From Anaerolineae bacterium (lineage in GTDB: Bacteria > Chloroflexota > Anaerolineae > Anaerolineales > Villigracilaceae): 39,382 nt of DNA. The stretch spans positions 1 to 39,382 of the forward strand of contig JABGQT010000078.1 in assembly GCA_018648685.1 (NCBI GenBank). Direction: 5' to 3'. Below, piece by piece: positions 1 through 39,382 of the stretch. Under the pieces are notes generated by a model that was given only the letters and a program-made list of their open reading frames with translations, did no database searches and was not told where the DNA came from. Numbering within the stretch: position 1 is the stretch's first letter; every line of letters begins with the position of its first letter. Both the position numbers and the translations under genes were made by a program.

Positions 1-30
1 GCTGACTGTGCGACATCAACCGTTTAAGGT

Positions 31-1680
31 GTGCGTTTTCACCGTTTTACGCATACGCTTGAAGCAATAGGTGAAGAGCTGCTCAATAATTGGGAGCGCT
101 CTGGCTATAATCGCCGCTTGGGAGCGCTTATTCAATCCAATATCCCTTTATCTACGGCCCTTAACACTCAATCGGTGATCGAAGAAGTTGCTAAACTGAC
201 GAGAAAGACAGTGGAAGCACGTTTTGTTTTTGCTGCTCTCTCTAATCAGGATGGTTCTTTTACACGAACATCTTCCGTTGGGTATGCTCCAGCCTTACAC
301 GACTTTTTAAGTAGAGATCTGTCTACAAATAAATTATTAGATGCTGCGCTTAATGCAAAAAAACCATTTAGAGTTAGGGATATTCGCAAATATAAGCACG
401 CACCAGCAATAACCATAGATCACAATATGTTGCGCGGCCTTATCGTTATGCCTCTGCGTTTGCATGGTGTTAGTATTGGTGCGATTTTGGGGTTTGGTAA
501 ACAAGGCGGAGTATTTTTCAATAAAAAAGATGAATCACTTGCAAATTTGCTAGCGACACAAGCTGTTGCAGCAATTGAAAGCTCTTGGCTGATTGATGAG
601 CTTCGTTCTTCCAATGTGACCACCTCAATACTAAATAATTTAGGTTCCGGTATTCTCGGAACAGAGAATATTCAAGAGGCTGCTCAACTTATTGCTGAAG
701 CTGCTCATCGCCTTGCAACTGCGTCTGTTGCAGGAATCGTTCTTTTTTCATCAGCTAATAAAATTCAAACCGCACTTGAGATTACCTCTGAGGGGACTCG
801 TTTTGACCAAACCGTTCCCATGGAGTTTGTAAAGCAAGCGCTAGCGACTGGAGAAAAAATTACTATTGCTAGTGGGGCATCAGTGCATATTTATCTTCCT
901 ATTAAAACATCCCTCCGAAAATATGGTGTTTTGTGGGTAGAAATTGAAGAAGATGAAAGGCAGGCATCGTCTCAGGAACAAAAATTGCAGACATTGGTCA
1001 ACCAGGCAGCGATGGCATTAGAGAGAACGATGTTCTTGATCGATTCCCGTGATAGAGCAATAGAAGTTAAAGGTGCTTATCAAAAATTAGAGAACAGCTA
1101 TGATGAAACCCTCACCGCCCTCATGGCTGCTCTGGACGCACGAGATAGGGAAACGGAGGGGCATAGTGAACGTGTAGGAAAAGTGGCTTATCTCTTAGGC
1201 GAAAAATTTGATCTTACAGAACTCCAGCGCAATTCTCTTCAACGTGGCTCTTTGCTGCATGATATCGGGAAAATAGGTATCAGCGATGCAATTCTCAATA
1301 AAGTAGGGGCACTCACTGAAGAAGAATGGGAGATTATGCGCAAACATCCTGTAATCGGACGAGAGATCATCAAAGATATTCCCTTTTTGCAAGATGCTCT
1401 ACCTATTGTTTATTGCCATCATGAACGTTGGAATGGTAGCGGATACCCGCGAGGTCTGCGTGGAGAAGAAATTCCCCTTGAAGCACGTATTTTTGCAGTT
1501 GCCGATATATTCGATGCGCTTACTAGCATGCGCCCCTATAGAAAAAAATCAACCGAAACAGAAGCTCTTGCCTATCTAAAAGAACAAGCCGGTATTTTAG
1601 TAGACCCTCAAGTAGTTGCTGTTTTTGAGCGTCTGCTGAAAAGAGGGAGTATTCATAGTGTGACAATACCAAGAAAATAA
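31..1680 (+). CDS. Two-GAF HD-GYP phosphodiesterase
   Basis: Probable cytoplasmic c-di-GMP phosphodiesterase with sensory GAF input. Two GAF-like segments (about residues 40-185 and 205-335) precede an HD-GYP domain (about 355-540). The domain keeps its metal-binding signature: H378 in HSERVG, H410-D411 in LLHDIGK, a downstream HHERWNGSGYP with GYP at 471-473, and VADIFDALTSMRPYR. This full set marks active HD-GYP hydrolases of c-di-GMP rather than degenerate ones. No membrane segment is visible. The start is GTG at 31, because an in-frame stop lies at 25-27; an AAGG sits just upstream. The gene ends in a strong terminator shared with the convergent threonine aldolase gene. The GAF ligand cannot be told from sequence. 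Confidence 0.9.
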   Translation: MRFHRFTHTLEAIGEELLNNWERSGYNRRLGALIQSNIPLSTALNTQSVIEEVAKLTRKTVEARFVFAALSNQDGSFTRTSSVGYAPALHDFLSRDLSTNKLLDAALNAKKPFRVRDIRKYKHAPAITIDHNMLRGLIVMPLRLHGVSIGAILGFGKQGGVFFNKKDESLANLLATQAVAAIESSWLIDELRSSNVTTSILNNLGSGILGTENIQEAAQLIAEAAHRLATASVAGIVLFSSANKIQTALEITSEGTRFDQTVPMEFVKQALATGEKITIASGASVHIYLPIKTSLRKYGVLWVEIEEDERQASSQEQKLQTLVNQAAMALERTMFLIDSRDRAIEVKGAYQKLENSYDETLTALMAALDARDRETEGHSERVGKVAYLLGEKFDLTELQRNSLQRGSLLHDIGKIGISDAILNKVGALTEEEWEIMRKHPVIGREIIKDIPFLQDALPIVYCHHERWNGSGYPRGLRGEEIPLEARIFAVADIFDALTSMRPYRKKSTETEALAYLKEQAGILVDPQVVAVFERLLKRGSIHSVTIPRK

Positions 1681-1710
1681 AAACGAGCGTTTCAAACGCT
1701 CGTTTTTATT
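1680..1710. terminator. Bidirectional intrinsic terminator
   Basis: The arms AAACGAGCGT and ACGCTCGTTT form a perfect GC-containing stem with a short loop, followed by a T run on both strands. It lies between the convergent HD-GYP and threonine aldolase genes and can serve both. Confidence 0.9.
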
Positions 1711-1711
1711 T

Positions 1712-2752
1712 TTACCCAAGTAGCTTTTTGAAGGCATCTATTGTTTTTTCAACATCTTCATCATTGATCCAATAATGCAAAACCAAGCGGAAGCTGCGTG
1801 GGCCTGTTAGACCAACGCGGATTCCATACTTCTCGCGCAGATGAGCTTCTATTTTTTCTCCTGAATATTCAATATGCTCCGCCAAGCTCATAAAGATCAT
1901 ATTCGTATAAGGTGTTCCCTCATCAAGGATTAAACCCGGAACGCTCGCAAGTCCCTTGGCTAGCTTCCGTGCCCGAAGGTGGTCTTCACCCAAGCGATCT
2001 ACCATTTCCTCTAGCGCGACGATCCCTGCCGCTGCTAGAATCCCAGCTTGGCGCATCCCGCCGCCCAATTGTTTACGAAGCCGATGAGCCTTTTTAATGA
2101 AATCACGTGAGCCGCAGAGAACAGAGCCAACAGGCGCAGAAAGCCCTTTGCTCAGGCAAAATGTTAGGGAGTCAAAAGGTGAAGCAAGCTCCTGAGCAGA
2201 TGATGTTGAAGCCGCCGCTGCGTTGAAAAGACGTGCGCCATCGAGGTGGAGGGCAAGACCACGCTCTTTGGCAAAATCTCCAACCTGATCAATATAATCC
2301 TGCGAGAGAACAATCCCACCACATTTGTTTTGGGTATTTTCCAAGGCAATCAATCTGGTAACTGGTTCATGAGGATCATCCCAGCGAATTGCCTCTTCTA
2401 TATCTTCAAGCAATAAAGTCCCATTTTTTTGATTGGGAATTTGATGCGAATGGACGCCTCCTAGTGCAGAAATGCCGCCAGCCTCGTAGCGAAAGATATG
2501 TGCCTGATTTCCGAGAATAACCTCGTCGCCACGCCCACAATGGGCGAGAACCGAGATTAAATTTCCCATTGTGCCAGAGGGGAGAAATAGCCCGGCATCT
2601 TTACCAAGTATCTCTGCTGCCAACTCCTGAAGTTGATTGACTGTGCTATCTTCACCATATACATCGTCGCCGACATTGGCTTTTGCCATTGCTTCGCGCA
2701 TGGCGGGGGTGGGCTGAGTAACGGTATCTGAACGCAGGTCGATTATTGTCAT
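1712..2752 (-). CDS. ltaE: Low-specificity L-threonine aldolase
   Basis: PLP enzyme that cleaves L-threonine or L-allo-threonine to glycine and acetaldehyde. The start MTIIDLRSDTVT and the segment DDVYGEDSTVNQL are characteristic of the family. The PLP-binding aspartate is in HLDGARL (D171), and the Schiff-base lysine is K202 in CLSKGLSAPVGS. The length of 346 residues is normal for the family. The gene stands alone, divergent from the TetR gene, and ends in the terminator at 1680-1710. A small perfect inverted repeat lies in its leader (2772-2786). Homology is clear; stereospecificity cannot be read from sequence. Confidence 0.93.
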   Translation of the reverse strand: MTIIDLRSDTVTQPTPAMREAMAKANVGDDVYGEDSTVNQLQELAAEILGKDAGLFLPSGTMGNLISVLAHCGRGDEVILGNQAHIFRYEAGGISALGGVHSHQIPNQKNGTLLLEDIEEAIRWDDPHEPVTRLIALENTQNKCGGIVLSQDYIDQVGDFAKERGLALHLDGARLFNAAAASTSSAQELASPFDSLTFCLSKGLSAPVGSVLCGSRDFIKKAHRLRKQLGGGMRQAGILAAAGIVALEEMVDRLGEDHLRARKLAKGLASVPGLILDEGTPYTNMIFMSLAEHIEYSGEKIEAHLREKYGIRVGLTGPRSFRLVLHYWINDEDVEKTIDAFKKLLG

Positions 2753-2771
2753 GAGGGCTCCTTGGAATAAA

Positions 2772-2786
2772 ACTAGAGTTTCTAGT
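2772..2786. promoter_or_regulatory. Inverted repeat in ltaE leader
   Basis: ACTAGA-GTT-TCTAGT is a perfect 6-3-6 inverted repeat 20 bases before the ltaE start codon. It could be an operator or a weak RNA hairpin. It has no similarity to the TetR operator on the other side of the intergenic region. Confidence 0.3.
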
Positions 2787-2827
2787 CTCGAAGAATTTTA
2801 ATACTAATTTTACCGCAAAGAAAGTTC

Positions 2828-2856
2828 TTGCCTTCTTTTTTTCAATATGGTATTAT
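2828..2856 (+). promoter_or_regulatory. Sigma70-like promoter of the TetR gene
   Basis: TTGCCT (2828-2833) and TATTAT (2851-2856) are separated by exactly 17 bases, 40 bases before the TetR start codon. This places the transcription start near 2863, just before the palindrome at 2869-2886. Confidence 0.65.
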
Positions 2857-2868
2857 CTCGGACTGACT

Positions 2869-2886
2869 AGACCGACTGGTCGGTCT
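2869..2886. promoter_or_regulatory. TetR-type operator
   Basis: AGACCGAC-TG-GTCGGTCT is a perfect 8-2-8 palindrome between the predicted transcription start and the ATG. It closely resembles operators bound by TetR-family repressors (GACCGACNGGTC type). Its position predicts autorepression by the adjacent regulator. Confidence 0.75.
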
Positions 2887-2896
2887 GAGTGATTTT

Positions 2897-3508
2897 ATGA
2901 CAACTTTATCTGACGAAACCCGCTCCCGTATTCTCGATGCCGCTGCCGATGTCTTTGCAGACAAGGGCTATCACGATGCGCGCATGGATGAGATCGTTGC
3001 CGCTTCAAAAACTTCAAAAGGTGGCGTTTATCATCATTTCCCTAGTAAGAATTATATTTTTTTTGCATTGATCGATAAATTTACCAAGCTGCTAGAAGGG
3101 CGTTTGCGCGCTACGATAGAGAAGGAAGAACATGGCCTGCAACGTGTCGATGCGGCAATTAAAATTTGTATGCAGACTTTTGGGCAGCATCGGACTTTAG
3201 CAAAGATCGCTCTCGTTCAGGCGGTGGGATTAGGGGAGACCTTTGAAGAGAAAAGGCGTGAGATCAACGATCATTTTGCGGAGATCATTCAAAAATATCT
3301 TGACCAGGCAGTCGCTGATGGCAGTATCGCAGAAATTGATACGGAAGTTGCTTCGCGAGCATGGATGGGTGCTTTAAACGAAGTTGTGTTGCGCTGGGTC
3401 TACACTGGCAGCCCCGACCCTGAGCGTGCTACGCCTGCTTTGCGGAGCTTACTTTTGCGAAGCATTGGTGTTTCAGAAGAAAGAATTGCAGCTTTAGATG
3501 AAAAATAA
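2897..3508 (+). CDS. TetR/AcrR family transcriptional regulator
   Basis: DNA-binding repressor of normal family length (203 residues). The N-terminal helix-turn-helix is textbook: RILDAAADVFADKGYHDARMDEI, then SKGGVYHHFPSKN (about residues 10-55). The C-terminal ligand domain is not recognisable beyond the family level. A palindromic operator lies directly in front of the gene, so autoregulation is likely. The next gene downstream, 56 bases away in the same direction, begins an ABC importer, so the importer is the obvious candidate target. The ligand is unknown. Confidence 0.9.
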   Translation: MTTLSDETRSRILDAAADVFADKGYHDARMDEIVAASKTSKGGVYHHFPSKNYIFFALIDKFTKLLEGRLRATIEKEEHGLQRVDAAIKICMQTFGQHRTLAKIALVQAVGLGETFEEKRREINDHFAEIIQKYLDQAVADGSIAEIDTEVASRAWMGALNEVVLRWVYTGSPDPERATPALRSLLLRSIGVSEERIAALDEK

Positions 3509-3564
3509 TTACGTGACAATCATTCTGTGTTGCGTAAAATAAAAAAATAGAGAGGTCTATAACA

Positions 3565-4605
3565 ATGAAACGTACTACCCTTTTGGGGATTGCCTTTGTG
3601 CTTTCCCTCAGTCTTATTTTAGGAGCTTGCACTCCTAAAACCGAAGCAACCTCCCCGATTTCGGGCGAAGTTAGCGTTGATGTTGAAACCGGAGAAATTG
3701 ACAGCGAAGAAGAGGCAACAGTAGCAGAAAGCGCTGAGTATCCTACGCTCAGAATTGCTGTTCTACCTATTCTTGATACGCTTCCGCTTTTCCTTGCCCA
3801 GGAAGAAGAACTTTTTGAAACCTATGACTTAAATGTTGAACTTATCCCTGTTTCTTCTGCACCAGAACTGAGCCAAATGGTTGCCTCTGGGCAAGCAGAT
3901 GGCATGGTTACTGATGGGTTGACCGTTGCTTTCTTTAACAAAGAAGAAATACAAATGAAAATCGTGCGCTATGCTCAGCGACCGACAGCAGATACTGGGC
4001 ATTTCTTCATCCTCGCCGCAAAAGATAGCGGCATTCTCACCTCTGCCGATCTTAAAGGCGTTGAAATTGGTATTTCAGAAGGGACGATTATCGAATATGT
4101 CACTGACCGCCTCCTTGAAAAAGAAGGATTTGCGGCTGATGAAATCCAAACCATTGCTGTCCCTAAAATCCCCGACCGAATGGCATTATTAGGCTCTGGT
4201 GAACTCAAAGCAGCTGTTTTGCCCGATCCCCTTGCCTCTTTAGCTGTTTCTCAAGGTGCAACTATTATCCTCGATGATACCCAAAGCCCGGAATATGGCG
4301 CTAGTGTCTATGTTTTCAGCAAAAAGATGATCGATGAAAACCCTGATGCTGTTCGTGATTTTGTTGAAGCGATTGACATTGCAATTAGCCTCCTCGAAGA
4401 AGATCCAGCAGAATATAGCTACGTTCTCGCAGAGAGACAGCTTATTCCTGTGCCTTTGCTTGAAGGCTATGTTATTCCTCCTTTTCCTTATGGCATCTAC
4501 AGTGAAGCTGAGTGGGCAGATACCCTAGCCTGGGCTCAAGCGAAAGGTCTTTTATCTGTCGATATCCCCTATGAAGATGCTGTGGATAGCAGTTTTTTAC
4601 CCTAA
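3565..4605 (+). CDS. NMT1/SsuA-type substrate-binding lipoprotein
   Basis: Extracytoplasmic solute receptor of an ABC importer of the nitrate/sulfonate/taurine/thiamine-precursor class. The signal peptide ends in the lipobox LGAC with the lipidated cysteine at C22, followed by an acidic linker to about residue 60. The body shows the NMT1-like pattern LRIAVLPILDTLPLFLAQEEELFETYDL and a later SGQADGMVTDG. The start ATG has AGAGAGG nine bases upstream. ATPase and permease genes follow immediately, separated only by a terminator. The substrate cannot be assigned; a sulfonate or a thiamine-pyrimidine precursor would both fit the fold. Confidence 0.85.
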   Translation: MKRTTLLGIAFVLSLSLILGACTPKTEATSPISGEVSVDVETGEIDSEEEATVAESAEYPTLRIAVLPILDTLPLFLAQEEELFETYDLNVELIPVSSAPELSQMVASGQADGMVTDGLTVAFFNKEEIQMKIVRYAQRPTADTGHFFILAAKDSGILTSADLKGVEIGISEGTIIEYVTDRLLEKEGFAADEIQTIAVPKIPDRMALLGSGELKAAVLPDPLASLAVSQGATIILDDTQSPEYGASVYVFSKKMIDENPDAVRDFVEAIDIAISLLEEDPAEYSYVLAERQLIPVPLLEGYVIPPFPYGIYSEAEWADTLAWAQAKGLLSVDIPYEDAVDSSFLP

Positions 4606-4627
4606 TCCACACACTTAAGATACAATC

Positions 4628-4659
4628 AAGAGGCTGGGAAATCCCCAGCCTCTTTTTTT
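4628..4659 (+). terminator. Intrinsic terminator inside the importer operon
   Basis: AGAGGCTGGG and CCCAGCCTCT form a 10-bp GC-rich stem followed by seven T residues. The T run ends three bases before the ATPase start codon, so it should reduce transcription of the ATPase and permease relative to the binding protein. Confidence 0.85.
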
Positions 4660-4662
4660 ACG

Positions 4663-5427
4663 ATGATTACTCTCGAGAAGCTTAATTTTTCCTACGCAAA
4701 TACAGCCCCAGTCTTTGAGACCTTCAATTGGCAAGTTCAGCGCGGCGAGCGGTGGGCATTGCTTGGTCCTTCGGGTTGTGGCAAAACGACTTTGCTATAT
4801 ATCCTGGCAGGTTTGCGTTTTCCCACATCAGGAGAACTGCTTATAGATGGAGAGAAAATCACTCGCCCTCGTCCCCACTCAGGATTAATTTTGCAGGAAT
4901 ATGGATTGTTGCCCTGGGCGACAGTCCAAGAAAATGTTGAGCTGGGATTGCGCGTTCGTGGTTTTTACGGGGCAGATGGGATCCACGCGCCGCGTGGCGA
5001 AACGCCCGTGAATTTTGACGTGCTACCGCTGCTCAAAGATCTCCGACTGGATACATTAACCGATAAATACCCATCCCAAATCTCAGGAGGGCAACGTCAG
5101 CGTACAGCCATTGCCCGAACATTGATTCTTAACCCCGATCTGCTCCTGATGGATGAACCATTCTCGTCACTTGATGCCCTCACCCGCGCCGACTTGCAAA
5201 ACCTAACACTCAAACTCTGCGACGAGAAAAATCTGACCCTTATTATGGTAACGCATGCTATTGAAGAAGCTGCAATAATGGGAAATAAAATTCTTCTTCT
5301 AGGTAATCCACCAAATACAGAACCGTTGATTATTGATAATCCAAATGCAGAGAAAGAAGGCTATCGTGATAGCCAAGCGTACACCGAACTTTGTCAGGAT
5401 TTACGCCAAAGGATGGAAAAAGCATGA
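4663..5427 (+). CDS. ABC importer ATPase, SsuB/TauB type
   Basis: Cytoplasmic energising subunit. Visible motifs are Walker A GPSGCGKTT (35-42), Q-loop Q77, signature ISGGQRQR (139-146) and Walker B LLLMDEP (159-165). The length of 254 residues is normal. A loop at about 99-116 (GFYGADGIHAPRGETPVN) is longer than in most relatives. The ATG at 4663 follows the T run of a terminator, leaving no room for a Shine-Dalgarno sequence, so translation may depend on an unusual initiation. The stop codon overlaps the permease start (ATGA). Confidence 0.88.
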   Translation: MITLEKLNFSYANTAPVFETFNWQVQRGERWALLGPSGCGKTTLLYILAGLRFPTSGELLIDGEKITRPRPHSGLILQEYGLLPWATVQENVELGLRVRGFYGADGIHAPRGETPVNFDVLPLLKDLRLDTLTDKYPSQISGGQRQRTAIARTLILNPDLLLMDEPFSSLDALTRADLQNLTLKLCDEKNLTLIMVTHAIEEAAIMGNKILLLGNPPNTEPLIIDNPNAEKEGYRDSQAYTELCQDLRQRMEKA

Positions 5428-6167
5428 AAAAGCAAGATGTTTTTTTAGCGGCTTTGGCAATTTTCTTATTTTGGCAAATTTCGGCTCTTATTGTTGATCG
5501 CAATATTCTCCCGTCTCCCGTTTTGGTTATTCAAGTTTTCTTTAAAGAACTCTTCAATGGAAAGATGCTCGAACACGCGGCTGCCAGCCTTTGGCGTGTA
5601 ATGGCAAGCATGTTCCTTTCTGTTGCACTCGCTGCACCTGCTGGGCTTATTCTTGGACAATCTAAAAGGCTTAATCGCTTTTTTTCCCCTGTAATTTATT
5701 TGCTATATCCTATCCCAAAAGTGGTGCTTGTTCCTATCGTTTTACTTTTTCTTGGTATTGGTGATTTACCAAAAATCGTCATCATCTTCATGATTTTATT
5801 TTTCCAAATCCTTGTACTTGTCCGAGATCAAGCTGCTGGATTGCCCGCAGAGTTGATTCAATCAGTGCGGAGTTTGGGAGCAGGCAGACGGGCACTCTTT
5901 CGCTTTGTTTATTTACCAGCTTCTTTGCCAGCCATCTTGACAGCCCTCCGCCAATCAGTGGGGACGGCGGTGGCAGTTCTCTATATTGCCGAGCTTTTTG
6001 CCACTCAGCGCGGACTTGGCTACTATATCTATTTTAACGGCAGTACTCTTTTCGATTATCCTGCCATGTACGCGGGCGTTTTAGCAATGAGCCTTCTTGG
6101 TTTGGGACTCTATTTCACTGTAGATTGGCTTGAGCATCGACTGTGTAAATGGCAATTTGTGGAATAA
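5424..6167 (+). CDS. ABC importer permease, SsuC/TauC type
   Basis: Inner-membrane channel subunit of 247 residues with about six membrane helices. The cytoplasmic coupling segment is seen as RSLGAGRRALFRFVYLPASLP (about 163-183), the EAA-loop region of this class. I chose the ATG at 5424 rather than an upstream TTG because it overlaps the ATPase stop as ATGA and has a purine-rich GGATGGAAAA before it. It completes the three-gene importer. A hairpin with flanking A and T tracts follows. Confidence 0.87.
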   Translation: MKKQDVFLAALAIFLFWQISALIVDRNILPSPVLVIQVFFKELFNGKMLEHAAASLWRVMASMFLSVALAAPAGLILGQSKRLNRFFSPVIYLLYPIPKVVLVPIVLLFLGIGDLPKIVIIFMILFFQILVLVRDQAAGLPAELIQSVRSLGAGRRALFRFVYLPASLPAILTALRQSVGTAVAVLYIAELFATQRGLGYYIYFNGSTLFDYPAMYAGVLAMSLLGLGLYFTVDWLEHRLCKWQFVE

Positions 6168-6168
6168 A

Positions 6169-6196
6169 AAAAGGTGGTTGTGAATCCACCTTTTGA
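6169..6196. terminator. Terminator after the ABC importer
   Basis: AAAAGGTGG and CCACCTTTT form the stem with an 8-base loop, preceded by A residues and ending in T residues. A second small hairpin, TCACGC/GCGTGA (6210-6226), lies between it and the menA stop codon and may act for the minus strand. Confidence 0.7.
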
Positions 6197-6234
6197 TCGA
6201 GTACGTAGATCACGCTTGTAGCGTGACTTTTCAT

Positions 6235-7134
6235 TTAGAGCAGCTTTGCCAGTAATATCCCCACAAAAAACAAGATACTATAAATTAACGAAATTTTCCC
6301 CGTCCCGGCCAATGCTTCGTTAAGCGGGCGACCTGTCTCGTTAAGCACGGTCTGAGCAACTTTCCACGCAAGCGGAAGTGAGAGCCAGACTAAAAGTGTC
6401 CAGACAGGAGCGAGACGCATCCAAATCAGAAGGGGGAGAATAAGATAGGAAATCCCTAAAAGGATTAGATATTCTATTCTTGTGGCGGGTATTCCCATTC
6501 GTACAGCCATGGTGATTTTGTTGGCAGCTTTGTCAACATCAATATCGCGCAGATTATTGACTACGAGGATATTCACGATCAGCAAGCCAATGGGGACAGA
6601 CATCCACCACGCGGCGAGGGAAGTTTTTAGCGCTTGTACATAATATGTCCCGACTACTGCTGCAACACCAAAATAGAGAAAAACGAAAATATCGCCCAAT
6701 CCTTTGTCACTGATGGGGCCGGTATAAGCAATTGCGGCGAGGATGGCGGTTAGTCCGATCAGTAAAATTGCCCAGCCCGCGACGGTGATCAGATATACAC
6801 CGATGAGAGCGGCGAGCGCAAAGGTGATCCACATCCCCGTTTGAACTTCTTTAGGTGTGAGCAGCCCCGCTTGCGTGACACGCATGGGACCAAGCCGTTC
6901 TTTGCTTTCAGCACCACGAAGATAGTCATAGACATCATTGGCGAGATTGCTGCCAATTTGGAGCAGTATCGCGCCAATGAAAGCGGCTAAAGCTGGAAAA
7001 AAGGAAAATACACCATCGTAATAGGCGAGGGCTGTACCGGTGATAACACCCGCACCAGCCGCAGGGAGTGTTTTGGGGCGAATGGCGAGAAGCCAGATTT
7101 GGGTTTTGCTGAGATTTTGAGGGGTTTCTGTCAT
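6235..7134 (-). CDS. menA: 1,4-dihydroxy-2-naphthoate polyprenyltransferase
   Basis: UbiA-superfamily membrane enzyme that attaches the polyprenyl chain to dihydroxynaphthoate in menaquinone synthesis. The opening AIRPKTLPAA and the segment LGPMRVTQAGLLTP are typical of MenA. The two Mg/diphosphate-binding sites are NDVYD (N66-D70) and NNLRDIDVD (about 193-201). About eight hydrophobic helices are visible, and the length of 299 residues is normal. Menaquinone use suits an anaerobe or a facultative respirer. No other men gene is in the window. Confidence 0.88.
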   Translation of the reverse strand: MTETPQNLSKTQIWLLAIRPKTLPAAGAGVITGTALAYYDGVFSFFPALAAFIGAILLQIGSNLANDVYDYLRGAESKERLGPMRVTQAGLLTPKEVQTGMWITFALAALIGVYLITVAGWAILLIGLTAILAAIAYTGPISDKGLGDIFVFLYFGVAAVVGTYYVQALKTSLAAWWMSVPIGLLIVNILVVNNLRDIDVDKAANKITMAVRMGIPATRIEYLILLGISYLILPLLIWMRLAPVWTLLVWLSLPLAWKVAQTVLNETGRPLNEALAGTGKISLIYSILFFVGILLAKLL

Positions 7135-7144
7135 AAGAGAAAGA

Positions 7145-7213
7145 AACCGCCAAGACGCGGAAAGCGCAAAGGAAAACTTTATAGAGCTTGGCGTTCTTCA
7201 CGTCTTGGCGGTT
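7145..7213. repeat. Short element with 13-bp terminal inverted repeats
   Basis: AACCGCCAAGACG (7145-7157) is the exact reverse complement of CGTCTTGGCGGTT (7201-7213). The 69-bp unit fills the gap between the menA start and the pseudouridine synthase stop. Motifs of this type recur in many bacterial genomes as small dispersed repeats; whether this is one needs a genome-wide search. Confidence 0.7.
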
Positions 7214-7227
7214 AGAAAACTAAGGGA

Positions 7228-8145
7228 TTAGCGCAACTCGGTCAATATATCTTCAAGTTCTTTTGGCAAAGGGGCTTCAAAGGTACGCGGTTCAGATTCG
7301 TTTGGCAGCATAATCGTCAAACGGGCAGCGTGCAAAAACTGACGGGGAACCTTCACCTTTTGCCTTCGGCGACCGTATAAAGTATCACCGACAACGGGTG
7401 CGCCAACAAAGGCACAGTGCAAACGGATTTGGTGTGTACGCCCTGTTAGGATAGAAACTTCGAGAAAAGTATGCTCAGGGAAAGTTTCGAGGGTTTTATA
7501 CTCGCTGATTGCCTCGCGTCCTTTTCCGGGCGAAAGAACGGCCATTTTCTTACGGTGGGCAGGGTCGCGTCCAATTGGGGCTTCGACTCGTCCCGTTGGG
7601 GTAGGAGGGACACCATCGACCAATGCAAAATAACTCTTTTTTACGGAGCGCGCCACAAATTGCTCTTGCAGCCATTGCATAGCAGCATCGTTTTTCGCCA
7701 TGATAATGATGCCTGAAGTATCCTTGTCGAGTCGATGCACAACGCCCGGGCGAATTTCTCCGCCGATGCCTTCCATTTCTGGGGCGTGGGCGAGCGCGGC
7801 GTGGACGAGTGTTCCCGTTAAGTGTCCAGCGGAGGGGTGAACGACCATATCGGCGGCTTTATTGATAACTAACACATCGTCGTTCTCGAAGAGAATATCG
7901 AGGGGGATATTTTCCGGGACTAGTTCAGTTTTTTGAGTGACGGGAATACGAAGAGTAATGAGCGTGCCTTGTGAGAGCTTCAAGCCGTTTTTTTTGGCAA
8001 TTTTGCCATTAACGGTGACCATTTCTTTTGCGATGAGGCCCTGCAAACGTGTACGAGTAAATTCGGGCAATTCTTCGACGAGAAAATGATCGAGACGGGC
8101 TTCTTTTTTATCGGTATATTCCAATTCGACTAATCTATCGTCCAT
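7228..8145 (-). CDS. RluA-family rRNA pseudouridine synthase, RluD-like
   Basis: Converts uridine to pseudouridine in RNA, most likely in 23S rRNA. An S4 RNA-binding domain spans about residues 17-75 (RLDHFLVEELPEFTRTRLQ). The catalytic motif PGVVHRLDKDTSG carries the nucleophile D140, and TGRTHQIRLH follows later, as expected. The length of 305 residues is normal. Its start codon overlaps the lspA stop by one base (TAATG), so it is translationally coupled. The lspA-rluD order is common in bacteria. Assignment to RluD rather than another RluA subtype is by context and is not certain. Confidence 0.9.
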   Translation of the reverse strand: MDDRLVELEYTDKKEARLDHFLVEELPEFTRTRLQGLIAKEMVTVNGKIAKKNGLKLSQGTLITLRIPVTQKTELVPENIPLDILFENDDVLVINKAADMVVHPSAGHLTGTLVHAALAHAPEMEGIGGEIRPGVVHRLDKDTSGIIIMAKNDAAMQWLQEQFVARSVKKSYFALVDGVPPTPTGRVEAPIGRDPAHRKKMAVLSPGKGREAISEYKTLETFPEHTFLEVSILTGRTHQIRLHCAFVGAPVVGDTLYGRRRQKVKVPRQFLHAARLTIMLPNESEPRTFEAPLPKELEDILTELR

Positions 8146-8696
8146 TAAACGGGATCCTCTGTCCCCAAGGGCGATTCCATTTCCAATTCGTTTTCGGAAG
8201 CGCTCTTCTTTTGGGCTTGCTCACGTTTCTCCATTATCCAGATGCCGAGCAGCATGACCCCTGTCCCGACGCTGATACTGGCATCCGCTACATTGAAAAC
8301 GGCGAAATTGCCGACAGAGATCCAATCAGTGACAACCCCTTCGAAAAGCAGGCGGTCGGTGAGATTGCCAATGGCTCCGCCTAATTGCATGGCGAGGGCG
8401 AGACGCAGAAACCAGTCTCCTGGCTCGATCTCGCGATAAAACCAGATGATGGCAATAGAGACAAAAAATGCGAGTATGGTGAAAACTTGTGGTATATCCT
8501 GGAAGAGACCAAATGCTGCGCCGTTATTGTGCCAGTGAACGATGCGCATATATTCCCCAAGGTGTGCCCAATTATCGGGCAGCCATGTGCCGCCAGAGGG
8601 GATGTTGCTGCGAACAAGATGTTTTGTCCATTGGTCGAGGGCAATGATGATGCCCGCGACGATGAAAAGGAATGAATAATTTCGTGAAACTTTCAA
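8145..8696 (-). CDS. lspA: Lipoprotein signal peptidase (signal peptidase II)
   Basis: Membrane aspartic protease that cleaves signal peptides of prolipoproteins before the lipid-modified cysteine. Four hydrophobic helices are visible. The two catalytic aspartates are D114 in GGAIGNLTDRL and D138 in FNVADASISVG, and the HNNGAAFG segment is present at 56-63. The charged C-terminal tail is longer than usual (183 residues in total). It will process the several lipoproteins encoded in this window. First gene of a two-gene unit with the pseudouridine synthase. Confidence 0.95.
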   Translation of the reverse strand: MKVSRNYSFLFIVAGIIIALDQWTKHLVRSNIPSGGTWLPDNWAHLGEYMRIVHWHNNGAAFGLFQDIPQVFTILAFFVSIAIIWFYREIEPGDWFLRLALAMQLGGAIGNLTDRLLFEGVVTDWISVGNFAVFNVADASISVGTGVMLLGIWIMEKREQAQKKSASENELEMESPLGTEDPV

Positions 8697-8752
8697 GTTT
8701 TTCTCCTGAATTTTATTTGTGTGTTCGTCTATTTGACCAAACGCCCCTTATT

Positions 8753-9478
8753 CTACCCCAAAGCTGAAAAAAGCATTTTTATCCCGCCAAGTAAAAGGAT
8801 GGCAGCCAGCACTTGCCGAATAATTGGGTCTGGCAATTTTCGGCTGCCGTATTCTGCGCCTATCCAGCCGCCAAAAATGACGGCTATACTCCAGTAGACA
8901 ATTTCTGAGGGCAAACTAAAAGTATTGCTCCAGTAGCCGGCAAGACCAGAAATTGAATTAGTCAAGACGAAAACAGTTGCAATCCCTGCGGTCTCTTTGG
9001 TCGTTGCCCAACCGGTCAGCAAGATGAGGGGGCTAAGAAAAATTGCACCGCCAACGCCTGTAATACCGGCGATAAACCCGATGATCGCACCGCTAAAGAG
9101 AGCCGCCCAAAGCGGTGGCGGCAAAATGTTTTTTTCTTCTACTATACGCGCTGTGGTAAAGAGGCGAGTCGCTGCGTAGAGTAGTAATATGCCGACGATG
9201 CCTTTGTAGATATCTCCGTTAAGATTTAAGCGTCCACCTAGAAAAGCAAAGGGAATCGAGGTAATTGCAAAAGGCCAAAAGAGTTTCCATGAGAAATATC
9301 CAGCGCGGGAATATTTATAAGTCCCGATCGTTGTGACGAGGATATTCAGCGCAAGAGCGGTTGGTTTCATCACATTGGGGTCAACGTTAAAGAGTCCCAT
9401 TAAGGCGAGGTAACCTGAGCCGCCGCCGAGTCCGACAGAGGCATAAAGAAGGGCGATAAGAAAGATGAGAAAGGGCAT
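8753..9478 (-). CDS. TauE/SafE family permease (TSUP)
   Basis: Predicted transporter with about eight helices, 241 residues. The two family half-motifs are visible as VGLGGGSGYLALMGL near the N-terminus and ITGVGGAIFLSPLILL in the middle. Family members export sulfite, sulfoacetate or related anions, or import C2 compounds; the substrate here is not known. It is divergent from the GntR gene. No partner sulfur gene is adjacent, although the NMT1-type importer 3 kb away belongs to a class that often handles sulfonates. Confidence 0.85.
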   Translation of the reverse strand: MPFLIFLIALLYASVGLGGGSGYLALMGLFNVDPNVMKPTALALNILVTTIGTYKYSRAGYFSWKLFWPFAITSIPFAFLGGRLNLNGDIYKGIVGILLLYAATRLFTTARIVEEKNILPPPLWAALFSGAIIGFIAGITGVGGAIFLSPLILLTGWATTKETAGIATVFVLTNSISGLAGYWSNTFSLPSEIVYWSIAVIFGGWIGAEYGSRKLPDPIIRQVLAAILLLGGIKMLFSALG

Positions 9479-9625
9479 ATGTTTTGTTTCTTTTTTTGAT
9501 GAAATAAGAGCTAATTAAGAAATAGCTATCACGTGCAAAGAAATGTAGGTCAATTCTACTCCTAAAGTTGATAGAATATGAGCGGTTCAAAGCCTTAAAT
9601 GCAAGTACTCAAATTCACAATCTTC

Positions 9626-9673
9626 TTGCCTTTTAATCAGATTTATGTTAAAACTAGCAAAAGTCAGACGACT
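9626..9673 (+). promoter_or_regulatory. Promoter and possible operator of the GntR gene
   Basis: TTGCCT (9626-9631) and TAAAAC (9649-9654) are separated by 17 bases. The short inverted repeat AGTC-AGAC-GACT (9662-9673) lies over the expected transcription start and could be an autoregulatory site. The -10 element is weak. Confidence 0.4.
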
Positions 9674-9693
9674 ATCCACTGGTGAAGCTATTT

Positions 9694-10416
9694 ATGATGC
9701 TTGTGACCCGTTCGAAATCCATTGTTGAGCAAGTGAACGAAGTTCTCCGCGAGAGAATTCGTAATGCAACTTACGCCCCAGGGCTTCGTTTACCCTCCGA
9801 GAATGGCTTGGCGGAGGAATTTGGGGTCAGCCGAGCAACAATTCGCACGGTTTTAGCAAAACTATCAGTTGAAGGTCTGATATTAAGACGACAAGGGGAT
9901 GGCACTTATGTTAATGAACGGATTCTTGAAGTAAATACACATCTCGGCGGGTTATGGGACTTTAGCCGCCTTATTGAAAGCAGCGGTTTTTCCTCTTCTA
10001 TTAAAGCCTTATCCTTGCAAGAAACTACAGCCACTGAAGAAGATGCACGTATATTGGCCATAAAAGCCGGAGATAAACTTTTATGGATGAAGCGTCTTTT
10101 TTTAGCGGACGAGAAACCTGTTATTTTGGCAAATAATTTTATTCCATGCTCGTTTCTTAATTGCCCTGTTGAAGAAATCAACGGGCAATTACATATTCGT
10201 GAAATTTTACAGCGGTATTTTCAACAAAGAATTTCTTTTGCTGTTACAGAAATTTCTTCAAGCAATAGCAAAGAATCTTTTAACGAGCTAGGAAATGAAC
10301 TGTCATTAAATTTGAAAATGACCTTTTATAGTGAAGAAAATCAGCCTTTAGCTTTGGGCAACAGTTATTTTAACGACACTTTTTTGCGTCTACGCTTAGT
10401 ACAAGCGTGGGCGTAA
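9694..10416 (+). CDS. GntR family regulator with UTRA domain
   Basis: Transcriptional regulator of the HutC type. The winged helix-turn-helix spans about residues 7-72 (RLPSENGLAEEFGVSRATIRTVLAKL, then GDGTYV). The C-terminal UTRA-like ligand domain includes GDKLLWMKRLFLADEKPVIL. I prefer ATG 9694 over GTG 9682, because GGTGAAG lies six bases before the ATG. It is immediately upstream of, and co-oriented with, the nucleoside-type importer, so it probably controls that operon. HutC-type regulators usually sense a sugar, amino acid or nucleoside derivative; the effector here is unknown. Confidence 0.88.
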   Translation: MMLVTRSKSIVEQVNEVLRERIRNATYAPGLRLPSENGLAEEFGVSRATIRTVLAKLSVEGLILRRQGDGTYVNERILEVNTHLGGLWDFSRLIESSGFSSSIKALSLQETTATEEDARILAIKAGDKLLWMKRLFLADEKPVILANNFIPCSFLNCPVEEINGQLHIREILQRYFQQRISFAVTEISSSNSKESFNELGNELSLNLKMTFYSEENQPLALGNSYFNDTFLRLRLVQAWA

Positions 10417-10477
10417 GAAGAACTTTTTGAAAACTACTCGTTTTTGAAAAGGTATTCGGAGGAGGCACCACTTACCC

Positions 10478-11626
10478 ATGCGATCTAGACTAAATTCTTT
10501 ATTTGATGCGCTCTTGCCCGTTTTGGCAACTCTTGCTGCACTTGCGGTAGGAGCAGTGATGCTGATTATTTTGCGTGTCAGCCCTGTTGAGGCCTATGGT
10601 GCGCTTTGGGAAGGTGCCTTTGGTAGCACCAATGCGATAGCTGAAACTCTTGTCAAGTCGGTTCCGCTTCTATTGGTTGGCTTAGGCATATGTATTGCCT
10701 TCCGTGCCAGTGTAATTAATATCGGTGCTGAAGGGCAAATGATTATTGGCGGCCTCCTAGCTACGCAAATAGGAATCGTTTTCACTGATTTACCAGGCTG
10801 GCTCGTAATCGTGATGGCAATTTTTGCTGGTTTTCTAGGTGGCGCGATTTGGGGCGGTATTCCTGGTGCGCTCAAAGCTTATTTCAATGTGAACGAAATT
10901 TTGAGTACGGTAATGATGAATGCTATCGCCGTGCAGATTATGAATTTCATGTTGCGTGGACCGATGATTGACCCCGTGCAATTGGAAAAAGCCTCTAAAA
11001 TCCCACAGACGGCTCGCTTAGCCGAAGCTTTTCGTTTGCCGCGTTTGGCGCCCACTCGTTTGCATCTTGGATTTATTATTGCAATCGCTTTGGCTATTTT
11101 GGTATATATCCTTTTATGGCGAACAACTTTGGGATATAGAATTCGCGCTGTTGGGCAAAACCCACACGCCTCACGTTACGGTGGTATCCGCGTACGCAGA
11201 CGCATTGTAACCGCCCTCCTTTTAAGTGGGGCTTTGGCTGGAATTGCTGGTGCTATTCAAGTTTATGGCGTGAATTACAGGATGATAACAGATGGCTCCT
11301 CTACAGGCTTTACAGGTGGGGCGGGCTTTAATGGAATCGTAGCAGCGTTATTTGGGCAATTACATCCGATTGGAACAATCCCGGCTTCAATTTTCTTTGG
11401 GGCGTTGTTGGTTGGGGCAAATAAAATGCAACGTGCTGTACAAATCCCCTCGGCGTTGATTGGTGCCTTGAACGGGCTTGTCGTTATTTTTGTTGTTGGG
11501 AGCGAAATATGGCGCAGAAAACGACAAAAAGTGCGTCTTTCTGCTGAAGACAGTGAAGATGAAAACAAATCTCCGCCATTAGAACCAGATACAAGCACAG
11601 ACATACCTGAGGAGGTGATAGCATGA
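10478..11626 (+). CDS. BMP-type nucleoside ABC permease 1
   Basis: Inner-membrane subunit of the NupP/YufP class of the BmpD-type nucleoside and simple-sugar importers. It has 382 residues and about 8-10 helices. The conserved segments ASVINIGAEGQM and TLGYRIRAVGQNPHASRYGGI are diagnostic. The charged C-terminal tail (about 340-382) is an addition. GGAGGAGG precedes the start. Its end overlaps the second permease gene by four bases. The two permeases form a heterodimer, as is usual in this family. Confidence 0.88.
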   Translation: MRSRLNSLFDALLPVLATLAALAVGAVMLIILRVSPVEAYGALWEGAFGSTNAIAETLVKSVPLLLVGLGICIAFRASVINIGAEGQMIIGGLLATQIGIVFTDLPGWLVIVMAIFAGFLGGAIWGGIPGALKAYFNVNEILSTVMMNAIAVQIMNFMLRGPMIDPVQLEKASKIPQTARLAEAFRLPRLAPTRLHLGFIIAIALAILVYILLWRTTLGYRIRAVGQNPHASRYGGIRVRRRIVTALLLSGALAGIAGAIQVYGVNYRMITDGSSTGFTGGAGFNGIVAALFGQLHPIGTIPASIFFGALLVGANKMQRAVQIPSALIGALNGLVVIFVVGSEIWRRKRQKVRLSAEDSEDENKSPPLEPDTSTDIPEEVIA

Positions 11627-12543
11627 GTCCTGAACTCGTTATTGTCGGTATTCTAACTTCGGGTATTCGTTTAGCTACGCCCTATCTTTACGCTGCTATT
11701 GGCGAAGCTTTTGGTCAGCGGAGCGGTGTTCTTAACCTTGGTGTAGATGGTCAAATGTTGCTTGGCGCATTCGCCGCATTTTATGTTACTTTTACAACTG
11801 GTAATCTTTGGTTAGGGCTATTAGCCGCTGTTATCGTTGGTGCGTTGATGGGCTTGGCAATGGCATTTGTCACTGTCAACCTGCAAGCCGTACAGGGGAT
11901 TAGCGGTATCGGCTTCTACCTTTTTGGTTTAGGCATGAGCGAATTGCTTTTTAAGATGTTGGTCGGTACAGTGAAAACAGTATCGGGTTTTCAACCAATA
12001 GCTATTCCTGTTTTGAGTAAAATTCCTTATATAGGACAAGTTTTTTTTGAACAAAGCATTATGGTTTATGGCGCATTTTTACTTGTGCCTATTGCTTGGT
12101 TCGTGCTTAATAAAACAACACTAGGATTAAAAATTCGCGCAGTTGGAGAAAATCCAGAAGCGGCAGATTCGCTTGGGGTGAGCGTAGCGCGCGTTCGCTA
12201 TTTTACTGTTACCTTAGGCGGCATTTTATCTGGTGTTGCAGGCGCATCTATGTCAATTTCTTTGCTGAATCTTTTTCAAGAAAATATGACAAGCGGGCTG
12301 GGATTTATCGCAGTTGCTCTTGTTTATTTTGGTGCATGGAAAGCATGGGGCGTTTTGGCTGGTGCTTTGCTTTTTAGTCTTATTAATGCTTCTCAACTTT
12401 GGATGAAAGTATTAGAAGTGCCAATCAATTCAGAACTTGCTTCAACCTTGCCTTATATTTTGACAATTATTGTATTAGCAATGAGTGCTTCACGGGTGCG
12501 ATCACCCTCTGCGCTGACGAAGCCTTTTGATAGAGGTGATTAA
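11623..12543 (+). CDS. BMP-type nucleoside ABC permease 2
   Basis: Second channel subunit, NupQ/YufQ class, 306 residues and about eight to ten helices. The motifs RSGVLNLGVDGQMLLGAF and TTLGLKIRAVGENPEAADSLGVSV mirror those of the first permease. The start overlaps the preceding stop as ATGA, and GGAGGTG lies upstream, so the pair is translationally coupled. A 220-base gap with a repeat-like segment separates it from the binding-protein gene. Confidence 0.88.
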   Translation: MSPELVIVGILTSGIRLATPYLYAAIGEAFGQRSGVLNLGVDGQMLLGAFAAFYVTFTTGNLWLGLLAAVIVGALMGLAMAFVTVNLQAVQGISGIGFYLFGLGMSELLFKMLVGTVKTVSGFQPIAIPVLSKIPYIGQVFFEQSIMVYGAFLLVPIAWFVLNKTTLGLKIRAVGENPEAADSLGVSVARVRYFTVTLGGILSGVAGASMSISLLNLFQENMTSGLGFIAVALVYFGAWKAWGVLAGALLFSLINASQLWMKVLEVPINSELASTLPYILTIIVLAMSASRVRSPSALTKPFDRGD

Positions 12544-12551
12544 CGCAAAAA

Positions 12552-12634
12552 GTGAAGCGTGAAAAACGATATGAAACCAAATAAGGATTACGTATTAGGG
12601 TTTCACGAAACACGAAACAAAGTTTACGCCTCAC
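12552..12634. repeat. Degenerate inverted-repeat element
   Basis: GTGAAGCGTGAAAAAC at 12552-12567 is matched imperfectly by the reverse complement of GTTTACGCCTCAC at 12622-12634. Several GTTTCACG/CACGAAAC words lie inside. It looks like a decayed palindromic element. The rest of the gap up to the binding-protein gene has a strong AAGGAGG at about 12696 with no start codon at a useful distance. Confidence 0.4.
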
Positions 12635-12763
12635 AAACGCTATTTACAGCAACCAAATTGAAAACAAGTCCGTAACAGCACTATATCCCCCCAACAAGGA
12701 GGTGGTTCGCTCAAATCTGGCTCGTATTTGTCTAACTTATTCAACAATCTCTAGGAGAAGAAA

Positions 12764-13843
12764 ATGAAAAAACTACTATTTGTTTTAGTACTAACATTTG
12801 CATTGGCGCTCACCGCTTGTGGTGGCGCACCTGCTGAACCTGCACCAGAAGCCCCCGCCGCAGAAGAAGCTCCCGCTGAAGAAGCCCCCGCCGCAGAAGA
12901 AGCTCCTGCTGAAGAAGCCCCTGTCGAAGAAATGGCAGAAGCTTTTAAAGTTGCTGTCATTATGCCTAGCTCTATCACCGACTTGGCTTTTAGCCAAAGC
13001 ATGTTCGATGCTTTGCTCTCCATCCAGGAAGAAATGGGCGGAGAAGAAGCAATGGAAATTGCTTACTCTGAAGGCATGTTCAAAGTAGATGATGCTGCCG
13101 CTGCAATTCGCGATTACGCCGCAGAAGGTTATGATCTAGTCATTGCACATGGCTCACAATATGGCTCATCTTTGCAAGAAATTGCACCTGATTTCCCCGA
13201 AACTGCTTTTGCATGGGGAACAACCCTCGAAACCTTTGGTGAACCCAATATTTCTGCTTATGAAGCCAACTCTCACGAGGGTGGCTACGTAAATGGTGTA
13301 CTTGCTGCCAGCGTCTCAGAAAGTGGCGTAATTGGTGTTGTAGGACCCATCGAAGTTGGTGATGCCGCTCTTTATGTTAAAGGCTTCATCGCCGGGGCAG
13401 AATCAGTCAACCCTGACGTAGACGTAAAAGTCATCTGGACAGGTTCTTTCGGCGACACAGGCTTAGGCACTGAAGCTGGCAACACACATATTGCCGCAGG
13501 CGCAGATGTGCTCACAGGAACCGCTCAAATGGTTACCGGCGCAATTGGCTTGACGCAAGAACAAGGCTTAGCTTGGTTCGGCACACAATCTGCTCAAACC
13601 TCTGTTGGTCCTGATTCTGTTGTAGCCAGCCAGGTTTATAACTGGACAGGTCCCCTCAAAGAAATTATTGCTGGTACTCAAGAAGGTGATTTTGGTGGCG
13701 AAGCCTACACAATCACGCTTGAGAACGGTGGTCTTGTAATGGATTACAATAGCAACTATGCTCTTTCAGACGAAGCAAAAGCCGCCGCAGATGCAGCAGT
13801 CGCTGGCATCATTGATGGCTCCCTTGTTATCCCCGTAGAATAA
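12764..13843 (+). CDS. BMP family nucleoside-binding lipoprotein
   Basis: Extracellular solute receptor of the Bmp/PnrA family, which bind purine or other nucleosides. The signal peptide ends in the lipobox LTAC (C19). An Ala/Pro/Glu linker to about residue 56 is encoded by a 33-bp DNA tandem repeat (12848-12880 and 12881-12913). The body begins FKVAVIMPSSITDLAFSQSM and has YDLVIAHGSQYG and VIGVVGPIEVGD, matching the periplasmic-binding fold of BMP proteins. GGAG lies seven bases before the ATG. Two terminators follow. It sits third in the operon, after the permeases, unlike the usual receptor-first order. Confidence 0.9.
   Translation: MKKLLFVLVLTFALALTACGGAPAEPAPEAPAAEEAPAEEAPAAEEAPAEEAPVEEMAEAFKVAVIMPSSITDLAFSQSMFDALLSIQEEMGGEEAMEIAYSEGMFKVDDAAAAIRDYAAEGYDLVIAHGSQYGSSLQEIAPDFPETAFAWGTTLETFGEPNISAYEANSHEGGYVNGVLAASVSESGVIGVVGPIEVGDAALYVKGFIAGAESVNPDVDVKVIWTGSFGDTGLGTEAGNTHIAAGADVLTGTAQMVTGAIGLTQEQGLAWFGTQSAQTSVGPDSVVASQVYNWTGPLKEIIAGTQEGDFGGEAYTITLENGGLVMDYNSNYALSDEAKAAADAAVAGIIDGSLVIPVE
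12848..12913 (+). repeat. 33-bp coding tandem repeat
   Basis: Two almost identical 33-bp copies, plus a partial third, encode the EAPAAEEAPAE linker between the lipid anchor and the receptor body. Such repeats can change linker length by slippage. Confidence 0.75.
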
Positions 13844-13852
13844 GTTTCTAAT

Positions 13853-13924
13853 AAAGCTGACAGGTTCCAAACCTGTCAGCTTTTCTCAAAAGGATATAAA
13901 TTCCGGTTTATATCCTTTTGAGAA
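13853..13924 (+). terminator. Tandem terminators between receptor and ATPase genes
   Basis: Two hairpins follow each other. AAAGCTGACAGG/CCTGTCAGCTTT (13853-13883) is followed by TTTT. A longer one, with arms TTCTCAAAAGGATATAAA (13883-13900) and its complement (13907-13924), follows directly. Both would stop transcripts after the receptor gene. A further small GC hairpin lies near 13932-13950. Confidence 0.8.
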
Positions 13925-14031
13925 AAAACAATGCGGATCGGATGCATCCGCCCCGCACGTAACATTAACTTGCCACCCTTTAATGAAAATTAGTTTGAAG
14001 AAAAACAAATTCCGTTAAATAGGACAAATCA

Positions 14032-15609
14032 ATGACCGAAAATAAACTCCCCTCAGGACACACCCGAATCGACTCCCTCGAAATGCGCGGAATCACCAAA
14101 CGTTTCCCCGGCGTTCTTGCCAACGACAAAGTGGATTTTGACGTCCGCTCTGGCGAAGTGCATGCCCTCTTAGGAGAAAACGGTGCAGGGAAAAGCACCT
14201 TAATGAAGGTCCTCTACGGTATGTATGGACCAGAAGAAGGCGATATTTTCCTAAATGGAAAGAAAATCACCATTGATTCCCCAACTGACTCCATCAATCA
14301 TGGCATCGGGATGATCCATCAGCATTTCATGCTCGTGGAGACTCTCACAGTTGCAGAAAATGTTGCCTTGGGGCTTCCCTCCTCGCGCGGATTTTTGACC
14401 GATCTCGATAAAGTTTCTGAACGGATATTAGAACTCGCCGACATCTACGGCTTAAAAATTGACCCGGATGCCTATATTTGGCAACTCTCTGTCGGGCAAC
14501 AACAACGCGTGGAAATTATTAAGGCACTCTATCGTGGAGCCGCTTTGCTTATTCTCGATGAGCCTACGGCTGTGCTTACGCCCCAGGAAGTGGATGAATT
14601 CTTTGTCATCATGCGCCAAATGGTCGCCGATGGGCATGGACTTATCTTCATCTCGCATAAATTGCACGAAATTATGGATATATGTGACCGCGTTACCGTT
14701 TTGCGTGATGGTGCGAAAATTGGTACAAAAACCATTGCTGATATTACAAAGTCAGAACTCGCAAATTGGATGGTCGGACGCGAAGTCATCATGACCCGTG
14801 AGCTTGATGATGTTGAGCGTGGTAAACCTCGCTTAAGTCTTGAAAATATTTCCTGCGATAGTGATCGAGGAACGCCTGCTTTACGCAGTGTTTCTCTCGA
14901 TGTTCATGCAGGAGAGATTTTGGGCTTGGCAGGAATTTCTGGGAACGGACAACGTGAATTAGCGGAATCAATTACGGGGCTGCGTGAGGTCACGAACGGC
15001 AAGGTAATTCTCGAAGGCGAAGATGTTACAAACTTCCGCCCAGGTGACGTGACCGAGCGGATGCTATCCTATGTCCCCGAAGAACGCATGAAAGATGGCA
15101 TGATCAAGGATTTCTCCATATCTGAGAATATGGTTTTGCGTGAGCATCATATTAGTCCCTTTGCTGAAAAAGGTTTTCTCATGTTGAAAACCATTGCCGA
15201 GCATACTGACGATATGATACAAAAATTCCGTGTAAAAACACCCTCAAGAGAGACAAAGGCAGGCAGCCTTTCTGGCGGGAACATCCAAAAAGTTGTTTTG
15301 GCACGTGAGATTTCTCGTAATCCGCGGGTGCTTTTGGCAGCCCAGCCAACTCGTGGCTTGGATGTAGGCGCGACTGAGTATGTTCATGCCCAATTGCTTG
15401 AGCAACGAAAAAATGGCACTGCGATCATGATGGTTTCTGAAGACCTTGATGAGGTAATGGCACTCTCTGATCGAATTGCCGTTATTTGTGAAGGTGAAAT
15501 TATGGGGATTGTGCCGCGTAACGAAGCCACCCCGCAAAAACTTGGCCTAATGATGGCAGGCGTTGTTCCTGAAGAAGAAGAGACAAGAACGACATCATTT
15601 ACTTTATAG
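14032..15609 (+). CDS. Double-domain ATPase of the nucleoside importer
   Basis: Both ATPase halves are on one chain, NupO/MglA/RbsA type, 525 residues. The first half has Walker A GENGAGKST (48-56), signature LSVGQQQR and Walker B LLILDEPTAVLTPQE. The second half has the degenerate GISGNGQREL in place of Walker A, the signature LSGGNIQK and the AAQPTRGLDVGA segment, as is normal in this family, so only one site is likely to be fully active. It completes the importer with the two permeases and the BMP lipoprotein. A GGAC-type ribosome site precedes the ATG. It is followed by a strong bidirectional terminator. Confidence 0.9.
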   Translation: MTENKLPSGHTRIDSLEMRGITKRFPGVLANDKVDFDVRSGEVHALLGENGAGKSTLMKVLYGMYGPEEGDIFLNGKKITIDSPTDSINHGIGMIHQHFMLVETLTVAENVALGLPSSRGFLTDLDKVSERILELADIYGLKIDPDAYIWQLSVGQQQRVEIIKALYRGAALLILDEPTAVLTPQEVDEFFVIMRQMVADGHGLIFISHKLHEIMDICDRVTVLRDGAKIGTKTIADITKSELANWMVGREVIMTRELDDVERGKPRLSLENISCDSDRGTPALRSVSLDVHAGEILGLAGISGNGQRELAESITGLREVTNGKVILEGEDVTNFRPGDVTERMLSYVPEERMKDGMIKDFSISENMVLREHHISPFAEKGFLMLKTIAEHTDDMIQKFRVKTPSRETKAGSLSGGNIQKVVLAREISRNPRVLLAAQPTRGLDVGATEYVHAQLLEQRKNGTAIMMVSEDLDEVMALSDRIAVICEGEIMGIVPRNEATPQKLGLMMAGVVPEEEETRTTSFTL

Positions 15610-15660
15610 GAAGAGTTTTTCCTTGAAAATCTAAAGGCAATTGTTGCCCTGTTCTAAAAG

Positions 15661-15705
15661 AAAAAGATGCTTTGGTTCATACTATAGCCAAAGCATCTTT
15701 TTTCT
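15661..15705. terminator. Bidirectional intrinsic terminator
   Basis: AAAAAGATGCTTTGG and CCAAAGCATCTTTTT form a perfect 15-bp stem with a 12-base loop and T/A tracts on both sides. It separates the convergent importer operon and the lipoprotein gene. Confidence 0.9.
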
Positions 15706-15738
15706 TTTCATCGTAGAGAATCTAAAGATATAGAAAGG

Positions 15739-16824
15739 CTATTTTTCCTCAATTTCCTTTTTTACATAAAGCAGACTATCTTGCAATATAAATATGACTT
15801 CATTCCAAAAGTCATCAATATCATTGTAGATATAAAGTCGTTCTAGCTCGGAGCGGGCTGTGGCTAGATCGCCGAGATAGATATAGTCGAGAGAAAGATG
15901 CAAAATACTACATTTGCTGGTTTCATCCCACTCACCGTTTTCATAAGTTTCTGCTTTCGAAACTCTCTCTGCGTTTTTTGTATCTCTCAAAATATCTTCT
16001 GCATATTCTTGAGGGAAGTTTGGACTATTAGGGAGATAACTCTCTTTTTCGGCATCATACGACATGATAACTTTTACAAAAGGAGAACTGACAAAGGGAC
16101 AATACTGGTAGGCAAAAATATCATCGGCTGTGATGAACTCGTAAATGCCATCCTCGTCGAGGTCTTTGAATTGCCCGCTAGCATTCGATTCCGGGGTTTT
16201 CAAGATCAGTGTTGGCGTTTCCCGGAGGCTATAAACATGGGTGCTGAAACAACAATGTGCGCCGCCTGAATAGCTTTCCGCGATCACTTCAGGGTAGCCA
16301 TCTCCGTTAATATCTGTATTAGTTAGATGAGCGATTTCGACAGCCTGCTCTATCTTGATGCTTTCCATGCCCGTTTTTTCGATCAGAATAACATCTTCAA
16401 AGCCGGTTTCACTGTCGGTATGCCGCCAGTAGCGAATCCCGTAAGCGCCGATCAGGACTTCATTTTCCAGTCTATAGCTGCCGCCTGGGGATTGAGCTGG
16501 TGGCGGGACGGGTTTCTCTTCTTCTATTAAATCGTCGGGACTGATCTCAGGCGTTAGCGTAGGGATCGGCGTAGCTGTGTAGTTCGCAACTGCCGTTGCT
16601 GTTTGAGCGGCAGCTTCTGTTTGAGTTGCAAGGATGTCAGGAGTGGGGCTAAAAAGGAGGGCGAGGGCCGCTTGTGTTGAAATGACCGATTCTGTTTCAG
16701 CAGCAGATGTCAACATAGCGGGAGCAAGTGTTGGGGTCGGGGGCGAAACGGGCGCAAAAAGTCCACAGGCAAGACTGAAAAATATCAAAAAGGGTAGAAG
16801 TAGCTTTATGCGTCGCATCATCAT
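15739..16824 (-). CDS. Hypothetical lipoprotein with Asp-rich loops
   Basis: Surface lipoprotein of unknown function, 361 residues. The lipobox is FSLAC (C20). A Thr/Pro/Ala-rich spacer with TPT-type repeats extends to about residue 95, typical of Chloroflexota surface proteins. The body contains two calcium-loop-like motifs, TDINGDGYPEV and KDLDEDGIYEF, as in FG-GAP/VCBS propeller repeats, together with a cysteine pair in GGAHCCFSTH. The C-terminal 70 residues are helical. The ATG follows directly after the nucleoside kinase stop codon, so it is the last gene of that operon. Three ATG codons are consecutive; which is used is unclear. Confidence 0.75.
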   Translation of the reverse strand: MMMRRIKLLLPFLIFFSLACGLFAPVSPPTPTLAPAMLTSAAETESVISTQAALALLFSPTPDILATQTEAAAQTATAVANYTATPIPTLTPEISPDDLIEEEKPVPPPAQSPGGSYRLENEVLIGAYGIRYWRHTDSETGFEDVILIEKTGMESIKIEQAVEIAHLTNTDINGDGYPEVIAESYSGGAHCCFSTHVYSLRETPTLILKTPESNASGQFKDLDEDGIYEFITADDIFAYQYCPFVSSPFVKVIMSYDAEKESYLPNSPNFPQEYAEDILRDTKNAERVSKAETYENGEWDETSKCSILHLSLDYIYLGDLATARSELERLYIYNDIDDFWNEVIFILQDSLLYVKKEIEEK

Positions 16825-18531
16825 TTATCTGCCCTGCCACCATTTGAATTTTTTCAAAACAGAACCGCCTAAAAATTCTCGAGCAAGCGAGTTTTCAGGA
16901 GCGAGGTCTGAGTCGAGAACCAGGAACCATTCTAAAAAGGCAAGCAGACGTTTGGCTTCTACATATTCGGCTGTGCCGTGTGGAACTTGGCGTAAGAGCG
17001 GCTCCGCGAAGGGTTTTAGCGCGGCTAATTCATAGGCTAGCGCTGAGTTGAACATAATGTCGGCATTTTCTTGATAGGGGAAAATATGCCGTTTTTCGCC
17101 ACGGCGGACTGATTCCCAGCGCGAAATGGTCTCTTGGGCGGTATAGCCGCGCTCGCGAGCATCGCGCACAATACGGCGGATGAGCCGTGTATCGGTGGTT
17201 GAAACTCGGTTGTGGCGATCGAGATTGAGTTGTGTGAGCGCAGAAACATAAATACGAAAGGCTTGATCTCGCAGAGTCTCGGGAATCAAGCGCGGGTTCA
17301 TCCCGTGAATACCTTCAAGAATGATCAGTTGCCCTTCCTTTAGTTGAATTTCTTCACCTTTTTCGCTCACACCGGTTTTAAAATTATAACGTGGCACCTG
17401 CACTCGTTCGCCGCGCGCCAATTTTTGTAGATGTTCCGCAAGCAAAGGTAAATTTAGGGCTTCAATCACTTCAAAATCGAGTTCACCTTTTTCATCGCGT
17501 GGCGTTTTTGCACGGTCTACAAAATAATTATCCAACTCAAGTGGAAAAGGGGAAATACCCCGTGCTAATAATTGCACTGTCAGGCGGCGTGAAAAGGTTG
17601 TTTTCCCGGAAGAAGAAGGCCCCGCGATTAAAATAAGGCGCAATTTATCGCGCTCTTCGGCGATTTGCCGTGCGACGGTGGCAATATGCATCTCGTGCAA
17701 TGCCTCTGAAACCAGCACAATTTCTTGCGCGCGCCCGGCCACGATCGCCTTATTTAACGCACCGACATTATCAATGCCTAGCTTTGTCATCCAATTACCG
17801 TATCGTCGAAAAGCGCTCAGCAATTGGGGGTAGTCTCCCATTGGCAACAACTCTGTTGGCGCATGTCGACGCGGAAAACGCAAAACAAAACCGCCATTGC
17901 TCTCTTGCAGATCGAACCATTGCAAATAGCCGGTTGAAGGCACCATATAGCCGTGATGATAATCCATATAATCATCAAGTCTATACAAGGTTAGATAATC
18001 TTTTTTGCGATGTGTCAAAAGGGCGATTTTGTCTGGATGCCCTAGCGACTCAAAATGTTGGATAGCCTCCTCAAGCGGAATCTCTTCCCGGACAAAGGCC
18101 GAATCGCTCTTGACTTCAGCTTGCATCCGTTGATTGAGCATCTCTATTTCCCCAGCAGATAACATTTCTCGTCCGCGCACCTGACAATAATATCCCCCCG
18201 AACCAACAGAGTGATCAATGGTCAACTTCCCCTTCGGGAAGAGTTGCTGGAAAGCAAATTCAAGCAAAAAGGTCAGCGAACGTCTATAAATGCGTGCCCC
18301 ATCTGCTGTGTTAGTGGTAACGGGGCGGAGCGTTGATTCGCGTTCAATCTTGTAGTGCATTTCTCGCAAATCGCCATTAACGATTGCTGCGACAATAGGT
18401 GCGTTAGAGTTATGGTCGAGTGCCTTGATAAAGTCTTCTATGCTTGCTCCGCGGGGACCACATAAGGTATGCCCATCAGAGAGATGAACTTCGATATTTT
18501 CGTTGGGTTCTGTGATCTTGATCTTGTTCAT
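16825..18531 (-). CDS. Nucleoside kinase with TGS-like N-terminus
   Basis: Predicted ATP-dependent nucleoside kinase of the uridine kinase/phosphoribulokinase family, fused behind domains like those of threonyl-tRNA synthetase. Residues 1-75 resemble a TGS domain. Residues about 75-280 resemble the second additional domain of ThrRS (LTIDHSVGSGGYYCQV). The kinase domain begins with Walker A GPSSSGKTT (304-312) and continues with LELDNYFVDRAKTPRD and LIILEGIHGMNPRL. The length of 568 residues is usual for these fusions. It is downstream of the PanE-like gene by 13 bases and abuts the lipoprotein gene. With the nucleoside importer next door, salvage of imported nucleosides is plausible. Confidence 0.88.
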   Translation of the reverse strand: MNKIKITEPNENIEVHLSDGHTLCGPRGASIEDFIKALDHNSNAPIVAAIVNGDLREMHYKIERESTLRPVTTNTADGARIYRRSLTFLLEFAFQQLFPKGKLTIDHSVGSGGYYCQVRGREMLSAGEIEMLNQRMQAEVKSDSAFVREEIPLEEAIQHFESLGHPDKIALLTHRKKDYLTLYRLDDYMDYHHGYMVPSTGYLQWFDLQESNGGFVLRFPRRHAPTELLPMGDYPQLLSAFRRYGNWMTKLGIDNVGALNKAIVAGRAQEIVLVSEALHEMHIATVARQIAEERDKLRLILIAGPSSSGKTTFSRRLTVQLLARGISPFPLELDNYFVDRAKTPRDEKGELDFEVIEALNLPLLAEHLQKLARGERVQVPRYNFKTGVSEKGEEIQLKEGQLIILEGIHGMNPRLIPETLRDQAFRIYVSALTQLNLDRHNRVSTTDTRLIRRIVRDARERGYTAQETISRWESVRRGEKRHIFPYQENADIMFNSALAYELAALKPFAEPLLRQVPHGTAEYVEAKRLLAFLEWFLVLDSDLAPENSLAREFLGGSVLKKFKWWQGR

Positions 18532-18544
18532 AATTTTTTCCGTA

Positions 18545-19603
18545 TTAGACTTGCCCTAATAATTTATCAACTTTCTTTGCGTAATCTTCAAGCGGGATCT
18601 CAGCGTTTGTCATCGCCAGCAAGGTGTAATTTAACAATGCATTGATCGGAGTCGGTACTTTTGCATTCTTTCCTGCGCGAACAACAGCACCGTTGAGATA
18701 ATCCACTTCCGATTTGCCGCGTCCAGAGTGAAGGTCTATATGGAAAGAGGGCATTTTCCCACCACGTCCACCGCCTAGTTTTTTTGCGGCAAGCGGTCGC
18801 AGCCAGACAGGCCCCTTTGCTGCGAGAGCTAACGCTTTGACAGGGGTGCCTGGCAAATTAACAACGCCTATACTTTGCGCATCCATCACATCGAGGGTTT
18901 CGTGGAGCATTTTCATTTCGAAGGCGTAGATGTCGTTGCTGGCAAAAAGCTCGGCAGGAGACATATCAAGAATAGCGGATGTGGCGTTGCCAACTAGATT
19001 GGTGAGCATTTTTGACCATTTCATATCGGCTGCGCGTTCGTAGAGTTTCGCGTTTAAGAATGCGGCGTTCATTGCTTTGGCTAATCTCTCGGCAATGGGA
19101 TGTTCATTAGCAATGCCAATGCCGCGTAGCTTTTCGAGCACAATATCGCCGGCATCACGCCGCCCAATAGCGGATGTGACAGTGCCTGCAATTACATTTT
19201 CTGGCCCGAGAATTTCGGCGATGGCAGGTTCGTTATCCACGCCGTTTTGGAGACAAAGAACGGGAGGCATTTTCTCAGCGAGAGGGGCTATCCCCTCGAG
19301 AGCGGATTCAGTATCGTAGGATTTCAGGGCGAAGAGGGCGATGTCGAAAGGACCATAGTCGAGGGCTTTTTCAAGGGAGTCGGCAAAAACCAGATCAGCG
19401 GCGGGGATCAAATCCGTTGCGGAGGTGTTGCGCCGCGAATCTAAACTGAGATCAAGCCGAAGTCCATGAGCGTTTAACGTTTCGGCGATGTTGGGGCGTT
19501 CGACAAAGATGACTTCGTGTCCATCCAGTGCGAGGCTCCCGCCTATATAGGTTCCAATTGCCCCTGCCCCAAAAGACAGGATTTTTAGCGGGGGATTACT
19601 CAT
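18545..19603 (-). CDS. 2-dehydropantoate 2-reductase family protein
   Basis: ApbA/PanE-type NAD(P)H-dependent ketoacid reductase. The N-terminal Rossmann motif is ILSFGAGAIGTYIGGSLAL, followed by PFDIALFALKSYDTE and VLCLQNGVDNE. The C-terminal helical domain contains KMLTNLVGNATSAIL with the conserved Lys and Asn region. I chose ATG 19603, giving 352 residues, over ATG 19627, because GGAGAG stands just before it; it then overlaps the phosphatase gene by 8 bases. The canonical enzyme makes pantoate for coenzyme A, but family paralogues are common, and no other pan gene is here, so panE itself is not certain. Confidence 0.82.
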   Translation of the reverse strand: MSNPPLKILSFGAGAIGTYIGGSLALDGHEVIFVERPNIAETLNAHGLRLDLSLDSRRNTSATDLIPAADLVFADSLEKALDYGPFDIALFALKSYDTESALEGIAPLAEKMPPVLCLQNGVDNEPAIAEILGPENVIAGTVTSAIGRRDAGDIVLEKLRGIGIANEHPIAERLAKAMNAAFLNAKLYERAADMKWSKMLTNLVGNATSAILDMSPAELFASNDIYAFEMKMLHETLDVMDAQSIGVVNLPGTPVKALALAAKGPVWLRPLAAKKLGGGRGGKMPSFHIDLHSGRGKSEVDYLNGAVVRAGKNAKVPTPINALLNYTLLAMTNAEIPLEDYAKKVDKLLGQV

Positions 19604-20240
19604 CTTCTCTCCAGTGATTTTTGTCATTTAGCCCCTCGATATACCAACGATGCGAGCGCGCGACATAGGTTGCGCTGGCGAAGGCTGTGTTTCCAAAACG
19701 GAATTGTGCGCCCTGATAATTGGCTTGAGGGACAACGCCCACGATGGCCTTCATGGTGAAGTTGAGCATTGCGCCATGTGAAATGATCAGATAGCGACCT
19801 GGCGGACGTAGGAGTAAGGATTGCAGGGCGTGCCCGGCGCGAAGGAAAAGTTCCCAATCGCCTTCGCCGTTTCCCGCAAAAATTTGATAAGGGTTTTTGA
19901 AGTGGGGCTGAGGTAATAATTTGCGCCCTTCTTGGTGTTTCATGCCGGTTACTTCGCCATTGTGGCGCTCCATCCAGATCGGGTCAAACTCGTCGATGGG
20001 GATATTGAGCGTTTTTGTGATGATCTCTGCTGTTTCACGGGTGCGACTAAGTGGCGAGGAAATGACGTAGTTGAATTCTTTTTTTTCTTCTACCCAGCGA
20101 GCGGCGAGAGCTTGTGCTTGTTCTTTGCCGCGTTCTGTGAGGGGGAAGTCGCCTTGCCCTTGAAAATAGCCTTCGGCATTGCCTGTAGATTCGGCGTGAC
20201 GTAGGAATGTGATTTTGTGGTATTTATCTTTTCTTGACAT
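19596..20240 (-). CDS. Histidine phosphatase family protein
   Basis: Phosphoglycerate-mutase-like phosphatase of 214 residues. The catalytic RHG-type motif appears as TFLRHAESTGN (H15), the second arginine in SSPLSRTRETAEI, and the second histidine in LIISHGAMLNF. The length is normal for broad-specificity phosphatases of this superfamily. It is the first gene of the operon phosphatase, PanE-like reductase, nucleoside kinase, lipoprotein. TAAAAT (20254-20249 on the minus strand) lies only eight bases before the ATG, so the mRNA may be leaderless; no convincing -35 is seen. The substrate is unknown. Confidence 0.88.
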   Translation of the reverse strand: MSRKDKYHKITFLRHAESTGNAEGYFQGQGDFPLTERGKEQAQALAARWVEEKKEFNYVISSPLSRTRETAEIITKTLNIPIDEFDPIWMERHNGEVTGMKHQEGRKLLPQPHFKNPYQIFAGNGEGDWELFLRAGHALQSLLLRPPGRYLIISHGAMLNFTMKAIVGVVPQANYQGAQFRFGNTAFASATYVARSHRWYIEGLNDKNHWREDE

Positions 20241-20372
20241 AGGGAGCTATTTTATCAGCTTTTAGGCTTTAGGTTTCAGCCATTAGACTTCCTTTTTATC
20301 GTGGTAAACTGCGAAGAGTTTTGTAAAGTGATGGGTGAGGAGTGATTTTGACTTCTCGCTCATGTACACAGT

Positions 20373-20540
20373 ATGCCCCCTCTGTCCTTCGGACATCTTC
20401 CCCAAATTCCACGTTCTTGGAATTTGGGGAAGAGTGAAATAACAATATTTCTTTTGAAAGGGTATCCTTTTTCTCTATCCCCCTAAATGCAAAGCATTTG
20501 GGGGGCTGCCCCAGCGAAGCGAGGGGCAGGGGGGCTGAAC
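20373..20540. repeat. C/G-rich palindromic repeat element
   Basis: Most of the 358-base gap before the methyltransferase-like gene is a cluster of hairpins: a perfect 15-bp stem CTTCCCCAAATTCCA (20397-20411) with its complement (20418-20432), CCCCCTAAATGC/GCATTTGGGGGG (20479-20505) and TGCCCC/GGGGCA (20507-20526). The left edge, GCCCCCTCTGTCC, is an imperfect complement of the right edge, GGGGCAGGGGGGC. It shares the ATTTGGGGGG and CAGGGGGG ends with the repeats at 24409-24630 and 25204-25497. Confidence 0.7.
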
Positions 20541-20598
20541 GTCAGCTTAAAAACATAACTGCGTAACATCAGTTACTCATCAATCTTTGAGGAAAAAA

Positions 20599-21186
20599 AT
20601 GATCTGGTTAATTTTATCGGTAGTGCTTTGGGGACTTATTCATTCCATTATGGCTTCATTGAAGTTCAAAGCCACGCTTGAGAAAATGCTCGGCGTGCAA
20701 ACGATGCGTTTTTATCGGCTTTTCTATAATATCTTTTCGGCGATCAGCTTCTTGCCTATTCTCTGGTTGATGCGCGTTTTGCCTGATCGCACGCTTTACC
20801 AAATCTCCGCCCCGTGGATGTATGCGATGCTCTTCGGGCAATTTCTTGCCCTTATTGCTTTGATCGTCGGCTTGCTGCATACGGATATTTGGGAATTTGC
20901 GGGTTTACGTCAATTGGTTGCGCCGCCACATCTTAAAAAGGGGAAATTGGTGGTGAACGGGTTATACAAACATATGCGCCATCCGCTCTATACTTTTGGC
21001 TTACTTTTCATTTGGTTGACTCCCGTTATGACGGTCAATATGCTCGTCATGTATATTTCAGCGACGGTTTATACCGTTGTCGGAGCTTATTTTGAAGAGC
21101 GAAAATTATGCCGTGAGTTTGGGGATGCCTATGCAGAGTATCAGGCGAGAACGCCGATGTTGGTGCCGAGAATTCGTAAAGCATAA
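20599..21186 (+). CDS. ICMT/NnrU-like membrane methyltransferase
   Basis: Integral membrane protein of 195 residues with about five helices, related to isoprenylcysteine carboxyl methyltransferase and NnrU-like proteins. The SAM-site signature is visible as NGLYKHMRHPLYTFGLLF (about 127-144), followed by EERKLCREFGDAYAEYQARTPMLVP near the C-terminus. I use ATG 20599, which has GAGG seven bases upstream, rather than TTG 20587. Bacterial relatives methylate varied small or lipid substrates; the substrate here is unknown. It lies between a repeat cluster and the restriction-modification gene. Confidence 0.78.
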   Translation: MIWLILSVVLWGLIHSIMASLKFKATLEKMLGVQTMRFYRLFYNIFSAISFLPILWLMRVLPDRTLYQISAPWMYAMLFGQFLALIALIVGLLHTDIWEFAGLRQLVAPPHLKKGKLVVNGLYKHMRHPLYTFGLLFIWLTPVMTVNMLVMYISATVYTVVGAYFEERKLCREFGDAYAEYQARTPMLVPRIRKA

Positions 21187-21211
21187 TGCGTATTGCGTAA
21201 GATGTGCAAGG

Positions 21212-21217
21212 TATAAT
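21212..21217 (+). promoter_or_regulatory. Possible -10 element of the restriction-modification gene
   Basis: A perfect TATAAT lies 51 bases before the start codon. No good -35 element is found at 16-18 bases upstream, so the call is tentative. GGAGGGAAT immediately before the ATG is a strong ribosome site. Confidence 0.35.
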
Positions 21218-21268
21218 TCTCAAACAGGATTGTTTATATAAAATTGCATTCCCATAAATGGAGGGAAT

Positions 21269-24200
21269 ATGACCGCACCGCAGATCATCATCGACTTGGT
21301 TGAACGCTTTGAGCAGAACAAAGCTGATTATCGGGCAGGGAAATATAACGAGACGCAGTTGCGGCGTGAATTTTTAGACCCCTTTTTCAAAGCCCTCGGC
21401 TGGGATGTCGATAACGAGCAGAGTTACGCCGAAGCCTATAAGGATGTGGTTCATGAGGCAGCGGTGAAGGTGGGCGAAGCGACAAAAGCACCTGATTATG
21501 CCTTCCGTATTGGGGGAACGCGCAAGTTTTTTGTCGAGGCAAAGAAACCCTCCGTCAATATCAAAGATGATATTTCACCCGCTTTTCAAACACGGCGTTA
21601 TGCCTGGTCGGCGAAGTTGCCTTTGAGCGTACTAAGCGATTTTGAAGAGTTTGCCGTTTACGATTGCCGCGTGAAGCCCCTTAAAAACGATAAGGCTTCT
21701 GTAGCACGAGTGATGTATTTTACCTATCAAGATTATCTTGAAAAATGGGATGAGATCGCTGCCATCTTTTCGCGTGATGCCGTTTTGAAAGGCTCTTTTG
21801 ACCAATATGCCACATCAAAAAAGAAGAAGCGTGGCACAGCGGAAGTGGACGATGCTTTTCTGGAAGAAATTGAGCGTTGGCGAGAGCTTTTGGCGCGTAA
21901 TATCGCCTTGCGTAACAAAAATGCACTTTCGCCACGTGAGTTAAATGAAGCCGTGCAGTTGACGATTGACCGGATTATCTTTTTGCGGATCGCCGAAGGG
22001 CGTGGCGTGGAAGTTTATGGACAGTTGCAGGAAATGGCTGCGCCCCCACCCAGCCTCCCCCAAATGCGACGTGAAGATGTCGAATTTAGGGGAGGAGTAT
22101 ACAGCCGCTTATGCGATTTATTCCGTAAAGCGGATACGCGCTACAACTCTGGCTTATTCCATTTTAAAGAAGAGAAGGGCGTTAGCGGACACCCCGACAC
22201 CTTCACTTTATCTTTGAGTATTGATGATAAGGTTTTGCAGGATATTTTAGAAAACCTTTATTACCCTGAAAGCCCCTATGTTTTCTCGGAGATCCCTTCT
22301 GATATTTTAGGGCAAGTCTATGAGCGTTTTCTTGGCAAGGTGATCCGATTAACGCCAGGCGGACAGGCAAAAGTTGAAGAAAAACCGGAAGTGCGCAAAG
22401 CGGGCGGGGTCTATTACACGCCGACTTATATTGTGGACTATATCGTCGAGAATACGGTTGGGAAATTGCTCGAAGGCAAAACGCCGACTTCGGCATCCAA
22501 GTTGAAGATCGTTGACCCGGCCTGTGGGTCAGGGACGTTCCTGCTGGGCGCTTTCCAGCATCTGATCGATTGGCATTTGAGTTGGTATGTGGCAGACGGC
22601 ACATCCAAATGGGCAAAAAAGAAGGTCATTTTTGAAGGGCGCGATGGCTGGCAATTAACGCTGGATGAAAAGAAGCGCATTTTGACGAATAATCTTTTCG
22701 GCGTGGATATTGATGCCCAAGCCGTAGAAGTGACCAAGCTCTCGCTTTTGCTGAAAGTGATCGAGAAACCCGGACAACTTGATTTGCTCGCTCAACGCAT
22801 TTTGCCCGACCTGAGCGCGAATATAAAATGCGGCAATTCCTTGATCGGCTCGGATTATTATGACGATAAGCAAATGCCGCTTTTGCCCGATGAAGAGTTT
22901 TGGCGCGTGAATGCCTTTGATTGGCAGAAAGCCTTTAAGGATATTTTTACGGGCGGCGGTTTTGATGCGGTGATTGGGAATCCACCTTATATTCGCATTC
23001 AGGCGATGAAGGCATGGGCACCTGATGAAGTAGAGTTTTATAAGAGTAAATATCTCTCTGCAAAAAAAGGAAATTACGATATTTATGTGGTCTTTGTCGA
23101 AAAGGCATTGAAACTATTGAACACAAAAGGTCTTTTGGGCTTTATTTTGCCGCATAAATTTTTCAATGCGAAATATGGTGCAGGCGTACGAAAAATCCTT
23201 TCAGATGGAAAGCATCTTTCAAAGATTGTTCATTTTAGCGATCAGCAAGTTTTTGCGAATGCTACAACCTATACTTGTCTGCTTTTCTTGAATCAAAGTA
23301 CGCAAAAGGAATTTGAATTTGAGAAAGTGGATGATTTGGCGGTATGGCAGCTTACTGCGATGGAGCAGAATCCTGTCGCACAGAATCCCGAATTCTTTAA
23401 GAATTCGGGATTCTCGGAGAGCGGTACGTTGACGGCAGAAAAGGCGACCGAAGATGAATGGAATTTTGTGGTTGGAAAAGGGGGCGTACTTTTTGAATCT
23501 CTATCACAATTCTCCACGAAATTGGAAAATGTTGCTGCTCGAATTTTTCAAGGTATTAAGACTAGTGCGGATAAAATTTATATAGTCGAAAAAATCGAAG
23601 AAACTGCAGACAAAGTGAAAGTATTCTCTAAAGAAAAAAACGTTTCTTTCTGGATGGAAAAAAGTTTATTACATCCTCTAGTAAAAGGAGGAAATAGCAA
23701 ACGCTATAATTTAACAGATACAAAACGATTGTTATTGTTTCCTTATCAAAAAAACAAAAAGGATAATGGATATCATTTAATCCTAGATACAGAGTTTGAA
23801 GAGAAATATCCTTTGATTTGGAAATACCTTTTAGACAATAAAACATATTTGGAAAATCGAGAACGTGGAAGAATGAAAGGAAAGCATTGGTATGCATATA
23901 TTTATCCAAAAAACTTTAACGTCATGCCATTGCCCAAGATATTTGTTCCAGATATAGCTCCTAAATCATCTTTTTCATTAGATAAAACGGGCGAATATTA
24001 CTTTACAGGTGGAGCAGCAGGAGGGTACGGAATTTTAATAGCAGAAAATTATTCACGAGAGTATGTTTTAGGCTTGCTTAATAGCAAATTGCTAGAATGG
24101 TACTTGCAACAATTTTCGACATCAATGCGCGGCGGCTGGTATAGCTATGAAGCTCGCTATATACGAAAACTCCCCGTTCGCACGATCAACTTCGACGACC

Positions 24201-24397
24201 CCGCCGAAACCGCGCAGCACGCCGAAATGGTCGCCCTCGTCGAGCGGATGCTCGCGTTGCATGAGCAAAAGCCCCAATCCCCGCGTGAGAAGGAAATGTT
24301 GCAACGCCAGATCGAAATGACAGATGCGACGATAGACAGACTCGTTTATCAGCTTTATGGGCTGACGGAGGAAGAGATTGGGATTGTGGAGGGGTGA
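21269..24397 (+). CDS. Single-chain restriction-modification enzyme (type IIG-like)
   Basis: A 1042-residue fusion of nuclease, N6-adenine methyltransferase and target recognition. The N-terminal HsdR_N-like nuclease shows the PD-(D/E)xK pattern with D76 in APDYAF, then E90 and K92 in FFVEAKKP. The methyltransferase has motif I DPACGSGTF (416-424) and motif IV NPPYIRIQ (from 571). A TaqI-like specificity domain covers about 740-970, ending in NSKLLEWYLQQFSTSMRGGW. One polypeptide can thus cut and protect DNA, so no separate partner is needed and none is seen. The specificity region is clearly richer in A+T than its flanks. A 33-bp palindrome lies inside the gene at 23382-23414. Confidence 0.88.
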   Translation: MTAPQIIIDLVERFEQNKADYRAGKYNETQLRREFLDPFFKALGWDVDNEQSYAEAYKDVVHEAAVKVGEATKAPDYAFRIGGTRKFFVEAKKPSVNIKDDISPAFQTRRYAWSAKLPLSVLSDFEEFAVYDCRVKPLKNDKASVARVMYFTYQDYLEKWDEIAAIFSRDAVLKGSFDQYATSKKKKRGTAEVDDAFLEEIERWRELLARNIALRNKNALSPRELNEAVQLTIDRIIFLRIAEGRGVEVYGQLQEMAAPPPSLPQMRREDVEFRGGVYSRLCDLFRKADTRYNSGLFHFKEEKGVSGHPDTFTLSLSIDDKVLQDILENLYYPESPYVFSEIPSDILGQVYERFLGKVIRLTPGGQAKVEEKPEVRKAGGVYYTPTYIVDYIVENTVGKLLEGKTPTSASKLKIVDPACGSGTFLLGAFQHLIDWHLSWYVADGTSKWAKKKVIFEGRDGWQLTLDEKKRILTNNLFGVDIDAQAVEVTKLSLLLKVIEKPGQLDLLAQRILPDLSANIKCGNSLIGSDYYDDKQMPLLPDEEFWRVNAFDWQKAFKDIFTGGGFDAVIGNPPYIRIQAMKAWAPDEVEFYKSKYLSAKKGNYDIYVVFVEKALKLLNTKGLLGFILPHKFFNAKYGAGVRKILSDGKHLSKIVHFSDQQVFANATTYTCLLFLNQSTQKEFEFEKVDDLAVWQLTAMEQNPVAQNPEFFKNSGFSESGTLTAEKATEDEWNFVVGKGGVLFESLSQFSTKLENVAARIFQGIKTSADKIYIVEKIEETADKVKVFSKEKNVSFWMEKSLLHPLVKGGNSKRYNLTDTKRLLLFPYQKNKKDNGYHLILDTEFEEKYPLIWKYLLDNKTYLENRERGRMKGKHWYAYIYPKNFNVMPLPKIFVPDIAPKSSFSLDKTGEYYFTGGAAGGYGILIAENYSREYVLGLLNSKLLEWYLQQFSTSMRGGWYSYEARYIRKLPVRTINFDDPAETAQHAEMVALVERMLALHEQKPQSPREKEMLQRQIEMTDATIDRLVYQLYGLTEEEIGIVEG
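23382..23414 (+). repeat. Palindrome inside the restriction-modification gene
   Basis: AGAATCCCGAATTC and GAATTCGGGATTCT are perfect 14-base arms around TTTAA. It is read in frame as NPEFFKNSGFSE, at the junction between the methyltransferase and the specificity region. It looks like a palindromic unit inserted without breaking the frame. Confidence 0.75.
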
Positions 24398-24408
24398 TGA
24401 CTTAGTTT

Positions 24409-24630
24409 GCCCCCCTGCCCCCCAAATAATCTACGATGTATTTGGGGGGTAAGCAGCTATCGCTTTTCAATCCCGCGAACCATTCTTGGAGATATCTATC
24501 TTCTGGTTCTCTTCAATTAATCCAAAATATATTTACTTCCTGATTTCGTTCCCTCAAATAACCCGGAGGATATTTGCTTCCTAATTTCGTTCCCCCAAAT
24601 AATCCGAAGGATATTTGGGGGTTAGGGGGC
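24409..24630. repeat. C/G-rich palindromic array, left of the DUF559 gene
   Basis: Starts 11 bases after the restriction-modification stop. The first hairpin has perfect 11-bp arms CCCCCCAAATA (24418-24428) and TATTTGGGGGG (24439-24449). Three degenerate units at 41-42 bp spacing begin near 24506; the last is again an intact hairpin, CCCCCAAATA/TATTTGGGGG (24592-24621), and ends in TTAGGGGGC. The outer ends GCCCCCCTG and TTAGGGGGC make the whole an inverted-repeat unit. Confidence 0.8.
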
Positions 24631-24647
24631 AGAAAAGAGAAACCACT

Positions 24648-25001
24648 ATGCCGAGACCAAATCGCACTACATCCAAAACGATGCACAGAGCAGCAGAACT
24701 ACGCAAAGAAATGACACCTGCCGAACACAAACTTTGGTCTGCGTTGAGCGGAAAACAACTCGGTGTAAAGTTCAGGAAACAGCACGCCCTTGGGCCCTAC
24801 ATCACCGATTTTTGCTGCATCAAAGAAAAACTCATCATCGAAGTCGATGGCTCTCAGCATCTTGACCAAGAAGATTACGATGCAGAACGCAGCGCATATT
24901 TTGCATCACGTGGCTATCGCGTTTTACGGTTTTGGAATAACCAAGTCTCGCAAGATCTAAACGGCGTGGTCATTGCCATTCAGGATGCGCTTGCTAAGTA
25001 A
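24648..25001 (+). CDS. DUF559 endonuclease-fold protein
   Basis: Small protein of 117 residues related to the Vsr/PD-(D/E)xK nuclease fold. Features are the basic N-terminus, LRKEMTPAEHKLWSAL, then FRKQHALGPYITDFCC (D54), IIEVDGSQH (E65, D67, H71) and a closing RGYRVLRFWNNQV. This is the complete DUF559 pattern with its putative catalytic acidic residues. ATG 24648 is preceded by AGAGA; an upstream in-frame start would run into the repeat. It is bounded by the C/G-rich palindromic arrays at 24409-24630 and 25204-25497. The cellular function of DUF559 is not established. Confidence 0.85.
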   Translation: MPRPNRTTSKTMHRAAELRKEMTPAEHKLWSALSGKQLGVKFRKQHALGPYITDFCCIKEKLIIEVDGSQHLDQEDYDAERSAYFASRGYRVLRFWNNQVSQDLNGVVIAIQDALAK

Positions 25002-25150
25002 CTTGAGTTATGCTTAGCCATTTTCGTACGGACTGAAGTCCTGCCTCAGCTCTTGAAAGCCCCCATGGGGCTAAAAACGTCTAGCCCACAGGGCTTCCAT
25101 GTACTAAGGAAGGGCTTTTAGCCCGCGCGAGGCTTATCCATAACTCAGTT
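25000..25150. repeat. 151-bp element with about 20-bp terminal inverted repeats
   Basis: AACTTGAGTTATGCTTAGCC (25000-25019) matches at about 17 of 20 positions the reverse complement of GGCTTATCCATAACTCAGTT (25131-25150). Inside are GGACTGAAGTCCT and the pair AGCCCC/GGGGCT. It begins in the DUF559 stop codon, and no ORF lies inside. It looks like a non-coding MITE-like element. Confidence 0.7.
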
Positions 25151-25203
25151 AAGTAGTTTTTGAAAACTCACTATCCCCAACAACAGTCGTAGACTTTAAC
25201 TAC

Positions 25204-25497
25204 CGTTCTCCCCCAAAAATACGTTGAAGACTATTTATCCATCGTTCTCCCCCCAAAATACGTCGAAAACTATTTGTCCATCGCTCTCCCCCCAAAATAC
25301 GTCGAAAACTATTTGTCCATCGCTCTCCCCCCAAAGTGCGTCGAAGATTATTTATCCATCGCTCTCCCCCAAAATACGTCGAAAACTATTTATCCATCGT
25401 TCTCCCCCCAAAATACGTCGAAAACTATTTGTCCATCGTTCTCCCCCCAAATATGTCGAAGACTATTTGGGGGGCAGGGGGGGGGCGTGCAGGGGAC
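25204..25497. repeat. 39-bp tandem repeat ending in a G-rich hairpin
   Basis: Seven units begin at 25204, 25243, 25282, 25321, 25360, 25398 and 25437, each CG(T/C)TCTCCCCCC, then AAAATACGTCGAA, then ACTATTTGTCCAT. The spacing is 39 bases (38 once), with no unique spacers. A weak eighth copy may precede from about 25166. The final unit is a complete hairpin CCCCCCAAATA to TATTTGGGGGG, followed by a long G tract. Open frames across it are by-products. The remaining gap to 25552 shows nothing else. Confidence 0.9.
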
Positions 25498-25551
25498 AGT
25501 AAGTGCTTCAAAATTAATGTTCCTATCACTTATTTCTCATCACATCCCTAC

Positions 25552-25580
25552 TTCCCACCTTCCACATTCCGCCTTATAAT
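25552..25580 (+). promoter_or_regulatory. Promoter for a leaderless vanW-like mRNA
   Basis: TTCCCA (25552-25557), a 17-base spacer and a perfect TATAAT (25575-25580). The ATG begins only eight bases after the -10 element, so transcription should start at or within a few bases of the start codon. No Shine-Dalgarno sequence is present. Confidence 0.6.
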
Positions 25581-25588
25581 CTTTCCCT

Positions 25589-27463
25589 ATGACCACTACC
25601 TCCTATCCTCCTCCCTCTCGCAACGCAGATATCCTCACGCAAATCATCGCCGCGCTGATGGGCGGCTTTATCCTCTTTTTGGTAGCCCTTCTTGCCTGGA
25701 CATTGGGCTATCAGCTTGTATACGCTGGGCGCATTTTTCCCGGTGTCTCTGTCGCAGGGGTAGATCTTTCTGGGATGACTCCCGCCGATGCATCAGTTAC
25801 GCTCAATCAGCGGCTCAACTTCCCATATCAGGGACAAATTCTGATGCGCGACGGAGAACGCGTCTGGGCGGCTTCTCCGGCAGAGTTGGGCATGGTCTTC
25901 GATGCCTCCGCATCCGCGCGCTCAGCCTATGAGCTGGGGCGTTCTGGCGGTCTTTTTTCTGCCTTCGGCGACCAACTCGATTCCCGTCGACGTGGCGCAA
26001 CATCTGAAGCCGTTATCATTTTCGATCAACATATCGCTTACGCTTATTTACAGCGGCTAGCCCTCGAAATAGATCAGCCCGCCGTCGAAGCAAATCTCGC
26101 TATTCAGGGCACAGAAGTTGTCGCCCAGCCTGGTCAGCTTGGACGTTTTCTAAATGTGGATGCTGGCCTTATCGCCCTCAGTTCTCAGCTTCAAACTTTT
26201 AGAGATGGGGAAGTTAATCTGATTGTGGATGAAATCCAGCCAAAATTATTGGATGTCTCCTCTCAAGCGGATGCCGCGCGTCAGATTTTGAGCGCGCCCT
26301 TAACCCTAAACTTGCCCGGTGCCACCGAAGCCGATCCCGGTCCCTGGACATTTGATGTCCAAACCCTCGCAAATATGCTCCTCGTCCGGCAAAAAGATGA
26401 TGGAAACGGAATCAATTTAGAGGTCGCGCTCGATACGGGCGCATTAAACGAGATCCTGTTGGGGGTTGCCGAGCAAGTTGACCGTCCTGCCGAGAATGCC
26501 CGTTTTATCTTTAACGACGATACCCGTCAACTTGAAGTTTTGCGTTCCTCTATCGTTGGCCGTACAGTAGATATAGAATCCAGCCGCGCCTTTATCAATC
26601 AAAATATCTTAACGGGCGCACATCTGATCGATCTCCAAATCACGACTGAAGAGCCTGCCGTGCTCGCCACAGCGACCGCCGCTGAGTTGGGCATCACCGA
26701 GTTAGTACATGCTGAAACTTCCTATTTTTATGGCTCTAGCCCAGAGCGGAAACAAAATATAGCGACGGCGGCTGATGCTTTTGATGGTGTCATGATCGCT
26801 CCAGGCGAGACCTTTGCTATGGGCAGTGTGATGGGCGATATCAGCCTCGATAATGGCTACGCCGAAGCCCTTATCATTTATGGCGGACGGACAATAAAAG
26901 GCGTGGGCGGTGGCGTTTGTCAGGTTAGTACAACTTTATTCCGAAATGCCTTTTTTGCTGGTTTCCCGATCGAAGAACGGAACTCGCACGCCTACCGCGT
27001 ATATTATTATGAACAGAATGTCTCTGGTAGCAAAGATTCAAATCTGGTTGGTTTAGATGCGACCGTTTACTTTCCGTTGGTTGATTTTAAGTTCACGAAT
27101 GATACGCCCTATTGGCTTTTGATGGAAACTTATGTATATGAGAATAGTCTGGAGTGGAAATTCTATTCCACATCGGACGGGCGCACCGTAGATTGGACAA
27201 CAACAGGCACGCAAAATGTTGTCGATGCACCTGCACCGCTTTTTGTTGAAAACGATGAGCTGGCAAAAAACGAAATCAAACAAGTTGATTGGTCTGCCGA
27301 TGGCGCAGATGTTTCTATTAGCCGCACCGTTTATCAAAATGGCGCATTTTTCTTTGAGGATATCTTTAACACCCATTACGAACCCTGGCAAGCCGTCTGT
27401 GAATATGGACCCGACACAAATAACCCTGAAAAAAGGGCAAAGGATGAAGGGATTTGTCAGTGA
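25589..27463 (+). CDS. VanW family protein with tandem PG-binding-4 domains
   Basis: Membrane-anchored extracellular protein of 624 residues. One N-terminal helix (about 18-45) is followed by two peptidoglycan-binding_4-like segments (about 55-215 and 225-350). The VanW domain follows (about 375-510) with its signature SPERKQNIATAADAFDG, GETFAMGSVMG, and GGGVCQVSTTLFRNAFFAG. Such proteins are widespread in Gram-positives and Chloroflexota and are thought to act at the cell wall; the biochemical role is not known. The stop codon lies in the first unit of a TCAGTGA repeat (27457 onward), so the last residues may have been altered by insertion of the neighbouring cassette. Confidence 0.87.
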   Translation: MTTTSYPPPSRNADILTQIIAALMGGFILFLVALLAWTLGYQLVYAGRIFPGVSVAGVDLSGMTPADASVTLNQRLNFPYQGQILMRDGERVWAASPAELGMVFDASASARSAYELGRSGGLFSAFGDQLDSRRRGATSEAVIIFDQHIAYAYLQRLALEIDQPAVEANLAIQGTEVVAQPGQLGRFLNVDAGLIALSSQLQTFRDGEVNLIVDEIQPKLLDVSSQADAARQILSAPLTLNLPGATEADPGPWTFDVQTLANMLLVRQKDDGNGINLEVALDTGALNEILLGVAEQVDRPAENARFIFNDDTRQLEVLRSSIVGRTVDIESSRAFINQNILTGAHLIDLQITTEEPAVLATATAAELGITELVHAETSYFYGSSPERKQNIATAADAFDGVMIAPGETFAMGSVMGDISLDNGYAEALIIYGGRTIKGVGGGVCQVSTTLFRNAFFAGFPIEERNSHAYRVYYYEQNVSGSKDSNLVGLDATVYFPLVDFKFTNDTPYWLLMETYVYENSLEWKFYSTSDGRTVDWTTTGTQNVVDAPAPLFVENDELAKNEIKQVDWSADGADVSISRTVYQNGAFFFEDIFNTHYEPWQAVCEYGPDTNNPEKRAKDEGICQ

Positions 27464-27536
27464 TCAGTATTCAGTGATCAGTATTCAGTGACCAGTAATC
27501 AGTGACCAGTAATCAGTGATCAGTGACCACTGAATA
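27457..27536. repeat. 14-bp tandem repeats, left border of the S23 cassette
   Basis: Five in-phase 14-bp units TCAGTGA(T/C)CAGT(A/G)(T/A) run from 27457 to 27526, followed by CCACTGAATAG. The first unit includes the vanW stop codon. Its inverted counterpart lies at 27966-28016, on the other side of the S23-like gene. Confidence 0.85.
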
Positions 27537-27550
27537 GCAGGAGAACAAGA

Positions 27551-27994
27551 ATGGCGTATGTATCAAAGTTTCAAGATTTGATCGTTTATCAAAAGGCACG
27601 CGTCCATTGGCGGGCGATTTTTGAAATCACAAAATCTTTTCCAAAAGAAGAACGTTTTTCGCTTACCGACCAAATACGACGTTCATCTCGTTCTGTTGGT
27701 GCGCAAATCGCAGAGGCTTGGGGAAAACGTCGTTATCAAAAACACTTTCTAAGCAAATTGACAGATGCAGATAGCGAAGAACTGGAAACGCAACATTGGA
27801 TTGGCGTAGCAAAAGACAGTGGATATATTTCAGATAAAGAAGCTCAAGAACTTTTATTACAAGCAGAAGAAATCGGTCGTCTTCTAGGCGGAATGATGAG
27901 AAAATCTGCAATGTTTTGTAACGCTTCAAAAATTAACGAAGTCCAAGCCGACTATTTTGAAGACGAGGCACTGACCACGACCACTGACCACTGA
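27551..27994 (+). CDS. S23/four-helix-bundle protein (23S rRNA IVS protein family)
   Basis: All-helical protein of 147 residues of the family first found inside intervening sequences of 23S rRNA genes. The typical opening FQDLIVYQKARVHWRAIFEITKSFP is followed by LTDQIRRSSRSVGAQIAEAWGKRRY and a middle segment DSEELETQHWIGVAKDSGYI. AGGAGAA precedes the ATG. The last residues (about EALTTTTDH) and the stop codon are encoded by the right-hand TCAGTGA-type repeat, so gene and repeat are physically merged. The gene is not in an rRNA locus. The function of the family is unknown; relatives pair with reverse transcriptases in diversity-generating elements, but no such enzyme is here. Confidence 0.87.
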   Translation: MAYVSKFQDLIVYQKARVHWRAIFEITKSFPKEERFSLTDQIRRSSRSVGAQIAEAWGKRRYQKHFLSKLTDADSEELETQHWIGVAKDSGYISDKEAQELLLQAEEIGRLLGGMMRKSAMFCNASKINEVQADYFEDEALTTTTDH

Positions 27995-28016
27995 ATACTG
28001 AATACCGACCACTGAA
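27966..28016. repeat. Right border repeat of the S23 cassette
   Basis: Units CACTGACCA and ACCACTGAATACTGAATACC are the inverted form of the left-border repeat. The tract overlaps the 3' end of the S23-like gene and ends just before the next gene's TAAAAT box (28022-28027). Together the two borders enclose a compact cassette of about 560 bp. Confidence 0.75.
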
Positions 28017-28050
28017 CATGGTAAAATATCGCCTTGTACAAGGAGAAAAA

Positions 28051-28272
28051 ATGATCAAAGAAGATTTACTCGAAATTTTACGTTGCCCCGCTTGTGTTCG
28101 AGAAAAAGAAGGGCTGCTCAAATTAGAAAAAGATAGCTGGCTTCTCTGCCAGGATTGTGAACGTAAATACCCGATCGTAGACGATATCCCCGTCATGCTT
28201 ATTGACGAAGGCGATAAATGGGTGGATACTGCCGCAGACGCGCTCCCTGTTCCGCCACCTGAGCCCAAATAA
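28051..28272 (+). CDS. Trm112-like zinc protein
   Basis: Small protein of 73 residues of the Trm112/UPF0434 family. Two CxxC pairs form a zinc knuckle: CPAC (C12, C15) and CQDC (C33, C36), followed by KYPIVDDIPVMLIDE. I chose ATG 28051, preceded by AAGGAGA, over an upstream ATG in the repeat. In eukaryotes and archaea Trm112 activates methyltransferases; the bacterial role is poorly known. A tail, ALPVPPPEPK, is Pro-rich. It begins a unit with the HEAT-repeat and LCP genes. Confidence 0.85.
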   Translation: MIKEDLLEILRCPACVREKEGLLKLEKDSWLLCQDCERKYPIVDDIPVMLIDEGDKWVDTAADALPVPPPEPK

Positions 28273-28276
28273 AAAT

Positions 28277-28849
28277 TTGAAAGAAGAGATTTACAACCTT
28301 CTAAGCGGTGACGAGAGCCTTGCTGAAACTGCGATGAAAAAGTTGATCGAAAGAGGCGCGGTAATTTTCCCTGTTTTGGTGGAATTGCTTGATTCGCCTG
28401 ATCCAGATCATCGCTGGTGGGCACTCAGCACCGCTGCGCAAATTGAAGGTATAGATGCAGATTGGCTCATCGCAGCTTTGGGTGACGAATCCATCGAAGT
28501 GCAGCAAGCCGCAGCACTGGGATTAACGGAACATCATTACCCTAAGGCTGTTCCCGCGTTAATAAATAGCCTCTGCGCCTCGAATACGATGCTCGTTACC
28601 CTCGCGACAAATGCTCTCTCCTCTGCAGGAACAGATGCTGTTCCCGCATTGCTCGAATTTTTATCTACACCCCAAGCGCGAGATATCGCCCGTGTTGGTG
28701 CGATCCGCGCATTAGCCGAAATCGCAGACCGCCGTGCAATTCCCGCGCTCATGGCAGCCCTCGAAGAAGACTCTGCCCTTATCTCGCATTGGGCAGAATC
28801 GGGGCTTGAAAAATTGGGCCTTGACATGGTCTACATGAAATTGGACTAA
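28277..28849 (+). CDS. HEAT-repeat protein
   Basis: Helical-repeat scaffold of about 190 residues. Repeats of the form VPALINSLCASNTMLVTLATNALSS, AVPALLEFLSTP and AIPALMAALEEDS follow each other, with conserved Asp/Arg turns as in PBS-lyase-type HEAT repeats. I propose TTG 28277, four bases after the Trm112-like stop, because the in-frame extension to TTG 28202 only reads the preceding gene out of frame. Neither start has a clear ribosome site, so translational coupling is likely. Such proteins usually mediate protein contacts; the partner is unknown. Confidence 0.75.
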   Translation: MKEEIYNLLSGDESLAETAMKKLIERGAVIFPVLVELLDSPDPDHRWWALSTAAQIEGIDADWLIAALGDESIEVQQAAALGLTEHHYPKAVPALINSLCASNTMLVTLATNALSSAGTDAVPALLEFLSTPQARDIARVGAIRALAEIADRRAIPALMAALEEDSALISHWAESGLEKLGLDMVYMKLD

Positions 28850-28852
28850 AAA

Positions 28853-30271
28853 ATGAATGAAAAGAAGTTTGACTTCAAAGAAATTCTCAAAAAACTCCCC
28901 TACGGGATGATCATCACTTGGCTAGTTGCAATAGCGATAGCCATTGGTGCCTTTACCTTTTTACGCAGTTTTGTTGCAAGTCTAGAAATGATCAACCTAC
29001 CCGGTTTGGCAGTGGTAGATTCTCCCGATGCGACTCCTGCAGCCGGAGAGGCTCCCCAGCCAGAAGTTGCAGTCGAAGCCCCTGTATCTGACCTTCCGGC
29101 ATCCTGGGATGGCGCAAGTCGTGTTAATATCCTTTTTTTGGGTTTAGATGCCCGAGATCTGGACGTTGATGCCCCTCGCTCAGACACAATGATCGTCTTT
29201 ACCATTGATCCCCTCAGCAAAACAGCAGGAATGCTTTCCATTCCGCGTGATATGTGGGTGGATATTCCTGGTGGCTTCGGTTATGGGAAGATCAATACCG
29301 CATTTGCGCTTGGCGAACAGTATAAATTGCCCGGTGGAGGACCAGAACTAGCCGCCAAAACTGTAGAAAGATTTTTGGGTGTTCCTATTCACTACTACGG
29401 GCAGATAGATTTCAGTGCTTTTGAAGAAGCTATCGACGCTATGGGCGGGCTTTATATGTGTGTTGACCAAAAATTTAAAATCGACCCTATGGGGCCCAAA
29501 CCCAAAGAACCCTTTGACAAAGGATGCTCTATTCGTCATGGATATCAGGTGTTGGCTTATGCTCGTGATCGTAAAACAACAGATGGTGGCGATGTAGACC
29601 GTGCGTTGCGCCAGCAACAAGTTATTCTTGCATTACGAGATCAAGTTCTTTCGCCAGAAAATTTCCCTACGATGGTGAAAATGGCTCCCGATATTTATAA
29701 TGAAGCCTCACAGGGATTGAAAACCAACATGTCTTTTGAAGATATGTTGAAGCTTGCTACCTTGGCAACGCAAATTGACGTGAACCAGATCAAGCGTGGT
29801 GTTATTAACTACGATATGGGCATTCTCGATAGATCACCCGATGGTTTATCTATCCTAAAGCCTATTCCTGACCAGATCCGTGTTTTGCGGGATGATATTT
29901 TCACAACAAGTGGTGCGCTTAGCCCGAAAGCTGTAGGAGACTCGGTCACGCTTATGCAGGCGCAAGCCTCACGTGTAAATGTTCTTAACGGAGCCTATGG
30001 CATTGTCGAAGCCACAGAACTTGCTGCGCGCTCTCAAGTCTACTTCTCCTCACAGGGGATGAATGTGGTTGGTATCGGTAGCGCAGATAAATCTTATGAC
30101 CACACGACCGTTGTGCTTCACAATGCTGACCTATACACCCTCCGCTATATCCTTGATCTTGTGCAGGCAAATAGCAATCAACAGGTTGTCTTCCGTTTTG
30201 ACCCCGCCGCAGGCTCAGATGTAGATATTATGCTCGGTAATGATTGGGCATTGAATAACCCAATGCCATAA
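28853..30271 (+). CDS. LytR-CpsA-Psr (LCP) family protein
   Basis: Membrane-anchored phosphotransferase-type ligase that joins glycopolymers to peptidoglycan. It has a cytoplasmic N-terminus, one helix (about 17-45), an Ala/Pro linker, then the LCP domain (about 90-270) with RVNILFLGLDARD, PRSDTMIVFTIDP, GMLSIPRDMWVDIPG and GYQVLAYARDRKTTDGGDVDRALRQQQ. These keep the Asp and Arg residues that bind the polyprenyl-pyrophosphate substrate in known structures. A LytR_C-like domain follows (about 370-465: RVNVLNGAYGIVEA). The 472-residue length is normal. It starts three bases after the HEAT gene and ends in a terminator. Confidence 0.9.
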   Translation: MNEKKFDFKEILKKLPYGMIITWLVAIAIAIGAFTFLRSFVASLEMINLPGLAVVDSPDATPAAGEAPQPEVAVEAPVSDLPASWDGASRVNILFLGLDARDLDVDAPRSDTMIVFTIDPLSKTAGMLSIPRDMWVDIPGGFGYGKINTAFALGEQYKLPGGGPELAAKTVERFLGVPIHYYGQIDFSAFEEAIDAMGGLYMCVDQKFKIDPMGPKPKEPFDKGCSIRHGYQVLAYARDRKTTDGGDVDRALRQQQVILALRDQVLSPENFPTMVKMAPDIYNEASQGLKTNMSFEDMLKLATLATQIDVNQIKRGVINYDMGILDRSPDGLSILKPIPDQIRVLRDDIFTTSGALSPKAVGDSVTLMQAQASRVNVLNGAYGIVEATELAARSQVYFSSQGMNVVGIGSADKSYDHTTVVLHNADLYTLRYILDLVQANSNQQVVFRFDPAAGSDVDIMLGNDWALNNPMP

Positions 30272-30299
30272 AGAATCAACACTTTATGAAATGAAAAAT

Positions 30300-30336
30300 G
30301 CCATGTGTTTCAAAAGCACATGGCGTCTTTTTCTTT
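30300..30336 (+). terminator. Intrinsic terminator after the LCP gene
   Basis: GCCATGTG and CACATGGC form the stem with a short loop, followed by a T-rich tail. Confidence 0.85.
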
Positions 30337-30358
30337 TAAGGGGGTAGTGGTCAAGTTA

Positions 30359-30447
30359 TAAGTGATGCTCTCTCTGGATTTGCAATCCACGGCTTTTCCC
30401 AAGAAAACGGGGATTACAAATCCCCTCTGAGCGTTTTTCATCACTTA
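30359..30447. repeat. 89-bp element with terminal inverted repeats
   Basis: TAAGTGATG (30359-30367) is the exact reverse complement of CATCACTTA (30439-30447). Inside are two nested palindromes, GGATTTGCAATCC and GGGGATTACAAATCCCC. It lies between the convergent LCP and hypothetical genes. Confidence 0.6.
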
Positions 30448-30464
30448 CTTCTTCCCATTACTTT

Positions 30465-31325
30465 TTAAGGCTGCTCAAATCTTAATCTCATGCTGCCCCA
30501 ATAATGATTTCCCTCATCATCTTGGCAGGGTGGTGCTCCCAGTCCAGAGATGGCAACGCTTCCTGCTTCAAGACGCAAAGAGTAGCTTTTATTTTCGTCC
30601 ATCGCAAAATCGGCATAACCATTGCCTAGCTCAGGTTTTAGGCCGGTGAAAAAATGCTCTTCCTTTCCATCCCACTCGATGATGATTTCTGCTCCAGCGA
30701 CCGCTTTTTTGGATGAATCGCTAACATACACCATCAGCAATCCCTCAGAGATATTAGTGCTACAAATTTCATCTTGTGTTGCCAGGATATAGGGCGCACC
30801 TGGCGTTAGGCTTGCTACCGTTGTGGCACGTGGGGTGCGCGTATTGATCGGGATGGGCGTTAGAGTCGCTGTCGCGGCCTCAGGCGTGGATGTGGTAGTC
30901 GGCGTGGGAGGCGTCCCTGTTTGGGTAGGTAGGGACGGTGTTTCTGTGTGAAAAGGGATGGGAGTATTTGTGACTTGGACTGTTGAAGATTCTCCTTTTA
31001 GAGCAGCAGCAAGAACAATAAGTGCTTCGAGCGATTCTGGAGATTTTCCGTTAGTGAGGGAACGTTCAGCTTGGCTCTCGAGGGCGGTTATTATATCGGG
31101 GTCGTTTAGGATTACGAGTCTTTCTTCGGCACGCTCAAGATCGCCAGTGGATGCATAAGCAGAGGCGATAAGAGCACGGTATCCATCTTTGAAATCGGTA
31201 CGCAATAGAGATGGGGGGGCATCGGTAAGCTCTACAGGGGCAATAACCCATGATATAAGGAGACCAAGCCCAAGTCCAAGTATGATTCCGGCGAGCAGAT
31301 GCCAGGAGTCGAGTATCTTTTTCAT
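30465..31325 (-). CDS. Membrane-anchored hypothetical protein, paralogue of its neighbour
   Basis: Unrecognised function, 286 residues. One N-terminal helix (about 8-28), then IAPVELTDAPPSLLRTDFKDGY and a TPR-like helical segment STGDLERAEERLVIL. A long Thr/Pro linker (about 118-185) leads to a C-terminal beta-rich domain (AGAEIIIEWDGKEEHFFTG, LRLEAGSVAISG). I chose ATG 31325, which overlaps the stop of the preceding gene as ATGA. The N-terminal 70 residues closely match the neighbouring gene product, so a duplication is likely. The extracytoplasmic domain resembles a carbohydrate- or ligand-binding sandwich only in general character. Confidence 0.75.
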   Translation of the reverse strand: MKKILDSWHLLAGIILGLGLGLLISWVIAPVELTDAPPSLLRTDFKDGYRALIASAYASTGDLERAEERLVILNDPDIITALESQAERSLTNGKSPESLEALIVLAAALKGESSTVQVTNTPIPFHTETPSLPTQTGTPPTPTTTSTPEAATATLTPIPINTRTPRATTVASLTPGAPYILATQDEICSTNISEGLLMVYVSDSSKKAVAGAEIIIEWDGKEEHFFTGLKPELGNGYADFAMDENKSYSLRLEAGSVAISGLGAPPCQDDEGNHYWGSMRLRFEQP

Positions 31326-31669
31326 GGCATAGATTCCGATAAGGATGGCTGCCAAGCTCGCATCTCACTTAATAGCTTTTCTAATTTATCAACATTTTCT
31401 TGCGCGTAGCCACTGGTTTCGAGGCTTTCTTCAATTATTTCAACCGGAGATGCGCTGCTGACCAGTGCTAGGCGGTGAGCGGCGAGTTCGAGGTCTTTGT
31501 CGTTTTGATAACTTTCGGAAACCATTAGAATATAGTCGTTGCGATAGTCGGCATGAAGAGTGTTAGGGGCGAGGTCTGTATATTCGACAGGAGCGATACG
31601 CCAACCGTAAAATAGCCCGATAACGAGACCGAGCGCGGCTGCAAGGAGGGCTTGTATCCAACGAGACAT
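31322..31669 (-). CDS. Small membrane-anchored protein, paralogue of its neighbour
   Basis: 115 residues beginning MSRWIQALLAAALGLVIG, one membrane helix followed by WRIAPVEYTDLAPNTLHADYRNDY and a helical AYQND-type segment (ESYQNDKDLELAAHRLALV). It aligns with the N-terminal part of the next gene product, including IAPVE(Y/L)TD, the DY/DF-R/K-DY motif and the helix DLE(L/R)A. I chose ATG 31669 because the upstream extension runs into the SRP RNA terminator. The function is unknown; the pair looks like a membrane-bound TPR-like module. It follows the SRP RNA gene. Confidence 0.7.
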   Translation of the reverse strand: MSRWIQALLAAALGLVIGLFYGWRIAPVEYTDLAPNTLHADYRNDYILMVSESYQNDKDLELAAHRLALVSSASPVEIIEESLETSGYAQENVDKLEKLLSEMRAWQPSLSESMP

Positions 31670-31707
31670 AGTCTGAAATCCAAAGTTGAAATCTGTAAAA
31701 AAAATGC

Positions 31708-31807
31708 CTGAGCAGGAAATCGGCGGCACCCAGAGAGAGTTCCGTACCGTTGCTTCCTTTCGGACCTGGCGGGGTTGGGAGTCTTCCGCCGCGCCGAGCC
31801 TGCCCAG
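31708..31807 (-). ncRNA. ffs: Bacterial small signal recognition particle RNA
   Basis: The minus strand reads CGCCAGGTCCGAAAGGAAGC, the universal SRP RNA apical loop and symmetric-loop signature. The outer helix is CTGGGCAGG at the 5' end pairing with CCTGCTCAG at the 3' end with one G-U pair. GGCG and GCC segments pair further in. The length of about 100 nt fits the small bacterial class that lacks the Alu domain. A run of eight T residues on the minus strand directly follows the 3' arm, so the RNA terminates there. The RNA binds Ffh and directs membrane-protein insertion. Confidence 0.95.
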
Positions 31808-31816
31808 ACCCTGAAA

Positions 31817-31845
31817 AGGATACCTGATGTGAGTATGTGTGTCAA
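31817..31845 (-). promoter_or_regulatory. SRP RNA promoter
   Basis: On the minus strand TTGACA (31845-31840) matches the consensus perfectly. A 17-base spacer leads to TATCCT (31822-31817), which places the start at about 31810, next to the first base of the RNA helix. Confidence 0.85.
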
Positions 31846-31897
31846 TGTGATGGTAATAATGTGGGGAAATTAGCGAATTATTTTCTTAAAACCTGAA

Positions 31898-32050
31898 TTT
31901 CGGATAAGGGAATCTTGAGGACTTCGGACGAAAACAGCCACGGATTACACAAATTTGCACGGATTTTTAAAAGCTTTTTCTGTAACGTGTGCCCTTTAGG
32001 GTAAATCCGTGTAATCTGTGGCAAAAACGCAACTTTTAGCTTATCCGAAA
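31898..32050. repeat. 153-bp element with 11-bp terminal inverted repeats
   Basis: TTTCGGATAAG (31898-31908) is the exact reverse complement of CTTATCCGAAA (32040-32050). Nested inside, GCCACGGATTACAC (from about 31935) is mirrored by GTGTAATCTGTGGC (from about 32009). Words like these recur widely in bacterial genomes as dispersed palindromes. No convincing ORF lies inside. Confidence 0.7.
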
Positions 32051-32080
32051 CTGAGTTTATGTGACAATCACCTGCAAAGA

Positions 32081-32488
32081 CTAGCTCGCTATAAAATGAT
32101 GCTGAATCTTGAGTTTGCGTACCCGTATTCCGATCCCGCCCAAACGTCCGCCCATTAGTCCCAAAATGATGCACATGATCACATCGGCAACGGTGGTTGC
32201 ATGATAATAATAACTGGCAAGTAATTTGAAAATCACTAAAAACCAAATTAGAAAAAGATAAATTTTGTCGAGAGAAAGTGTGACTGCACGAATTTCTAAA
32301 TTTGCTTGCATGGGCACAATATAGCTCATCAAAAAACCGATGGGAAGAAAGAGAAGGGTGATGAGCGCGACTTTCTCCCAGGTGAAATAACCTGCTGCAA
32401 TGTCGTGGGAAAAGTAGAGGCTAAAAATAATTGAAAATTGGATGAGCAGAAAGGCGCGCAACCAAATCTTGTATTGACTTTTTTTCAT
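32081..32488 (-). CDS. Hypothetical four-helix membrane protein
   Basis: Unrecognised protein of about 135 residues with four hydrophobic helices. Segments are WLRAFLLIQFSIIFSLYFS, FLPIGFLMSYIVPMQ, IYLFLIWFLVIFKLLASYYY and VADVIMCIILGLMGGRLGGIGIR, ending in a basic, His-containing tail. I chose ATG 32488, preceded by GGAGAG, though that site is rather close; an upstream ATG at 32542 would add 18 residues. A conserved-looking SYIVPMQ loop and terminal GGRLGGIGIR suggest a defined family that I do not recognise. It lies between the SRP RNA region and the heme-protein cluster. Confidence 0.65.
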   Translation of the reverse strand: MKKSQYKIWLRAFLLIQFSIIFSLYFSHDIAAGYFTWEKVALITLLFLPIGFLMSYIVPMQANLEIRAVTLSLDKIYLFLIWFLVIFKLLASYYYHATTVADVIMCIILGLMGGRLGGIGIRVRKLKIQHHFIAS

Positions 32489-32645
32489 CTCTCCACGTTT
32501 GGATTGGAGAAAGGCGAGCAAGGAAATTATCTTATTTTTCATGGAAAAGTATTTCGCTACATACTTGAATTTGTGCCTGCTTCTGACCAAGTTAGAGCTC
32601 TTCGGCGAAGGGCATCGAGGAACTATGTTTTAGATTGTATCACTC

Positions 32646-32696
32646 AAAAGAAGATGCAATGCCTTTTTATAGCGCATTGCATCTTCTTTTTTTTGA
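32646..32696. terminator. Bidirectional intrinsic terminator
   Basis: AAAAGAAGATGCAATGC (32646-32662) and GCATTGCATCTTCTTTT (32674-32690) form a perfect 17-bp stem with T/A tracts. It ends the 226-residue membrane protein gene on the minus strand. Confidence 0.9.
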
Positions 32697-32716
32697 GCTA
32701 ATTTTCTTTGTCTTTC

Positions 32717-33397
32717 TTATGCAGAAAGGCTCTTTTCTTGTGCTGAGGCTTCGTTCACTTTTACGCTACTTAGCGCGGCATAGATGAACATTCCCAGCCC
32801 AACGGCGAAGAGAACTCCACCGCCGATCATCATTTGCGTGTGGAAGTGGTCTGCCAGATTAACTCCGTCAAAAATATGAGTAGGCCCTGCCCACATTTGG
32901 ACGCTAAGGAAAAGCATGCCCATGACGATGGCTGTCATACCGCCAGCAGCTGTTTTTCCATTGTCTCCGCCGTTTTCAAACCCGACCATTTGCTTGATCT
33001 TGGGAAAGCTGAATAGCAGGAAAATGATAAGAGTGAAAACTATGGCATAGACAATGAAATCGAGAGGCATAGATGAACCGCCCTCACGGAGAGCACGTGA
33101 AGTTGCCATATGGATGACACCAACGATCAGAGATGGGACTAGGACTATTAGAGAGTCGCGGTATGCATTTTCTTTGCCTCGAACCAGAGAGATGGTGGCA
33201 CGAACGCCCATAATACCAAGAGCAACAAAGGCAAGAACATAGAGAATGTAGAGCCATTGGAATTGTGCAATGGCTTCCATGCCTTCATATTGTGTAGCGT
33301 CGAGCGCGACGCAGGTCGTCCCAACGCCACTGAGGAGGATTAGTGCAGATGTTAGCCCCATAAAAAGGATGCCGATGAAGCGTAGGAATTTTCCCAT
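32717..33397 (-). CDS. Membrane protein with an HxH helix motif
   Basis: Unrecognised protein of 226 residues with about six hydrophobic helices. The last helix begins LADHFHTQMMIGGGVLFAVGLG, with H184 and H186 spaced as in the GHxHI motifs of the large neighbour protein. H96 and H174 (AGPTHIFDG) also lie next to predicted helices. The membrane-edge histidines suggest heme or metal binding, but this is inference. The gene has its own AAGGAG ribosome site and a strong terminator behind it. It is separated from the ctaB unit by another terminator, so it may be transcribed independently. Confidence 0.65.
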   Translation of the reverse strand: MGKFLRFIGILFMGLTSALILLSGVGTTCVALDATQYEGMEAIAQFQWLYILYVLAFVALGIMGVRATISLVRGKENAYRDSLIVLVPSLIVGVIHMATSRALREGGSSMPLDFIVYAIVFTLIIFLLFSFPKIKQMVGFENGGDNGKTAAGGMTAIVMGMLFLSVQMWAGPTHIFDGVNLADHFHTQMMIGGGVLFAVGLGMFIYAALSSVKVNEASAQEKSLSA

Positions 33398-33500
33398 TTT
33401 ATTCTCCTTGATTTTGTATTTGTTTGGTTAAAATGACATATTCATTGTACAGTATTGTGATAGCAAGCACGAATGACTTTTGTCTTAAAGGAGTAAAGAA

Positions 33501-33538
33501 AAAGCCTCCGAGATTTGATTGTAAATCTCGGAGGCTTT
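33501..33538 (-). terminator. Terminator of the ctaB unit
   Basis: AAAGCCTCCGAGATTT (33501-33516) and its exact complement (33523-33538) form a 16-bp stem with a six-base loop. A T run follows on the minus strand. Confidence 0.9.
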
Positions 33539-33559
33539 TAGAAACTAGGGGGAATCTTT

Positions 33560-34165
33560 CTATGCTGTTGCAAAGCCAAAAACGAAGGCGGCTGTCATCA
33601 GCAGGAGTAAGGCTGGGAGTACTGTTAGGATGGTGTCTTTTGACAGGATTGGCTTCCCCGATTTCAGGAAAGTGAGCAATAAGCCACCAACGCCGATCAG
33701 TGCACCGCCGATGCCGACCCATACAAATTCGTTTGGGGTTTTGCCCTGGATGCTGTAGATGATGGGAAGCAGGAAGATTATCATCCCCGAGACGCCGTGA
33801 ACAAGAGCTATAGGGATAAAGGCTAATTTGCTCGTCATTTTGTAGCGGGAATAGATGACAAGCAGAAAACCGATAATAACGAAAATAGTGTAGATATTGC
33901 CCCAGCTTGGGAGATATTCATACACAAGACCAAGCGAAAGGCTGAGAGGAATAATGGTGGAGATTATGACAACGAGGGGGCTGTCGAGGATGTCAAAGCC
34001 GAGAATGATGAGGAGCAGGCCTGCCACGAGCAATACGCCGAAGGATACCGTATATGCTGACATAGCGAGCGTTCCGGTTCCATCTATCCCAACAGCAATT
34101 TGGTAGGCGGCGAGTAATCCTGTAATGAGAAGGAGAATGCGGTCGAGGATTGAAATCTTTTTCAT
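33560..34165 (-). CDS. Multi-helix membrane protein, paralogue of the 37.9-kb gene
   Basis: Unrecognised protein of 201 residues with about seven helices. The opening RILLLITGLLAAYQ and the segments SFGVLLVAGLLLI, IIPLSLSLGLVYEY and WVGIGGALIGVGGLLLTFLKSG all have close counterparts in the protein encoded at 37866-38498. H123 in ALVHGVSGMII aligns with H125 (LFHSVAGLII) of that paralogue. A single conserved histidine inside a helix is consistent with a heme ligand but is not proof. The gene follows ctaB by 13 bases and shares its terminator. Confidence 0.7.
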   Translation of the reverse strand: MKKISILDRILLLITGLLAAYQIAVGIDGTGTLAMSAYTVSFGVLLVAGLLLIILGFDILDSPLVVIISTIIPLSLSLGLVYEYLPSWGNIYTIFVIIGFLLVIYSRYKMTSKLAFIPIALVHGVSGMIIFLLPIIYSIQGKTPNEFVWVGIGGALIGVGGLLLTFLKSGKPILSKDTILTVLPALLLLMTAAFVFGFATA

Positions 34166-34178
34166 AATGTTTTCTAAC

Positions 34179-35033
34179 CTAGAACATGAGTAAGATCATT
34201 GCGCTGAGCATATAGAGAGATGCATATTTGAAAAGGCCGAAATTGACGGTTTCAGAGGGTTTTATGATGCTGGCAATGGCTAGGGTCAGTAAGCCACCAG
34301 AGAGAACAGCCATGAGCCTTAGGAAGCCCCAATCTGTGCCGATACCATAGGCTGCGAGACCAATAATAATTGCAGCGAGAATGCTGGAGATAGCGATGGT
34401 GTTGCGGGTGAAATTGTCGCCATAAGTGGATGGGAAGGTAGGTACACCCGCGTTTTTGTAGTCTTCGCGATAGCGCATGGAGAAGGTCAGGATATGGGTG
34501 GGGATCCAGAAAAGGATGGCAAACATAAGGGCGATGCCGATCCAATCAATGGTTCCTATACCGAGGGCGCGACCTGCGAGGATGGGCATCCCGCCCGAGA
34601 TGCCGCCCCAAACGATAGACCAAGCGGTTTTGCGTTTAAGCCAAATGGTGTAGATGACAACATCAATGAAAAGGCCGCCAAAGATGATAAGGCCGTAGAG
34701 CGCATCCATTGCAACAGCAATTGCAACACCGATAATTGAAATAATAAGACCAAAGCGTAGGGCTTCAGTGGGATCAATTTTCCCTGAGGGAAGAGGGCGT
34801 TTTGCTGTGCGTGCCATTTTAGCGTCGATATCGCGGTCGTACCACATATTGAGAATTGTGCTGCCACTGATGGTCAGGAAGAGACTTAAGGCAAGCCCTA
34901 ACATAGTGGGGCGTGTGGTGACGGGACAACGGGCACTCATATAGCCAGCGAGACCAGTTACCATGAGTAAAGCTGTTTGCAGGCTTTTAATTAGAGGCCA
35001 ATAAAGGCGAAATTTGGATTTGATTTTGTTCAT
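34179..35033 (-). CDS. ctaB: Heme O synthase (protoheme IX farnesyltransferase)
   Basis: UbiA-superfamily membrane enzyme that farnesylates heme B to heme O, 284 residues and about eight to nine helices. The first diphosphate-binding motif LNMWYDRDIDAKMARTAKRP (61-80, N62, D66, D70) is diagnostic of CtaB/CyoE. The second region, WIPTHILTFSMRYREDYKNA (H180, D191), continues GVPTFP as in CtaB. No heme A synthase or recognised cytochrome oxidase subunit is in the window, yet several His-motif membrane proteins are. The gene shares an operon with the 201-residue protein. A terminator separates it from the SUMF1 gene upstream. Confidence 0.83.
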   Translation of the reverse strand: MNKIKSKFRLYWPLIKSLQTALLMVTGLAGYMSARCPVTTRPTMLGLALSLFLTISGSTILNMWYDRDIDAKMARTAKRPLPSGKIDPTEALRFGLIISIIGVAIAVAMDALYGLIIFGGLFIDVVIYTIWLKRKTAWSIVWGGISGGMPILAGRALGIGTIDWIGIALMFAILFWIPTHILTFSMRYREDYKNAGVPTFPSTYGDNFTRNTIAISSILAAIIIGLAAYGIGTDWGFLRLMAVLSGGLLTLAIASIIKPSETVNFGLFKYASLYMLSAMILLMF

Positions 35034-35079
35034 TGATTTGCTCCAACGCTTTTTGCAGAAAATGTGGGGAATTTAGACA

Positions 35080-35111
35080 AAGATGGGCGAGATTATAATC
35101 TCGCCCATCTT
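35080..35111. terminator. Terminator after the SUMF1 gene
   Basis: A perfect 32-base palindrome of AAGATGGGCGAGATTA and its complement lies just after the SUMF1 stop on the minus strand, followed by TTTGTC. The stem is GC-rich and would terminate the heme-protein/SUMF1 transcript. Confidence 0.85.
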
Positions 35112-35124
35112 GATTGTCCATAGG

Positions 35125-36078
35125 TTATTGTGCGCAGCGGAAGCCGATTTCTGGGGCGTAGTGCGTTGGTCCCGCGCTGTTGAATTTCCAGACACGGAGG
35201 TCAACTTCGTAGGTGTAGAAACTGCCACCGCGCATATGGCGATAGTGTTGGTCAGCGTGATCGTCGCCCATCCACTGCCAGACGTTGCCGCCCATGTCGT
35301 AAAGGCCGTAGGGGCTAACGCTGTCATGGGTTTCGTACCCTTCGTAGGTTTGACCATTGTAGAAACCGACCGGGGTGGTGTTGCCCAGCTTGCCATACAT
35401 CTTCTCAAAAAGATCAGCAGAAGAATAGTAATTGGCGTAATTACCGTGAATTTCTGTACCCCAGGCAAAGGGGCGGCCATGACCATTTTCTGTGATCTCT
35501 GTGCCACGAGCAGCCTTTTCCCATTCTACTTCGAGGGGTAGGCGGGTGTCGTAGTATTCACAATAGGCATTTGCACCGAACCAGGTAACCATTGTTACAG
35601 GGTGATTGCGGTAGGCATCCATTGTGGTGAAGATACCGTTCTCATAAGTCATGCGCAACCCATCTTCCATTGCAATGAAGAGTTGGTCGCCTTCTTCAAT
35701 CTCTTCTTCGTGCTTATAAGCATCAAAGGGATCGCCTTCGTAATAGCCGCCAGCACCTTCTTTTTGAAGGGTAAGTTCTTCTGCAACTTTGAGATCAAAT
35801 TCGCCAACGCTTATGTCACCAGATGCAATTGCTTCATTAAGGTAATTCGCATATTGTTCGACAGTGACATTCGTGATCATAATTTCGAATTCATCCACAT
35901 AAGTCACATGGTCATGTTGACCGAAAAGGAAATCGCCCGCGGGGACAGTTGCCCACGCTTCTGTATCAACGCCTGTATCAACATAGGGGAGATCGTTAAT
36001 TGCCCCAACATTAGGCGCTGGAGCGCAAGCTGTTGCCAGTAAGCCAATCAGGAGTAGGCTGAAGATCATTTTTTTCAT
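35125..36078 (-). CDS. SUMF1/FGE-sulfatase domain lipoprotein
   Basis: Exported lipoprotein of 317 residues with lipobox LATAC (C18). The body is a formylglycine-generating-enzyme-type (SUMF1) fold: TMVTWFGANAYCEYYDTRLPLEVEWEKAAR, then PYGLYDMGGNVWQWMGDD and HMRGGSFYT, ending SAGPTHYAPEIGFRCAQ. The two copper-binding cysteines of true FGE are not both apparent, so sulfatase activation is unlikely. SUMF1-type proteins also accompany respiratory enzymes, for example NirV next to copper nitrite reductase. Its start overlaps the stop of the large membrane protein as ATGA, so the two are coupled and probably work together at the outer face of the membrane. Confidence 0.85.
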   Translation of the reverse strand: MKKMIFSLLLIGLLATACAPAPNVGAINDLPYVDTGVDTEAWATVPAGDFLFGQHDHVTYVDEFEIMITNVTVEQYANYLNEAIASGDISVGEFDLKVAEELTLQKEGAGGYYEGDPFDAYKHEEEIEEGDQLFIAMEDGLRMTYENGIFTTMDAYRNHPVTMVTWFGANAYCEYYDTRLPLEVEWEKAARGTEITENGHGRPFAWGTEIHGNYANYYSSADLFEKMYGKLGNTTPVGFYNGQTYEGYETHDSVSPYGLYDMGGNVWQWMGDDHADQHYRHMRGGSFYTYEVDLRVWKFNSAGPTHYAPEIGFRCAQ

Positions 36079-37610
36079 TTGGACACCTCATCGAGGGTTG
36101 CCTGAATTTCGGCTAATTTTTGTTTTTGTGCTTCAAGGTCAGCTTTAGCATTGGCTTGTTTTTCTGCTGCGAACTCGTCGCTCCAAACGCCATCTTTTGC
36201 AAAGAGATCGATCAAACGCCAGCCCAAAAAGATTGCGAGCAAGACCAGTATCGCAGCCAAACCGAAATCCATGATGAGCATTGTGGTGTTGACCAAAGGC
36301 TGCTGTGCTGTATCGCTAACAAAGAGACGCTTCATCGAAAATACAGTCGCGGCACCAAAGGCAAGGTCAGAACCAATAATAATCGTCCAACCAGCCCATT
36401 TGCGAGCTTTTCCTTTGATACCAGAAAGATCCATGAAATAGAAGAGGATAATCGTGGCGATAATACCGGAAAGAATATGCCAATGTCCGGTTAAGGTGAT
36501 ACGTTCTTCACGATGGGGCCAAACACGGAAAATCTCTTCCAGTTTGATCGCCATGAAGATGCCCACACCGCTAACGGTGAAGTTCATGAAAACCATTTGC
36601 CAACCAGAGCCAAATTTGAAAGGATCGTCGGTCAGGGCTTTTATTTTTTGGAAGAAATTGGGTTTTTCAATATCAGCAGTGCCTTCTTTGATCAATTTAT
36701 CCCAAGAAAAAATCACATATAGCAAAGCGGAGAACATAACAAAGACAGAACCAACGTAAATGGTACTGTGTGCCCATTCCATCCAGACGATGGAAAGCGC
36801 GCCGAAGGTGATCGTGATCGTGCCGATGATCATAATAGGCATGGCCCATTTATGTAGTTTGCCTTTGAAGTCCATCCAGCGGCCAACGATCAAGGTAATC
36901 GCAACGGCGATCAGCGTGAGCATGATATGCAAGTGACCAATAATCGCTTTTTGCAGCGCGGTTTTGTGCGGTATACGGATAAGGTCTTCACCGAGGAAGG
37001 TTTCGTGTCCATTTGCCCAGAAAGAGCCTGTTACCGCGCCCCAAGTTGCGGAAACCAAGGTTGCAATTGCCATCACAAAGAAAGCAGCTCGCTCTATATT
37101 GACACCGTTTTTAGTACGCGCATAGGGAGAATCTTCCGGTAAAAGATATTCTTTTTTCCAGGGCCAGAGCGCAGCGACGAGCAGGATGCCTCCGAAGAAG
37201 ACAAGTGATTGCCCGACAAGGAACAAACCATGATAAGCGAAGTTATGCCCGAAATAGCCGAAGAATAAGCCAAAAATAATGGCAGTCAGATAACCGATGG
37301 TAATCGTAGCATTGATTATTACCTGTTCATGACGTTTCATTGGCAGTATTTCGGTCATGAAATAAACTTCAATGGCAACAACGGTCATTGCGATGGTGTG
37401 ATAGAGCATGATGATGCGACCTTCACGGTCTGCTTGCACCAAATCCATGCCGAGCACTTTGACGGTGATGTCTCGAACGCCCCACTCGACCATAGGTCCT
37501 GAGAGGGTACCCCAGATTGCTGTCACGATGCCGACTGCGGCAATCGCAACCAACGCCAGTCCCCGCGTGGAGCGGAAGAGGTAGTCGAAACGTTTTGCTA
37601 ATTCTTTCAT
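36075..37610 (-). CDS. Three-repeat polytopic membrane protein, heme-copper-oxidase-like
   Basis: Unrecognised 511-residue protein with about 12 helices. I start at ATG 37610, preceded by GGAG, instead of TTG 37631. Repeats 2 and 3 align without gaps for 40 residues (224-263 with 374-413, 16 identical): both open with GHxHI (H226/H228; H376/H378) and share KGKxxKWA and IIG. In repeat 1, H71 and G106 keep the same spacing. GHxHI at the start of a helix resembles helix X of heme-copper oxidases, where two histidines bind the hemes, and YFGHNFAYHG (H122, H127) faintly recalls their GHPxVY. The consecutive HH copper ligand is not found, so this is not a canonical oxidase. The C-terminus (482-511) is a coiled coil. 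Heme binding is inferred. The SUMF1 gene follows with a four-base overlap. Confidence 0.72.
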   Translation of the reverse strand: MKELAKRFDYLFRSTRGLALVAIAAVGIVTAIWGTLSGPMVEWGVRDITVKVLGMDLVQADREGRIIMLYHTIAMTVVAIEVYFMTEILPMKRHEQVIINATITIGYLTAIIFGLFFGYFGHNFAYHGLFLVGQSLVFFGGILLVAALWPWKKEYLLPEDSPYARTKNGVNIERAAFFVMAIATLVSATWGAVTGSFWANGHETFLGEDLIRIPHKTALQKAIIGHLHIMLTLIAVAITLIVGRWMDFKGKLHKWAMPIMIIGTITITFGALSIVWMEWAHSTIYVGSVFVMFSALLYVIFSWDKLIKEGTADIEKPNFFQKIKALTDDPFKFGSGWQMVFMNFTVSGVGIFMAIKLEEIFRVWPHREERITLTGHWHILSGIIATIILFYFMDLSGIKGKARKWAGWTIIIGSDLAFGAATVFSMKRLFVSDTAQQPLVNTTMLIMDFGLAAILVLLAIFLGWRLIDLFAKDGVWSDEFAAEKQANAKADLEAQKQKLAEIQATLDEVSK

Positions 37611-37682
37611 ATTGAGATTTCTCCGTTTCAAATGAGATTGATGGGATTATTATCCCTGAGATGGTCGCATGCCCAGTTTTTT

Positions 37683-37770
37683 TTAGAGCATTTGACGAAA
37701 GAAATAAGCTCTAATTATTTAGAGCAGAAAAAAGAAGGGAGTGCTATTTATGCACTCAATAAGATAGCAC
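37683..37770. promoter_or_regulatory. Repeated operator-like sites upstream of the heme-protein operon
   Basis: The heptamer TTAGAGC/GCTCTAA occurs three times: 37683-37689, 37708-37714 and 37719-37725. The last two form the perfect 18-bp palindrome GCTCTAA-TTAT-TTAGAGC. A second inverted repeat, AGTGC-TATTTAT-GCACT (37740-37756), has a further AGCAC at 37766-37770. They lie 70-160 bases before the start codon, where a regulator or its activation site would be expected. No clear -35/-10 pair was found. Confidence 0.5.
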
Positions 37771-37815
37771 AAATATGATTGACAGTCTTTATTAAAAGGC
37801 AAATTTACGAATAAA

Positions 37816-37852
37816 AAACCGCAGACCCTGGAAAAGCAGACTGCGGTTTTTT
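37816..37852. terminator. Terminator of the 210-residue membrane protein gene
   Basis: AAACCGCAG and CTGCGGTTT form the outer stem, with an inner CTG/CAG pair. It is followed by T runs on both strands. It isolates the gene at 37866-38498 from the operon downstream. Confidence 0.8.
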
Positions 37853-37865
37853 TATTTAGACAAAC

Positions 37866-38498
37866 TTAGTTTTTGATATCTTTCATGAAGCCCCATGCAA
37901 AAGCAAGAGCCATAAGAAGCAGGAGTGCGGCTAAGATAGCATTGACAACAGCACCGCTGAAGAATAATAATTGACTTCCTGCATTGAGAAATGCCAAAGC
38001 CATACCACCGGCACTGATCAGGACACCGCCAACGCTAACCCACCAAAAACCTTTGGCTGGGTTGCCTTCGCCGTATTTTTTAACAAGGAAGGGTCCTAAG
38101 ACGATAATCAATCCTGCAACGCTGTGGAAGAGGGGAACAGCAACAGCCTTGATATTTGAGCCTGTAAAAGCTGAAAAGGCAATTGCGAGCAGCCCGATTG
38201 TGGCAAACCAAATATAGGGTTTTGTATATTTGGCGAAGTATTGGCGTACCATACCAACAGAAAGACCAAAGGGGATTAAGCTGGCAACGGTCAATATGAA
38301 AGGTGTGGCAAGAATTTTATATTTCATGAAAATTAAGAGTACGCCAGAAACAAATAAAACAGCGAAACTCAAAATATAGTATAGGGCGTAGACTTTCTTT
38401 TCCCAGCTATAGCGTTGCCAAAAACGCCAAACCATATAAGCTGCTGTAAGCCCGGTTGCAAGTAGCAAAATAATATCAAGTACATTGGGACCATTCAT
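37866..38498 (-). CDS. Multi-helix membrane protein, paralogue of the 33.6-kb gene
   Basis: 210 residues with about seven helices; the function is unrecognised. It resembles the 201-residue protein at 33560-34165 along its whole length: LLLATGLTAAY, SFAVLFVSGVLLI, SLIPFGLSVGMVRQY and WVSVGGVLISAGGMALAFLNAG, with H125 matching H123. I chose ATG 38498 because AAGGAG lies ten bases before it; longer in-frame starts read through an AT-rich leader. It has its own terminator and lies upstream of the three-repeat protein gene. The 5' region carries a CRP/FNR-like site. Possibly a small heme-binding subunit, by inference only. Confidence 0.72.
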   Translation of the reverse strand: MNGPNVLDIILLLATGLTAAYMVWRFWQRYSWEKKVYALYYILSFAVLFVSGVLLIFMKYKILATPFILTVASLIPFGLSVGMVRQYFAKYTKPYIWFATIGLLAIAFSAFTGSNIKAVAVPLFHSVAGLIIVLGPFLVKKYGEGNPAKGFWWVSVGGVLISAGGMALAFLNAGSQLLFFSGAVVNAILAALLLLMALAFAWGFMKDIKN

Positions 38499-38597
38499 AA
38501 TACACATTCTCCTTATGTGAAACTGAATAAAATCGGCTCTGTAGCCGTTATAGCAATATATAGAGTATATATTATTACAAAGTTTTACTAATCTGTC

Positions 38598-38613
38598 TGT
38601 GATGTATGTTACA
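38598..38613. promoter_or_regulatory. CRP/FNR-family-like binding site
   Basis: TGTGA-TGTATG-TTACA has the TGTGA-N6-TCACA form with one mismatch. It lies about 100 bases before the start of the 210-residue membrane protein gene, in an AT-rich leader. CRP/FNR-family regulators often control respiratory genes. Confidence 0.35.
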
Positions 38614-38652
38614 CAAATATTAACATAAAATGAGAGTGATGGTTGCGAAAGG

Positions 38653-38690
38653 AAAAGCGGATTTGGAAAGATTCCCAAATCCGCTTTTTT
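38653..38690. terminator. Intrinsic terminator after the ABC-2 permease gene
   Basis: AAAAGCGGATTTGG (38653-38666) and CCAAATCCGCTTTT (38675-38688) form a perfect 14-bp stem. Confidence 0.8.
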
Positions 38691-38729
38691 CTTTTGAATG
38701 ATATGAAGCCGCCTTAAACGTGATTTAGG

Positions 38730-38792
38730 CTTGGGTACTGCTTCCAAACACCTTCCCGGGGTGTAGAAAATGCTTGAGAATCAGTACCCAAG
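38730..38792. repeat. Inverted repeat over the ABC-2 gene end
   Basis: CTTGGGTACTG (38730-38740) is the exact reverse complement of CAGTACCCAAG (38782-38792), which includes the ABC-2 stop codon. A small ACACC/GGTGT hairpin lies between the arms. Confidence 0.55.
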
Positions 38793-39382
38793 CACACGTC
38801 CACGTTTGTGTAGCTTGATAGATGGTAGGAGGAAGAGAATGCCTGAGATAAAGAGAATGCTTAGGTCGAGCCACAGGTTGAGTTCTCCCATCCCCAAAAC
38901 AGCATGGTTCATTAAATCTTGTGCGTAGGTAAGCGGGGAAAGATAGGAAAATCCACGTGCGGTTGCAGACATATCGGCGAGCGGCACGAAAACGCCGCTG
39001 ACGAATAGCAAAATCCAGCGAATGAGCGTGCTGGGCATTTGAACATCGCCGGGATTATGTGTGGGGATCGAGCCAAAGATCACGCCCATTGCCGAGAAAG
39101 TGAATGAGCCGAGAATAATGCCGGCGATCATGAGGGCAGGCTGGGCGATGTTGGCATCAAGAAAGACGATCCCAAAAAGGGCTGCAACGGAGGCAACGAT
39201 CATGGCAAAAAATGCACCGACGGAGATTTTTCCCAAAAGCAGTGTGAAGAGCGACATGGGTGCGGCGAGGAGACGGTCGTAAGTGCCCATGCGTCTTTCG
39301 GTGGGGATGATGAAGGGACCTGCGGCTGCGGCAGTGAAGAAAATGGTTAAGGCAAGCAAACGAGATAAACCTTCTCCGGCTG
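38781..39382 (-). CDS. ABC-2 type permease, 5' end outside the window
   Basis: C-terminal 200 or so residues of an ABC-2 membrane subunit; the frame is open to the window edge, so the gene is only partial here. The visible part has about five helices. The typical stretch PTERRMGTYDRLLAAPMSLFTLLLGK corresponds to the conserved ERE-GT-E-LL-P region of ABC-2 exporters. The final helix is followed by a short basic tail. The ATPase partner is presumably beyond the edge. Substrates of this class include drugs, polysaccharides and heme-related compounds; none can be assigned. Confidence 0.82.
   Translation of the reverse strand, partial: AGEGLSRLLALTIFFTAAAAGPFIIPTERRMGTYDRLLAAPMSLFTLLLGKISVGAFFAMIVASVAALFGIVFLDANIAQPALMIAGIILGSFTFSAMGVIFGSIPTHNPGDVQMPSTLIRWILLFVSGVFVPLADMSATARGFSYLSPLTYAQDLMNHAVLGMGELNLWLDLSILFISGILFLLPSIKLHKRGRVLGY

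Follow-up and report, generated by a model that had tools for sequence, protein, structure and literature searches.

A widespread family of histidine-rich membrane proteins with the predicted fold of heme-copper oxidase subunit I, encoded beside a heme O synthase

Within the window (the whole 39,382-nucleotide stretch of Anaerolineae DNA that was analysed), a gene encodes a large membrane protein that has no match in Pfam, NCBIfam or the sequences of the PDB, and no paper was found that names its family or operon. The initial annotation, made from the DNA letters and their translations, had proposed that this three-repeat, histidine-rich, 12-helix protein might be a relative of the heme-copper oxidases (HCOs). 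The locus raises two questions: whether the protein does belong with the HCOs, and what a member lacking the usual sequence hallmarks might do. The reading preferred here is that it is probably a heme-binding membrane oxidoreductase with the fold of HCO subunit I, from a family missed by current models, with nitric oxide (NO) as its likeliest substrate.

The gene and its neighbours are arranged as follows, from upstream to downstream:

37866 to 38498, reverse strand: second 7-TM protein of cluster c0 (210 residues), upstream of the HCO-fold gene
36075 to 37610, reverse strand: gene P0001 for the HCO-fold 12-TM protein (ATG start, 511 residues, no cysteine)
35125 to 36078, reverse strand: FGE/SUMF1-like lipoprotein (317 residues; PF03781, E 3.6e-34)
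34179 to 35033, reverse strand: heme O synthase, CtaB/CyoE (284 residues; TIGR01473, 227.4 bits against a cut-off of 210.3)
33560 to 34165, reverse strand: small 7-TM protein of cluster c0 (201 residues), a conserved neighbour with one invariant histidine
33500 to 33539, reverse strand: strong terminator-like hairpin that closes the four-gene operon
32717 to 33397, reverse strand: membrane protein c6 (226 residues), a frequent neighbour of family loci

An alternative TTG start for the HCO-fold gene is possible at 37631, and its other end overlaps the FGE-like gene by 4 nucleotides. The order HCO-fold gene, FGE-like lipoprotein, heme O synthase and 7-TM protein recurs across phyla; among relatives, the FGE-like gene almost always comes directly after the HCO-fold gene (75 copies beside 78 anchors), and most loci have a heme O synthase gene adjoining the family gene. 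The second c0 gene is followed by a hairpin with a T-run, and is therefore probably a separate transcript. The operon proteins examined contain no c-heme motif. The lipoprotein lacks the catalytic cysteine pair of the formylglycine-generating enzyme, though its SUMF1 domain is present; of its three cysteines, one lies at the lipobox and one in a GFRC motif, and C296 is the only one that is invariant across relatives. Its HE and NH motifs are invariant, and an insertion precedes the NHP motif. The 7-TM c0 proteins, which flank the HCO-fold gene on both sides, have no Pfam match; a confident model of the 7-TM partner (pLDDT 94.8) yields rhodopsin- and GPCR-like matches, but their Z scores of 12 to 14 are no more than a shared arrangement of helices would give, and such an identity was rejected.

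The affinity of the protein emerges from its predicted structure. An AlphaFold2 model built with 58 relatives (pLDDT 81.7, pTM 0.86, with the loops preceding helices VI and X below 50) has the 12-TM fold and threefold pseudo-symmetry of the HCO superfamily, and it bears an HxH on helix X and a histidine on helix II, the register of the latter (H71) being ambiguous by two residues. By VIA-align it matches CcoN, the catalytic subunit of the cbb3-type (C-family) HCOs, with a Z score of 23.3 over 402 residues (3.8 A, 8% identity), and also cNOR (Z 20.4) and COX1 (about 20), scores that far exceed the background level stated for bundles of helices. The top Foldseek matches are likewise HCO subunit I chains (probability 1.00, TM about 0.5 to 0.6, E around 0.002 to 0.1; for the ba3 oxidase, TM 0.59 at probability 1.00), and the PDB matches with a probability near 1 are chains of the HCO superfamily. 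The proposal of an HCO relative thus gains support from the structure prediction that had been suggested as its check. Profile methods give no such signal: the family has no PF00115 match and no profile similarity to HCO groups, no PF05940 (NnrS) match at E 10, and hhalign probabilities under 3 against COX1, CcoN, NOR and NnrS-like sets (0.7 for the last), whereas known HCO groups score 97 to 99 among themselves and NnrS-like proteins score 92 against CcoN. The diversity of the family profile is low, and this probably limits the hhalign result.

Internal repetition is visible in the sequence itself, most clearly between two segments:

36822 to 36941, reverse strand: repeat 2, residues 224 to 263, matching repeat 3 without gaps
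36372 to 36491, reverse strand: repeat 3, residues 374 to 413, matching repeat 2 without gaps

The 16 identities over 40 gap-free residues that had been noted between these segments were reproduced; they form the best 40-residue pair in the protein, and none of 500 class-preserving shuffles reached this value (mean best pair 10.7, maximum 14). Sub-alignments of repeats 2 and 3 are matched by hhalign with a probability of 87 (E 4e-6, 95 columns). Repeat 1, which hhalign missed, was recovered by ungapped profile scans at mutually consistent offsets: 157 for helices I and V, 156 for II and VI, 305 or 307 for II and X (scoring alike, at 13.2 and 12.2), 150 for VI and X, and 154 for IV and VIII. 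The offset-150 diagonal beats every shuffled profile and the remaining ones lie weakly above or near the null, so that the other equivalences between arcs rest on the mutual consistency of their offsets. The retention in repeat 1 of H71 and of a 35-residue spacing to a glycine (G106), as in repeats 2 and 3, also holds. The accompanying statement that sequence does not normally reveal the repeats of HCOs holds for the sets of A-type COX1 and NOR that were tested, but not for CcoN, in which the threefold repeat is clearer than in the present protein (offsets 140, 145 and 285). This CcoN repeat, seen in the CcoN set and in L160, a related-family genome with a cbb3-type sequence, helps to fix the equivalence of ligands between arcs.

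Seven of the 13 histidines, among 65 of 511 positions overall, are invariant over 60 sequences with identities down to 36%:

37398 to 37400, reverse strand: H71, helix II; candidate low-spin heme ligand by fold, register ambiguous
37230 to 37232, reverse strand: H127, start of helix IV; beyond the HCO set, pseudo-symmetric to H281
36927 to 36935, reverse strand: H226-L227-H228, helix VI; invariant HxH
36768 to 36770, reverse strand: H281, start of helix VIII; A280-H281 at the position of the HCO histidine pair
36477 to 36485, reverse strand: H376-W377-H378, helix X; invariant HxH, as on helix X of HCOs

Two divergent members from the wider Chloroflexota (36 to 37% identity) retain all seven but lose three that the main group commonly has (H122, H202 and H253), and this allows likely ligands to be told apart from features of a lineage. 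The conservation of H226/H228 and H376/H378 on which the earlier reading hinged is without exception, and H71 stands with them; that reading overlooked H127 and H281. It was right that no copper-ligating HH pair exists, since the position reads AH in all members. Its suggestion of a ‘degenerate’ member does not fit a protein with seven invariant histidines and a heme O synthase in its operon. Helices VI and VII of the window protein contain no tyrosine that could serve as the cross-link residue, and Y285 on helix VIII is replaced by asparagine in the divergent members.

A map of ligands was drawn from the fold, the order of residues and pseudo-symmetry. The order H71, H226/H228, H281 and H376/H378 was set beside that of the cbb3-type sequence from L160 (H60, H207, H257/H258 and H345/H347); ungapped placement of this family's helices on CcoN was uninformative. 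On this map, H376 and H378 of helix X, together with H71, are very likely the ligands of two hemes, arranged as in HCOs and including one or more molecules of heme O. The CcoN repeats (offsets 285 and 140) equate the helix-II histidine with the first helix-X histidine and the helix-VI CuB histidine with the second, and applying these equivalences places H228 on the CuB side and H226 toward a third pore, between helices VI and II. For H228 and H281 the judgement is evenly poised: they would lie on the open side of the high-spin heme and may hold there a two-histidine non-heme metal, or none. H127 corresponds on helix IV to H281 (offset 154; both read H-x5-G), and the same rotation assigns it to the third pore. 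By this reasoning H226 and H127 would both map to a pore that contains no cofactor in known HCOs; that they line it and might hold a further cofactor is a doubtful proposal, and a protein with cofactors in all three pores is similarly speculative. Because helix II fits either offset (305 or 307) equally well, H71 may itself point into either of two pores, the low-spin one or the third. If all three pores were occupied, the family would represent a three-centre relative of the HCOs, with new gas-reducing chemistry or a position near a symmetric ancestor.

Subunit I of the HCOs and NO reductases (NORs) is defined by six conserved histidines, including the helix-VI histidine and the HH pair before helix VIII that bind CuB or FeB (PMC3084760). 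Helix VI of the present protein offers H226 and H228, but the pair reads A280-H281 in all members; with this departure from the six-histidine definition, the family should be kept out of the HCO and NOR classes, even though the protein most likely works like one. CcoN, the best structural match, shares with it the predicted 12-TM fold, the HxH on helix X, the histidines on helices II and VI, and a threefold repeat visible in sequence; it differs in that the family is only 8% identical, has no PF00115 match, has AH for HH, possesses extra histidines on helices IV and VI, and lacks c-type cytochrome partners while its operon bears a heme O synthase. The NORs (cNOR, qNOR, gNOR and others) have the same predicted fold and likewise no cross-link tyrosine, and NO-related genes lie by the divergent family members; unlike NORs, the family has no HH pair, no glutamate on helix VI four residues past the histidine, no NorC homologue seen and no sequence match. 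The nearest concept is that of the HCO homology (HCOH) proteins, including NnrS, which also have 12 TM helices in three four-helix units, fall outside PF00115 and have been proposed to handle NO. The 12-TM HCOH families described by Pei and colleagues in 2014 (a study cited in PMC4602095) reportedly keep mostly two histidines; as compared by description, the present family differs in its seven invariant histidines and its heme O synthase.

The heme O synthase provides the best, if indirect, pointer to a protein that carries heme O. In 16 genomes without a PF00115 HCO, a strong TIGR01473 match sits with the family operon, its location having been checked in the five with numbered contigs (G002, G014, G026, G048 and G055); G254, another of the 16, has two strong matches, and the other TIGR01473 matches in such genomes are far weaker proteins of the UbiA family. 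G026, which is 99% complete, illustrates the point: its strong heme O synthase belongs to the operon and it has no PF00115 match. Where a genome has no catalogued HCO, its sole strong heme O synthase is usually that of the family operon. The window's own genome encodes two, one beside a canonical HCO on another contig (C3) and one in the operon.

At least 281 family loci occur in bacterial genomes. The best 80 of these carry labels from the Chloroflexota, Calditrichota, Neomarinimicrobiota, Ignavibacteria/Chlorobiota, Bacteroidales, Aminicenantes, Deltaproteobacteria, KSB1 and Spirochaetales, the taxon labels being approximate because nearly all labelled loci come from metagenome bins. The carriers are largely anaerobes, and of 60 genomes related to that of the window, 27 have the family; no viral relatives were found in IMG/VR. 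Two loci (L106, 340 to 1845, and L089, 841 to 2325) encode members with an in-frame stop or split reading frame, which may be pseudogenes or assembly errors.

What, then, might the protein do? It probably binds heme and uses it to break down or respire a small gas that is reactive, for example NO. In the mechanism envisaged, electrons would probably come from quinol or a membrane partner, since the operon proteins have no c-heme motif, and NO would be the most likely substrate; on the periplasmic face, the FGE-like lipoprotein would serve as a cap or as an assembly factor. The more specific proposal, that NO is reduced or scavenged on the periplasmic side in hosts that mostly lack flavodiiron protein and Hcp, falls a little short of probable. 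The NO-related neighbours were seen at two divergent loci only: one member (L186) adjoins a flavodiiron protein and a DUF438/hemerythrin/PAS protein, and the other (L185) adjoins a NOR-like HCO with aspartate for the helix-VI CuB histidine and without the A-type tyrosine, as well as an apparent NDH-2 identified by eye. That HCO (L185, 7319 to 8944) is a PF00115 protein in which the motif reads WWGLDMVADGN. The same replacement by aspartate is reported for gNOR.

Among the 60 relatives, NrfA, a possible source of NO, was found in 14 of 27 carriers and 8 of 33 non-carriers (p 0.034, or 0.009 without the window's own genus, uncorrected for five tests and for phylogeny); it was not found in the window's own genome. 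NosZ, flavodiiron protein, cytochrome bd and canonical HCO showed no significant association with the family. NosZ as a denitrification partner was set aside, as real NosZ occurs in four of the 60 (one of 27 carriers against three of 33 non-carriers), and so was a link to Hcp, which occurs in none. Regulators of the Crp/Fnr or TetR type adjoin many family loci, and of 106 upstream regions, 12 contain a TTGW-N6-WCAA site (3.8 expected); no Fnr-like palindrome lies upstream of the window's family gene. The HcpR-like palindrome TTGACCNNGGTCAA was rejected as a general signal, with one perfect site (L062) and a slight excess only. At that locus the perfect palindrome TTGACCTTGGTCAA lies at -73 from the family gene, a promoter-like distance; a few other loci have similar sites, and the window has none.

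Two alternative functions are each unlikely, to about the same degree. The first is an O2 reductase or scavenger, driven by quinol or a membrane partner and using heme O in the manner of bo3-type enzymes. A farnesylated heme is typical of O2-reducing HCOs, the operon encodes a heme O synthase, and the carriers, being largely anaerobes, need defence against O2; but just one histidine of the HH pair is retained, the operon contains no c-heme protein, the family shows no association with the presence or absence of other HCOs, and the conserved tyrosine on helix VI or VII that marks O2 reductases (PMC3084760) is missing. The absence of this tyrosine and of the pair argues against a standard O2 reductase.

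The second is a non-catalytic heme sensor, or a carrier of heme or NO, of the NnrS/HCOH kind, from which partners, for instance the 7-TM proteins, would receive a signal or heme. Proteins of 12 TM helices that are homologous to HCOs yet stand outside them, NnrS among them, are said by Pei and colleagues (in 2014) to have few ligands and no known turnover, and NnrS-like genes lie near three family loci; against this, the invariance of seven histidines points to at least two cofactors, and a dedicated heme O synthase would be unusual for a sensor. The NnrS-like proteins in question (L032, 4907 to 6127, and others at L052 and L058) have 12 TM helices and weak matches to both PF05940 and PF00115. 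An unrelated 12-helix bundle, HCO-like in arrangement only, would agree with the lack of profile similarity to HCOs and is very improbable, given a Z score of 23 over 402 of 511 residues, near-certain Foldseek matches that are all to HCO-superfamily chains, the HxH at the helix-X position and the linkage to heme O synthase.

The reading of an NO-handling heme oxidoreductase bears on how respiration is counted. Aerobic respiration and a large part of NO reduction are defined by the HCOs, and censuses of these enzymes rely on PF00115-type models and on the six histidines. A strongly conserved and widespread family escapes these filters and occurs, with a heme O synthase, in anaerobes that have no catalogued HCO. 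Such a family would change which organisms are credited with the capacity to respire NO or O2 or to detoxify them, would offer a new point of comparison for the origin of the threefold HCO fold, and poses a concrete question: is the third pore occupied?
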